Assembly: GCA_947168815.1 (NCBI GenBank)
Contig: CAMVNG010000005.1
Location: 1-53,333 of the forward strand
DNA length: 53,333 nt
Origin: an uncultured bacterium
GTDB lineage: Bacteria; Patescibacteriota; Gracilibacteria; Absconditabacterales; Absconditicoccaceae
Direction: 5' to 3'
Shown: one piece after another, positions 1-53,333 of the stretch
Position numbering within the stretch: position 1 is the first letter of the stretch
How the letters are laid out: every line of letters begins with the position of its first letter
Program-made: the position numbers and the translations under genes
The notes under the pieces: generated by a model
Seen by the model: the letters and a program-made list of their open reading frames with translations, nothing else
Database searches by the model: none
Told to the model about the DNA's origin: nothing

Positions 1-2
1 GA

Positions 3-143
3 AATATTCATTTCTATGTTAATAAATTACATTTTCATATAACAGAATACTTTAACGAAAAACATATGGACCCCAACTGTCCTGAAGATGAATATATGGG
101 AAGAGATGGATGAATGTTTTGATTTCAAAAAGTTATGGATTAA
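3..143 (+). CDS. C-terminal end of an unidentified protein (5' partial)
   Basis: The frame is open from the window edge to TAA at 141-143 if two UGA codons near the end are read as glycine. About 46 residues are visible, with an aromatic and acidic tail (DPNCPEDEYMGRDGG). The start lies outside the window, so no function can be assigned. The gene converges on the lipoprotein gene at 193, only 49 bases away. Confidence 0.5.
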
Positions 144-192
144 TTTCCTTTAGATTTCTAGATAACTTTTATTTTAATATTTTTAATCAATA

Positions 193-678
193 CTATTTTC
201 TACTGCTGAATGGACTTCTCTCTTCGTCCTCATCTTGTTCATTTAGTGTTCAATCACTTCATTCAGCATCAGGGATGATAAAACTTCAGATATCATTTCT
301 ATCGTATGGATAATCTGGATGTTGATCTATATATTTTACCATTTCCTCATAGTCAGCATTCCATGCTTCTCTCATTCTGATGTATTCTTCTATGTTTCTA
401 GATGTTGAATCCTTGGCTTCTGTATATCTGTATTCTTCTTCATTATTATCAGAAAGGAGATCCATTTTTCTGTATCTTGTTTTTCATACATGATATGTTG
501 GAGTCTTTTTCTTATAATCTAATACTTCTATTATTTCCCTATCTACTGAGTCTTCAATTAAAGTAATACTATCTTTTACGGCTTCAGTATTTTCATTTGA
601 AGTATTAGGAGTATTTGAGCATCAAGTTAATATTGATGCTGTTATTAAACTTCATGCTAAGAAATCTCTTGTTCTCAT
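193..678 (-). CDS. Small secreted lipoprotein
   Basis: 161 residues in code 25. The N-terminus is a lipoprotein signal with lipobox LTGC (Cys about residue 20), and the lipobox glycine is a UGA codon. The mature part is hydrophilic and acidic, rich in Glu, Asp, Arg and Tyr, with no recognised domain and a Ser/Thr/Asn-rich stretch after the Cys. It ends in TAG. It is the first of three lipoprotein genes in a row on this strand, but it does not share the Cys-rich domain of the other two. Export and lipidation are inferred from the signal; the function is unknown. Confidence 0.75.
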
Positions 679-738
679 TTTCTAAAAGTATTCCATTTAA
701 ACTTTTAGAATAATACTGAAAAAGATATTTAGATTCAA

Positions 739-1737
739 CTAAATATCTTCTTCTTTTATTCACACATTTTGTGCCACGTCATATTGTCCGTCAACTTCGA
801 ACCTTTTCTTTATTCAGTTAAATCAACAGTCTAATTTTGATCGATTGTAACATGACCATAGACTAATAACACAGTAATCTCATGGTCAAGCGGTTCATTC
901 AGCATAATATATCATTCTTCAAGGGCATTTTTTATGTTCATCATAATATCATTTTACTGTATTTTCATCATAATCTTCATTCCAGCATACAATAGGATTT
1001 GTTGTAGAACAATGTGTTATGTATTCTCATACAGGAAGATATGCTTCATATTTTCATCAAGGAATTGTTATTTTAAATCAGCGTTGATCTTCTTTTTTTC
1101 CTCATCAATGTAGTATTGGTTCACATGCAATATCTCTATCGTAATATTTTTTGTATTGGGGATTCTTAGCTAATCGTCCTCAATCACATCATGTTAAAGT
1201 AGTTTCATTTATTGTTATTTCATATTTTTTATATTTCATTTTCTCAAAGAGTTCAGGGTCCTCTGGAGTAAAGAGAATTTCTCAACTATTTTCTACAAAT
1301 GCTATAATGTTTTCTATTGAATCTCATTCACTAAAGACAGCTCAATTTTTATAGATTTTTTCTAGGATTTTTACTCGCTCTTTTTCTTCGGCTTCCTCTT
1401 TTTCTTTTTTAATTCTTTCCTGTTCTTCTTTCTCTTTTTCTCTCATTTCTTTTGCTGTTTTTTCATCTATTGGTTCTAGAACATCTCAATCACCTAAATC
1501 TGATAATTCTACTGGTGGTAGATCTTCAAATTCTTCATCACTTACAATTTTCTTTTTCTCTTCTTCTCTTTCTTCTTTCTTCTGTTTTTCTTTTTCTTCA
1601 GCATCTTTTTCATATTTATATTCAACTATTTTTGGGCTTACTTCTTTTTCTATTTCTGGAGTTACTTCTTCCTTAGGAGCATTTGAGCATCAGCTTAGAA
1701 GTATTAGTGAAAGTAACAATAGTAGTGTCTTTTTCAT
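739..1737 (-). CDS. Lipoprotein with Glu/Lys coiled-coil linker and Cys-rich C-terminal domain
   Basis: 332 residues in code 25. Lipobox LSGC (Cys17) has its Gly encoded by UGA. Residues of roughly 20 to 130 are strongly charged (E, K, R) and probably form an extended or coiled-coil stalk. The C-terminal part (about 150-330) carries many Cys and UGA-coded Gly and is clearly homologous to the C-terminal part of the next gene: both contain a 'YEAYLPxGE' segment followed by 'THCSTTNPIVC' and 'EDY'. The family is not one I recognise. A surface stalk carrying a disulphide-stabilised head is an inference from the layout. Confidence 0.8.
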
Positions 1738-1762
1738 CTAGAATAATAGAAGTTAAATGGAA

Positions 1763-2584
1763 TTATTTTTTTAATTTATGATCACAGCTTCAGTCGGCTG
1801 GAGCCATTCACATTCAAAGGAAGAAATCACATGGATCTCCTAAAGCGAACATTGGTCCACCTCAGTTGAATCAACAGTCTAATCTTGGTTCTAGATCACA
1901 TGCTCGAACATTAAATTTTCAATTTTTCTCAATATAATCACATGTACTCATGTGACAGCTCCATCAATTAATAGCACAATATGCTGTAGGTCATGAAACT
2001 CATGCTGCATAATATCACATATGTTTAGGACATTTACCATTTTCTTCATAGTATTTGCTTACTTCTGCTCAGCTATAATCTTCATTTCGGCAAACAATAG
2101 GATTTGTTGTACTACAATGTGTTACTTTTTCACCTTCTGGAAGATAAGCTTCATATTTACCTCAAGGAATTACCATCGTGTATCAACGATTTTCGTCTAC
2201 TTCTCCTCATCGTCTTAAAGTTCATTCGCATTCAAAACTATCATCTACATATTTCTTATATTTTTCATCGTTAAAGAATCGGTCTCATACACATCATGTG
2301 AAAACTGTTTCTTCAATTTCTATTTCGTACTTTTTATATCATGCTTTCTCAAAAGAATATTCTGGTTTTGGTGTATAAAGCATTTCTCAACTATTTGTTA
2401 GGAATGCATAAACCATTTCTAATCAACCTCCTCTACTAAAGACTACTCATTCTTGCTGTATTGTTTCTATATTTTCTTTTGTGTTATTATAATCTTTTAA
2501 TGCAGGATTCGTTTCATCTATTATAGGTGTTCAGCATCAACTTAGAATTAATATTGAAAGTAATCAAACGATAGTTTTCTTCAT
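1763..2584 (-). CDS. Lipoprotein paralogue with Cys-rich domain
   Basis: 273 residues in code 25. Signal with lipobox LSGC (Cys17), the Gly again UGA. It lacks the long charged stalk of its downstream paralogue but shares the Cys-rich head, including the YEAYLPEGE and THCSTTNPIVC segments. A further Cys-rich tail (CHMSTC, then two more Cys-Gly pairs) follows. The two genes lie 25 bases apart in the same direction, so a tandem duplication followed by stalk loss or gain is likely. Function unknown. Confidence 0.8.
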
Positions 2585-2722
2585 TTTCTATTGTAGTAAT
2601 AAATATGATTACATAATAGAAATCGTTCTTTCTTTTGCAAATAGTAATTTAGGTAAAATTTATCTTTATTTTTCTTATGCGATTCTATATATTCTTTATT
2701 GACCAAAAAAAACAAATACAAT

Positions 2723-2851
2723 ATGAAAAAAGTGAGAAAGGCGAGAAAGTACTTTAGGAAAAGATACCCTCGCAAATCAGTAGAAGAGCTGTACGCTATC
2801 GTCCTTCGTATGCTTAGGAAGAAACGTAAGATCGTTTACGCATCTCTTTAG
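2723..2851 (+). CDS. Very basic 42-residue protein
   Basis: The ORF begins at ATG 2723 and ends at TAG 2849-2851. It encodes a small protein in which nearly half the residues are Lys or Arg (KKVRKARKYFRKRY at the N-terminus). Arg codons include CGC and CGT, which are rare in the UGA-glycine genes nearby. The stop codon runs directly into a terminator hairpin. The leader carries AACAAATAC just before the ATG, as several other UGA-free genes here do. A nucleic-acid-binding role is plausible from charge only. Confidence 0.55.
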   Translation: MKKVRKARKYFRKRYPRKSVEELYAIVLRMLRKKRKIVYASL

Positions 2852-2880
2852 ACTAACCAGTTTGGTTAGTCTTTATTTTT
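2851..2880 (+). terminator. Intrinsic terminator of the 2723 gene
   Basis: The perfect inverted repeat GACTAACC / GGTTAGTC (2851-2871) is followed by a T-rich tract. The G of the TAG stop codon is the first stem base. Confidence 0.85.
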
Positions 2881-2939
2881 TATTGTAATTTATTCTCTAA
2901 ATAATTATATTTTTGTTGACTAAACAAAAAACTATAACC

Positions 2940-3152
2940 ATGAGCAAGACTAGATCTAGGAACATCAAGCGCATGAAAATGCAAAGGATGGGAAAAAACC
3001 TCAAGGAAAGACAGCTGCGAAAAAAGACTATCGACCATGACTTCAATGAATTTCTCAAACGGAATGGTATGGATAAATCACAGATGTCTGCGAAAGAACT
3101 TTCGATTGCTCGTAGCGCCATGAAGGCCGAGCAAGAATCTCGTTACACCTAA
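2940..3152 (+). CDS. Small basic protein with MSKxRSRNxKRMK N-terminus
   Basis: 70 residues from ATG 2940; a TTG 27 bases upstream is in frame but lies in the promoter or leader. The N-terminus MSKTRSRNIKRMK is nearly the same as that of the gene at 4187 (MSKSRSRNVKRMK), although the rest differs. It is rich in Lys, Arg and Met, with a probable helix in the C-terminal half. No Gly codon is UGA. The TAA stop lies inside the ascending arm of its terminator. Function unknown; the shared N-terminus might be a targeting or binding tag. Confidence 0.65.
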   Translation: MSKTRSRNIKRMKMQRMGKNLKERQLRKKTIDHDFNEFLKRNGMDKSQMSAKELSIARSAMKAEQESRYT

Positions 3153-3180
3153 GAACCTTTATTAGATTCTTAGGTTTTTT
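3147..3180 (+). terminator. Intrinsic terminator overlapping the 2940 gene stop
   Basis: Arms ACCTAAGAA (3147-3155) and TTCTTAGGT (3167-3175) are followed by a run of T. The TAA stop is part of the first arm. Confidence 0.85.
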
Positions 3181-3244
3181 TATATTCTATTGAAATCGAT
3201 ATCACCCTTGATTAGAATTCTATTGTTAAACAAATACATTTACT

Positions 3245-3712
3245 ATGTCTAAGAATAAAAAAAAGAAAAAGAAAGTCGTCTCTCAGACTTGTAAGTCAAT
3301 TCCGACTTCTGAGACTTCTGAGAAGAAGCAGTTTATCTGCTTGCGGTGTGGTTTCTGTTGCATTCATTCTACTCCTTCTTTTACTCGCGAAGAGTATAAG
3401 ATTGTACGAGATCTCAAAGTTACAAGAGAGAGAAATGTAAAATTCACAAAGTACAAATTTGAAACTCTTGTGAATCGATTCAACAGCAGACAAGTCATGC
3501 AGGCTTATTCCTATTTCACTGAAAACGGCCTTAAAACACTGCATATGGGCCGTGGTGAGACACCTCCTCCTTGTGAATTTCTTGATAAGGATGAAGATGG
3601 TGAGCATTCCTGTGCTATCTATGCTCATCGTCCTTCAGTTTGTCGGGATTTCGGTGTAAAAGAATGGAATTGCCCAAACAACCCTGATTATCTTAAAAAG
3701 GCAACCAAATGA
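3245..3712 (+). CDS. YkgJ/UPF0153-like cysteine-cluster protein, ends in UGA
   Basis: 155 residues. A Lys-rich N-terminus is followed by a CLRCGFCC cluster (about residues 34-41), and C-terminal Cys residues in CEFLD, CAIYAHRPSVCRDFG and NCP. This spacing is that of the YkgJ (zinc/iron-chelating) family. All glycines are GGN. The stop is TGA at 3710-3712, in the six-base loop of the terminator hairpin. Reading UGA as glycine would extend the protein through the U-tract to a TAA at 3728-3730, most likely beyond the RNA 3' end. UGA is therefore probably a true stop here. Confidence 0.75.
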   Translation: MSKNKKKKKKVVSQTCKSIPTSETSEKKQFICLRCGFCCIHSTPSFTREEYKIVRDLKVTRERNVKFTKYKFETLVNRFNSRQVMQAYSYFTENGLKTLHMGRGETPPPCEFLDKDEDGEHSCAIYAHRPSVCRDFGVKEWNCPNNPDYLKKATK

Positions 3713-3728
3713 GGTTGTCTTTTTTTTA
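3699..3728 (+). terminator. Terminator with the UGA stop codon in its loop
   Basis: GGCAACC (3700-3706) pairs with GGTTGTC (3713-3719). The loop is AAATGA and contains the stop codon, and eight T follow. Confidence 0.9.
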
Positions 3729-3793
3729 AATTCTCTTGTTTTAAAAATACTAAATTGATATAACAATATCGATAAAACAAAAAAACAAATACT

Positions 3794-4183
3794 ATGTCAG
3801 TTAAAATTAACAACCTCTTTTTCTTATTCATCATGACGTGTATCATGTATGGATTTGGATCTGTTTACTACGACGAAGGACTAGCTTCTACGGTTTACTT
3901 TATTGTGTCCTTAGTGCTGGGAATAATGATTATCTTTTCTAAAGGATTCTATGCCATTGAAACCTATGAGTTTTTTAGAAAGAATGCTGCCATTTTCCTT
4001 GTTCTTCATCTTGCTACTTATTTCATCTCTCGGGATGCCCCTATGGTTAGAGCTATTACCCTTACTTTAGGGAAAGCTGTCTTTGGGGCCTGCTTCTTCT
4101 GGCTAATCTTATGGTTCCATCACATTCGGAACAATAGAAATAACGGTATTAATTCAAACAATCGTAGACTAAGGAGAACCTAG
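3794..4183 (+). CDS. Four-helix integral membrane protein
   Basis: 129 residues with about four hydrophobic segments (roughly 8-25, 33-52, 65-80 and 88-110) and a basic, Asn/Arg-rich cytoplasmic tail. All glycines are GGN and the stop is TAG. The leader has AACAAATAC directly before the ATG. The next gene starts four bases after the stop, so the two are cotranscribed. No family recognised. Confidence 0.65.
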   Translation: MSVKINNLFFLFIMTCIMYGFGSVYYDEGLASTVYFIVSLVLGIMIIFSKGFYAIETYEFFRKNAAIFLVLHLATYFISRDAPMVRAITLTLGKAVFGACFFWLILWFHHIRNNRNNGINSNNRRLRRT

Positions 4184-4186
4184 AGT

Positions 4187-4381
4187 ATGAGTAAAAGTAG
4201 ATCAAGAAACGTTAAGCGCATGAAGCGTTTAACTTCGAGTGGTAAAAGCTACAGAAGGTCTTACAAGAAACAGGTGAAGAATCTGAAGAAGTCTTATTCT
4301 CTGGATGCATTGATGACTCTCTTGTTTGTCCTGCTTGTAGTTGGTTCTATTGCTATTGCAAGCTATGCTGTCTTTAAATGA
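4187..4381 (+). CDS. Basic single-span membrane protein with MSKxRSRNxKRMK N-terminus, ends in UGA
   Basis: 64 residues. The N-terminus matches that of the 2940 gene. A Lys/Arg/Ser-rich half is followed by one transmembrane helix (about 40-62), so the basic part is probably cytoplasmic. It ends with TGA at 4379-4381, and a terminator hairpin starts 20 bases later. If UGA were glycine the frame would run through that hairpin and overlap the 4453 gene to TAA at 4579, which is less likely. It forms an operon with the 3794 membrane protein. Confidence 0.6.
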   Translation: MSKSRSRNVKRMKRLTSSGKSYRRSYKKQVKNLKKSYSLDALMTLLFVLLVVGSIAIASYAVFK

Positions 4382-4401
4382 GCTGCATCTTTGTTTTTAG
4401 G

Positions 4402-4430
4402 AGCTAGGTATATTATCCTAGCTTTTAATG
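4402..4430 (+). terminator. Terminator after the 4187 gene
   Basis: AGCTAGG (4402-4408) pairs with CCTAGCT (4417-4423), followed by TTTTAATGCTTTTATT. Confidence 0.7.
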
Positions 4431-4452
4431 CTTTTATTCTTTCTTATATATT

Positions 4453-4647
4453 ATGGCTACAAAACATTCTGAAACAAGAGAATTATTCCTTCACCTGGAA
4501 AATTATAAAAGTGAGTGGGAAAATGAAGAAAAATTACAAATTTATGAAGAACAAGAGAAGGCTGAGCTCGTTAAAATAATAGCCTTAGATCCTAGCAAAA
4601 CTTCATTTCCTAAAGAGATTGATCCCGTTGATAGTGATGTTTTGTAA
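4453..4647 (+). CDS. Small acidic protein, unknown
   Basis: 64 residues, rich in Glu and Lys, probably helical, with no glycine at all, so the code cannot be judged. TAA stop. It starts 30 bases after a terminator, with no recognisable ribosome binding site. It sits between the small-gene run and the HU gene. Function unknown; it could be a chance ORF, although its composition is protein-like. Confidence 0.4.
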   Translation: MATKHSETRELFLHLENYKSEWENEEKLQIYEEQEKAELVKIIALDPSKTSFPKEIDPVDSDVL

Positions 4648-4727
4648 GAAAAGTTAAGATTCTCTTGCATTTTAAGTTAATAATTCTATATTACGGGTGT
4701 TATTTATTTCATTTATACACTCGAAAG

Positions 4728-5003
4728 ATGACAAAAACTGCATTAATCGAAAGCGTAGCAGCTGAATTAGGAGTATCTAAGAAGCTTGCTGGTGAATTAG
4801 TAAACTGCATGATTGAAAACATTATTAAAGGTGTTAAGAAATCATCAGAAGTAAGAATCCAAGGATTCGGAACTTTTAAGGCTTCTAAAAGAAAGGCTAG
4901 AACAGGAGTTAATCCTCAAAACCCTTCTGAGAAGATTAAGATCCCTGCAATGAACGTTGTAACTTTCAAAGCTGGATCAGAATTCAAAGCTGCTGTTAAA
5001 TAA
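4728..5003 (+). CDS. hup: HU-family DNA-binding protein
   Basis: 91 residues from ATG 4728 (MTKTALIES). This is the full HU/IHF fold: two N-terminal helices, then RIQGFGTF, and the DNA-binding arm with TGVNPQNPSEKIKIP ahead of the conserved FKAGSEFKAAV end. It bends and compacts the nucleoid as a dimer. All glycines are GGN (mostly GGA) and Arg is AGA. This matches the codon use of other highly expressed native genes such as ftsZ, so it is probably native although free of UGA. It has a strong terminator. Confidence 0.93.
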   Translation: MTKTALIESVAAELGVSKKLAGELVNCMIENIIKGVKKSSEVRIQGFGTFKASKRKARTGVNPQNPSEKIKIPAMNVVTFKAGSEFKAAVK

Positions 5004-5027
5004 TTGAAATTATTAACACACAGAGAA

Positions 5028-5057
5028 AACTAGTAATCTTCGCGATTACTAGTTTTT
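5028..5057. terminator. Bidirectional terminator between hup and the 5060 gene
   Basis: Perfect arms AACTAGTAATC (5028-5038) and GATTACTAGTT (5044-5054) with a TTCGC loop and flanking A/T runs on both sides. It serves the converging genes on both strands. Confidence 0.9.
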
Positions 5058-5059
5058 AA

Positions 5060-5620
5060 TTATTCTGGATTTCGTTTATTAAAGATATTCAATTCGAATT
5101 CCAATCTCTTTTTTAGCCTTTGAATTTTAAACGATTCACGGCAATTTTCTGTTTGAAATAATTTCTCCTCACAGATTTCTATTTTCTCTTTATACATTTT
5201 TCTAAAGATAGCAGCTACTTCTTTTGGATACGTTATTTCAATTAAATAATCAGATTTTTTTCTTTTTTTGTATATGTTTTGTACTTTCTTTTGTCTTTGT
5301 TTTTTAAGTGGTTTATATTGTGGATGCTTTTTAATAGCTTCTTCTGGAGTGTATCAGAATTTTAGTCTTACTTTGAAGTATCTTCGTGTAGTCTTTTCTC
5401 CTTCATAGGGGTGATAGAAATCATAATACGGATCTCTTTCTCTATAGTTTTTTCGTTTTCTTTTGAGATTATCTAAGCTTTGTCTTAGTACTCATGGCTT
5501 AATTGCCATTTCAAAGGGGATTTTCCTTTTTGTTCTTTGAATGAAGTTATAATAACTTACTTTCATTCATTTATAATTATCGTAGAATTCTTTTTGTTCT
5601 TTGTATATGAGTTTTGGCAT
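5060..5620 (-). CDS. Basic protein of the replication-like module, unknown
   Basis: 186 residues in code 25 (three UGA). Very rich in Lys, Arg and Tyr, with a likely helical C-terminus. It lies 38 bases downstream of the 5659 gene on the same strand and is the last gene of the module. No family recognised; the high charge suggests nucleic-acid contact, which is inference only. Confidence 0.7.
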
Positions 5621-5658
5621 CTTTATTTTGTATTGTGGATAAAGAAGATTTCTCTTCT

Positions 5659-6024
5659 CTATCCTCAGTAGTTATCTAGCATATCAGAATATATTCTTCT
5701 TGCTAGATTTGAGCAGTTTTGATAGCTCTCTTCTCAACTATATTGATTGAAGGCTATCTGAAAGGCGATTGAGGTAAAATACCCTCTTTGGTCTCCATGC
5801 TGCTTTTGTACTCCTCTATTCTCCTCTTTTACTTCTTTTCGTTTCTTTCATTCCTCGATTACTTCATATTTTATGTTATCTCATACTTTAAAGGCATCTT
5901 TATTCTTTTTATTGATCTGTATTGTTTCTCAGTTTTCTAAAGTCATTGCGATAGTAAACATTTTACCATATTTTCCTTCTCGTTCTAAAGCTTCGAGAAT
6001 TTGCGTGATTTTTGATTGTTTCAT
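5659..6024 (-). CDS. Phage-type ssDNA-binding-like protein
   Basis: 121 residues in code 25. The N-terminal half has the pattern 'GKYGKMFTIAMTLENGETIQINKK...FKVGDNIKYEV', typical of small OB-fold proteins found in phage replication regions. The C-terminal half contains a hydrophobic helix region (SIAFQIAFNQ). Several glycines are UGA and the stop is TAG. Its position behind the DUF6291 protein supports a DNA replication role. The OB-fold assignment rests on pattern only. Confidence 0.6.
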
Positions 6025-6050
6025 TCTTAGATTAATTAGATTTTAAAATA

Positions 6051-6590
6051 CTATTTTCTGTTTGAACTTATATAGGCATTCCCTTCATATTTCTTCATTT
6101 CTCTTGAAAGTCTTTCAAATAAGTTCGGTGTCTTTGATTTATAAACGATAATTCAGTATCAGAATTTATCTCTTTGTGATTGTGGTGAGTAATATGGAAT
6201 AGCTATTCTTAGAATTTCATCTGAAGTATCTCATACTCAAATAAAGAATCTATCAATGATCTGATATTTCACATCTGGATACTGTATTCCTTCAATTCAA
6301 TGTTCTCTAATAAATGCTGCTTTATTATTCTTCATCATTCCTAAGAGCTTTCATTCTGCTTTCTTTTGTTTCTGTTTTTTCTCATATTCGATAATCATAT
6401 TTTCGAATGCTTTATGGAGATCTGTTTTATCTAGCATGTAGAATTCTGTTATCATTTTACAGTGTTTAGAACTTGTTTTAGTAAGTTTATTAACCTCATC
6501 TGGGTCTTTAAAGAGTATTGATTTAACATACTCAGTTATTTCGTTTATCTTTTCTTTGCTGAAGGTTGGTTTATCTAGTGTGGTTATCAT
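6051..6590 (-). CDS. Unknown protein of the replication-like module
   Basis: 179 residues in code 25, TAG stop. The N-terminal 80 residues are helical and charged (Lys/Glu) and end in KKQKQKK. The C-terminal half is mixed alpha/beta with several UGA-coded glycines (FFIGVGDTSDE, FGYGIIVYK). It lies between the DUF6291 gene and the ssDNA-binding-like gene, all in one direction with short gaps. No family recognised. Confidence 0.7.
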
Positions 6591-6625
6591 GGCTATTTTA
6601 TTTTTGTATTTAAAAGTTTCGAAGT

Positions 6626-7270
6626 TTAATAGAGAACAGATAAATCTGGTTGCTGTTTTTGTTCTCAGAGATAATAATCATCATCAAATCTTCATTCATT
6701 TAACCATCATTGAGCATACTTAATGTATTTCTCTTCAATTCTTTTTAATCTGATCTCTGTTGCATATTCTCATGCTTTTTTAATCAATTTTTCTGGATCA
6801 TTTCATCACTTAATTGCATTTTCTCGTGCTTCTCGAGCGTTTTGTTTTCATTTTTTCTTTGGATATTCTTTCCAAAATTTTTCGAATTCTTCTGAATAAT
6901 TTATTATTTCATTAAACTTCTTTAACTTTTTATCTTTTACTTTTACTTTTACTTTAACATTTTCTTTTTCTTTATCTTTTTCTTTACGTTTTGGTTTGGT
7001 TTCTGTTTGGTTTTTTTCTTTTTTTGGTCTTCATCATTTTAAGCTATTCAAATATCTTGCATAATTTGCATCAATTTGAGATTTAGCCATAGTAAAAATT
7101 GCAAAAGCTATTGGATCTTTTGATAGATCTGGATTCTTTCAATTGAGTCCATATTCTGTTATAAACAGAAAAGCATTAAGCTGATTTTCTTTTGGAAGAT
7201 TAGCTATTGCATCTCGGAAGGATTTATAGAAGACGAACCCTTCTCTCTGGAGTTTTGATTCTTCTGTCAT
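6626..7270 (-). CDS. DUF6291-type phage/plasmid replication-associated protein
   Basis: 214 residues in code 25. Residues 1-75 match DUF6291 ('FVFYKSFRDAIANLPKENQ', 'EYGLNGKNPDL', 'AIFTMAKSQIDAN', then NSLKGGRPKK). This family is typical of phage and plasmid replication loci. A long Lys/Val/Glu linker (about 80-120) leads to a C-terminal domain with FEKFWKEYPKKKGK and YAQGWLNEGRF, reminiscent of the C-terminal part of phage replication initiators. It heads the four-gene reverse module. It lies in a bacterial context without structural phage genes, so a remnant or integrated plasmid is likely. Confidence 0.8.
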
Positions 7271-7430
7271 AGTTACCATCCTTAAAAACTAAATTATACA
7301 GCAGCCTTCTTTTTCTATAACTTGAGAATAGGATGAGAGCAACAAGAATACTTATTGTATGAAATCATAATTGCGTGAAGCAAATTAAAATAATCATGAT
7401 AACACTGACGAGTTTTCCTGTTGCAGTCAT
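7224..7430 (-). CDS. Small single-span membrane protein
   Basis: 68 residues in code 25 with one UGA glycine. It has a hydrophobic N-terminal half (about 8-37) and a basic C-terminal half (SSYRKRR onward). Its last 47 bases overlap the start of the DUF6291 gene in another frame. It begins directly below a terminator and has no clear ribosome binding site. The membrane-plus-basic-tail shape is protein-like, but the overlap makes this tentative. Confidence 0.45.
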
Positions 7431-7446
7431 TTTTCTGGCAATAAAA

Positions 7447-7482
7447 AAAGTAAAGCTCATCCCATCATCGATTGAGCTTTAC
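7447..7482 (-). terminator. Reverse-strand terminator below the 7539 ORF
   Basis: Read on the reverse strand: GTAAAGCTCA, loop of about 13 bases, TGAGCTTTAC, then seven T. Confidence 0.85.
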
Positions 7483-7538
7483 CGCATTATCTCATTACCA
7501 TTGAGGCGACAAAAGTCTTTTGCAGGCTTAGAATCAAT

Positions 7539-7829
7539 CTAGATGGAGATGCTATATGTGAATAATATAGGATGGTAGAGTTTTATTCAGCTTACAGCAC
7601 CTCGATTTAGACCAATTCTCATATGCCATCCTATTCTCGTATTCATTGATCATTTCATTTTGGTTAGTGTGTGATTAAAACCTCATTTCTGGTAGTTTAA
7701 TTTGCATAATACTCGTTGTACTTTGCATAAAACTTGCAGATTTTTGTTTTGAAATGGTCAATTTGAATACATCAGCACAAGTGAATCTGAATTTTGTAAA
7801 TCGTAGTTCTTACCTATAGTTGGATACAT
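7539..7829 (-). CDS. Hypothetical 96-residue code-25 ORF
   Basis: The frame is open with five UGA codons as glycine from ATG 7829 to TAG 7539 and is followed by a good terminator. The protein is basic (many Lys, Arg, Asn) with no known motif. A 9-bp inverted repeat (ATAGGATGG / CCATCCTAT, 7566-7634) lies inside it, so the region could instead be a structured RNA. Weak evidence for either. Confidence 0.35.
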
Positions 7830-7973
7830 TACGCAAAGTAAAAAACATATACTTTTAACCTAATTTTTCTCGCGAAATTTTAATACTTTTTTTTAATTTT
7901 TCTCTTGTTTTGAATTAACCGAATGCGTATATTTTTAATATAAAAATAACAAAAAATAAAAAATAAAAGGCGT

Positions 7974-8654
7974 ATGAATGTATTAATTTATGTGATTATC
8001 GTATCAATCGTAATCATTGCTCTTATACAGTTCGGTTTACCTGTATTATTTAGAGCAAAAAAGAAGCTAGAAGAGACTAAAACCATTTCTAAAGTATCTT
8101 CTATTTGGACCATTACTCTCTCATTAACCCTTCCAATCCTTATTGGACTAGCATTCGGATTTATGAGCGCATCTGTTGCTGCTTGCCTTGGCTGGTTGAA
8201 CTATGGATTTGGGTTCGGATTGTTCTCAGGAATTGCATTATGCATTGCACTACTTTATCAGCTCCCAACTCTTTATAAAATTAGGAGTAGTAAGGCTCTT
8301 CTTGGTGCTATGGGTGTTTCCTTGCTTATTGCTATCTCATCGTTCTTCTTTTATCCAGCGTTGAGTAATTTCAATGAAGTAGATTCATTCCATCATCCAA
8401 TTTATTTGGCTGTAGATAATGGATTTGTTAACTCAGTGATAAGCTATCTCGGAGATGCATTTCCTATGCAGGATTATCCGATTTCTTCAACGGATACTGA
8501 GATTTATTCACCTGAACACAGCTTCCTTGAGTCATTCACAACTGCTAGCAATTTCAGCTATGCTATTGTTGGAATAGTTTCTGTTGTTGCTATTTTCGGT
8601 GGTAAAGCTGAAGAAAAAAGAAGAAAATTCCTATTTAATGAGGTTCCTGATTGA
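7974..8654 (+). CDS. Polytopic membrane protein, ends in UGA
   Basis: 226 residues with about five hydrophobic helices (2-24, 44-68, 73-97, 108-130 and 194-212). Both an N-terminal Lys-rich loop and the C-terminal tail (EEKRRKF) are charged. All of its many glycines are GGN and the stop is TGA at 8652-8654, followed by a terminator. Reading UGA as Gly would carry the frame through that terminator to 8711. The leader is an A-rich tract with a distant TTGTTT / TATATT promoter-like pair. No family recognised. Confidence 0.65.
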   Translation: MNVLIYVIIVSIVIIALIQFGLPVLFRAKKKLEETKTISKVSSIWTITLSLTLPILIGLAFGFMSASVAACLGWLNYGFGFGLFSGIALCIALLYQLPTLYKIRSSKALLGAMGVSLLIAISSFFFYPALSNFNEVDSFHHPIYLAVDNGFVNSVISYLGDAFPMQDYPISSTDTEIYSPEHSFLESFTTASNFSYAIVGIVSVVAIFGGKAEEKRRKFLFNEVPD

Positions 8655-8667
8655 GAAATAAACATTA

Positions 8668-8706
8668 AAAAAGAGGCTGCTGTATTAGCGGTCTCTTTCA
8701 TTTTTA
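8668..8706 (+). terminator. Terminator after the 7974 gene
   Basis: AAAGAGgC and GtCTCTTT arms around TGCTGTATTAGCG, followed by a T-rich stretch. Confidence 0.7.
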
Positions 8707-8713
8707 TTTAAAA

Positions 8714-8741
8714 AATGAGTATAAGGATAAACTTATACTCA
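8714..8741 (-). terminator. Terminator overlapping the UGA stop of the 8739 gene
   Basis: On the reverse strand GATGAGTATAAG pairs with CTTATACTCAT around TTTATC and a T-run follows. The TGA stop lies in the first arm. Confidence 0.8.
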
Positions 8742-9188
8742 TCTTTTGATGTTGTCTAGTGAATACATTTCTTCAAAAAGGTCTGAAATCTTCTTAACTA
8801 TTTGTATGTTAGTTAGATCTGAGATTTGATAATACCTCAAGTCTGATTCTGGATCTTGAGATGTTATTCTCACAACATAGCGCAAGCTTAAAAGTTTCAG
8901 CAACCCACAGATTTCCTGCGAGATACGAATTGATTCATCAACACGTTTCCTTCTGTTGTTGTACCCATAGCAGATCACATAAGTGACAATCTCTGTTAAA
9001 AAAGTGTTACAGTCCTTGTACAGGTTAGAATAGAATTCCAAACTTTCTTCACTTTCCGGATCTGGATCGATTGAAAGGAACTCCTGTAATAACTTGTATG
9101 CAAGGATGAACTTCCTGATTCTCTTTTTCACTAAACTTTCATGTCTTTCGTGATATTCAGGAAGGAATAGTTTTACACATTGTTCCAT
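8739..9188 (-). CDS. Helical cytoplasmic protein, ends in UGA
   Basis: 149 residues starting at the ATG giving MEQCVKL; an upstream in-frame ATG at 9287 would begin inside the preceding terminator. The sequence is mostly helical, with no signal peptide and no recognised domain; Arg codons include CGT and CGC. The stop is TGA, embedded in the terminator stem. If UGA were Gly, a TAA would follow two codons later, so the product hardly changes. The leader has AACAAATAC, as in the other UGA-free genes. Confidence 0.65.
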   Translation of the reverse strand: MEQCVKLFLPEYHERHESLVKKRIRKFILAYKLLQEFLSIDPDPESEESLEFYSNLYKDCNTFLTEIVTYVICYGYNNRRKRVDESIRISQEICGLLKLLSLRYVVRITSQDPESDLRYYQISDLTNIQIVKKISDLFEEMYSLDNIKR

Positions 9189-9240
9189 ATTTCTTTTTGT
9201 ATTTGTTACAAGGGATAAGTATAAGGAAATCAATATATAA

Positions 9241-9277
9241 AAAAAAGAGGATTTTTTTAATTTCCTCTTTTTTCTAT
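9241..9277. terminator. Terminator between the 9292 and 8739 genes
   Basis: Arms AAAGAGGA and TCCTCTTT with an A/T loop and long T-run. It ends transcripts of the 9292 gene on the reverse strand and reads symmetrically on the other. Confidence 0.8.
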
Positions 9278-9291
9278 ATTCTAGCATTTAT

Positions 9292-10083
9292 TTAAGCATA
9301 TTGAAAGCTAGTATATGCAACACTTCTGATTTTTCTATTTTCTTCTCTTATCTTTTTACGTTCTTGTTGTTGCTGAATTATTTTCTGATTTAATTCTTTT
9401 TCTTCTGTAAAGGCTCTATTTATTATCTTTCGTTGAAATTTAAGGAACATTTTCTTTTGAACTCTTGTTGGATAGAGATCTCTTAAATTTATCTTTTTCC
9501 ATTCTAAACCATTAAGTAGCATTTCAATTTGCTCATCTGTAGCTTTTAAAAGTTCTCTTAGGTTTATGCATTTGGCTTGGTATGATGAGATAATATCTAC
9601 TTGTTGATCTGTTAGTTTCTTATATGGTAGAATTATTTCATCTCACTTGTAATATGATAATATAGAAAGTTGATTATCAGTTAAATCAAATAGCGATAAA
9701 TCTAATTCTTTTTCATTGCTGAATGCTAATGTAGTTACTTGATTATCAGTTAGTTTTCATCTCTGTCAGTTAAAGATTAATCCTTCATTTTTCTTTAGAA
9801 TCTTTTGTGCTTCTGAAAGAGAAGATCTTCTTTCATCTTCAATTTCTTGTTTATTTATATATCTAGCTGAATTTACGATTCTATTTGTCTCTTCAAAAAG
9901 TGGCGTAATATCTCTTTTTGAATCATATTCTTCGTTTCAATAGTCCATCATTTTTGAGTATAAGTCTTCTTTTCCTTCGTGTTTTCGAGCGTCCTTATCT
10001 TTATCTCCCCAGTTTCTAAAGAATGTAAGTAATGAGTATCGTCATCTTGAATTTATAAAGTCTGTTCGTGTTTTATAAGCCAT
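9292..10083 (-). CDS. Protein with short leucine-rich-like repeats
   Basis: 263 residues in code 25, TAA stop. A charged N-terminal region (1-95) is followed by repeats of roughly 28-30 residues with the pattern 'LTDNQ(V/L)xxL(A/S)...LxLxxF' (three to four copies: LTDNQVTTLAF, LTDNQLSILSY, LTDQQVDIISS, ATDEQIEMLL). The end is basic and coiled-coil-like with a QKIIQQQQERKK stretch. The repeats resemble short 'SDEQAxxLA' leucine-rich repeats of environmental bacteria, which suggests protein binding. It is flanked on both sides by UGA-free genes while itself using UGA for Gly. Confidence 0.7.
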
Positions 10084-10287
10084 AGTATATTAGATTTTGT
10101 AAATATTCATGATGTCATGCTATTAAAAGTAAGCCGTTTTTCAAAATTATTTTTCAATTTTCCGCTAACCATTGGTTAATTTTAGCTTATAATCTACTGT
10201 AATTTAATTCATTTACCTCTTTATTTTTGATTCTTATTTCATTAGTATGGTATATGTAAATAAAAAATCTTAAAAATTGAATACATT

Positions 10288-10866
10288 ATGGATGACGCTA
10301 AATTATGGTTCTTTTATGGCGCCATGGGCTCTTCTAAAACAGCTAATGCATTAATGGTTCGTTTTAATTACCATGAAAGAGGCATGAAAGCTGCTTTATT
10401 GAAACCTAAATCCGAAAGTCGAGATGGCAAACATATTGTTAAATCGAGAATCGGAATTGAAGGCGATTGTGTGTATGTGGAAGATTTTCTTGATCAAGTT
10501 GATCGAGGAGAAATTCCCGAGGTTGATGCTATTATTATCGATGAGGCTCAATTCTTAACTCGTGAGCAAGTTGATAAGTTCTCTGATTTAGTAGATTTTC
10601 ACAATATTCCTGTTCTTTGCTATGGTCTTCGTACTGATTTTCAGGGTAATGCATTCCCTGGATCTGCCAGACTTCTAGAATTAGCGGATCAGATTGTCGA
10701 AACATCTACTGTATGTTGGTGTGGAAGAAAAGCTCGTTTTAATGCTCGTGTTATGGACGGAAAAATTGTTCGTGAAGGTGAACAAGTTCAGCTCGGTGGA
10801 AATGAGTCTTATACTTCCTTATGTCGTAAACACTTCAAAGAAGGAAAAGTCTTCAAAGACACTTAA
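10288..10866 (+). CDS. tdk: Thymidine kinase (type II)
   Basis: 192 residues, the usual length. P-loop GAMGSSKT (about 11-18), Walker B-like DAIIIDEAQFL (about 84-94), CYGLRTDFQG, and a zinc-binding part with CWCGRKA plus a later Cys near the C-terminus. It phosphorylates thymidine to dTMP in nucleotide salvage, fitting a small-genome, host-dependent cell. All 16 glycines are GGN, Arg is often CGT or CGA, and the stop is TAA. It has its own promoter region and terminator. Its codon use places it with the standard-code-like set rather than with its UGA-glycine neighbours. Confidence 0.95.
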   Translation: MDDAKLWFFYGAMGSSKTANALMVRFNYHERGMKAALLKPKSESRDGKHIVKSRIGIEGDCVYVEDFLDQVDRGEIPEVDAIIIDEAQFLTREQVDKFSDLVDFHNIPVLCYGLRTDFQGNAFPGSARLLELADQIVETSTVCWCGRKARFNARVMDGKIVREGEQVQLGGNESYTSLCRKHFKEGKVFKDT

Positions 10867-10890
10867 AAATTTATTACAATTAAACGAAGG

Positions 10891-10918
10891 TCCAGCTAGA
10901 TTTCTAGCTGGATTTTAT
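10891..10918 (+). terminator. Terminator of tdk
   Basis: Perfect arms TCCAGCTAG (10891-10899) and CTAGCTGGA (10904-10912), then TTTTATT. Confidence 0.9.
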
Positions 10919-10976
10919 TGCATTATTGGATTAAATTACTATAGTGATTTTATTGTTAAACAAAAACTTATTCTAT

Positions 10977-11180
10977 ATGAGTGAAATTTCAGTTATCCTA
11001 AAATGTTTCCTTTCTGGAGCAGCTGTAGGATGTGCCGCAGCTCTTTGCTTCTCCCTTTGGAGAAACATCTACGTTGTTAGAAGGGATGACAAACTTACAT
11101 CAGGTGATGTCCTGAAGTGGGTTCTAATCGGTTTCCTCTTCGGAGGTTCCCTCTGGGTTGCACTGTCTATTGGAATGTAA
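10977..11180 (+). CDS. Small two-helix membrane protein
   Basis: 67 residues with two hydrophobic helices (about 5-25 and 45-66) joined by a charged loop (RRDDKLTSGD). Glycines are all GGN and the stop is TAA. A TTGTTAAACAAA element lies about 30 bases before the ATG, as before the 3245 gene, and a terminator follows. No family recognised. Confidence 0.6.
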   Translation: MSEISVILKCFLSGAAVGCAAALCFSLWRNIYVVRRDDKLTSGDVLKWVLIGFLFGGSLWVALSIGM

Positions 11181-11200
11181 TATTCCACTGATCTAGATTT

Positions 11201-11230
11201 AAACGCTCTTGTTTTAAGGGCGTTTTTATT
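11201..11230 (+). terminator. Terminator of the 10977 gene
   Basis: AAACGCTCTT and AAGGGCGTTT arms around GTTTT, followed by T. Confidence 0.85.
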
Positions 11231-11235
11231 AAATA

Positions 11236-11264
11236 AAAGTAGCACTCTTATTCGAATGCTACTA
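11236..11264 (-). terminator. Terminator of the 11331 gene
   Basis: On the reverse strand AGTAGCA, a 13-base loop, TGCTACT and a T-rich tract, about 65 bases after the stop codon. Confidence 0.75.
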
Positions 11265-11330
11265 TTGTTGGGAACAACTATGGACTCCCAGCTTGTCCGT
11301 TTTCTTTTACTTTGTGCGTGTATTGTGGCT

Positions 11331-11621
11331 CTACTTTGGCAACGATAGCGGAAATCCCATGCTATATTCTTGAGGCACCCACATTTTGATACCGGTGCTG
11401 GTCTTTGAATACTTGAAGCATTTCTGCCAAAACGGCGTTGACTCATCGGGTAAGACCCTGAATTCGTCACAGTCGAACGTTAGTACGTTGTTCTGCATGC
11501 TCATGTGAGCCACGTTACTAGCTTCGAAGATAATCTTTACGAAGCTGTCACACTTGTTGATAAAGCAGTTTTTCTGCTTCTTTTCTGCGGTCAATGCCGC
11601 ACCAAATGCAAACTTATCCAT
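11331..11621 (-). CDS. Small cytoplasmic protein, unknown, GC-richer
   Basis: 96 residues from the ATG giving MDKFAFGAAL to TAG. It has four Cys and several aromatic residues, no signal or membrane segment and no recognised domain. Base composition is clearly richer in G+C than the flanking genes and glycines are GGN. It has a consensus sigma-70 promoter at 11662-11690, an AACAAATAC leader and a terminator, making a complete single-gene unit. Probably acquired. Confidence 0.65.
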   Translation of the reverse strand: MDKFAFGAALTAEKKQKNCFINKCDSFVKIIFEASNVAHMSMQNNVLTFDCDEFRVLPDESTPFWQKCFKYSKTSTGIKMWVPQEYSMGFPLSLPK

Positions 11622-11661
11622 TTTTTTGATTGTGTATTTGTTTTTGCCTTATAGCACTGTT

Positions 11662-11690
11662 ACTATATCTAATTTGTGTAGTATTGTCAA
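11662..11690 (-). promoter_or_regulatory. Sigma-70-like promoter of the 11331 gene
   Basis: Reverse strand: TTGACA (11685-11690), 17-base spacer, TATAGT (11662-11667). Confidence 0.8.
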
Positions 11691-11805
11691 TAGCTAATAT
11701 ATTGTTAAGTCCTTGTATTATTATTTATTATATTTTTGTTTTAATCTTGTGTTTAAAATTTATTCCATTTCTTTATTATAGTTTTATTTAAATTTAAAAA
11801 AAACT

Positions 11806-12174
11806 ATGAAAACTTGGGTAAAATTTTCTCTAGCCTTATGAGTTGCTGTTCTATTTTTTCTTTTAATATGGTTTACTATTTCTTTTTCTATAGATTCAAA
11901 GGAGAAGGAATACTTCGGATATTGTAATGATAAGGCTATTGCTGAACTTTGAGAAGATATTAGTGGTTTTAGCTACACATCTTTTGATAAATATTGATGA
12001 GAATATAATTATAGCTGAAATTTTTCTATATTTTGAGATGATTATTCTTTTCATTGTAATGTATTAAATAAGGAGAACGTTGAATTAGAATTAACTAAAG
12101 AAACTTTGGCTGATAGTGGTAGTTATACTGAAGGTATGAAAGATATTATTGTTGAATTACCTGATGGGATGTAA
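11806..12174 (+). CDS. Membrane-anchored extracytoplasmic protein
   Basis: 122 residues in code 25 with several UGA glycines, TAA stop. One N-terminal transmembrane helix or uncleaved signal (about 5-28) precedes an acidic domain with two Cys (YCND and HCNV) that could form a disulphide. No known family. It lies just upstream of the Psd-fusion gene in the same direction, with a 26-base gap, and is probably cotranscribed. Confidence 0.7.
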
Positions 12175-12200
12175 TCTTTTTTACTTACTTTAGGCTCATT

Positions 12201-13376
12201 ATGAAATTAAAAAAGATCTTATTCCGAATTTTCGTGGTTTTTTGTTTCTTATTTTTCTTTTTTAAATGTTTTAATGAGTTCTATTTTCTACGTCAACCAG
12301 TACGTAATGTACCAAATGATAATTCTGTTTTTGTTAGTCCTGCTAATTGAACGATTATTAAAGTGATTAAACAGGATGATTTAACTGACTGAAATACAGA
12401 GCTTTATAAACAGAATAATGTAGTTATTGATAATTGGACTAGAGGTTTTACGTGAGCAACTTTAGTTTCAATTATGATGACTCCTTTTGATGCGCATTTT
12501 CAAAAGGCTCCTTTATTAGCTAAATTAGTAAAGCAACACTATCATAAGTGACATTTCTTCAATGCCACTAAGACGAGTTGAGTCATGAAATCAACTTTCC
12601 AGAATGAATACAATAGTATGCTTTATGTAACTCCTGAGTGATATAAATTCCGTATTATTCAGATTGCGTGAACAATGGCTTGGAGAATCGTATCATTATT
12701 GGAGCCAAATGATATTGTAGAACAATGACAATTTATTTGAGCAATTATGTTATGATCTCAGGTGAGTGTTGTTTTTGATGATAATTTTGATATTCAAGTT
12801 AATGAATGAGATTATGTAATCGATTGAGAAACTATTTTAGCTAAGAAAATTGATACAACCAACATTAAAGAGAGCTTTGATGATTGAAATGTGATTATTG
12901 ATGAAGCAGTTGATTTGGATATTTGAAATGTTGTTAGATATTCTGTCTTTGAATTAGTTCATCCTTCTAAAATTGTCTTTTGGTTCTGAATTATTATTCT
13001 TATTGTTCAATTTTTAACATGAATGAAGTTCTTTGAATTAGCTCACATTAATAAATGGAAAATCTTTATACCATTTTATAATGTATATCTTATCTTTAAA
13101 ATTTGATGAAAAACTGGTTGGTTTCCACTTATATTCATTATTCCAATTCTTTTTTTCTTTCTTTTGGTTATCCTTGATTATTTTGATGTTGAATGGTTAA
13201 TAAATCTTTGGACTATACTTTTTGCTGTTTGTTCTTATTTACCAATGTTCTTAGTTCAATATCCTATAGCTAAAAAATTCTGAAAGAGTAATCGATTCGC
13301 AACTTGAATGTGAATATTTCCTATGATTTTTTACACCTATTTAGTCTGGATTGATAGCGCTAAATATAGAGATTAG
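12201..13376 (+). CDS. Phosphatidylserine decarboxylase-like domain fused to a DUF5684-like membrane domain
   Basis: 391 residues in code 25 with about 22 UGA glycines. After an N-terminal membrane helix (about 6-22) come the Psd landmarks: PNDNSVFVSPANG (about 39-51), MTPFDAHFQKAP, QNEYNSM, IIQIAGTMAWRIV and MLGSQVSVVF, whose Gly-Ser would be the self-cleavage site that forms the pyruvoyl group. The C-terminal 140 residues form about four helices with 'INKWKIFIPFYNVYLIFKIGGKTGW', as in DUF5684 proteins. Psd makes phosphatidylethanolamine. The SPADG aspartate is Asn here, so activity is uncertain. The fusion is unusual. Confidence 0.85.
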
Positions 13377-13438
13377 GATTGATTATTACCTTAAATAAAT
13401 TATAATCTATTATTATTTTATTTCTTATATTTTTTGTT

Positions 13439-14266
13439 ATGAAAAAATTGTGAGTTTTGGCACTTATGTTATGTGCATGTACTTTCCTTTTAGCTGGATG
13501 TAACAAATCTTCTGAAGAAGTTATTGAAGAAGATACTCCTGCTGTTCAACCATCTGAAGAAGAACTTGCTATGTGAGATCTTATTAAGATTATTGAAACT
13601 CATTTCCCTAAGGCTTACAACTATTCTAAATTTGATATAGCTAAAAATGAAAGTCTTTGAGATGATTTACATATCTATAGCAGAATGGAAGTTGGATACT
13701 TAACTCCAGAAAATGAACATATGATTGATAGAGTTGTTACAAGCTCTGGAATGCAAGATGATATGATCTACAATACAATGAAAGCTACAATGGATGATGG
13801 TAGAACTATTGATGTTGTATATGTAATTAATCCTGAAACTTTAGATTTCGTTGCTGCTAACGTTGAAGATGGAGATATCGTTACTAATTATCAATTCATT
13901 TATGATGATGTAACTGCTTTAAGATTAGTAGATCTTGAATCAGATGCTGAATCTAATTTCCCTCTTTCTTACACTTACACTAATGTTGATTTAGCAACTG
14001 AAGAATCAACTACTTGAGACTTCTTATATCATGAAGATACTCCTAATAACTTAGCTAACATTACTCCTGATTTCGCTCCAATTTCTGAAAGTAAATTCTT
14101 AAGTTCAGGAATTGAAGATGGTATGATTTATACAAACTTTGATGTTGTATTCGAAGACTGAACTACTGGTAATGTATTATATATTAACGATCCTGAAACT
14201 TTAAATTTCGTAGCTGCTACAGTTGATAGCCAAGGACATTCAATTAATTACCAATACGCATACTAA
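13439..14266 (+). CDS. Lipoprotein with two repeated domains
   Basis: 275 residues in code 25. Signal with lipobox LAGC (Cys21), then an acidic linker. Two tandem domains of about 90 residues each share 'S(S)GxxDxMIYxxxxxxxxDGxTxxVxYxxxPETLxFVAAxVxxxxxxxNYQFxY'. The same domain is present once in the lipoprotein at 46957. Most glycines are GGN, with UGA in the linker and between domains. It has no recognised name and is probably surface-exposed. A bidirectional terminator follows. Confidence 0.8.
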
Positions 14267-14286
14267 TATTGTTCAATTATATTAAC

Positions 14287-14322
14287 AAAAAAAGAAGTAG
14301 ATTATTCTACTTCTTTTTCTTT
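14287..14322. terminator. Bidirectional terminator between the 13439 and ABC exporter genes
   Basis: GAAGTAGA and TCTACTTC arms around TTAT with A-run and T-run on either side. The TAA stop of the exporter gene lies in this hairpin. Confidence 0.9.
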
Positions 14323-16122
14323 ATTTACTTCATCTTCACTGACTAAGAATCATCAAGATTGGATAGACCAGAGTTTCTTATAGATTCAATTTTCTTTTGA
14401 GATTAGTTCATTATGACTACCCTTCTCAACTATCTTTCATTGATCCATTACAATTATTTTATCCATTTTAACTATTGTTGAAAGTCTATGAGCAATAACA
14501 ATACATGTTTTATTTTTCATAACTTCATCCATAGCATTTTGAATGTATTTCTCTGATTCTGAGTCTAGTGATGATGTTGCTTCATCCATTACAAGAACCT
14601 TCTTATTCTCTAATATTGCTCTTGCAATAGCGATTCTTTGTCTCTCTCAACCTGAGAGCTTAACTCCTCTTTCTCAAACAAAGCTATCGTATCAGTTCTT
14701 TAGATTTGAGATGAAGTTATGACATTTTGCCATTTTAGCAGCTGCTATAATTTCATCATCTGTTGCATTTAATCTTCAGTAAGCGATATTTTCTTTTATT
14801 GTTCTGTGAAAGAGAACTGGATCTTGTGGAACCATTGAGAGTTGTTCCCTAAGAGATTCTTGAGTTACCATTTTAATATCTTCTCAATCTATGTAGATTG
14901 CTCATCATTGGATATCAAAGAATCTGAATAAGAGTTTTATGAGCGTTGTTTTTCAGCTTCATGAAGCTCAAACAATTGCTATTTTTTCTCAAGGTTTAAT
15001 TCTAAGCGTTAATCCATCAAATACTTCATTTCAGTCTTCATAAGTAAATTTTACATTATCGAAGTGTATTTGTCAGCTCGTAACCCTTAATTTCTTATTT
15101 GAGTAGTCTACTATTTCATGTGGTGTATTTAATATTTCTAGCATCTCAGTTGATTCTCATAAGGTTCTACTCATTGATTTTAAGATATGTCTTATATTTG
15201 AGAGATCATTTGTTATCTTAACTAGATACATTTGAACTAGGATTACTACTGATGCTTGTATAAGTCAATTTCATCGAGCTTTGATTGAGAAGTATAATGC
15301 TCATATGCTAAATATCCAACAAAGAACTCAACTCGCTACATATGACCGTTCCGACATACTCCATCTTTTACCTCTATATATCATCGACATACCGAGCGTT
15401 TTGCTGAATCTTTTAAACTCATATGCTAGAGACGAGAAGATTGAGATATTGTAGCTATTTATAATCGTATCTGATAATTCTCATGTTGCTTTTGAATCTC
15501 GTTCATTTGAAATTATTTCGTATTTTTTAGAGATGTTAAAGAAGTAAATTTGAAGTCATACATATGAGATAATAAATCAAACAAATATGGATCAGATTAA
15601 TGGATTTTCTTTAAATAGAATGATTATTGCTAGTGGAATAAAGATAGAGATACGTAATATTTGGAAGATGAACGTATCCATAACAATTTCATATGAACCA
15701 GCTAGTTTAGTTATCTTTTTAATTAATGATCAAGAGAGGTTATTTGTAAAGAATCTGTATGAATGTCTATGGATATAAAGGAAACATTCTTCATAAATAT
15801 CTTTCATAGCTCACAATTCCTGTTTAATGATAGGAAATCAAACCATTCTTCGTCCTATGAAATTTACGATATCCAATGACATAACAATAATTAATAGATG
15901 TAACGCCATTTTAACCAATTCTGATTTATCTACATCTGAGATTCAGAATACATCAACAAATTTTGTAAGATAAATCGGAGAAATAATTCCAACGATTGAG
16001 ACCAAAGACATTCCAATCACATTTAGCATAACCAGTCGTTTGTATTTCATGCTTTTCCTGATGAAATACTTGATTACCATCCGCAGGGAGGTAGTTCCTT
16101 TTTCTTCAGTTTTTTGTGTCAT
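14302..16122 (-). CDS. ABC exporter half-transporter (ABCB/MsbA type)
   Basis: 606 residues in code 25. An N-terminal transmembrane domain with six helices (about 30-340) is fused to an ATPase domain: Walker A GASGSGKTT (about 387), Q-loop VPQDPVLF, signature LSGGERQR (about 490), Walker [16 protein letters not shown] and switch H in IVIAHRLS. The homodimer or heterodimer would export lipids, peptides or drugs; the substrate cannot be told. Walker A and signature glycines are largely UGA. Upstream, a small ORF and two mutually exclusive hairpins suggest leader-controlled attenuation. Confidence 0.92.
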
Positions 16123-16147
16123 GATTTATAACTACAAGGCTAAAAAA

Positions 16148-16217
16148 AAGCTGCATTTGTTATCTGCAGCTTGTTATATCTTTAGTGTAAATAAAAACTT
16201 CACTTATATAACAAGCT
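16148..16217 (-). promoter_or_regulatory. Candidate transcription attenuator upstream of the ABC exporter
   Basis: In the exporter's leader RNA a perfect 12-bp stem (ATATAACAAGCT 16206-16217 with AGCTTGTTATAT 16168-16179) precedes a terminator hairpin (AAGCTGCA / TGCAGCTT, 16148-16172, then eight U). The two share the AAGCT segment (16168-16172), so only one can form. The terminator sits 26 bases before the exporter start codon and also holds the stop codon of a small upstream ORF. This is the layout of leader-peptide or ligand-controlled attenuation. Confidence 0.6.
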
Positions 16218-16297
16218 CATTTCAAAAACCTAATTGATAAATGCATACGGATCTCATTTTTACATAGAAGTATTCAAATATAAAATACCACATTCAT
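16160..16297 (-). CDS. Possible 45-residue leader peptide of the ABC exporter
   Basis: A code-25 ORF from ATG 16297 to TAA 16160-16162. It translates through the antiterminator stem and stops in the loop of the terminator. Two glycines are UGA. A ribosome on its last codons would disrupt the terminator. The ORF is short and could be chance; its position is what makes it notable. Confidence 0.4.
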
Positions 16298-16339
16298 ATA
16301 CGATTGTATTTTAAGAATGTGACAAGATTTTTTTAACTA

Positions 16340-16369
16340 AAAAAAAGAAGTAGATGTTTAGTCCACTTC
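16340..16369 (-). terminator. Terminator of large RNA copy 1
   Basis: Reverse strand GAAGTgGA / TCtACTTC around a 7-base loop, followed by eight T. Confidence 0.8.
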
Positions 16370-17048
16370 CTCCCATTAAATGAGAAGTAAAGTCTATATA
16401 TGTGCCTTAAAGTTTGAAGTAGAACAAATAGCTATTAACTAAATGTTTATCTCATGCTTTAGGCAGCCCTAAAGTTTAAGATTCCATGAGATAGCAATTA
16501 CTAATATATTTTATCAGATAGATAAGTGAATATCTATTGAGTGGGATAGAGTTTCATAACAGTTCCTTCACTTTATGAATAAGAACTATATCCAACTATA
16601 CTAGAACAAAAACATCGTATCACTTCGTTTACTAGACATTGCCCAGATGAATAATAATTATTTCATAATAGATAATAAAGGTAGTAGTTATAGGGTTATT
16701 AACTATGCTTTATACTATTTTAAAGCGGAATAATTACTAATAAGGTAATCAAAAGAGTTAACTAGAATCGATCTTTCACAAGCTACTAATTATTTAAATT
16801 AGGAGTTAGAAGTAACTTAATCTTGGGAAGAATACTTCTTGAAAGATGTTCAACCTTAATCATAGCTCCAATACAATATTGCTAAAGTATTGAAATTAGT
16901 TAGCTAAGTGAAATTCTTAGTAACAGTATAGAATGATTTGCACATTCAGCAAGATGGTTAAAGCAGAAGTTGTTTGTTTTACATTATATAGACTTTGTTA
17001 AAGATCTCACATGTTTCATCATGAAGTGACTTATTTCTTCTTGATGAC
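16340..17048 (-). ncRNA. Large structured RNA, copy 1 (about 700 nt)
   Basis: No open frame of note in either direction. A promoter identical in layout to that of copy 2 lies at 17055-17083, and a terminator with eight U lies at 16340-16369. Near the 3' end a hairpin with CTTTAGGGCTGCCTAAAG sits inside a long stem GCTATCTCATG / CATGAGATA. Copy 2 has CTTTAGGATTGCCTAGAG at the same relative place, also inside a long stem. The 5' part has a hairpin followed by TGAGATC in both. I do not recognise a known family; it does not carry the tmRNA or RNase P signatures I looked for. Confidence 0.65.
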
Positions 17049-17054
17049 GTTATT

Positions 17055-17083
17055 ATTATACCCCTAAAAAAATTATTTTGCAA
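17055..17083 (-). promoter_or_regulatory. Promoter of large RNA copy 1
   Basis: Reverse strand AAATTTGCAAAATA context: -35 TTGCAA (17078-17083), 17-base spacer, -10 TATAAT (17055-17060). The same -35 context and spacing occur at copy 2. Confidence 0.8.
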
Positions 17084-17246
17084 ATTTTTTTGTACTTTTT
17101 TATACTTTTTTATTTTACCAGTTCTCACCTATTGATTTTTCATCACATTTTTTAATTTTTGCAACTAATTTTTAGTTTTTTTTCTTTAAAAATGATTCTA
17201 TATTCTTAAAAAGGAATCGGATTTATTTTTTTGGTTACAATTTTCT

Positions 17247-19562
17247 ATGCAATTAAAAGATTATATCGCATCTAATTTGAACGAAGAACAAACTGCAGCT
17301 GCATTACATACTGATACTTCATCTTTAATTATTGCTTGAGCATGAAGTTGAAAAACTAGAGTATTGACCTACAAAATTGCTTACCTCATTTGGTGAAAAA
17401 ATATTCCTGTTGAAAGAATTTTATGAGTTACATTCACGAATAAGGCTGCTAATGAAATGAAAGAGAGACTTGTTAAGCTAGGTGATGATATAGCACAACA
17501 AACTTTTAATGAAGAAGAAAAAGATACTGAAAAATCTTCTGATTCAGATTTTAATGAATTTATTGACTCTATTCAGAAGGCACCAAAGAAGTGAGCTAAA
17601 CCATTAGATATTAGAAAATTAAAGTGGATTTGAACTTTCCATTCTATTTTTCTAAAGATATTAAAAGAAGATATTGAAGCTCTTTGAATGAAATATAATA
17701 AGAATTTCTGAATCCTTGATGCTGATGATAGTTCTAAAATAATTAAAGATCTTCTTAAGAGATTAAATCTTAAGGAAATGATAAAACCAGTAGATGCTAA
17801 AGCTTTTATTTCTACTCAGAAGAATAATTGAAGAACTGCTGATTATTTTCTTCTCTCTGCTTGAAATACTAATGAGCAGATGATGTGAAAGCTCTATAAA
17901 GAATATGAGAAAGAACTTGAGAAATCTAACTCACTTGATTTTGATGATTTACTACTCCTCCCCTACTTGCTTTTCAGAAAAGATACTAAAATTTTAGAAA
18001 AATGGCAGCATGCTTTTGATTATATTCTAGTTGATGAAGCTCAGGATACTAACTGGATTCAGTTCGAGCTAATGAAGATGCTTTCTTGAGCTTGAGCTAA
18101 CATTACTCTTATTTGAGATGATTTTCAGAGTATCTACTGATGGAGAGGCGCTTTGATGGAGAACTTTTTGAATGTAAAACGTTATTGGAATGATATTAAG
18201 ATGTTTAAATTACAGATTAATTATCGTTCAAAAGCACATATTGTTGAAGCTTGAAATCAGGTTATTAAGAATAATAAGAATCAATATGAGAAGAATATCA
18301 TCGCTAATAGAGAGTGATCTGATAAAATTGCTGTATTAACAAGTAATACCGATACTGATGAAGCTGCTAATATTATTGAGCTCATCAAGCAGATGAAAGA
18401 GAAATGAAAATTAAAGTCTTGGTGACAGGTTGCTATCTTATATAGAACAAATTCTCAGTCTTCTAATTTTGAATCACTCTTTATTCAAGAATGAATTCCT
18501 TATAAGATTTATTGAGCATTTAAGTTCTTTGATAGAATTGAAATTAAAGATATCTTGGCATATTTAAGAATCGTTAATAATCCTTTTGATAGTGTTTCTC
18601 TTAAGAGAGTTTTGAATATTCCAAATAGAAAAATCTGAGCGACTTCATTAGAGAGAATTGAAGAATATGCCTCAAATATGTGAGTCAGTCTTTTTGAAGT
18701 ATTAACCTTTATTAATGAAGTTTGAGATGTTAAGACTCTAGAAAATGAAGGTAATTTGAAAGTTACTTCAGCTGTAATCGCTTGAGTGAAAGATTTTATG
18801 ACTCTCTATAATGAATTATTAGAATCAGTAAAGAAACTCAATCCGGCAGATTTAATTAATACCTTAATTAAGAAGATTAATTATAAAGATTACTTAGTTA
18901 AACAAGAATGATGAGAAGAAAAAGCTGATGAAAGATATCAAAACGTTGGTCAGCTAATTAATATGGCGAGTAAATATGATTTTTGAATGAGTAATCAGAA
19001 TGAAGAGATTGTTAGTTCATGAGAAGATTTATTAAGATGGTTCTTAGAAGAAGTTACTCTTATGGTCGATGCTATAGAAAATAGTGATGAGACTTCTGAT
19101 GCTGTTAAATTAATGACAATTCATTCTTCTAAATGACTAGAATTCCCAGCAGTATTTATTGTTTGAGCTGAGGAAAATGTATTCCCATTATCTAGAGCTT
19201 CATTAGATCCAAAAGAATTAGAAGAAGAAAGAAGGTTGATGTATGTTGCGATAACAAGAGCTAAAGATGCTTTGTTTATTTCTCATGCAAATGAGAGAAT
19301 GACTTGGGGACAAGTAAGTATGAATCCTATAAGTCGTTTTGTTCAAGAGATCTCTGATGATTTATTAAAATTTTTTGATTTAACTAAGAATTGATGAACT
19401 AGAACTGAGACTTATTCTATCAGTGAATGAGATATGGTAAGACATAAGCTTTTCTGAAATTGATATGTATTAGAGATTTGGAATAATATGGCTATTGTTA
19501 AGTTTGAGAATCCTAAATTCTGATTAAGGAAAATTGAACTTAGATTTTTACAACAAATTTAA
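17247..19562 (+). CDS. uvrD: UvrD/PcrA-type superfamily 1A DNA helicase
   Basis: 771 residues in code 25. Motif I AGAGSGKT (about 30-37; its glycines are UGA), motif [11 protein letters not shown] (about 262), GDDFQSIYGWRGA (motif III), NYRS (motif IV), TIHSSKGLEFPAVF (motif V, about 625) and YVAITRAK (motif VI, about 665). It is a 3'-5' ATP-dependent helicase for repair or replication fork maintenance. The residue count is normal for the family. A short basic tail ends without the long C-terminal extension of some PcrA proteins. Whether it is UvrD, PcrA or Rep cannot be decided from motifs. Confidence 0.93.
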
Positions 19563-19588
19563 TTTTGATTTATTTCTTTTTTATCATC

Positions 19589-20992
19589 ATGAAGAAAGTA
19601 TTCTTAACTTGTTTACTATTATTATCACTTTTTTCTTTTGCCTTGGCTGATGATTTAAAAGAAGCCTATGATCGAGCATATAGTTATAAGATAACAACTC
19701 AATCCTATCAAAACGCCAATTTCAATTGACCACTTACAAGGCAGGCAATGGCAAAAATGGTGGTTAATCTCTCAAAGAATGTATTCAACAAGAAACCTGA
19801 TACTTCACTTCCTTGTAATTTTTCTGATATTAATACGGCGACTTCAGACTTAATTCCTTATATTAAAGAAGCATGCCAATTGTGACTTATGTGACAAGAT
19901 GTTAAGAATTTTAATCCACATTGAAAATTAACTAAAGCTCAATTCTGAACGTTACTTTCAAGAATGATTTTTGATCCTGAAGAAATAGCGATTACAGAAC
20001 CTTACTATGCGTGACATTTATTAGCCTTAGATGGTTATTGAATCATGAATAAAAAGGATCCAGAAGTAATTATTAAAAGAAGTGATGTTTTTATAACTAT
20101 TAAAAAAGCTGTAGATACCTTCAGATTAGATCCTAATGTAGATTATGTTCAGAAAAAGAAAGATGAACAAGAGAAGGCTCAAAAAGAACTAACCGATAGA
20201 CGAGATTCGATGAAAGCTTGAGCTATTGAATTTACAACAACTGGACTTAATATTACAAATTCTAATGGTGAAAAAATTGTGTGAACGCTATATTATCCAA
20301 GTAAAACTTGAAAACTTCCACTTATAATCTTTTCTCATGGACTTGGTCAAACAAGAAGTAGCTGAAAAACTTATGCTGAATACTTTGCTTGAAAATGAAT
20401 AGCTGTATATGCCTTTGATTATAGATGATGAGGACCTAAATCAGAAAGTGATGGTACAACTACATTAATGACTGTTTTAACCGAAGTTGAAGACTTAAAA
20501 ACAGTTATATCTGAGGCTACAAACCGAAGTTTTGTAGATTCATCGAATATTGTTTTAATGGGTATTAGCCAATGATGATTAGTTTCTGCTTTGGTTTCAG
20601 CTGAATTATGAAATAAGATTAAATGAGATATCTTATTTTATCCTGCTTTTTCTATTCAAGATACTGTTAAAGGTATTTATAAGTCATTGAATCAAGTACC
20701 AGCAACTTATAATTTCTTATGACAAATCAACTTAGGTAAAAAATATGCTGAGGATATCTGGAATTATGATGTTTATGATAAAATTAAGAATGATGAGAAG
20801 AAAATTCTTATAGTTCATTGAGATCGTGATTTAATTGTTCCATTCACTGCAGTTCAAAAGGCCGATGAGATTTATAAGAATAGTGAACTTCATATTATGA
20901 CTTGAGCTGAGCATTGATTCTCTGGAAAATATTTCATGGATGCTGTTGAATACGCAACTAAATATCTGAAAGATATCTCTATATTAAAATAA
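19589..20992 (+). CDS. Secreted alpha/beta hydrolase with N-terminal S-layer-like domain
   Basis: 467 residues in code 25. Signal peptide (about 1-23, cut after FALA). An N-terminal helical region follows, with features of SLH-type repeats (PLTRQAMAKMVVNL, then 'HGKLTKAQFGTLLSRMIF', about 45-175). A Lys/Glu helix leads to an alpha/beta hydrolase domain (about 210-467): FSHGLGQTRS, nucleophile elbow MGISQGG (Ser about 325), Asp in VHGDRD and His in GAEHGF. It could be an esterase or peptidase anchored at the envelope. It lies 26 bases after the helicase gene, in the same direction. Confidence 0.85.
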
Positions 20993-21026
20993 ATTTAATC
21001 CTTAACTATTAATCTTCTTATTTCTA

Positions 21027-21055
21027 TTGACTTTTTCTAATATATACTATATAAT
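21027..21055 (+). promoter_or_regulatory. Promoter of the 21090 gene
   Basis: TTGACT (21027-21032), 17-base spacer, TATAAT (21050-21055), 35 bases before the ATG. Confidence 0.8.
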
Positions 21056-21089
21056 ATAGTATACATTTTTATTCTCTTCTCGATTACAG

Positions 21090-21746
21090 ATGAAACTAGA
21101 TTACAATCAATGGGTCTCTATGTTATCAACTGATCAAGAGTTAAAAAAGAATAAAGTTGATAAACTTTGGAATACAGTTGTTTGAAAAAACAAAGAAATT
21201 TCTGAAGCGCTTTTTAATTTACTCTATGAGAATAAAAATCTCAGTTTTGAATATAGAGATATTGTTGTTCCTATAACTATATCTGAAGAAAAGACTAAGA
21301 ATTGGAATAAAAGATATTATCTTAATTATAAGACTCATTTGCTCGTAAGAGAAAAAATTCCTGTATTAAAAAAACAATGACATATTACTTCTGAGACTGC
21401 TGATAAAATTAAAGAAATTTTAGATTGGATGAAGTATTGTGAAAAGGCTTTAGATACTAAAAAAGTTGCTTCTAATCCATTAGAAGTTAAACCAACTCAA
21501 GAAGTTATTAAAGAAAAACATAACTATACATGAAAACAATTAGTTATTCCTTTTGATGAAGAGAAAAAAGAAGAATCTCAATCAGCTGAGAAATCTGAAA
21601 AAGAATCGGATCAAACACCTGAAAAAATTGTTTTTAGTAAAGAAGATCTCCCTGGTTATGAGAAAAATGAAGGGAAGAAATTTAGTGATGATGAATTAAA
21701 TGATATCTATTCTAAAGATAAAGATGAACCTTGGTGGAATAGATAA
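21090..21746 (+). CDS. Acidic cytoplasmic protein, unknown
   Basis: 218 residues in code 25 with few glycines. The first 125 residues look folded (several Trp and Tyr; 'WNKRYYLNYKTHLLVREKIPVLKKQGH'). The C-terminal 90 residues are a disordered Glu/Lys/Ser-rich tail ending in DEPWWNR. It has its own consensus promoter and converges on the DJ-1 gene, whose stop is one base away. No family recognised. Confidence 0.75.
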
Positions 21747-21747
21747 T

Positions 21748-22257
21748 TTATTTTAAGAAATCGACTATTTTTCGTGCAAATTTCGTTGCAGATTCTGGTC
21801 AATTAGCTGTAATAATCTTTCAATCCTGAACTACATCCTCATCTTTGAAGATAGCTCAGGATTTTTCAATATGAGTGATTTGAGTTCTTACTCAGTCGTC
21901 CCATCAGGTTACTTCTTTTCACTCAAAAATTCCAGTTTCTGAAAGAATATATGGAGCTATGCATATAGCAGCCACAGCTTTCGCTTGTTTAGCTAAGTTA
22001 AGATATGCTTCATTTTTATAATATTGTCTCTCTGCTCCTCCACCTCAAACAAAAATTATTAAATCATAATTCTGGGGATTTATTTCTTCTAATTTAAGTG
22101 AATTCTGTTGCTCTAATCAAAATACTCAAATACAATATCATCATTTTCATGAAGCAATATCACATTGATGTCCTTGAGCTGTAAGGATTTTATATGGAAT
22201 TCAGAATTCTTTATCTTGAAATCAATTATTAGCGATTATGAATGCAACTTTTGCCAT
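21748..22257 (-). CDS. DJ-1/PfpI family protein
   Basis: 169 residues in code 25. Class I glutamine amidotransferase-like fold: 'KVAFIIANNGFQDKEF', 'YDLIIFVGGGGAE', nucleophile Cys in AAICIAP (about residue 97) and 'DGKIITANGPESATKFA'. Family members act in glyoxal and methylglyoxal repair or as stress proteins, and some are proteases. The glutamate near the start (DKEF) and the nucleophile elbow are kept. It lies downstream of the metallophosphoesterase gene by 15 bases. Confidence 0.9.
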
Positions 22258-22272
22258 TTTATTAGTATATAA

Positions 22273-23469
22273 TTAAAGTACTTTCAATTCTTTAAGTATT
22301 TCTTCATATTGAGAATATTCATCGGTGTAGTGAATTTTTAGGAATTCTTTTAAGAGTTCCTGCCATCATCAGAATGTTTGCAATTTTTCTTCATCAGGTT
22401 TTCTTAGTTTTTCTAAGAGGTTATTTAATTGAGCAGAATCTTTTTTAAGCCTAAAATCTGATAGCTTTTCTTTCAATTTTGGATCTAATACTTCATCAAT
22501 ATTATCATAGTTTAATTCTTTTACCTTTAAGGTTAGAATTACTTTAGTTATATCTAATTCTGGAGCTTCAAATTTATCGAGCTTTAAGATTGTTGAAGAT
22601 TCCAATATTTGCTTTAACTTTTGCGTACATTGGTTATAGAGACTTGTTATATTCTCTGAATTTGTTTGGTTAATATTTTCCATCTCTAAATAATGTACTG
22701 GTTGCTTTGCATAGAATGAGAAAGTTCAATTACTATAGATAAAATATCCTTTTAAATGATTAGATTCTAATGAACTTGTAGGCCAGAGACTTCATGTACA
22801 AAGATAATTTTTATATACAAATGGTGCATGAAGATGTCATGAAATTAGCTTTATATTTGGATTATCTAGGAGTTCTTCTTGAAGTGCGATATCCTTATAA
22901 GCAAAAGTTGAATGATATCATGGAAAGTTCGTTTTATTAATATAATGATGATGAATTATTGTAAGCTTCTCATTTTCTTTAATATATTTATTAACAGTGG
23001 CGTTTAGTTTCCCTGATATTACTTCATTCTTATTCTTTGACTCTAATAAGCTTTCAATTAAAGGTGTTTTGTAATCAGGATTTTCATCATATTCTTGATG
23101 AATAGAGAATGGTAAGAATAAAATTTTTTCATTCTCTATTTCTGTTAATAGTGGTGAAGTTATAAAATGAATTGTTCCATTTTTTTCTAATAAATCAAAG
23201 ACCTTTTTACCTTCTTCAAATACAAAATTTTCTCCAATTCGATCGTGATTTCCTGATAAGATATAGAGTGTTTTTCACTGTTTATAAAGCTCTAGAAAAT
23301 ACTGGAAAAGCTCCAATAATGAAGTTCTATCATAACTAAAATGATAAATATAGTCTCATAGAAAAACGATATTATTCTCTTCACTATGTGATTCAATAAA
23401 TCCCTTAAGCATTGGCAATAGCTGAGGTTTTATCTTTGCTGATAGGTGAACATCTCAAATAAGGAGCAT
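22273..23469 (-). CDS. Calcineurin-type metallophosphoesterase with helical C-terminal extension
   Basis: 398 residues in code 25. All metal-binding motifs are present: GDVH (about 5-8), LGDY (about 40), SGNHD (about 74-78), HHH (about 173) and GHLHAPF (about 212). This arrangement is like SbcD/YfcE-type enzymes, probably a nuclease or phosphodiesterase. An additional 135 residues after the catalytic domain are charged and helical, and no partner SbcC gene is seen. The frame runs unbroken into this extension, which would look like a separate 104-residue gene if UGA were a stop. Confidence 0.88.
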
Positions 23470-23535
23470 TTTTGTAGTACTAATAAATTTTTCTTAGTAT
23501 ATAAAAAATGATTAGTCCTTCAAGTTTATGAAATA

Positions 23536-23570
23536 AAAAAATGCAGAATATTTCATCTGCATTTTCTTAA
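23536..23570 (-). terminator. Terminator of the TMEM43-like gene
   Basis: Reverse strand AATGCAG and CTGCATT arms around ATGAAATATT, followed by seven T. Confidence 0.85.
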
Positions 23571-23581
23571 AATTTCTCTAT

Positions 23582-24760
23582 TTAAGCTTCAATTATTTCA
23601 ACATCTTTATCTGATTTTACAGCTCATCATTTTCTTTTTTTGAGTGTAACCATCCATACAATTACTATTATAACAACAGCCAATACTGATAATCAAATTA
23701 CTGGTCTAACTACTAGCCAAGCGATTGCGATTGTTGTTAATCAAACGATAAGTGCTAATCCTAAACATACAAGACCAACAGCTCATCATACGAGATTTCA
23801 TAAGAATGGAATAATTTTTGCTAATGCTTCAAAAATACTGAAAATCATTGAGAATCATAACCATAATCCAAAAATTCCTACAAATCTAAGAAGCCATGTT
23901 AACATTGTATTACTACTGTATGCTGCATCAAATAGTCAATCTATTGACGTATCACTTTCTGAAATTAATGAGATATTTCTACCATTTTTTGTTGTATGAG
24001 CTCTTAATGAATCAGCATGTTGTTCAGCGACAACACTTACTGTTCCTGGTTTTAATGTTTCGAATTTTATTCTCATATCTCAAACTTCAGGTTTATTAGC
24101 ATCATTTCAAATGTAGATATTGTAATCACTAATAATCATTCCTGATTGTTCTCTTATTTCTTGTCCTGAAAGATTTAATGATTTAGTATCATCTAATCTA
24201 TCACCAAAGGTTTGTGTTATGTCGTAAACTCCTAACATAATAGGATCCTTAGTATAAGTTTCACTATGAAAATTCCATACTGGATTCTCATGATCTTGAG
24301 GGTGTTCAAAATTTGAAGAATCTATTTCATCAGAGCTCCATTCTTTGTGGTATGTATACTTTGTAGTTGTAGTCTGACTTCATCATAAATTATCTTCTGT
24401 ATCTGAGGTTTGTTCTTCTACCCATTGATACATTTCTACATTTCTTATCAATTTTAGGTCATCAGTTTTAACTCAGAAGAGTTCATCTACTAAAGCTTCT
24501 TCTGAAGGACTTGATGTTTTTCATGATACATAAACTACTTGTCAATCAAGATCTGGATTAATTGCATCTGCAGTTGTTTCAACTGTTAATCATTTAGTTT
24601 CATCAAGAGCAGCTTTTTGTTCTACATAGTTGTTTTCATTCCATCAGAGAAGAAAAATTGATGCTCAAAGCAAAACAAATCAACCAATAATTCACTTTAA
24701 AGCATTTCAAAGACGGCTTCAATAGCTAGTTTTGGTTGTTGAGGTAAAAACATCAGCCAT
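23582..24760 (-). CDS. TMEM43/LUMA family membrane protein
   Basis: 392 residues in code 25. An N-terminal transmembrane helix (about 22-42) precedes a large extracytoplasmic domain with the family hallmark 'LIRNVEMYQWVEEQTS' (about 115-130) and 'YTYHKEWSS'. Four transmembrane helices follow near the C-terminus (about 290-380). TMEM43 proteins occur sporadically in bacteria; their role is unclear. Many of the membrane-segment glycines are UGA. It has its own terminator. Confidence 0.88.
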
Positions 24761-24835
24761 ATCGAAATATTTTATAATATAAAAAGTATTACCATTCCTA
24801 TATGCTTTTATATGGTTTTTGCAAGTGAAGATTAA

Positions 24836-24872
24836 AGAAAAGCTCTGATTATAAGATTATTTCAGAGCTTTG
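24836..24872 (-). terminator. Terminator of the 24876 methyltransferase gene
   Basis: Reverse strand AAAGCTCTGA and TCAGAGCTTT arms with a 13-base loop, followed by a T-rich tract. Confidence 0.85.
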
Positions 24873-24875
24873 TAA

Positions 24876-25904
24876 TTATTGAAGGATTATAACTTTTCTA
24901 GCTACCTTATGCTGATCTCTTTTATACATTTCCTGTAATGAAGAGAATTTAAATCCTACCTTTTCTGCTGTTTCGATTATTTGATGTTCTAGAAGATTCT
25001 CATATCATAGATACCAAGGAATTGTAAATACCATTACAGGTTTTTTAGGGAAAGCTGATGCCATTTGTTCTATCCATGGTAGATATACATTTCTTACCCA
25101 TCTTTGATATTCTTTCACTTGTTCTGGCGTTGTTGATGCTTTAATAATAGGTCAAAGCCATCATTCTGTTATTATTAATGGAGTTCTTTCTTCAAACAAA
25201 GCTATTTCTTGAATTGGCTTTGTTGCGTCTTGAATAAAGAATTTTAATTCTTTACCTGGTGTTGCATATTTTGATCCAATCCACCATGGATGGTTTTTAT
25301 TAGCAAAGGTTAATTTTAAATCTGAACCAAGAAAATCATATCAAAAATAATTAGCTATAAATCCTGTTGTTCAGCTTCATAAGAATGGATCATAAATAAG
25401 TGTTTGTTCTTTATCAATACTGAGACCGATATTTATTAGGGTATGAGTTAATTTAGCAGGCATCATTCCCATTTGCATACTACGTCCTGGTTTCTCAAAG
25501 TCTATAACTTCATATAATTTAATATTTTGGTAACCGAGGACTTCTCATCGTGATTTTCAGATTTTAATTAATTCAATTCATTTTTTCTTTATCTCTATAT
25601 CTGTATGAAAGAGATCTACTTGTTTAAATCTCTTTAGTTTATGTTCTTTCTTTAGCGAAATTCAGAGCTGTTTATCTGCAACTCAAATCATTTTCTTTTC
25701 ATTATTCGCAAAAAAGTCTGAAAGTGGTTCTTCTATTACCTTTCACCATTTTACTAGTCCAGCTAAATCTGAGAGTTTCTCTTCTTCAGCATCATCAAAA
25801 AGAACAATCTGTTGATTTGGCGATTGATGAAGATTAACAGGTGAGACATATTCTAATTCTTTTAGACTTAGTTCTTTATTTTTCCCAAGAATTGCGAAAT
25901 ACAT
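24876..25904 (-). CDS. Trm11-like SAM-dependent methyltransferase
   Basis: 342 residues in code 25. The N-terminal half (1-150) looks like the substrate-binding part of tRNA guanine-N2 methyltransferases. The C-terminal Rossmann domain has DPFLGSGTTGFIANYF (SAM loop, about 175) and GSDL. At the place of the catalytic (D/N)PP(Y/F) motif there is TEGWLGP (about 250), so the usual catalytic tetrad is absent. It may be a divergent RNA methyltransferase or inactive; the target is unknown. Preceded by the NADAR gene on the same strand. Confidence 0.75.
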
Positions 25905-25948
25905 TATGTTTTTTTAATATAAACATTAATTGATTATATAGTTTTATC

Positions 25949-26521
25949 TTATTCACTTTCAAGCTCGTTTTTTCTCTCCTTTAATCAGTCTCTATATTCC
26001 ATCATTACTTTTCAAAGAATATTCATTCATTTTAACGTTTCTTGATCTATTCAAAAACGAGTGTCTTTTCGATAGGTATATTCAATGATCGTTTTATCTC
26101 ATGTTCTCATTAATTCTTCTCTTAATTCTGGATTATTATCGAATTTGGCTTTAACTGCATTTCTCATGAATTCAGCTCTTTTTATATCATCTTGTTCTAA
26201 ATCAAATAATTCTCTTGCCTTCATAGCTAGTGAGAATCATGTAGATAAAAAAGCAATTATTTGTTTTTCAGCTAAACTATTTGTCCTTTGAGCCATATAA
26301 TATCATTCACTACACCAATATTCGTTTCAGAATTCATCTTTTATAGAATTTTTCAATAACTTTAAATTTGAACCATTCTCAAAAATTAGCACCTTCTTTA
26401 GATCATCTTCTGTTAAATTACAACTTTTTGCCTTTGGATGAGTTATAAGTGCTGCATCTAATATTTCTTCTTTTGAATACGTTTCTTCATGAACTAATTC
26501 TTCACTTGTATATTTTCTCAT
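25949..26521 (-). CDS. NADAR (YbiA-like) family protein
   Basis: 190 residues in code 25. Signature elements: 'WCSEGYYMAQRT' (about 70), 'FDNNPELREELMRTGDKTIIEYT' and 'GMNILGKVMMEYRDGL' near the end. NADAR proteins hydrolyse N-glycosidic bonds in riboflavin intermediates or ADP-ribosyl adducts, and some work in phage defence. The first 65 residues are a separate helical region. No clear operon partner other than the methyltransferase 45 bases downstream. Confidence 0.82.
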
Positions 26522-26543
26522 GATGTTTTCAGAATTAAAAAAG

Positions 26544-26575
26544 AAAAAGTCCGATGATTGAACTTTTTCTTTTTA
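26544..26575 (-). terminator. Terminator below the AtpC-like gene
   Basis: Reverse strand AAAAAGT and ACTTTTT arms around TCAATCATCGG, then a T-rich tract. Confidence 0.7.
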
Positions 26576-26592
26576 TTTATAGGCTATTAATG

Positions 26593-26997
26593 TTAATTTT
26601 GCGCTAATTGAATATCAGCTTTAATCTTCTCAACCTCTCAAATGAGATTAGAGATTTCTTCAACACTTCCAAAGCTTCTTACTTTTTGAAGTTTAAGCTC
26701 TAATAGGTTAAGTGTTCAGCGAAGTTCAACAAGTTTTGCTAATGGTCTTTCTGTAGCCATAGAAACTGTTACCTTGATTGATGAAGTATCTACTAATGCA
26801 ATTCCTTTTGAGATACTATATTTTTGTTTCTCTCATCATTTGGTAGTAATTTGAATGATTCAAGGAACAAGTTTTACTATAGTAGGAATTGATTTACCAT
26901 ACAAGGTTATCTCACCTGATTCTCAAGGAAGAACTACTTGTTGTATTTCCTCATCGAAGATCTTCGCATTATCTGTTGTAGCGATTCTTAAATTCAT
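26593..26997 (-). CDS. atpC: F-type ATP synthase epsilon subunit-like protein
   Basis: 134 residues in code 25. N-terminal beta sandwich typical of AtpC: 'MNLRIATTDNAKIFDEEIQQVVLPGESGEITLYGKSIPTIVKLVPGIIQI', then a C-terminal helical hairpin. Its length is that of bacterial epsilon. It stands alone, with no other ATP synthase genes in the window. It has its own promoter and an AAGGAAGG tract 22-29 bases upstream of the ATG. It is next to ftsZ in the same direction. Identity is by pattern; the family is poorly conserved. Confidence 0.75.
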
Positions 26998-27031
26998 TTT
27001 ATCACCATTAAGAAGTAAACCTTCCTTAATA

Positions 27032-27060
27032 ATTATATTAAATTTGAATAAATCAGGCAA
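27032..27060 (-). promoter_or_regulatory. Promoter of the AtpC-like gene
   Basis: Reverse strand TTGCCT (27055-27060), 17-base spacer, TATAAT (27032-27037). Confidence 0.75.
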
Positions 27061-27104
27061 ACTTGTTGTTTAAAACTGGAATTATATCCTTGACATTTTA
27101 TAGA

Positions 27105-28295
27105 TTATTGTTGATTTTCCATATTTTGCTTCATTTGTCTCTTGATGAATGAAGGAGTTTCAGAATCATCATCAACTGGATTAGATTTTTCTAATGGAGC
27201 TTCAATATCTTCTGTATCTCTTAAAGTTCTAGTTATGTAATTATCTGATTGTCTTTTGAATTCTTCTCTAGGTTGTTTTCTTTCAATTGGATTTCCCCAA
27301 ATACTAGCAGTTCTCTTAATTACTTGTCCTTTTTCTTGTTCTTCGAATCCAGTAGCAATAATTGTTACTTTTACTTCGTCTTCAAAAGATTCATCAAAAC
27401 TCATTCCCCAAATCATTTCTGCTTCAGGATCAAGAATCTCTTCTACGATATTTGCAGCTTCTTGAACTTCAACTGGAGTCAAATCATTACCTCCAGAAAC
27501 AGCAAAGATAACTTTCTTTGCACCATCAAGATTTGTTTCAAGAAGAGGATTTTCGATAGCTTCTCTTGCAGCGTCCACTGCTCTCTTCTCCCCTGCTCCG
27601 TATCAGATTCCAAGTAATGCATTTCCAGATCCAACCATTACGTTTTTAATATCAGCAAAGTCGATGTTGATATCACCTGGTTTTGTAATCAAATCAGAAA
27701 TACCTTGAACTCCTAAGTAAAGCACTTTATCAATCATACTGAAAGCTTGTTTGAAAGTAGTTTTCTTATCTACTAAGTTATAGATTTTATCGTTAGGGAT
27801 AACGATTAAAGTATCTACTACTTCTTTCATTCTTTTAAGTCCTTCTTCAGCATTTAATGCTCTTTTTTTACCTTCGAATCCAAAAGGTTTTGTAACAATA
27901 CCTACAGTTAGGATTCCCATTTCTTTAGCAATATTTGCTACAACTGGAGCAGCTCAAGTTCCAGTTCCTCCTCACATTCATGCTGTGATGAATACCATAT
28001 CAGTATCTTGAAGAACTGATTTAATATTCATTTCATCTTCCTCAGCTGATTTTCTTCCAACATCTGGATTAGCTCAAGCTCAAAGTCCTTTAGTAATATT
28101 AAGACCAATATTTACTTTCTTTTGAGCAAGATTAGTAGCTAAGTCTTGTGCATCTGTATTAACAGCAACAAATTCTACACCATCTAATCCTTCTTGAATC
28201 ATTCTATTTAAAGCTTTATTTCCACATCCTCCAATTCATAGAACCTTTATTTTTGCACCAGGAACGAATTCAGGCATAATTTCATTAATAACCAT
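27105..28295 (-). CDS. ftsZ: Cell division protein FtsZ
   Basis: 396 residues in code 25. Tubulin/FtsZ GTPase: '[16 protein letters not shown]' at the N-terminus, signature GMGGGTGTGAAPVVA (several of its glycines are UGA), and T7 loop '[11 protein letters not shown]'. A disordered C-terminal linker ends with a short conserved-like tail ('[12 protein letters not shown]'). It polymerises into the Z ring. It uses mostly GGA/GGT for Gly and only a few UGA, unlike most neighbours. It follows ftsA by about 57 bases. Confidence 0.97.
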
Positions 28296-28352
28296 GTTTG
28301 TAATTTCATAAGAATATAAAGAAAAGTTATATTTTCTATTTTATTGTTTTAT

Positions 28353-29528
28353 TTAGAAGAGATCTTTAAACCATCCACCAACTTTAGAAATAACTTTACC
28401 TGGTTTGAATGACATCTTTCTAGATGATACATCCATGTACTTATTTGACCAGTTGTATACTCCTAAGAGGTTAACAAATTGGATATTTAATGAGAGATCT
28501 CATACATCAACTAAGATATCTTTACCATAGAAAGTAGCTAACTTGAATACATTCTTTGCTAAGTAATCAAGATTTTGCATTTTAGCTCATCCTCCTATAA
28601 GTAAGATTCCTCATGGTAATCTTCAGTCTTTTTCTATTCTTTCAAGATGCTGATTAATCTTTTGGAAGATTTCTTCATATCTTGCATTGATTATTTCAGT
28701 TAAGAATACGATATCCATTTCTGTATCAGTTGTGATTCAATCTGTAATCATAGCTAATCAGTGAGTTCTTTTAATTTCTTCAGCTTCTTTAATATCGATT
28801 TGCATTCAGATAGAGATATCTTTAGTTACATTTTCTCATCACATAGGAATTGTTCCATATCCTAATGGATATCCATCTTCATAGATAACATAACTTGTTT
28901 GGTTTTTACCTATATCAACTAATACTGTTCCTAAGTCTTTATGATCATAATCAACAGCAACTTCTGTAGCGGCAATAATATTTGGAACTACGTCTGAGAT
29001 AGTTAATCAAACTTTATCAAATGCATCAACTAATCCTGTGTAGAAATTCTTAGGTAATAAGAATACATCAGCCATTAATTCCAATTTCTTACATTTCAAT
29101 CCAATTGGATCTTTTTCTCTTTTTTCCTCATCTATAATCCAGCATACTGGAACAATTTTAATTGTTTCGTAATTATTCTTGCTTGAGATTTCTGCAACGA
29201 TTCTAGAAAGGTGTTCAATATCATCACCTCCAACTTCTTCTTGCATAATTCTTTTTCCTTCAATGATTCTATGTACAAGCATTTCTGGATGTGAGACTCC
29301 AACAACTACTTCTTCAATAAAGTCTCCTCATAACTTTTTAATAAAATTTTCAATTATTTTATTTATAGTTGTTGTAAACGCTTCTGCATCTAGGATTTTT
29401 CATTTCTTCAATCAAAGTGCTGGTTCCATTTGCTTTGCAAGGATGATATCCTTTTCACCATCTTTACCGAAAACAACCGCCTTGATTGTATCATTACCTA
29501 TGTCAAATACCGCCTTAATGTCTCTCAT
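28353..29528 (-). CDS. ftsA: Cell division protein FtsA
   Basis: 391 residues in code 25. Actin-like ATPase: 'VFDIGNDTIKAVVFGKDGEK' (phosphate 1), 'TVLVDIGKNQTSYVIYEDG' (phosphate 2) and 'LLIGGGAKMQNLDYL' (adenosine). The C-terminal 'SKVGGWFKDLF' is an amphipathic membrane-targeting helix. It anchors FtsZ filaments to the membrane. The gene order ftsA-ftsZ is the usual one. Confidence 0.95.
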
Positions 29529-29661
29529 AGATATCCGGATATAAAAATAAAAGGTTTTTTCTTAACACCCCTACTTTTAGAAATATAAAAAAAAATGACA
29601 ATAGCATTTTCCACTTTAGTGATATAAGAAAGTTATCAGTTTTTAAGCCTCAAAAAAACGC

Positions 29662-30450
29662 TTAGTTATCAGCTTGAAAGAATAGTTCTGAATAGTGATT
29701 TCTCTTATCTAGATAAAATTTTAGCATCGATTTATTCACGATTACACCCTCATGAATTTCAGGATTTAATTTTATAATTTTTCTGATACGCCTACCTCGA
29801 GCAATTTGAATTATTGCTTCAATCGTTTCTCAAAAACTTCTTCTGAGTAAAAATTCCATTATTTTTTTGAATCGTGTTTTTCATTTATACACTTTATTTC
29901 ACAAAAAAATCATTTGTTCTTCTTTTACGTTAGGAAGAATCTTTTTAATCCAATTATTTGTTTTATAAATTGTTGGAGTCTTCTCTATATAGAGTGGAAC
30001 AAGATGAGCAATCCAGTATGGAAGATAAATATCTTTTTCTCATAGCCAAATTTTTTCTAGATTTGAATTAGATTTTTCTACAAAAAAACTCAAACAAAAC
30101 TTTTTCCTCTCAGTCCCCTTTCTTCTTTTTATTCAGATCATAGCCATCATGATACTCATGAATAATCTAGATGTTCGTACTCTTCAGTCTTGGGTTACTA
30201 CAAAAATATCGATATCTGAATTTTTAGTAAGTGCATTAAATGAGATACTGTTTGCTAGATAGATTTCTCTAACAAAAGGGAAACTCTTATATAAGAATCA
30301 CCGTCTTTTAATAAATTTAAGATAAGTATCCATATATTGATTCTTTTCTTCTCGTGAGAAATTTGAAGCATTAGAATCTTCTTCTAAAGTATTTTTCAAT
30401 TCTTCCCTATATAGAAAATATCCTTTATTTAGAGGTAAAGGATATTTCAT
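29662..30450 (-). CDS. Nucleotidyltransferase-fold protein
   Basis: 262 residues in code 25 from the ATG giving MKYPLPLNKG, chosen because it follows the prepilin stop; an in-frame ATG at 30516 would overlap the prepilin gene by 47 bases. The core motif 'REIYLANSISFNALTKNSDIDIFVVTQDG' matches the pol-beta nucleotidyltransferase pattern (hG[GS]xxx.. SDIDhhV). The C-terminal half is basic and helical. The substrate is unknown. It may be translationally coupled to the prepilin gene. Confidence 0.7.
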
Positions 30451-30469
30451 AACTTCATAAAAGCGAAGT

Positions 30470-31123
30470 TTAAAATCAGGTGTTCCATTCTTTACATTCT
30501 GCATATGATGTATCATCCTTATATTTAGTACAAAGTCTCTTCTTTATCATTCAAGTTCTCGCATCAAACAAGATTTGTCCGAATTCATGTTTTGATGTAA
30601 TTACTCAAGTCTTACTTTTTCATATAATATTCATACTAATTGCTCAAGTTGCACATTTTCCACTCGTAACTTCTTTACAGTTTTTTCCTCATTTGTAGAT
30701 AATGAATCAGTTTGTGCTTCACTCAGGCATAAGTGATGGAAGCATTTCTATTCTATCAAAATCGAATTTAATATCTGTTTCAAATCTTGTTTTTTGACTA
30801 CAGTAGGCGTAATCATTCAATTGTCTCTTAAGATATTCTACATTATTAGCTCATGACATATCGTATCTTAGCTCAAATCATGAGTTTACCATTTTAAGAG
30901 TATATTTCTTTGGAATAACATTTCATGAAAGTACTCTTGAGGTAGTTGCATAATATACCCAATCTGAAAGATCTGCATAAAATACATTAATACAACTTTC
31001 TGAATATGCTCTATCTGCCTGTAAAGTTGACATATATCTCATTCAAATTACAGCCATAATCACTATTACACCTAGAACTAGGAGCATTTCAATCAATGTG
31101 AATCATTTTTTTATTTGTTTCAT
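30470..31123 (-). CDS. Type IV prepilin-like protein
   Basis: 217 residues in code 25. Class III signal 'MKQIKKG|FTLIEMLLVLGVIVIMAVIG' with the prepilin peptidase site Gly7-Phe8 (Gly is UGA) and Glu at mature position 5. The globular domain has several Cys (CINVFYADL, YCSQK, NCKEV, KCATG) that may form a disulphide. A pilin or pseudopilin for adhesion, DNA uptake or host contact. No other pilus genes are seen in the window. Confidence 0.88.
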
Positions 31124-31137
31124 AGCTAATAGATTAA

Positions 31138-32280
31138 TTAAATATTAGTAAGTGGTCTTACAACGTATCTATTAGTGGTATCATCTTTATCCATAAGTAC
31201 TAATGGTTTTTGACTATTTACAACGTTAAATACCAATGTATCAGATTGCATAGTTCTAATAAAGTCAGTTACATATCTACCATTTACTCAGAAAGTAATA
31301 GGTTCTCCATCTATAATTGCAGGAATTTCTGTTGTTCCGGCTCATTTATCTGTTTTACCAGATGAGATAATTACCTTAGTTTCTTGAGTCTCTATTTGAA
31401 TATAGTTACTAATATCTCTAGTTAAGATAGCAATCTTCTTAATTGCGTTTTCACAATCTTTCTTATCTAGCATAATCTTTCAAGTGAATTGTGTAGGCAT
31501 TACTTCTTCTCTCTCATATTCAGGGAAATTACCTTGAATTAATAATGAAGTAGCTACAACTTTCATTCCATCAATCTCAAGTTCAAATGCTACTAGATTA
31601 TCTGAGCATTTTAAAGAAACTTCAGGAACTTCTTTTTCAGCAGCATATTTTATTACTTGTCCAATATCTGCAATTGAAACCTTAGGAATTATAAGTAAGA
31701 AGTCTTGTGAATTTGTATTAATTGTTTTGAATTCTGAAAGTCTGAAACTATCTGTTCAAACAAAGATTATTTTATGTTGTCCTTCTTCTAATTTTGATTT
31801 AATTACAAGTCCTGTAAGTACAGGAGAAAAGCTCTTTTCTGTAATAGCGTATTCAACTTTATCAAGTCCTTTAACAAAAATTGAAGTATCAATCATAATA
31901 CTTTCTGTTTGAGGAACTTCAGGAAGTGCTACATATTCTGAAGCTGGGATTCCATTAATTTCAAAAGTATCCTTAGCTGTTTTAATAGTCATAATATTAG
32001 TCTTTTGATCTACTGAGAATTCTACAGTATCAACATCAATAGACTTTAAAATATCCATGAATGTTTTTGCGTTCACTGTTACAGCTCATTCAATTTGAAC
32101 AGTACAAGGTTGTTCGATTTCAATATACTTTTCCATATCTGTAGCTCTAATTGTTAAGGTATCAATTGAAGCCTTTAGATAGATGTTTTGTAAAATAGGA
32201 AGAGTTGAATTCCTTGAAACAAATCTTGATGCTATATCAAGCATTCAGATTACATTTTTTAACTCTAAACTAATTTTCAT
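31138..32280 (-). CDS. dnaN: DNA polymerase III beta subunit (sliding clamp)
   Basis: 380 residues in code 25. Clamp features: 'VSRNSTLPILQNIYLKASIDTLTIRATDMEKYIEIE' near the start, 'EFSVDQKTNIMTIKTAKDTFEINGIPASEYVALPEV' in the middle, and a C-terminal 'RPLTNI'. It forms the ring that tethers polymerases to DNA. Glycine codons are mainly GGA/GGN with few UGA. It is followed 14 bases later by the prepilin gene. Located next to gyrB, as in many bacteria. Confidence 0.95.
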
Positions 32281-32365
32281 TACCAAAAACATTAATGAAT
32301 ATAAAATGTATTCATTACAATAAATAATGTTTTAACTATCTAATTCAAGTGAAAAGAAAATAACA

Positions 32366-32394
32366 AAAGTACCAGAGCAGCTCTGGTACTTCTA
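32366..32394 (-). terminator. Terminator of gyrB
   Basis: Perfect inverted repeat AAGTACCAGAGC / GCTCTGGTACTT (32368-32392) followed on the reverse strand by a T-rich tract. Confidence 0.9.
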
Positions 32395-32411
32395 TATTAG
32401 AATAAAATTTA

Positions 32412-34322
<1,911 letters not shown>

Positions 34323-34543
34323 AAGTTTTTCTTTATTAAAAATAGAATTACGAAATTATTTTTAGTAAAATTAAATCAAAAAACAAGTGAAATTTTAAAA
34401 ATCCCGCTTTGTTTTGTTGCCAAAAATGTAAATTTGAAAAATTTTTGTGCTGAATAATATTTTCCTTAACTTTGAGCAAAAAATTATGAATTTTTTATCA
34501 ATCATCAAGAATCAATATTTTCAATTAGTATTTCTCGAAAAAT

Positions 34544-34933
34544 TTACTCTGAATAATATTTGTTAATAAATTCAGCGATATCTTTACCTTTTTTAGTTGT
34601 AACCCATCAATTAATACATCATTTTTTATTCGCCTTATTCCGATATTCAAATTTCTCAGTCAGTTTTTCTCATACATCAGAAATTGCTATGATATCACAT
34701 TTAAGATTTGTTTCTAAATATGATTTAAGAAATTCATTTCATAATGGAGAATCCCATCAATCAAAATAATTATCCAATAATACAATATCTCAATCTTTTA
34801 ACTTACTTAAATAAGGCATTGGATCACAGATATCTTTTTTAATAGGAAAAATATATCAAGTCGTAATTTCCATTAGATCTTGATATATTTCATTTCAATG
34901 TAAATCATCCATAATCCAAATTCTTTTTTTCAT
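34544..34933 (-). CDS. Response-regulator receiver-like protein
   Basis: 129 residues in code 25. The fold pattern resembles a receiver domain: 'RIWIMDDLHGNEIYQDLM' at the first strand, 'LKDGDIVLLDNYFDGWDSPLGNEFLKSYLE' around the expected phospho-Asp, and 'CDIIAISD' for the fourth strand. The pairing lysine is not obvious, so phosphorylation is uncertain. It stands alone, eight bases upstream of no kinase gene; serS lies next to it in the same direction with a gap of eight bases. Confidence 0.6.
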
Positions 34934-34941
34934 GAATATTA

Positions 34942-36177
34942 TTATCCAATAATTTCTTTACCCATATATGGTTGTAATACCTTTGGAATTCTAATCTTTC
35001 AATCTGCAGTTTGATTACATTCAATAAGAGAAATCAAAACTCTTGGTGTAGCAATTGCAGTATTATTCATTGTGTAACAATAATGAATCTTTCATTCCTT
35101 ATCACGATATTTAAGATTTAATCTTCTTGCTTGGAAGTCTAAGAAAGCTGTTACTGAGTGAGTTTCTCAATAAGAATTTCTTGATGGCATCCAACATTCA
35201 AGATCGTTAGAATTATATTTTCAGATAGCTAAATCTCAGCTACAAAGTTGTAATACACGGTATGGTAATTCGAAATCAGATAATACATCCATAGAATTCT
35301 GAAGAATTTGACGATAATATTGATCTGACATTTTTTCGTCTTCTGGGAGGATAATTACTTGTTCAACTTTTTGGAATTGGTGAACTCTATATAATCCTGC
35401 TGTATCTTTTCCATAAGTTCATGCTTCACGACGGAAACAAGTAGAGTATCCACAATATTTCTTTGGTAATTCATCTTCTGAAAGAATTTCATTCATATGA
35501 TATGCAGTTACTGGAATTTCAGAAGTTCAAATTAACCATTGATCATCTCTTTCCATCCAATAAGCATCCTCTTCTCCTCAAGGGAAATATCATGTTCCGA
35601 TTAAACATTCAGGATTTACAATATTTGGAACCTGCATAGGGCAGAAACCTCTTTCAACTAATTTTTTAAGAGTATATTGAAGAACAGCTTGTTCAAGAAG
35701 CATTCCATCTCCTTTTAAGAAATAACTTCTTGCTCCTCAAAGTTTTACTCACCTTTCAATATCAACCATATCATGTTTTTTCATAAGAGTTACATGATCT
35801 AATGGTTCAAAATCGAATTTAGGAAGATCTCAATATGTTTTTACAACGACATTTTCACTATCATCTTTTCCTTCTGGAACATCAGAATGTAATGATGTAT
35901 TAGGCATTTTTAGAAGTTTTCCTTCTAATTCTTTAGCTATTTCTCCATGTTTAGCTTCTAATTCTTGAATTTTAGTCTTAAGAGCTTTTGCTCCTTCATA
36001 ATCTTTTTCAGCAGCTAATTGCTTTTGTTGAGCTTTCGTTTGATCAACCTCTAATTGAAGAGCTTTTCTTTGATCATCTAGTGCTAGAACAGCATCAACA
36101 TCGATATCCATATGTCTTTTCTGACAAATTAATTTATATGCTTGGACGTCATCACGAACTTTTTTTATATCAATCAT
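34942..36177 (-). CDS. serS: Seryl-tRNA synthetase
   Basis: 411 residues in code 25. An N-terminal coiled-coil arm (about 27-100, '[27 protein letters not shown]') binds tRNA. The class II catalytic core has '[11 protein letters not shown]' (motif 1 region), '[33 protein letters not shown]' (motif 2) and '[16 protein letters not shown]' (motif 3). It charges tRNA-Ser with serine. Followed by the receiver-like gene on the same strand. Confidence 0.96.
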
Positions 36178-36329
36178 TATTAATTAAGAGTAATATGTAA
36201 AAAATCTATTTAATTCTAAGTATCATATTCTAGCGTACCGACATTGCTTCAACGTTAAAGAATAAATGCTTTTTTGATATATGTAGTCTTTTTTTATTGA
36301 AGTTCAACATGAAATCTACCTTAAAATAG

Positions 36330-36360
36330 TAAAAAAACCGCACCGATATTATCAGTGCGG
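36330..36360 (-). terminator. Terminator of the 36392 gene
   Basis: Reverse strand CCGCACTGATA / TATCGGTGCGG with minimal loop, followed by seven T. Confidence 0.9.
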
Positions 36361-36391
36361 AGTTTTAAGCATTGCAGATGGGAAATAGATA

Positions 36392-37192
36392 CTATCTCCT
36401 TCTCCGTTTTGCCTTAGCTTTGGCCTTTGCTTTAGCAGCAGCTTGGTTGGCTTTTCTTGTTTCCAATTGCCTTCTTTCGAAGTCAACTTCCTGCCCCTTA
36501 ACGTTGTAAACCTTGCCATCCAGCAGATCAATTACATCTCCAGTAAATAGGAGTGACTCGTATTTGCCGAGGTAGTTTGAGAAGATCTCACTACCAACGA
36601 CCTTACCGTCTTTGTTTTTGATTGGGATTTCAAGATTCTTGGCCACTGAGGACCAGCGTTCTAGTTGAGGAAGATAGGTTGCAAGGCTTTCACCCTTTCC
36701 AATTACAAATCTCCATTGCTCGGCGTTGCCGAAATCAGACTGAGATGTAAAGCTGAGAGGGGAAAGCATGCCGTTACCGCATGCTAAGAAGACCGTGTCA
36801 GTCACTTCTGGATCATTGATGATGATTATAAGTTCATTTCTGAACTCGCCCGAGTAGGTTTTACCATCGCCGGACTTTACGTCCTTTGCGAAGCCTGAGC
36901 CCAGGACGAATCTTATATTCTTCTCATCTTTGATCACAGGATAGTGGGCAATAACGTTTGCCGTAAGCTGCTTACGGTACTCGTTCACCAACGATCTCTG
37001 AGCAGCTGTGTCGTTAGCTTCACCAAGTTTGTGGAACTCGTCTAATGGGAATCGAGTCTCAGCTGATGTACCAGCGTAGAACGTGGTATCAACAGGAGCC
37101 GTTCCATGGACGGGGTCTACATTGTTACTACAGCTAGAAAGTGCCATTGCCATTACTAACGCCATGAAGGCGAAGATGTTTGATTGTCTCAT
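36392..37192 (-). CDS. Lipoprotein with basic KA-repeat tail, foreign-looking
   Basis: 266 residues with no in-frame UGA, TAG stop. Signal with lipobox LSSC (Cys about 21). The middle part is a mixed alpha/beta domain with no family I recognise. The end is 'AAAKAKAKAKAKRRRR', a strongly cationic tail. G+C is well above the native genes, and codons such as CTG, GCC and GAC are frequent. It has a near-consensus promoter at 37238-37265 and a strong terminator, making a self-contained unit between native genes. Confidence 0.8.
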   Translation of the reverse strand: MRQSNIFAFMALVMAMALSSCSNNVDPVHGTAPVDTTFYAGTSAETRFPLDEFHKLGEANDTAAQRSLVNEYRKQLTANVIAHYPVIKDEKNIRFVLGSGFAKDVKSGDGKTYSGEFRNELIIIINDPEVTDTVFLACGNGMLSPLSFTSQSDFGNAEQWRFVIGKGESLATYLPQLERWSSVAKNLEIPIKNKDGKVVGSEIFSNYLGKYESLLFTGDVIDLLDGKVYNVKGQEVDFERRQLETRKANQAAAKAKAKAKAKRRRR

Positions 37193-37237
37193 ATATTAAC
37201 TCTTTAGACAATTACGGTCAATATCAACCGCAACATT

Positions 37238-37265
37238 ATTATAAATATTTTCTATTAATTGTCAA
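37238..37265 (-). promoter_or_regulatory. Consensus sigma-70 promoter of the 36392 lipoprotein
   Basis: Reverse strand TTGACA (37260-37265), 16-base spacer, TATAAT (37238-37243). Both hexamers are perfect. Confidence 0.85.
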
Positions 37266-37342
37266 TATATTTGAAAAATTATGTTCTTTTGAGAAAATCA
37301 CCTTTTATATAAGTATATTTTAGAAGTCTCACTACCCTCTTA

Positions 37343-38179
37343 CTACCCTTCTACTATTTTTTCTGCATAATGTATTACCATAAACACATAATTAGTTTTA
37401 GGATCAATTTGGAATCCTATTCACATATTATGGTAATGAGGCATAACAATAGCTTTATAATGGGCTCAATTTTCTCATTCATTTGCAAAGCTATCAAATA
37501 TTTTTTTCATAACATCAATTAAGCTTTGAGTACAGTCTCATCAACTACATCTATACACTCTATATCCAACGCTTTCTGAGAAAGCTGATTTACCTCAAGT
37601 TTCTTTAGCAAAATAGATTCATTGATCTCAGAACCATTCTTTAATACTATTATAATTATAGTATCAATCAGATTCCTGCCTTGCATGAGTTCAACTTGTT
37701 TTTGAATTATTAGCTAGATAAGTTGCCCGAGCATTCGCAGATTTTTCTAAATCGCTATGATATGCTAGAGGTTCTACTCATTTTGAAGCTCTTAATTCAT
37801 TATGCCATGAGAGCCAAGTATCTCTTACTTTAGTAAAATCTATATTTTGAAGCGTTTGATAATTCTTTCAATCAGAAGCTTTTTCCTTTTCAGAAGTTGT
37901 TGTTACGGACTTCTTTTTTGTTGTTCTAGAAGAGTCAATCCAAGAATTTAATTCTTTAACTAAAGTTTTTACTTCAGTCTTATTATTAGCTTTTACTGAT
38001 GGTGCATCTAGTATAGAAGCAATCAAATCAAGATAACTTTCCTTCTTTGCTGTATCCATGCTTCTCATTTGTTTCTCAAACATATTAATAAATCTTTGAG
38101 TTTGAGTTGAATATGCATCAACATTAAAAGAAATACCAAAGAAACATAGTACAACTATTATAAGAAATCGTCTTTTCAT
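37343..38179 (-). CDS. Secreted CAP-superfamily (SCP/PR1) protein
   Basis: 278 residues in code 25. Signal peptide (about 1-22), a helical N-terminal region, a Lys/Thr/Ser linker, then a bacterial CAP domain (about 115-278): 'WLSWHNELRASKGVEPLAYHSDLEKSANARATYLANN', 'THARQESDGYYNYNSIKEWFGDQGIYF' and 'HYKAIVMPHYHNMGIGFQ'. Residues of the CAP cavity (His and Glu) appear kept. CAP proteins are secreted and often mediate interaction with other cells. TAG stop. Confidence 0.85.
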
Positions 38180-38200
38180 AAGTGGCGATTAGGAATAAAA

Positions 38201-38226
38201 AAACCTTCCCATTAAGATAGGAAAGG
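38201..38226 (-). terminator. Terminator overlapping the RseP gene stop
   Basis: Reverse strand ACCTTTCC / GGGAAGGT arms around TATCTTAAT, then seven T. The TAA stop is in the loop. Confidence 0.85.
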
Positions 38227-39399
38227 TATATTAATTCATCGGAACGAAAGATCTTTCAATATTATTATAATTCACATCAGCATCAGACACCGGAAGAAAA
38301 TGGTATCAACCCATGCTTCAATATTAAAGAATTTATCTTCTTTAAAACGAAATACTTTCTGAATTATAAGTGCCCAGAATCTTCATCAATCCAATGCTGG
38401 GATCGGAAGGATATTCATGATTGCAAGTGCAACAGAAATCATTCATGCAAATCATAAGAAGCTTAAGAATCCAAGATTATCGAAAAGAAGTTGTCCTACC
38501 TTTACGATAGCTACTGGTCCAGATAATGAATTAATAGCTTGTTTTGATTCTCATGCTCAAATAAGATGTCAGATTCTAGCTAAATTATCCATTGTAAGAT
38601 TCCATTCAGCTTTAATTTCTTTTAACGCTTCTCGCATAGCTCTTGGAACTGAGAACTTAATTGTTGGTATTTCGTATGAATCATACATTACTCATAAAAC
38701 ACAAGGTTCTCAACAAACAAATTCTGATTCTATAGTTGTTTCAGCTCAAGCTAATTGATAACTAATATTATTTATCTCTCAGCTTTGTATTTCACTTAAT
38801 TGAGTTGAAAGATTTTTTGGACTTACAGCTTCTCAGTTAATTGAAACAATCTTTGTTCAATCTTCTAATCAAATATCTTGTGCTACACTACCTTCAATAA
38901 CTTGTTTAACGATTACATCTCATTTTGCATATTCCTCACCAATAAATCATTTTTCTTCAAGGAATCCTACACTTGGAGTTACATAACTCTCTGAATATAA
39001 TCACATATATCCATCAGGTAAAACTGACATTGGTTGCATTCAAACAGAGAAAGCTATCGTAAATAAAACCCATGCAGTTAGAAAATTCATAGCAACTCAT
39101 GCTACGATAATAATAAGTTTTTTCCAAAGTTTTGCCTTAATAAAACAATCTGGATCCATATTTTCTTTTTCATCAGTGCCATCTTCTCATTTTAAGACAA
39201 CAAATCATCCTAATGGAATCCAGTTTAAGGTATAAGCTGTTCAACTTTTATCTTTCCAAAGCGTTTTAGCTCTTGGAGGTATTCATAATCAGAATTCTTT
39301 AACATGCACTCATGATTTTTTAGCAGCAGTGAAGTGTCAGAGTTCGTGTAGTACAACTAATATAATAAAAGTAAGTATTCAAAGTATAATTCACCACAT
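38212..39399 (-). CDS. rseP: RseP-type site-2 (M50) intramembrane metalloprotease
   Basis: 395 residues in code 25. First helix with zinc motif HELGH (about 18-22; its Gly is UGA), a PDZ-like domain (about 145-200, 'GDVIVKQVIEGSVAQDIGLEDGTKIVSINGEAV'), and the third core helix with 'NILPIPALDGGR' (LDG motif). It cleaves transmembrane helices such as anti-sigma factors or signal peptides. Length and order are typical. The TAA stop is embedded in the terminator. Confidence 0.94.
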
Positions 39400-39474
39400 A
39401 GAAATTTCTATTAAATAAAGCAAAATGTAGTATAAAAAAAATCAGAATTAAAACAACACTTTATTCAAAAAAGA

Positions 39475-39502
39475 AAAGAGGTCTCTCATTCAAGACCTCT
39501 CT
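39475..39502 (-). terminator. Terminator with the UGA stop codon in its loop
   Basis: Reverse strand AGAGGTCT (39493-39500) pairs with AGACCTCT (39477-39484). The 8-base loop contains TGA, and TTTTCTTTTTT follows. Confidence 0.9.
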
Positions 39503-39839
39503 TATTAGCTTTTAAAATAACTTTATATCCCTTCGTTGTTAAGGGATTACCCTCAACCTCTCTAGTGACTGTGATCACTTCGAAGTTAGGATGTGATTCA
39601 ATAAGGTAATTGAGCTCTTTTGTAAACCCAGTACCAGTTTCTCTAATAATAACCGTTTCGGTATTACCTTCTTCTAAGTTCAGCTCCTTAATAGAAACTG
39701 AATCAAGGACGATAGGCTTTGATGAAGCCTTACCGAACGATTCTGTACCACCCTTCAACGCAATACAAATAATAAGGATGACGATACCTGTAACAAATGG
39801 GAATGCATTATCCCAAAACTTCTTGTAATTTACTTTCAT
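39486..39839 (-). CDS. Single-span membrane protein, ends in UGA
   Basis: 117 residues. A short basic N-terminus, one transmembrane helix (about 12-29), then an extracytoplasmic domain with no known family. All glycines are GGN. The TGA stop is in the terminator loop, as at the 3245 gene; treating UGA as Gly would carry translation through the U-tract. The leader carries AAAACAAAAAC close to the ATG, like the other UGA-free units. Probably from the same source as those. Confidence 0.65.
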   Translation of the reverse strand: MKVNYKKFWDNAFPFVTGIVILIICIALKGGTESFGKASSKPIVLDSVSIKELNLEEGNTETVIIRETGTGFTKELNYLIESHPNFEVITVTREVEGNPLTTKGYKVILKANKRGLE

Positions 39840-39917
39840 TTTTTATCCTGTTTTTGTTTTTCGCGATAGCCGTTATATATAACTGATATTAAGATTCAAT
39901 AGTATTTTTTAAAATAA

Positions 39918-39944
39918 AGAAAAAGAGAATACAGATATGTATTC
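39918..39944 (-). terminator. Terminator of large RNA copy 2
   Basis: Reverse strand GAATACA / TGTATTC with a TATC loop, followed by CTTTTTCTTTATTTT. Confidence 0.8.
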
Positions 39945-40616
39945 CCTTCATCAATAGTGATGAAGATCATTTCTATAAACCTAGCCTCAAATAACGAGGA
40001 TTCAAACTTAGACGAAAGAATGAACTATCTAACGCTCTAGGCAATCCTAAAGCAAGAATTAGATACTAAAGTAAATCGATTGTTTTAGATAGTTCAACTA
40101 TAAACTTTGTAGTTTTAGTTTATACAAAGGAATATAGAGAAGGTCTATCTACATTATTTGATACACTTAAGAACAATAACCTCAGAAGATAAGGAGAGCA
40201 AATAATGAATCGAATACTTATAATTACCGCTGACTATTATGAAATAGAGATATTGAAGCTGATATCTTTTCTCGTAAGCTAAGATGACTAGAGGTATTAG
40301 TAGTAAGATAACTTATTCAAACAAAAAGATTCAATAGTACATTCATAGAGCAATATTCCATTCAAACACTCACTACCAAGCATTTAACCTGATACCAAGC
40401 AAAAGCCATATCCCTTATAGCAATTGAAAAGTTTGAAGCTTAAGATTTATAAGTTTGCTGTGAAGCTCTTTCTATTATTGTTTGTTCAATAACAGATACA
40501 CTATCAAAGATAGAACTCATAAACATTAAGTAGTTGCCAGTAATTATGAATTTATAGCTCTTATAATGATCTCATCTGCTACATTGGAAACAGGTTTTAA
40601 TTGTTTTCAACATAAC
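39918..40616 (-). ncRNA. Large structured RNA, copy 2 (about 700 nt)
   Basis: Non-coding region with a promoter at 40623-40651 and a terminator at 39918-39944, on the same strand and of the same length as copy 1. The 3' part has GAACTATCTAA / TTAGATAGTTC enclosing CTTTAGGATTGCCTAGAG, matching the copy 1 hairpin. A hairpin GATCTTCATC / GATGAAG precedes the terminator. The 5' part begins with a TTGAAAACA / TGTTTCCAA stem followed by TGAGATC. Most of the interior differs in sequence from copy 1, as expected for a conserved structure. Confidence 0.65.
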
Positions 40617-40622
40617 GAATTA

Positions 40623-40651
40623 ATTATATTCAAATTTTTCCTATTTTGCAA
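40623..40651 (-). promoter_or_regulatory. Promoter of large RNA copy 2
   Basis: Reverse strand: TTGCAA (40646-40651) in the context AAATTTGCAAAATA, 17-base spacer, TATAAT (40623-40628). Confidence 0.8.
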
Positions 40652-40741
40652 ATTTTTGAAGATTTTTTAATAAATCTCATTTTATCTTTATATTAGCTTC
40701 AAAAATAGTATAGTCTCTTCAACTATTTTTCTTAAACAAAC

Positions 40742-41281
40742 ATGACTACAACATTTATTATTTCGCAAATATTAGCTTTTCTTTCTTTTTGACTCTGATT
40801 ATTCGCTTATTATTGGAATAAAAAAGAAAAGATTATGTATACAGTAATTACTGCAAATTTTTTGAATTTATTACATTATGCGCTTTTATGAGCTCTATCA
40901 TGAAGCATTACAAAGATTCTAGCAGTTACTAGAGATTCATTAATTGTTTATAAAGAGAAGAAACATTTTAATTTAAATATTGTTCTTTGAGTTTTCGTAA
41001 TCTTATATATTGCATTCGCTATTTATACCTATCAATGATTTATCTCAATATTTCCTTTATTGGCTGCCTTAATCTATACTATTTCAATATGGAATTGAGA
41101 TGAATGAGTCGTAAAAAAAGCAGCATTTTCTTGCTACTTCTTTTGGCTAATTTATGATATTTATGTTTGATCTTACGTCGCAATTTTTTCTGATATTATT
41201 TCAATAATTTCTTCATTTATAGCTGTTGCTCTTTGGATAAAGTGAAAGAACAAAACTAAGAAAAAGAAAAGTAAAAAATAG
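40742..41281 (+). CDS. YgjV-like inner membrane protein
   Basis: 179 residues in code 25, TAG stop. About six hydrophobic helices. The start 'QILAFLSFGLGLFAYYWNKKEKIMY' and 'LNLLHYALLGALSGSITKILAVTRD' fit the YgjV (Imp-YgjV) family, whose role is unknown. It ends in a Lys-rich tail. It stands alone and converges on sufS, with stops three bases apart. Confidence 0.75.
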
Positions 41282-41283
41282 AA

Positions 41284-42495
41284 TTATTTCTCGATTAGTT
41301 CATTTAGAGCATCAAAGAAACGATCTATATCTTTTTCATCATTATAAAGATAAGCACTCATTCTACATGTTCATCATAGTTGATAGCTCTTATGAAGAGG
41401 ATATGCACAATGTCCTCAGCAACGTAAACAGATATTTCTCTCAGCAAAGAACTCCCCTACTTGATTAAAGTTTTCATGATTCTTCACAATGAAAGAGAAT
41501 AATGCTATTCTGTCTTTTTGAGGACCAATTACCTTAACATCATCCTTTAATGCATCAAATTTTTTCATAGCATATTCAGCTATTAAAAACTCATGCTCTT
41601 GAATAGTTCACATTCCTCTTCTTAAATCCCCTGCTCACAAATTTTTTATATATTCCAAGGCATATTCTAAGGAAACTGCTCATATAACATTAGGAGTTCC
41701 AGCCTCGTATTTTCACACTCAACTTCTAAACTCATATCATTCAATTGAGACATCTTTAATCGTACCTCATCAAGCAGTTAATGGTTTTAACTCTTTTAGT
41801 AGATCATATTTCATTACTAATGCTCAAAGTCAGGTATATGCCATCATTTTATGAGCCGTAAGAGCTAAGGCATCACATCAAATATCATCAAAATCGATTA
41901 CAAGATTTGGCACAGCTTGAGATGCATCGATGAAAAATAAAGTATCTTTTCTTAAAAAAGATTTAATTTTCTTAACATCAACTATTCATCATGTTACATT
42001 AGAAACATATCAGCAACATACCACCTTAACATCTTTTGTATATTGATCCTTTAAATCATCATAATCTACTGTAAAATCATCTTTAAGTCAGAAGAATTTC
42101 ACTCTAAATCAAAAATGTTTTGAAAGAGACATCCATGGGAGAATATCTGCATGATGGTCTCGAATTCCTATTAACACTGAATCTCCTTCTCAGATTACTC
42201 AGGAATTAGCTAGAGTCTGAGCAAAAAGATTTATTGCTGAATTCGCATTAGAAGTATAAGCGATTTCTTTACTTTTACAGTTTAGGAGCTCAGCGAGAAG
42301 TTCCTTACTTCTCTCATAATGTTCATCAGATTTTTCAGATAATAGATAATTTCCTCTATGAATGTTTGCGTACTCATTTCTTAAATAATCATTAACTCAC
42401 TCTATAACAATTTCTGGTTTTTGAGTACTTGCAGCATTATCTAAATAGAGAATTTCTGGATGATTTTTAATAAGTGGAAAATCTTTTTTAAACAT
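41284..42495 (-). CDS. sufS: Cysteine desulfurase, SufS type
   Basis: 403 residues in code 25. Class V aminotransferase: 'YLDNAASTQKPE' at the start, 'SANIHRGNYLLS'-like segment, 'DHHADILPW', 'FIDASQAVPN', the PLP lysine in LTAHKMMAYTGLG (about 212), and a C-terminal Cys in 'CLRCGGHCAYPL' (about 358) with RMSAY. It releases sulphur from cysteine for Fe-S clusters. No other suf genes are in the window. The next gene upstream is the FtsQ-like gene, 26 bases away. Confidence 0.9.
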
Positions 42496-42521
42496 TACTA
42501 CTTAGTATAAGTTATAATAAA

Positions 42522-43394
42522 TTACCATCGTCAAACTACAACTTTTTCTTGAGTCAAACTTCAAAGATCTATAGTTGATAAGGTATCAAATGCATCATAA
42601 TATTTTTTCAATCGGTTGTATTTCTGTAACTGGTGTGGAACATCATCTCTATAAAGGAAAATCATTTTTCAATTCTCAAAGACTATGAAGTTTGGTGAAC
42701 CAGCTAGATATACAAAGCGATCCATCTCAGGGAATGTTTCTAAGATAGCTGGAATATATTCTTTATACCAAGAAAAATCAACCTCATAAAAGAATCATGA
42801 AAGAGATGTAGCTCATGATAAATAAGATGGAGTATCGACAATAAAAGAAGTTGTTCATAGATGCCGATTACTATCCAATTCGGCGGTTATATTATTTCAC
42901 CAAACTCAGTATCTTTTCTCTCATAATTTAACAACAAAATCTGGTTCATAATATTCAAATTCAACTGAAACCGTCTGATTTCCTTCAAATTTAATATGAG
43001 CATTTTTTACAAATGGATATTCTTTTTTTACTCGGTCTAAAAGGCTTCAATCTCATCAAACTCTTAATGCATTATAATATTTTCATCTAAGGAATTTTGA
43101 TGAAAGTACGAAAAGCTCTGTATTTCAATATTCATATTTTGTTGATTCTGGATAATCGATATTCTGAATAAGATAAGTTGGATTATACCACGTTCATTTT
43201 AATAAGAAAATTCAAAGAAAAAGAGCAACAATACTTATAAAAAATAGAAGTCACCACTTTTTTAAAGCAGAAGAAAAAGCTGTTTGATTGTCTCTTCATC
43301 TTCTATTTCAGCTAGAAAAAGAAAATCATGATCTCGGTGCAGATACTCTGTGAGATTTTCTTACAAATGGCTTGGATTGAACAAGTCCTCTCAT
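42522..43394 (-). CDS. ftsQ: FtsQ-like divisome protein
   Basis: 290 residues in code 25. A basic, Ser/Arg-rich cytoplasmic N-terminus (1-45), one transmembrane helix (about 50-68), then an extracytoplasmic part whose early section fits a POTRA domain ('LDRVKKEYPFVKNAHIKFEGNQTVSVEFEYYEPDFVVKLGEKRYGVW') and a following beta domain, as in FtsQ/DivIB. FtsQ links division proteins. It is away from ftsA/ftsZ here. Assignment by architecture. Confidence 0.7.
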
Positions 43395-43549
43395 TATGTT
43401 AGCTGAAATGATATCGTATTAAAATTTTCATTAAGAATAGAAAAATAAGATTAAAATACAATTAAATTCTTAAGATTTTGTATTGAATTTATTATTGACA
43501 ATATTTATCTTATAGTACGTGATATAAGCCTTTTATATTAATTTTTCTT

Positions 43550-46500
43550 ATGGAAAAAACCGCTATTCAAAAAGCATATGATGAAATTGTTCAGCTTAAT
43601 AAAGAACAACCTTGATCTGCTTTAATAATGAAAGCTGTGATTCAGCTTAAAGAAATTGTTGATAAACAGATATTAGATAATTTTGTTATGATTTATTGAG
43701 AACACTGGGAAGAGACATCTGCATATCAAGAATTCAATACACAAGCTTGGCTAGAAAAATTAGAGAATAATTTATTAAAGAGAGAACTTTGAATCGATAC
43801 TAGTATTGCAAAGCTTCTTTTAGCAACTCCATGAGAATTGGCTAGTATTTTACAAAGTGCACCTGAGAAAAACGAAGAACCTAAAGTTGAAGAAGAAAAT
43901 ATTAAAAGTAATGAGGACGATTCAGAAGATAAATGAGATAAAGACTCAATTAAAATTTCTAAAAGAGAGAATCGTTTTTTAGCTGAAGATCAACTTGTTG
44001 ATAAATATCAATGAGAAAAAAATGAAATTGCCGAATTTCTAGAATGAAATTTAGAAAAATGGTTTAAAGTAGAATGACACGATTCAATTGAGAATCTAAG
44101 TATAACGTATAAATGAGATGAACTCAGCTATTATGTTCTAGTAAAATTATTCTTATGAAAAGATTATTTTAAGAGAAATAAAAGCCATACCCTTAAGACT
44201 TATATCAATTTATCATCTTTTCTTTTTCCAGAGAAAACTTTAAACTATTTAAATACTATAAAGAATTGGATTATTCAAGAAGTTGATTGGAATACCTATT
44301 CAGATAATGGTAGTAAAAGACAATCACTTATTATTAATATAAACTGAATCTCTTATAATTACATAGATTTAGTTGCACTTTTTGATGCTTATGTAAAATC
44401 TAAAGGTATTTACTCTGATGACGTTTTCGAAAAACTTTCTGTAAGATTATTCTGAAGCAACTGGAGAGAGTTAAATGAAATCAGTCTAAAAAAGGTTAAT
44501 GAAGATAAAGAAATAATTGAAGAACCTAGCGAAAGTTCAACTCAAGAATGATCTGAAGAAATAGAGTGAGAACAAGAAGCACCTTCTGAGGAAGCATTAG
44601 AATCTGAAGAACCTGGTGTTGATAAAAACTCAAGTGAAGAAGCTGAAGATATTAATTTATCAGTTTCAAAATATTCCTTATTAAAAACTGATCCTGAAAA
44701 ACTTAAAGCTGCAGAGGGGAAATCAATTGATGAAATTTGAGAAATGGTAAACGAAGACCTCTTAAAACAATTCTCTAAAAAACCAATTTATCCAAAACCT
44801 TATTTATCTAACCTTACAATTTGAGAAAAAGATAAACTTGCAGTCAGCGATTCAGTATTTAGGACATTAATTTTAAACTATCTTGAAAAACATAAAGATC
44901 TTAAGTTATCTTTATTAACAAATAAAGAGTTCTATGCATGGAATGGTACAACAAATCCAATCTTTATGAAGTCTAACTTATTACTTAATGTTGGATGAGA
45001 AGATTGAAATACTTGCTCATCAATTATTCACTTTAAAGATATCGTCTCAAAATTTGGAGTAAAAACATGAGATAAATTTATCTATGGAAGTAATTATGAA
45101 AACATCTTATTAGCAGTTTTTTGAAGTGAGAAACTTAAAGAAGAAAGAGAGAAATTGAGAGATCTCATTAAAGAAAGCTTAGAAAAGAAATTCAAAAAAC
45201 AACCTGAAATAGAAAAGTATTGGTTTATAGAATCAGACAGAAGTAAGCTTTCCGAAGAAAATCTTAATATTGCTGACGTATTTTGAGTAACTGTAAATTG
45301 AAAACAACTTACATTAAGAGATATTTTAGTGTGGCTATGAGAACCTGTAGCTGATAAGAGTAAAGTTGATTTTCAAAAAATGGTAAAACTTATTTACTGA
45401 GAACATGAAGTACTAGTAAGGAAAGAAAAATTAAAATGAGAAAAACAGAAAGAAGAAGTACTAAAGAATGAAGGATTAATCGATTTTGCTGATGAAACTA
45501 CAAATTCTGAGAATATTCAACTTTCTATCGATTTTGATGATTCATGAAAATGAATTTGAACAGATTTTAGTGAAGAAGAACTTTTCGATCTTTATCCTTA
45601 CATGGTAAATGTTGAATGAATTATCTTAAATACTGCTTGAGTATGAACAATAAAGGAGTTCAATAAATGTTATGATCAAGATAATGATGCTGAAGTTTTA
45701 ATGAATATCTTTATGGAAGCTTCATCAAAAATCACAAAAGAGATGCTTGATTTCTATTGAGATTTAAGATCTTGAATAGATGATGAGAATAAAAAATTCA
45801 TTATAGAATCTTATAAGAAATATTACCCTTATGCAGATGAAGAATTATGAAAAATATTTGAAGATGATAACTTCTTCAATTTTGTAAAAACCAAATATAC
45901 CACTGAGAAAACTGAAGAAGCAATGTGATGGTTCTATTGAAATAGAGCTGATGACGATAAGGATTCATTATTCTTTTTCTATGAAGCACTTCTCAATATT
46001 TTCTTGGATGATATGCATTATTGAGATTTCATGGACTTCTATGTCGATGAAATAAAAACAGCATTCCAAGATTCTCATAATAAAAACTATCCTAAATGAG
46101 AAGAAGCTGAAAAGCAAGCTCCTAAAAAGAAAACTGACGATGAAAGAGCTGAGAGTTTATGAATATCAACTGAATGCTATAATACAATTCAAAGTTTTCT
46201 TGACTCTCTTCAAATTAATTTACCACCTAAGAAAAGAAAAAGAGAAACTTCAAAATTTGCTCAATTAATTAAAAATGGAGAACCATTCAGAATCGAAGAT
46301 TTCTGTAAGATCCATGATCTTAATGAACTTTCTGATGAATCATATTCAATACTTAACCAATTATGACTTGAGCTAAATTATAGGTGAAACATAATGGCCA
46401 AGAATGAATACGTTGTAAAATCAGCTGTTCAACCTATCGTAGAAAGTAAAACAGACACAGTGGAAATTGAAGAGAAGATTGAAGAAGAAGTTGTTAAACT

Positions 46501-46888
46501 AGAGAAGAATAAAGAGAAATTTAAAATTGATAAAGAAGAGCTCTTAGTAGATATTCCATGAAGTTTTATTAATATTGCTAAACATTACTGATTTGGAGTC
46601 TTTAATGAAAAATTATTAAAGAAACAAATTGAAGAATACATTTCTGTTTCTAAGAATAGAGATTATTTAGTAAACACTCTTCTTAACGATAAATCGTTTT
46701 GGAAACCAATTAAAAAGAAGACGGTAAAAAGAAGGAAAAGTCAGATGAAAACAAAGAGTAATATTTACTCATTAGAATTACAATCTTGAGCATGGAGGTT
46801 CGTTGTTCAACCAATATGAGATACTTTCTTTATAACAGAACTCTTTAATCATGCCACCTATGATCGTGTTCTTAAGAGAAAAAAATAG
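43550..46888 (+). CDS. Giant acidic protein (1112 residues), unknown
   Basis: One unbroken code-25 frame with dozens of UGA glycines, TAG stop. Strongly acidic with long Glu/Asp/Lys/Ser linkers (about 110-150 and 325-375) between folded-looking segments that contain many Trp, Tyr and Phe. No signal peptide or transmembrane helix is apparent, so it is probably cytoplasmic, though non-classical export is possible. The last 120 residues are basic. No domain recognised. It is the largest gene of the window and is divergently oriented from the ftsQ-like gene. A terminator follows. Confidence 0.8.
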
Positions 46889-46911
46889 TAATAATTCTAT
46901 TCTTTAAATAT

Positions 46912-46942
46912 TAAAAAAATCTCCCTTTAAGGAGATTTTTAT
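46912..46942. terminator. Bidirectional terminator between the giant and DUF333 genes
   Basis: AAAATCTCC / GGAGATTTT arms around CTTTAA with A/T tracts on both sides. Confidence 0.9.
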
Positions 46943-46956
46943 TATTATTTAACAAA

Positions 46957-47580
46957 TTAGTATGCAAATTGATAATTTGTTGTAACGTCTCAGTTTTCTA
47001 CGTTAGCAGCAACATATTGCATTGTTTCAGGATTTACTATATATAAGATATTAAGTTCTGTATCATCTTGTAAAGTAGCTTTAGTTTCAACATAAATCAT
47101 TCCATCTTGGATTCCTGAGCTAATAACTTCTCTACTAGCCATTGTCGCATGTTCAGGGATTAATAATGTGTGAGAAATATCTTCTGGATATACATATTCT
47201 TCTGGACCAGTTCTTTCTTCAGTTGAAAAGTTATATGTTGTATAAGTATATGAAGTTGGGAAAGCTTTTTCATCTATTAAATCCAAATCTTCAATAGTTA
47301 ATGCATATTCATTTTCTACATTTGCTGGACATTCTCCGTTAAAGTATTCCCATTCTTCACAAACAGTTCCATCAGGTAATGTACATTCTCCGTAAACAGC
47401 AGTTTCTGATGTTACGATTTGATGCGTTCATCAGTTATCAACACAATATTGTCATGCTTCATTTAACACTTCTTCAGGTTCAACTACTTCACTTTCGTTG
47501 TTAGTGTTATTATTACATCATGCCAAAAGCATTGTTGAAGTTGCTAATATAGCTAGCAAAGCTAAAGTCTTTGTTCTCAT
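46957..47580 (-). CDS. DUF333-type lipoprotein with a repeat domain
   Basis: 207 residues in code 25. Signal with lipobox LAGC (Cys22). Residues about 37-82 match DUF333 ('GQYCVDNGGTHQIVTSETAVYGECTLPDGTVCEEWEYFNGEC'), a small disulphide-rich module of bacterial lipoproteins. The C-terminal part is the same domain as in the two repeats of the 13439 lipoprotein (SSGIQDGMIYVETKATLQDD... PETMQYVAANVENG... NYQFAY). It is probably surface-anchored. Function unknown. Confidence 0.82.
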
Positions 47581-47685
47581 AATATAAAATATATAAATAT
47601 AAAAATTTGTTTAATCTAATATATCCTTATTAAAGCACTTTTCAACTAGAATTTTATTATTTTATATTTTTAACATAAGGAAAAA

Positions 47686-47708
47686 CCCGGGATCCAACAT
47701 CCCGGGCT
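47686..47708 (-). terminator. Terminator of the 47719 gene
   Basis: Reverse strand CCCGGGAT / ATCCCGGG around GTTGG, followed by T. It is unusually GC-rich for this genome. Confidence 0.88.
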
Positions 47709-47718
47709 GTTAAACGAC

Positions 47719-48051
47719 TCAGTTAATTCGCCGATACTGTAACCTTCGGCAAGGTCTTACACACTTAGGTGGTGGGCTTGGTACTAAGACATATCCGTCT
47801 TGTACGTTGCCTTCAACCTCTCTTAGTTCAATCCAACGGAATTCGGAGCTGGACGGTCTAACCGGGATTTGATCGTCGTCAGGAACGAGACCCATTAGGG
47901 GTGTCGTCGCCGTTAATCCCTCGGCGAAGTTGACCGTGATTTTAGGCTGATTTGAATCAACCATTAGCTTTTCCGTCTGCCTGATACAGGTCAGTGGAAG
48001 TTCCAAGAGTACAGTTAGAAGGGTGCCCGTTAAGAGGAGCCCTGTACACAT
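47719..48051 (-). CDS. Small secreted or membrane protein, GC-rich, ends in UGA
   Basis: 110 residues. A hydrophobic N-terminus (about 3-22) could be a signal or membrane anchor; the rest is polar with Pro-rich PSPPPK and a Cys/Arg-rich end. No UGA inside; the stop is TGA at 47719-47721, and a TAA follows two codons later. G+C is near half, far above the native genes. It has a TTGATA-17-TATAGT promoter and a GC-rich terminator. No family recognised; probably acquired. Confidence 0.55.
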   Translation of the reverse strand: MCTGLLLTGTLLTVLLELPLTCIRQTEKLMVDSNQPKITVNFAEGLTATTPLMGLVPDDDQIPVRPSSSEFRWIELREVEGNVQDGYVLVPSPPPKCVRPCRRLQYRRIN

Positions 48052-48097
48052 ATTTGATGAAGGTTTTTGTCGTTACGCCGTCATTGGCGCAAGTACC

Positions 48098-48126
48098 ACT
48101 ATAATCAACCTGACTTTTAATATCAA
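48098..48126 (-). promoter_or_regulatory. Promoter of the 47719 gene
   Basis: Reverse strand TTGATA (48121-48126), 17-base spacer, TATAGT (48098-48103). Confidence 0.75.
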
Positions 48127-48149
48127 GTCTTTTTTGTATTTTTTTCTAA

Positions 48150-48345
48150 AAAAGAAAACCCTCCATGAATCATAGAGGGTTATAGAGATTAGGAATGCTT
48201 ACTATTACACGCAATTTAAGAGAATGCCTGCTTCCAAGGCAACTCACATTCTGTCATAATCTCTAAAGATAAACCAGTTTCTTAACTCCGAATCAGCACG
48301 TACGCCATGATGTCGTTTTGAGAAAAGATTTAATTCATCTGAAGT
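48150..48345 (-). ncRNA. RNA resembling the 23S rRNA GTPase-associated centre
   Basis: On the reverse strand an 8-bp stem AGAGATTA / TAATCTCT (48184-48191 with 48257-48264) and an inner GAATG / CATTC stem enclose a segment with GAAGCAGGCAT, TTAAA and GTAATAG in the order and spacing of the L11-binding region of 23S rRNA (GAAGCAGCCAT, TTAAA, GTAATAG in E. coli). Upstream, GAGTTAAGAAAC also recalls the adjacent rRNA. It is far too short to be an rRNA, and it has a promoter-like pair (48352-48379) and a terminator. A mimic or decoy for L11 or for factors binding that centre is possible. Confidence 0.6.
48151..48182 (-). terminator. Terminator of the rRNA-like RNA
   Basis: Reverse strand AACCCTC / GAGGGTT around TATGATTCATG, then TTTCTTTTTT. 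Confidence 0.85.
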
Positions 48346-48351
48346 GATGAT

Positions 48352-48379
48352 AATATAGCAATCTATAATAAAAATTCAA
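48352..48379 (-). promoter_or_regulatory. Possible promoter of the rRNA-like RNA
   Basis: Reverse strand TTGAAT (48374-48379), 16-base spacer, TATATT (48352-48357). Confidence 0.55.
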
Positions 48380-48494
48380 TGTTAAAAAAAAGACTCACTA
48401 TTGATGTAAGTCAAATTTTTAGTGGTATTTTTAGACACGAATTAACGTGGTCCAGGAATTTGAAGAATGAATTTGAACAAAAATTAATCAATTC

Positions 48495-48644
48495 ATGAGG
48501 GACTCTGATATCTTCTATATAAGAAAATTATTAAAACGATATTTAAATGACGAAAACTCTAATAAAAGCATCTTTTCTAAATTAACTAAAAATCAGCTGA
48601 TCCTTTATGAATTAGCAGATGATATAAAAATATGATTAAAATAG
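48495..48644 (+). CDS. Small helical protein, unknown
   Basis: 49 residues in code 25 with one UGA glycine near the end, TAG stop. The frame is open a further 20 codons upstream without an ATG, so the true start may be a GTG or the gene may be a remnant. The sequence is helical and charged. It lies 99 bases upstream of the small terminase subunit gene. Confidence 0.4.
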
Positions 48645-48743
48645 TTTTATAATAGTACCTCTCTAAATGAACTTATATTATTATATAATAATTAATAGCT
48701 GATAATATAAAAATAATATAATTAATTTATTTCTTCTACAAAA

Positions 48744-49145
48744 ATGAGTACAAAAAAAAGATGAAGACCAACTAAAATAGATGAACTTACTGTCAAGAAA
48801 TTGGAAGACTCTTTTAAGTGTTGATTCAATGTATCAGAAGCTTGTTCCAATGCTGGAATATCTAGGGAAGCTTATTACAAAAAATTAAATTCTGATCCTA
48901 AATTTCTTGACAGAATGGAGTACTCTCAGAACTTTCCATTTTTCTTTGCTAAGTCTAAAATATTTGAAGCTATGAATTCAAAAGATATTGCTTTAGCTGC
49001 TAAATATGCATTAGAGTTCTTAAAAAGAAGATCTCCAGAACGAAGTGATAAAAAAGATAATAAATTAGATTCTACTCCAAGATTCACTTCTATAGAAATA
49101 ATAGATGCTACAGGAGATAATCTTTTAGAAAACCCTAAAGGATAA
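48744..49145 (+). CDS. terS: Phage terminase small subunit-like protein
   Basis: 133 residues in code 25. N-terminal 'KKRGRPTKIDELTVKKLEDSFKCGFNVSEACSNAGISREAYYKKLNSDPKFLDRME' is the DNA-binding helix-turn-helix of TerS-like proteins (two glycines are UGA). The C-terminal part has 'SKDIALAAKYALEFLKRR', also usual. It would recognise phage DNA for packaging. No large subunit, portal or capsid gene follows, so this is an orphan, perhaps a prophage remnant or a gene used by a satellite. Confidence 0.75.
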
Positions 49146-49160
49146 TACTAATAATACAGA

Positions 49161-49252
49161 ATAACCCCATAGGGGTTATACCTTATAACCCCAAGATAAC
49201 CCCATAGGGGTTTTTATAAAAACCTTAGGATATTTATCACAATAACCTAAGG
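49161..49252. terminator. Array of three terminator-like hairpins
   Basis: Two copies of AACCCCATAGGGGTT (49163-49177 and 49197-49211), the second followed by T, then CCTTAGG / CCTAAGG (49223-49251) with eight T. It separates terS from the converging paralogue array. Confidence 0.8.
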
Positions 49253-49284
49253 TTTTTTTTGAGAAATTATTGTTTAGAATTATA

Positions 49285-50034
49285 TTATTGTAAATAATAA
49301 TTATCTGCCTTCCAATAACGATGTTGTGCTTTAATTCTTCATGTTGATAATACTCATTCCTCAATAGGAGCAACTAAAAATTGAAAGATTCAATCATGAT
49401 TTGCTCTGTTATCAAGATATTCCGGTAAATATATTGGAGTACAATTATTTGGGTTCTCTCATTCTTTAAATTCTTCATTTAGTTTTGATAAATTAGAATC
49501 CGTATATTTTGGATACCATCTAAATATAAAACATCTAAATTCTGAATCTCATCTCCACCGCTGTAAAACATGATGGGTATTATCCATATATTTAGTATCT
49601 AATGGTCAATTCATTGATTCAAATTCTGTGTAAACCAAACCAATATTTCATGTTAAATCTATTTCTAGATCTTGATACAATCATTGATGAGAATATATTC
49701 TTGGGGTATATTTATAATAACTATAGTTATAAATGGTTGGAATAAATTCAAATTCCTGATCTAATGGCAATTCCTCTACCAATTCAGGAGAAGGCACATC
49801 ATCAAGGGGGAATCCTTTAATTGCATCAAAATTAAAATTATCACAACCATAAAACATACAACCAAAAGATTTAAACATATCAAGTTTTACACGTTCACTT
49901 CAAAAGAAAAGTATCAGTGTAAGAATTCACCATATTCACATTAATATTAAAAGATATTTTATAGCATTCAATAATCTCTTACCTACTTCTTTGTTGAATC
50001 ATGCTTTATACCACCATGTTTGTTCTTTTTTCAT
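49285..50034 (-). CDS. Membrane-anchored paralogue 1 of the four-gene array
   Basis: 249 residues in code 25. N-terminal MKKEQTWWYKAGFNKEVGKR, then one transmembrane helix (about 27-46), then an extracytoplasmic beta-rich domain with Cys pairs, 'GENPNNC' near residue 200, and a C-terminal 'RIKAQHRYWKADNY'. Closest to the fourth copy (51559) in the middle region (GPLDTKYM, THHV / THSV). Family unknown. It is the last gene of the array. Confidence 0.8.
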
Positions 50035-50057
50035 TTCTTCAGTTTATATAAATATAA

Positions 50058-50786
50058 TTATTCATTACGATTCCAATCAACTTTTCTATATTCTGCTCTA
50101 ATCTTACCATTATTAATATCATTAGAAGGTGTTACAAACCAAAAGTAACCTTCTATTTCTAAATCCCAATCAAGATGGTGAAAAATTATAGTTTCACAAT
50201 TATTTGGATTTTCTCAATCAAAGAATTCTTTTCAATCATACCTATAATTTGATCTTGGTCGCCACCTTATAAGGTAACACTTTTCTGTATCATCTTCAAA
50301 ACTTCCTCTATAAACTGAATTTAAGTTATAGTGATATTTAACATCTAATGGTCCACTTCAAATCATATAATCTTCGTAATGCCATGCTACAGGTCATTTA
50401 ACATGAAGTTCTAAATCATAAGTCGCTGAACCAACTTGTGGTATTTTATAAAATGTAACGTTATGACTTTGTGGCTCTAATGTAACTTCTTTACCTATAG
50501 GAAGATCCTTAATGGTATCTAATTTGATTTTATCGGTTCATGCACCTAGTCTACCTTCAAGATATCTATTGTTAAAATTATCCCATCATAAAAATGTTCA
50601 TAGGACACTCATTCCTAAATCTGTTTGGATACGATTACTTCATAAAACATAAATAAGACTAAATATTCATCGTACTCAAATAATAACGAAACAAGTTTTT
50701 AGAATCTTTTTAATAATAGTTAAGAGTCTGTTTCCTACTTCTTTATTGAATCATGCTTTATACCACCATGTTTGTTCTTTTTTCAT
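50058..50786 (-). CDS. Membrane-anchored paralogue 2 of the four-gene array
   Basis: 242 residues in code 25. The first 20 residues are nearly identical to those of paralogue 1 (MKKEQTWWYKAGFNKEVG). One transmembrane helix (about 28-50), a beta-rich extracytoplasmic domain with PLDVKYHYN, 'GENPNNC' and the ending 'KIRAEYRKVDWNRNE'. The middle part is diverged from the other copies. Function unknown. Confidence 0.8.
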
Positions 50787-50808
50787 TTATTATTGTTTAT
50801 AAATTAAA

Positions 50809-51534
50809 TTAATAATGTGTTCTTAATATTGGACGTTCATGAAATTTTATATATCAAGGTTCATCATTTTTACGATCAGAAGCAAATTTAAGATATGCTA
50901 CACCTTGTTGATACGTTGGAGTCACATTTAGAATAATACAATTATTTGGATTTTCTTCTTCTAATAAATCAAAATCTATTTCACTTCGGTATCACTTTTG
51001 TGATAATCGTCTTAATAAATAGCATGATTGATCTCATGTAATAGGAGGGAAACCAATCAATTCAAATTCAGGACGATCATATTTACCATGTTTGTTCGTT
51101 CAAATATTTTCAATACCAAACGATGATATATTTCATGAAATACTAATTTCTAAAGCATTATTACCCCAACTATGATTATAACGGAATATTTTCATATAAG
51201 AATCATTAAAGGCAAGATCGTATTCTCTATCATTTATAATATTAATTTTATCGAAATTTACATTAGTTCAATATGTTAGATAATTGAAATCAGGACTTAT
51301 TCTTGGAGCTAATACGTTAGATAATATAACATCATAGGTATATCATCTTTTCACATTTTGCCGTATCATATCATAATAATCTTGGACTTTAACACTTCAA
51401 TAATATGGCACTAAAGAATATATTGTCCATCAAAGACAACAAAGAAAAATCATACAGAAGAATCGTTTACTAATTCTTAGTCCTACTTCTTTATTAAATC
51501 AAGCTTTATACCACCATGTTTCTTTTCCTTTCAT
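50809..51534 (-). CDS. Membrane-anchored paralogue 3 of the four-gene array
   Basis: 241 residues in code 25. Starts MKGKETWWYKAGFNKEVGLR, with the same anchor helix (about 25-45). The extracytoplasmic domain is the most diverged of the four but keeps 'EENPNNC' and a similar beta-rich pattern. The shared N-terminal tag and diverged heads suggest selection on the exposed part. Function unknown. Confidence 0.8.
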
Positions 51535-51558
51535 ATACTATCTTATAAAAAATAAATA

Positions 51559-52287
51559 TTATCTATCTTTCCAGAGACGATATTCTGCTTTAACCGCTCA
51601 AGTACTTAGGACTCATTCTTCTAATGGAGCAATTACAAACTGAAATAATCATTCAAAATTAGATTTGGTATTTATGTATTCAGGTAATAAGATTGGAGTA
51701 CAATTATTTGGATTTTCTCATTCCCTAAATTCTACTTCTAAACCAGAAGCATAATCTGTTCTTCAAAATCTTGGATTCCATCTAAAAATATAACATTTAT
51801 TTTCATTCCCTTCTCACCATCGTTTTGTTACACTATGAGTTTGTTTCATATATCTTGTATCTAAAGGTCCATTCATTTTTTCATACTCATGATAAACAAC
51901 AGCAACCATTCAACTTAAAGATATTTCTAAATCTCTATTATATCATCATTGAGAATATGGTTGAGGATCAAATTTATAGTATACCCAATTTCATGTCATA
52001 GGGACAACATCAAATGTTTCTCAAATAGGAAGATATTTAACATCATTATATTTTAAATTATCATCAAAAATTGGGAATCATTTTAAATTTTCTATATTAA
52101 AATTATCACATTTATAAAATATACATCAGAAAGATTCCATCATGTCATATTTTACACGATTACTTCATAAGAATAAAACTAATGTAAGTATTCACCATAC
52201 TCACATAAGAATTAAAATATATTTAATAATAACTAAGAATGCTTTTCCTGTCTCCTTTAAAGATTCTTTATCTAATCATGTTTTCAT
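51559..52287 (-). CDS. Membrane-anchored paralogue 4 of the four-gene array
   Basis: 242 residues in code 25. A shorter N-terminus (MKTGLDKESLKETGKAF) lacks the WWYKAGFN tag; the anchor helix is at about 22-42. The exposed domain closely follows paralogue 1 (CIFYKCDNFN, GPLDTRYM, GENPNNC, 'VKAEYRLWKD'). It heads the array, with a 134-base gap to the upstream gene that could hold the promoter. Confidence 0.8.
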
Positions 52288-52421
52288 AGTATTTATAACA
52301 TAATATAAATTTAAATAAGTATATATATATCTAGATTTTTCAAAAATTGAGATACTTTTTTTATCAGTATCCCAATTATAGTTCATATTTTATATTTTTC
52401 AAATTATCAATAGGTATTTAT

Positions 52422-53246
52422 CTATTTTACTTTATAATATAACATCCAGATATTCTCACAAGGTACTTCAGGTTCATAATCTTTTTTAATATATTCTGGG
52501 AAGAGGTAAAACCTAATAGATATCTCTTTTCATTCATATTGAGATAACTCATTTTCAGGATGTCGTGATTTTCAGTAATAAGAATCGATATATCGCTTTG
52601 ATGCTTGATGATAAGTATTATTATATCTTCAATTCCAATATAATCGATTTTTTGTATCATCCTCACATCATATAAACAATTTATTTCACTTTACATATGG
52701 TAAGTCTTTGATTTTTTCATCACTTACATTATTTAGCATTATATAAACTTCTTGATATTTTAATTCTATATCCTCACTACCTCAATCAATAGGTCTTGTA
52801 TAATGACCTATTTTATCCTCTACTACAATTGTTCAAGTAACATCAAAAGCTCATGCTTCATAAAGATAATCAGAATCTTCACAGTACAAGCTAACAGAAT
52901 CTCATTGATTGATTAGTTTATCATTTACATATGGATAAATTGCTTTAGTTAGATTATTATTACTCTCATTTTCTTCTGCATATTTCCTTAATATATCAAC
53001 ATTTTTTCACTCCCATGGATTAGGATAATACTTATACACAAAGAAAGCATGTTCAGACAAAGTATCAAAAAGCTTAATTAGTTTATAAGCTTCTAAACAT
53101 TTAAAATCATTTCATGGTGATAAAATGGTTTTATCTTGTGCTTGCCAATAAAGGAAATCATATATTGGAATATATCGTGTAGTAGCATAGCATTCTGATA
53201 AAATACATATAAGTGTTCACATGAATAAAAGTCAGATTTTTTTCAT
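52422..53246 (-). CDS. Secreted protein or lipoprotein, unknown
   Basis: 274 residues in code 25 from the ATG giving MKKIGLLFMGTLICILSEC; an in-frame ATG nine codons upstream is possible. The N-terminus is a signal with Cys about 19 (LSEC), an atypical lipobox. The mature part is acidic and rich in Tyr, with 'YYPNPWEGKNVDILRKYAEE' and a C-terminal 'VPCENIWMLYYKVK'. It is not clearly homologous to the array downstream. TAG stop. Function unknown. Confidence 0.7.
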
Positions 53247-53278
53247 TTTTCTAATTTCAATGATAAACATATTTATAA

Positions 53279-53332
53279 TTAAATATCAAATATTTGTATT
53301 CCTCAATCAAAAATATCATTTACAGCATTAGG
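53279..53332 (-). CDS. C-terminal end of a further gene (5' partial)
   Basis: The frame is open from the window edge to TAA at 53279-53281 with one UGA as glycine (17 residues visible). Too short for assignment. Confidence 0.35.
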
Positions 53333-53333
53333 A

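Follow-up and report, generated by a model that had tools for sequence, protein, structure and literature searches.

A small intergenic RNA and its surroundings

We analyzed a stretch of 53,333 nucleotides, hereafter the window, on contig C5 of a 1.29 Mb assembly in 18 contigs. TGA encodes glycine in this genome, as FtsZ, GyrB, DnaN and other long frames are open only under code 25. The genome is Gracilibacteria/Absconditabacteria-like, and both of these groups are known users of code 25 (PMC10746230). It carries a gene for ribosomal protein L11 and encodes a RelA/SpoT-type protein. No 23S rRNA was found in the assembly (the bin is 99.7% complete), and 23S sequences from the same genus or family were therefore used for comparison.

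An intergenic region on the minus strand of the window (48150-48345) is predicted to specify an RNA of about 195 nt with a 5' hairpin, a mimic of the GTPase-associated center (GAC) of 23S rRNA and a terminator. Downstream of it lies a GC-rich unit (47690-48126, minus strand; about 49% vs 30%) with its own promoter-like site and a strong terminator. The 113-aa frame in this unit has no Pfam or PHROG match, and the unit may encode either a protein or a structured RNA. A lone gene for a terminase small subunit (48744-49145, plus strand; PHROG 4102, E 4.9e-10) adjoins the window RNA and is repeated, with 97% identity, on contig C14 of this genome. Tandem paralogous genes for membrane proteins without a Pfam match occupy 49285-52386 on the minus strand, three of the four with a TWWYKAGFNKEVG start; another member of this group adjoins the second GAC-mimic copy of the genome (C7:209-922). 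A prophage location of the bacterial copies was considered and set aside: the terminase gene and one serine integrase, 2 kb from a copy in a sister species (G002:C52), were the only such features, and most neighbors are unknown or cellular.

The window RNA is preceded by a promoter-like TTGAAT-16-TATATT with a TG before the second hexamer (48352-48379, minus strand), identified by its match to the consensus; such sites were no commoner than in shuffled sequences. The transcript would start near 48345. A terminator-like hairpin at 48392-48412 on the same strand sets the window RNA apart from upstream transcription, and an intrinsic terminator, AACCCTCTATGATTCATGGAGGGTT-TTCTTTTTT (48157-48181), which is conserved in relatives, ends it. 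Terminators were commoner than in shuffles (4 vs 0.5). With a promoter-like site and a terminator of its own, the window RNA appears to be an independent transcription unit that would be expressed separately.

The 5' hairpin domain (48267-48340) has conserved internal-loop strands, YCTTnnCYC and GGMGTTAAGnAA, and a variable tip. The GAC-mimic domain spans 83 nt (48183-48265) and is closed by the stem TAGAGATTA/TAATCTCTA (48265-48257 with 48191-48183). The perfect closing stem of an earlier note on this DNA is thus present, with nine pairs rather than the eight given there. Inside it are an h43-like hairpin (48220-48245) with the loop TTGGAAGCA at 48237-48229 and with compensatory changes among relatives, a UUAAA (48215-48219) equivalent to 1082-1086 by model match and by comparison with 23S, and a remodelled h44-like hairpin (48200-48213) of three pairs and an 8-nt loop, GYGUNNNA.

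The RNA mimics the GTPase-associated center

The earlier note had proposed a small independent RNA mimicking the 23S GAC, with GGAAGCAGGCAT, TTAAA and GTGTAATAG in rRNA order. That order holds on the minus strand, and the mimicry is borne out by covariance models in both directions and by compensatory changes. A model built from 12 genuine 23S GACs had a single match up to E=10 on both strands of the 53-kb window; it covers 48254-48192 on the minus strand end to end with 45.6 bits and an E-value of 1.5e-10, which is rough since the calibration was short. For the reverse direction, model R1 was built solely from the window RNA plus four relatives that also stand alone. It found real 23S GACs at E<=1e-4 in 138 of the 242 genomes of the class, nearly always one per genome, and those matches that were compared with a 23S search lie inside 23S genes. 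Since the models match in both directions, the resemblance of the window RNA to the GAC exceeds chance. No family of Rfam 15 reached its gathering score in the window, and permissive thresholds gave chance matches only (an rnk leader with 31 bits, below its cut-off of 50).

The conserved part of the window-type RNAs is the 1060-1086 half, GUUGGCUUGG(A/U)AGCA..CAUUCUCU(U/G)AAA, in which U-A is kept at the tertiary pair 1082-1086. The other half differs from the GAC. G1087 and A1088 are lost, with U at 1088, and positions 1095-1097 vary among relatives. The combination of the h44 loop G-U-A-A-Y-A with A1088 is absent from the window type and present in the phage type described below and in two other stand-alone RNAs of the family (G031, G033). 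The window copy itself reads GUAAUA, so that the GTAATAG match of the earlier note is real for this copy; the nearest relatives have GTGTTTAAG, GTGTGCTAG and GCGTGCCAG instead, and the match is partly fortuitous because h44 is remodelled. Given this remodelling, the absence of G-A at 1087-1088 and the variability of 1095-1097, the window type may form the tertiary fold of the GAC only in part.

Relatives in the same bacterial family

A search for homologues and their neighbors, as the earlier note had suggested, located relatives in the same genome and in three others, among unrelated genes. The second copy in the window genome is split across the ends of contigs C7 and C15, which overlap by 66 bases. 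A sister species has two copies (G002:C52 and G002:C19), and two species of another genus carry the same RNA (G067:C45 and G071:C5). The layout of the window RNA recurs in the latter four, and the 5' hairpin, GAC domain and terminator are common to all close-family copies, while neighboring genes differ at every locus. The earlier observation that no ribosomal protein gene is adjacent holds for every copy.

The h43 stem reads GCC/GGC in the window, GGU/ACC in G002:C19 and GGC/GCC in the others. Across the five window-type sequences, 93% of cells are paired and four pairs have double changes; pairing falls to 35-50% when the partners are slid. Since only five sequences were compared, this compensatory evidence is supportive rather than overwhelming.

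Other stand-alone GACs, in further genera of the family, are nearer to 23S and have nearly intact cores, with 58 (G031), 66 (G033) and 60 bits (G026) under the 23S-GAC model. The G031 copy adjoins tgt, has a promoter-like TTGACT..TATATT, recognized by visual inspection, and a closing stem CTATAGG/CCTATAG followed by a T-run. In the genus g15 (G016, G033) a longer RNA contains other blocks of 23S domain II, CCAGAC..AGCTAAGG and ACCGAAGC..GGTAG; since these are retained in order, this RNA descends from 23S. At these loci (L106:5590-6260 and L110:4980-5900) we noted a compact intergenic domain II-like RNA of about 400 nt that is conserved in both species. G022 has two diverged copies. At another locus of G067 (C53; L105:4934-5003) the h43 hairpin is missing and the closing stem, TTAAA and terminator are kept. 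The distribution of stand-alone GACs within the family is patchy.

Origin of the bacterial copies

The 23S of the family reads CCAGGAGGTTTGCTTAGAAGCAGCAATCC, with U-A at 1062-1076, A1067, no extra U near 1078, and TTTGC/GCAA. The stand-alone RNAs differ from it in several respects. Every bacterial one has G1067; all have G-C at 1062-1076 except G026, which has G-U; and all except G031 have the extra U near 1078. Mismatch to the organism's own 23S at the tertiary-contact bases, which the earlier note had named as evidence against mimicry, was found in part. Compared with a same-genus 23S (L028), the window RNA keeps U1060, U1061, G1068, A1070-A1073, A1077 and U1082-A1086 and differs at 1062/1076, at 1067 (G), in the extra U near 1078 and in h44.

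No rRNA flanks surround the window RNA, and it is not closest to the 23S of its own family. The 21-nt core of most stand-alone RNAs, TTGGCTTGGAAGCAGCCATTC, is instead that of Bacteroidota 23S, where G1067 is normal. The contexts of the Bacteroidota matches read as 23S among the matches listed; a TAACGGGG signature was unusable for classifying them, as Bacteroidota 23S differs there. We propose that the RNA of the window genome probably came horizontally from a Bacteroidota-type source, to judge by these bases, and that a phage was perhaps the vehicle. A published study describes putative phages of Gracilibacteria that have matches among Bacteroidetes CRISPR spacers as well, or that group with phages of Bacteroidota (PMC10746230); a Bacteroidota-type mimic thus has a possible route into these bacteria.

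GAC mimics in large phages

A pattern for one GAC half, TTRGAAGCAGCCATNNNTTAAAG, matched 68 viral contigs. Apart from one genuine 23S and one contig without likeness to the GAC (L251), all of these matches lie outside 23S. Combining this pattern with a separate scan for the 3' half (at least 120 matches) gave at least 82 distinct stand-alone GAC mimics in large phages, each with both halves. Their plan is a closing stem, GGANGUUGGCUUAGAAGCAGCCAUCNUUUAAAGAGU, an insert, UUUGGCGUARNAGCACAC and the closing stem again. The insert lies in h44 between 1090 and 1091 and measures 51-365 nt, with a median of 136, among the matches listed. Inserts are variable and structured, and groups of them share motifs such as GGGGAAGGACAAGUACAGUUUGUA or GGCACCCCGGAAACGGUAAGGCU (L240-L313 and L314-L377 from IMG/VR; isolates L308-L313 and L418-L423). 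The phage loci matched tRNA, tmRNA and one separate GOLLD in Rfam, and the mimics themselves matched no family. The type-specific pattern of the window RNA had no match in IMG/VR. In addition, 39 and 51 phage records with blast matches included some genuine 23S contamination (short records, Paenibacillus Pd_22F), which was excluded by context.

Among the matches listed, outer-stem pairing is 8.06 of 10, vs 4.59 +/- 0.15 with shuffled partners. Covariation was examined after removing sequences at least 80% alike, which left 53 among the matches listed. The inner eight pairs of the closing stem and the pairs 1058-1080, 1057-1081 and 1082-1086 covary, and none of 2000 shuffles reached the observed value. 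The tertiary pair 1082-1086 is UA in 39, CG in 9 and AU in 4 of these 53 sequences. Because this tertiary pair covaries, selection acts on the three-dimensional fold of the GAC and not on its helices alone. The phage family shows strong purifying selection. The mimics have A instead of U at 1101. The substitution U1061A stabilizes the 58-nt GAC. All four bases occur at position 1061 in the phages, and laboratory studies of the 58-nt RNA have employed the U1061A variant (PMC10161774).

The phage mimics sit mostly in tRNA arrays, on the tRNA strand, and many start about 20 nt after a tRNA and end shortly before the next. Since they lie between tRNA genes of the same strand, it is likely that the RNA would be excised by tRNA processing. 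All 12 isolates that were checked carry both halves, and in none is the mimic annotated as an RNA: Cronobacter GAP32, Pectobacterium CBB, Serratia BF, Erwinia SNUABM_12 and Kaldavass, Xanthomonas XbC2 and XacN1, Aeromonas 4_4572, and Pseudomonas pf16, Milchi, Astolliot and UNO-G1W1.

The hosts of these isolates are Gammaproteobacteria, and the isolates carry A1067. One contig with G1067 (L305) has a gene whose relatives in the collection searched are only in Prevotella Lak phages and three other phages; by eye, L245 and L287 have genes similar to it. L262 and L239 gave no host signal. These observations are suggestive of base 1067 following the host. Three phage versions lack the insert (L237, L238, L239); all have G1067, and their layout is closest to that of the bacterial RNAs. 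The GAC seems to have been captured from host 23S more than once, because L239 is nearly identical to Bacteroidota 23S. In L237 (48-506) a phage tmRNA is followed directly by the insert-less mimic and then by tRNA-Met.

Function of the GAC mimics

The window-type and phage RNAs exist independently of 23S and L11 genes, are conserved with compensatory change and, in phages, covary in secondary and tertiary structure. They have the GAC core alone in common, through shared descent or through separate captures from 23S, and it is this core that suggests that they may work alike. By itself, the 58-nt GAC is able to fold and to bind L11 (PMC4409310, PMC10161774). Since it does so, and since the genome has genes for both L11 and a RelA/SpoT-type protein, a free copy should compete for L11. 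We propose as the more probable explanation that the window RNA is a trans-acting decoy that binds L11, a reading of its sequence and of that of its relatives. Produced as a separate transcript between its promoter and its terminator, it would fold into a GAC-like domain, a free copy of the L11-binding fold of helices 42-44, and would capture uL11, perhaps with other GAC-recognizing factors, away from ribosomes. RelA activation and normal termination both depend on L11. A phage would probably gain from altered ribosome behavior in the infected host, for example if ribosomes poor in L11 terminated differently or supported a weaker RelA (stringent) response. In the window bacterium the RNA may have been retained because it modulates L11, or as mobile-DNA cargo. 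Of the three proposals in the earlier note, the decoy or sponge fits best, although decoy action itself is our inference.

A scaffold, or a decoy that draws off some factor other than L11, would agree with the evidence just as well. As a scaffold, the RNA would aid 50S assembly or would supply a phage or cellular RNP with L11, with the L10-L12 stalk or with translation GTPases. The large, structured and variable h44 domain of the phage RNAs and the conserved 5' hairpin of the window type agree with such a role, but it comes without a known partner and the insert sequences differ widely among phages; we regard it as rather unlikely. An attacker of the GAC, such as a thiopeptide antibiotic, an rRNA-modifying enzyme or a toxin, could also be the factor that is drawn off. 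The GAC is the site of thiostrepton and nosiheptide, a resistance enzyme binds and methylates GAC RNA of 58 or 29 nt (PMC4409310), and the phage mimics keep A1067 and A1095. Yet A1067 is a crucial determinant for thiostrepton (PMC5829649) and every bacterial copy has G, which makes an antibiotic sponge unlikely for the bacterial copies; the window-type copies vary at 1095-1097 as well. On balance we doubt this role.

The two explanations that would deprive the RNA of a trans-acting function fare worse. A decayed or transposed 23S fragment, which the earlier note had raised, would account for the 23S-like sequence and for the domain II blocks that the g15 copies keep in order. Against it stand stand-alone relatives of common ancestry with compensatory changes, the conserved 5' hairpin and terminator, the fact that two sister species each have the RNA twice, the departure from the family's own 23S, and a phage family with covariation and strong purifying selection. 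We hold it to be very unlikely. The earlier note had also suggested an L11 leader that lost its gene, and ribosomal-protein leaders do often mimic rRNA sites (PMC10931766). An orphaned or cis-acting L11/L10 autoregulatory leader is nevertheless hardly credible, as no copy has a ribosomal protein gene beside or after it, the terminator follows immediately, downstream genes differ from locus to locus, and the L11 locus of the genome matches neither the mimic model nor the 23S-GAC model.

The bacterial copies could alternatively mimic the GAC of another organism, as a phage-spread decoy of Bacteroidota type with G1067; we put this forward as an improbable variant. It would have an epibiotic or predatory carrier act on a foreign ribosome, that of prey, a host cell or a competing phage, after its spread by phages that encounter Bacteroidota as well as code-25 bacteria, a scenario that we think equally doubtful. 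If true, trans-acting mimicry of an rRNA domain would be a weapon common to unrelated parasites of bacteria.

Relation to known RNAs

The mimics share with the 23S GAC (h42-h44, the 58-nt L11-binding RNA) the h43 loop, U1060/U1061, A1070-A1073, A1077, UUAAA 1082-1086 and a closing h42-like stem. Unlike it, they appear to be separate transcripts, with G1067 and a remodelled h44 in the window type and an h44 insert and A at 1101 in the phage type. Like the leaders of the L1, L10, S15 and S8 types they mimic a protein-binding site of rRNA, whereas they are detached from ribosomal protein genes, end in a terminator and appear to act in trans. GOLLD and ROOL are likewise large structured phage RNAs, and in L249 a GOLLD shares its tRNA array with a GAC mimic; the phage mimics give no sequence or model match to them. 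The T4 RNAs rnaC and rnaD (species 1 and 2; stable, 119-139 nt) also lie inside a phage tRNA cluster; they were rejected as relatives, as they are not GAC-like and have no GAC-model match (an 18-bit match falls inside segB). Artificial 23S GAC fragments in E. coli were free competitor GAC RNAs too, but as laboratory constructs and not natural genes. Such fragments reportedly alter UGA readthrough and the thiostrepton response. We found no evidence that ties the readthrough effect to the use of UGA for glycine in the window organism.

The window and phage RNAs together form an apparently undescribed, wider class of natural GAC mimics, with its largest branch in big phages. We know of no natural trans-acting RNA that copies a whole functional rRNA domain. 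Stand-alone GAC mimics were not mentioned in the literature searched, which was mostly without subscription journals and preprints, and an earlier description of the phage RNAs is possible. If the proposal is confirmed, many large phages engage the factor-binding center of the ribosome by RNA, a target hitherto tied to antibiotics and proteins; phage tRNA arrays have a new kind of cargo; and phage interference with the stringent response has a candidate mechanism. The phage isolates make the proposal directly testable. In the code-25 bacteria, mimics of the L11 site persist in genomes whose own 23S looks different.
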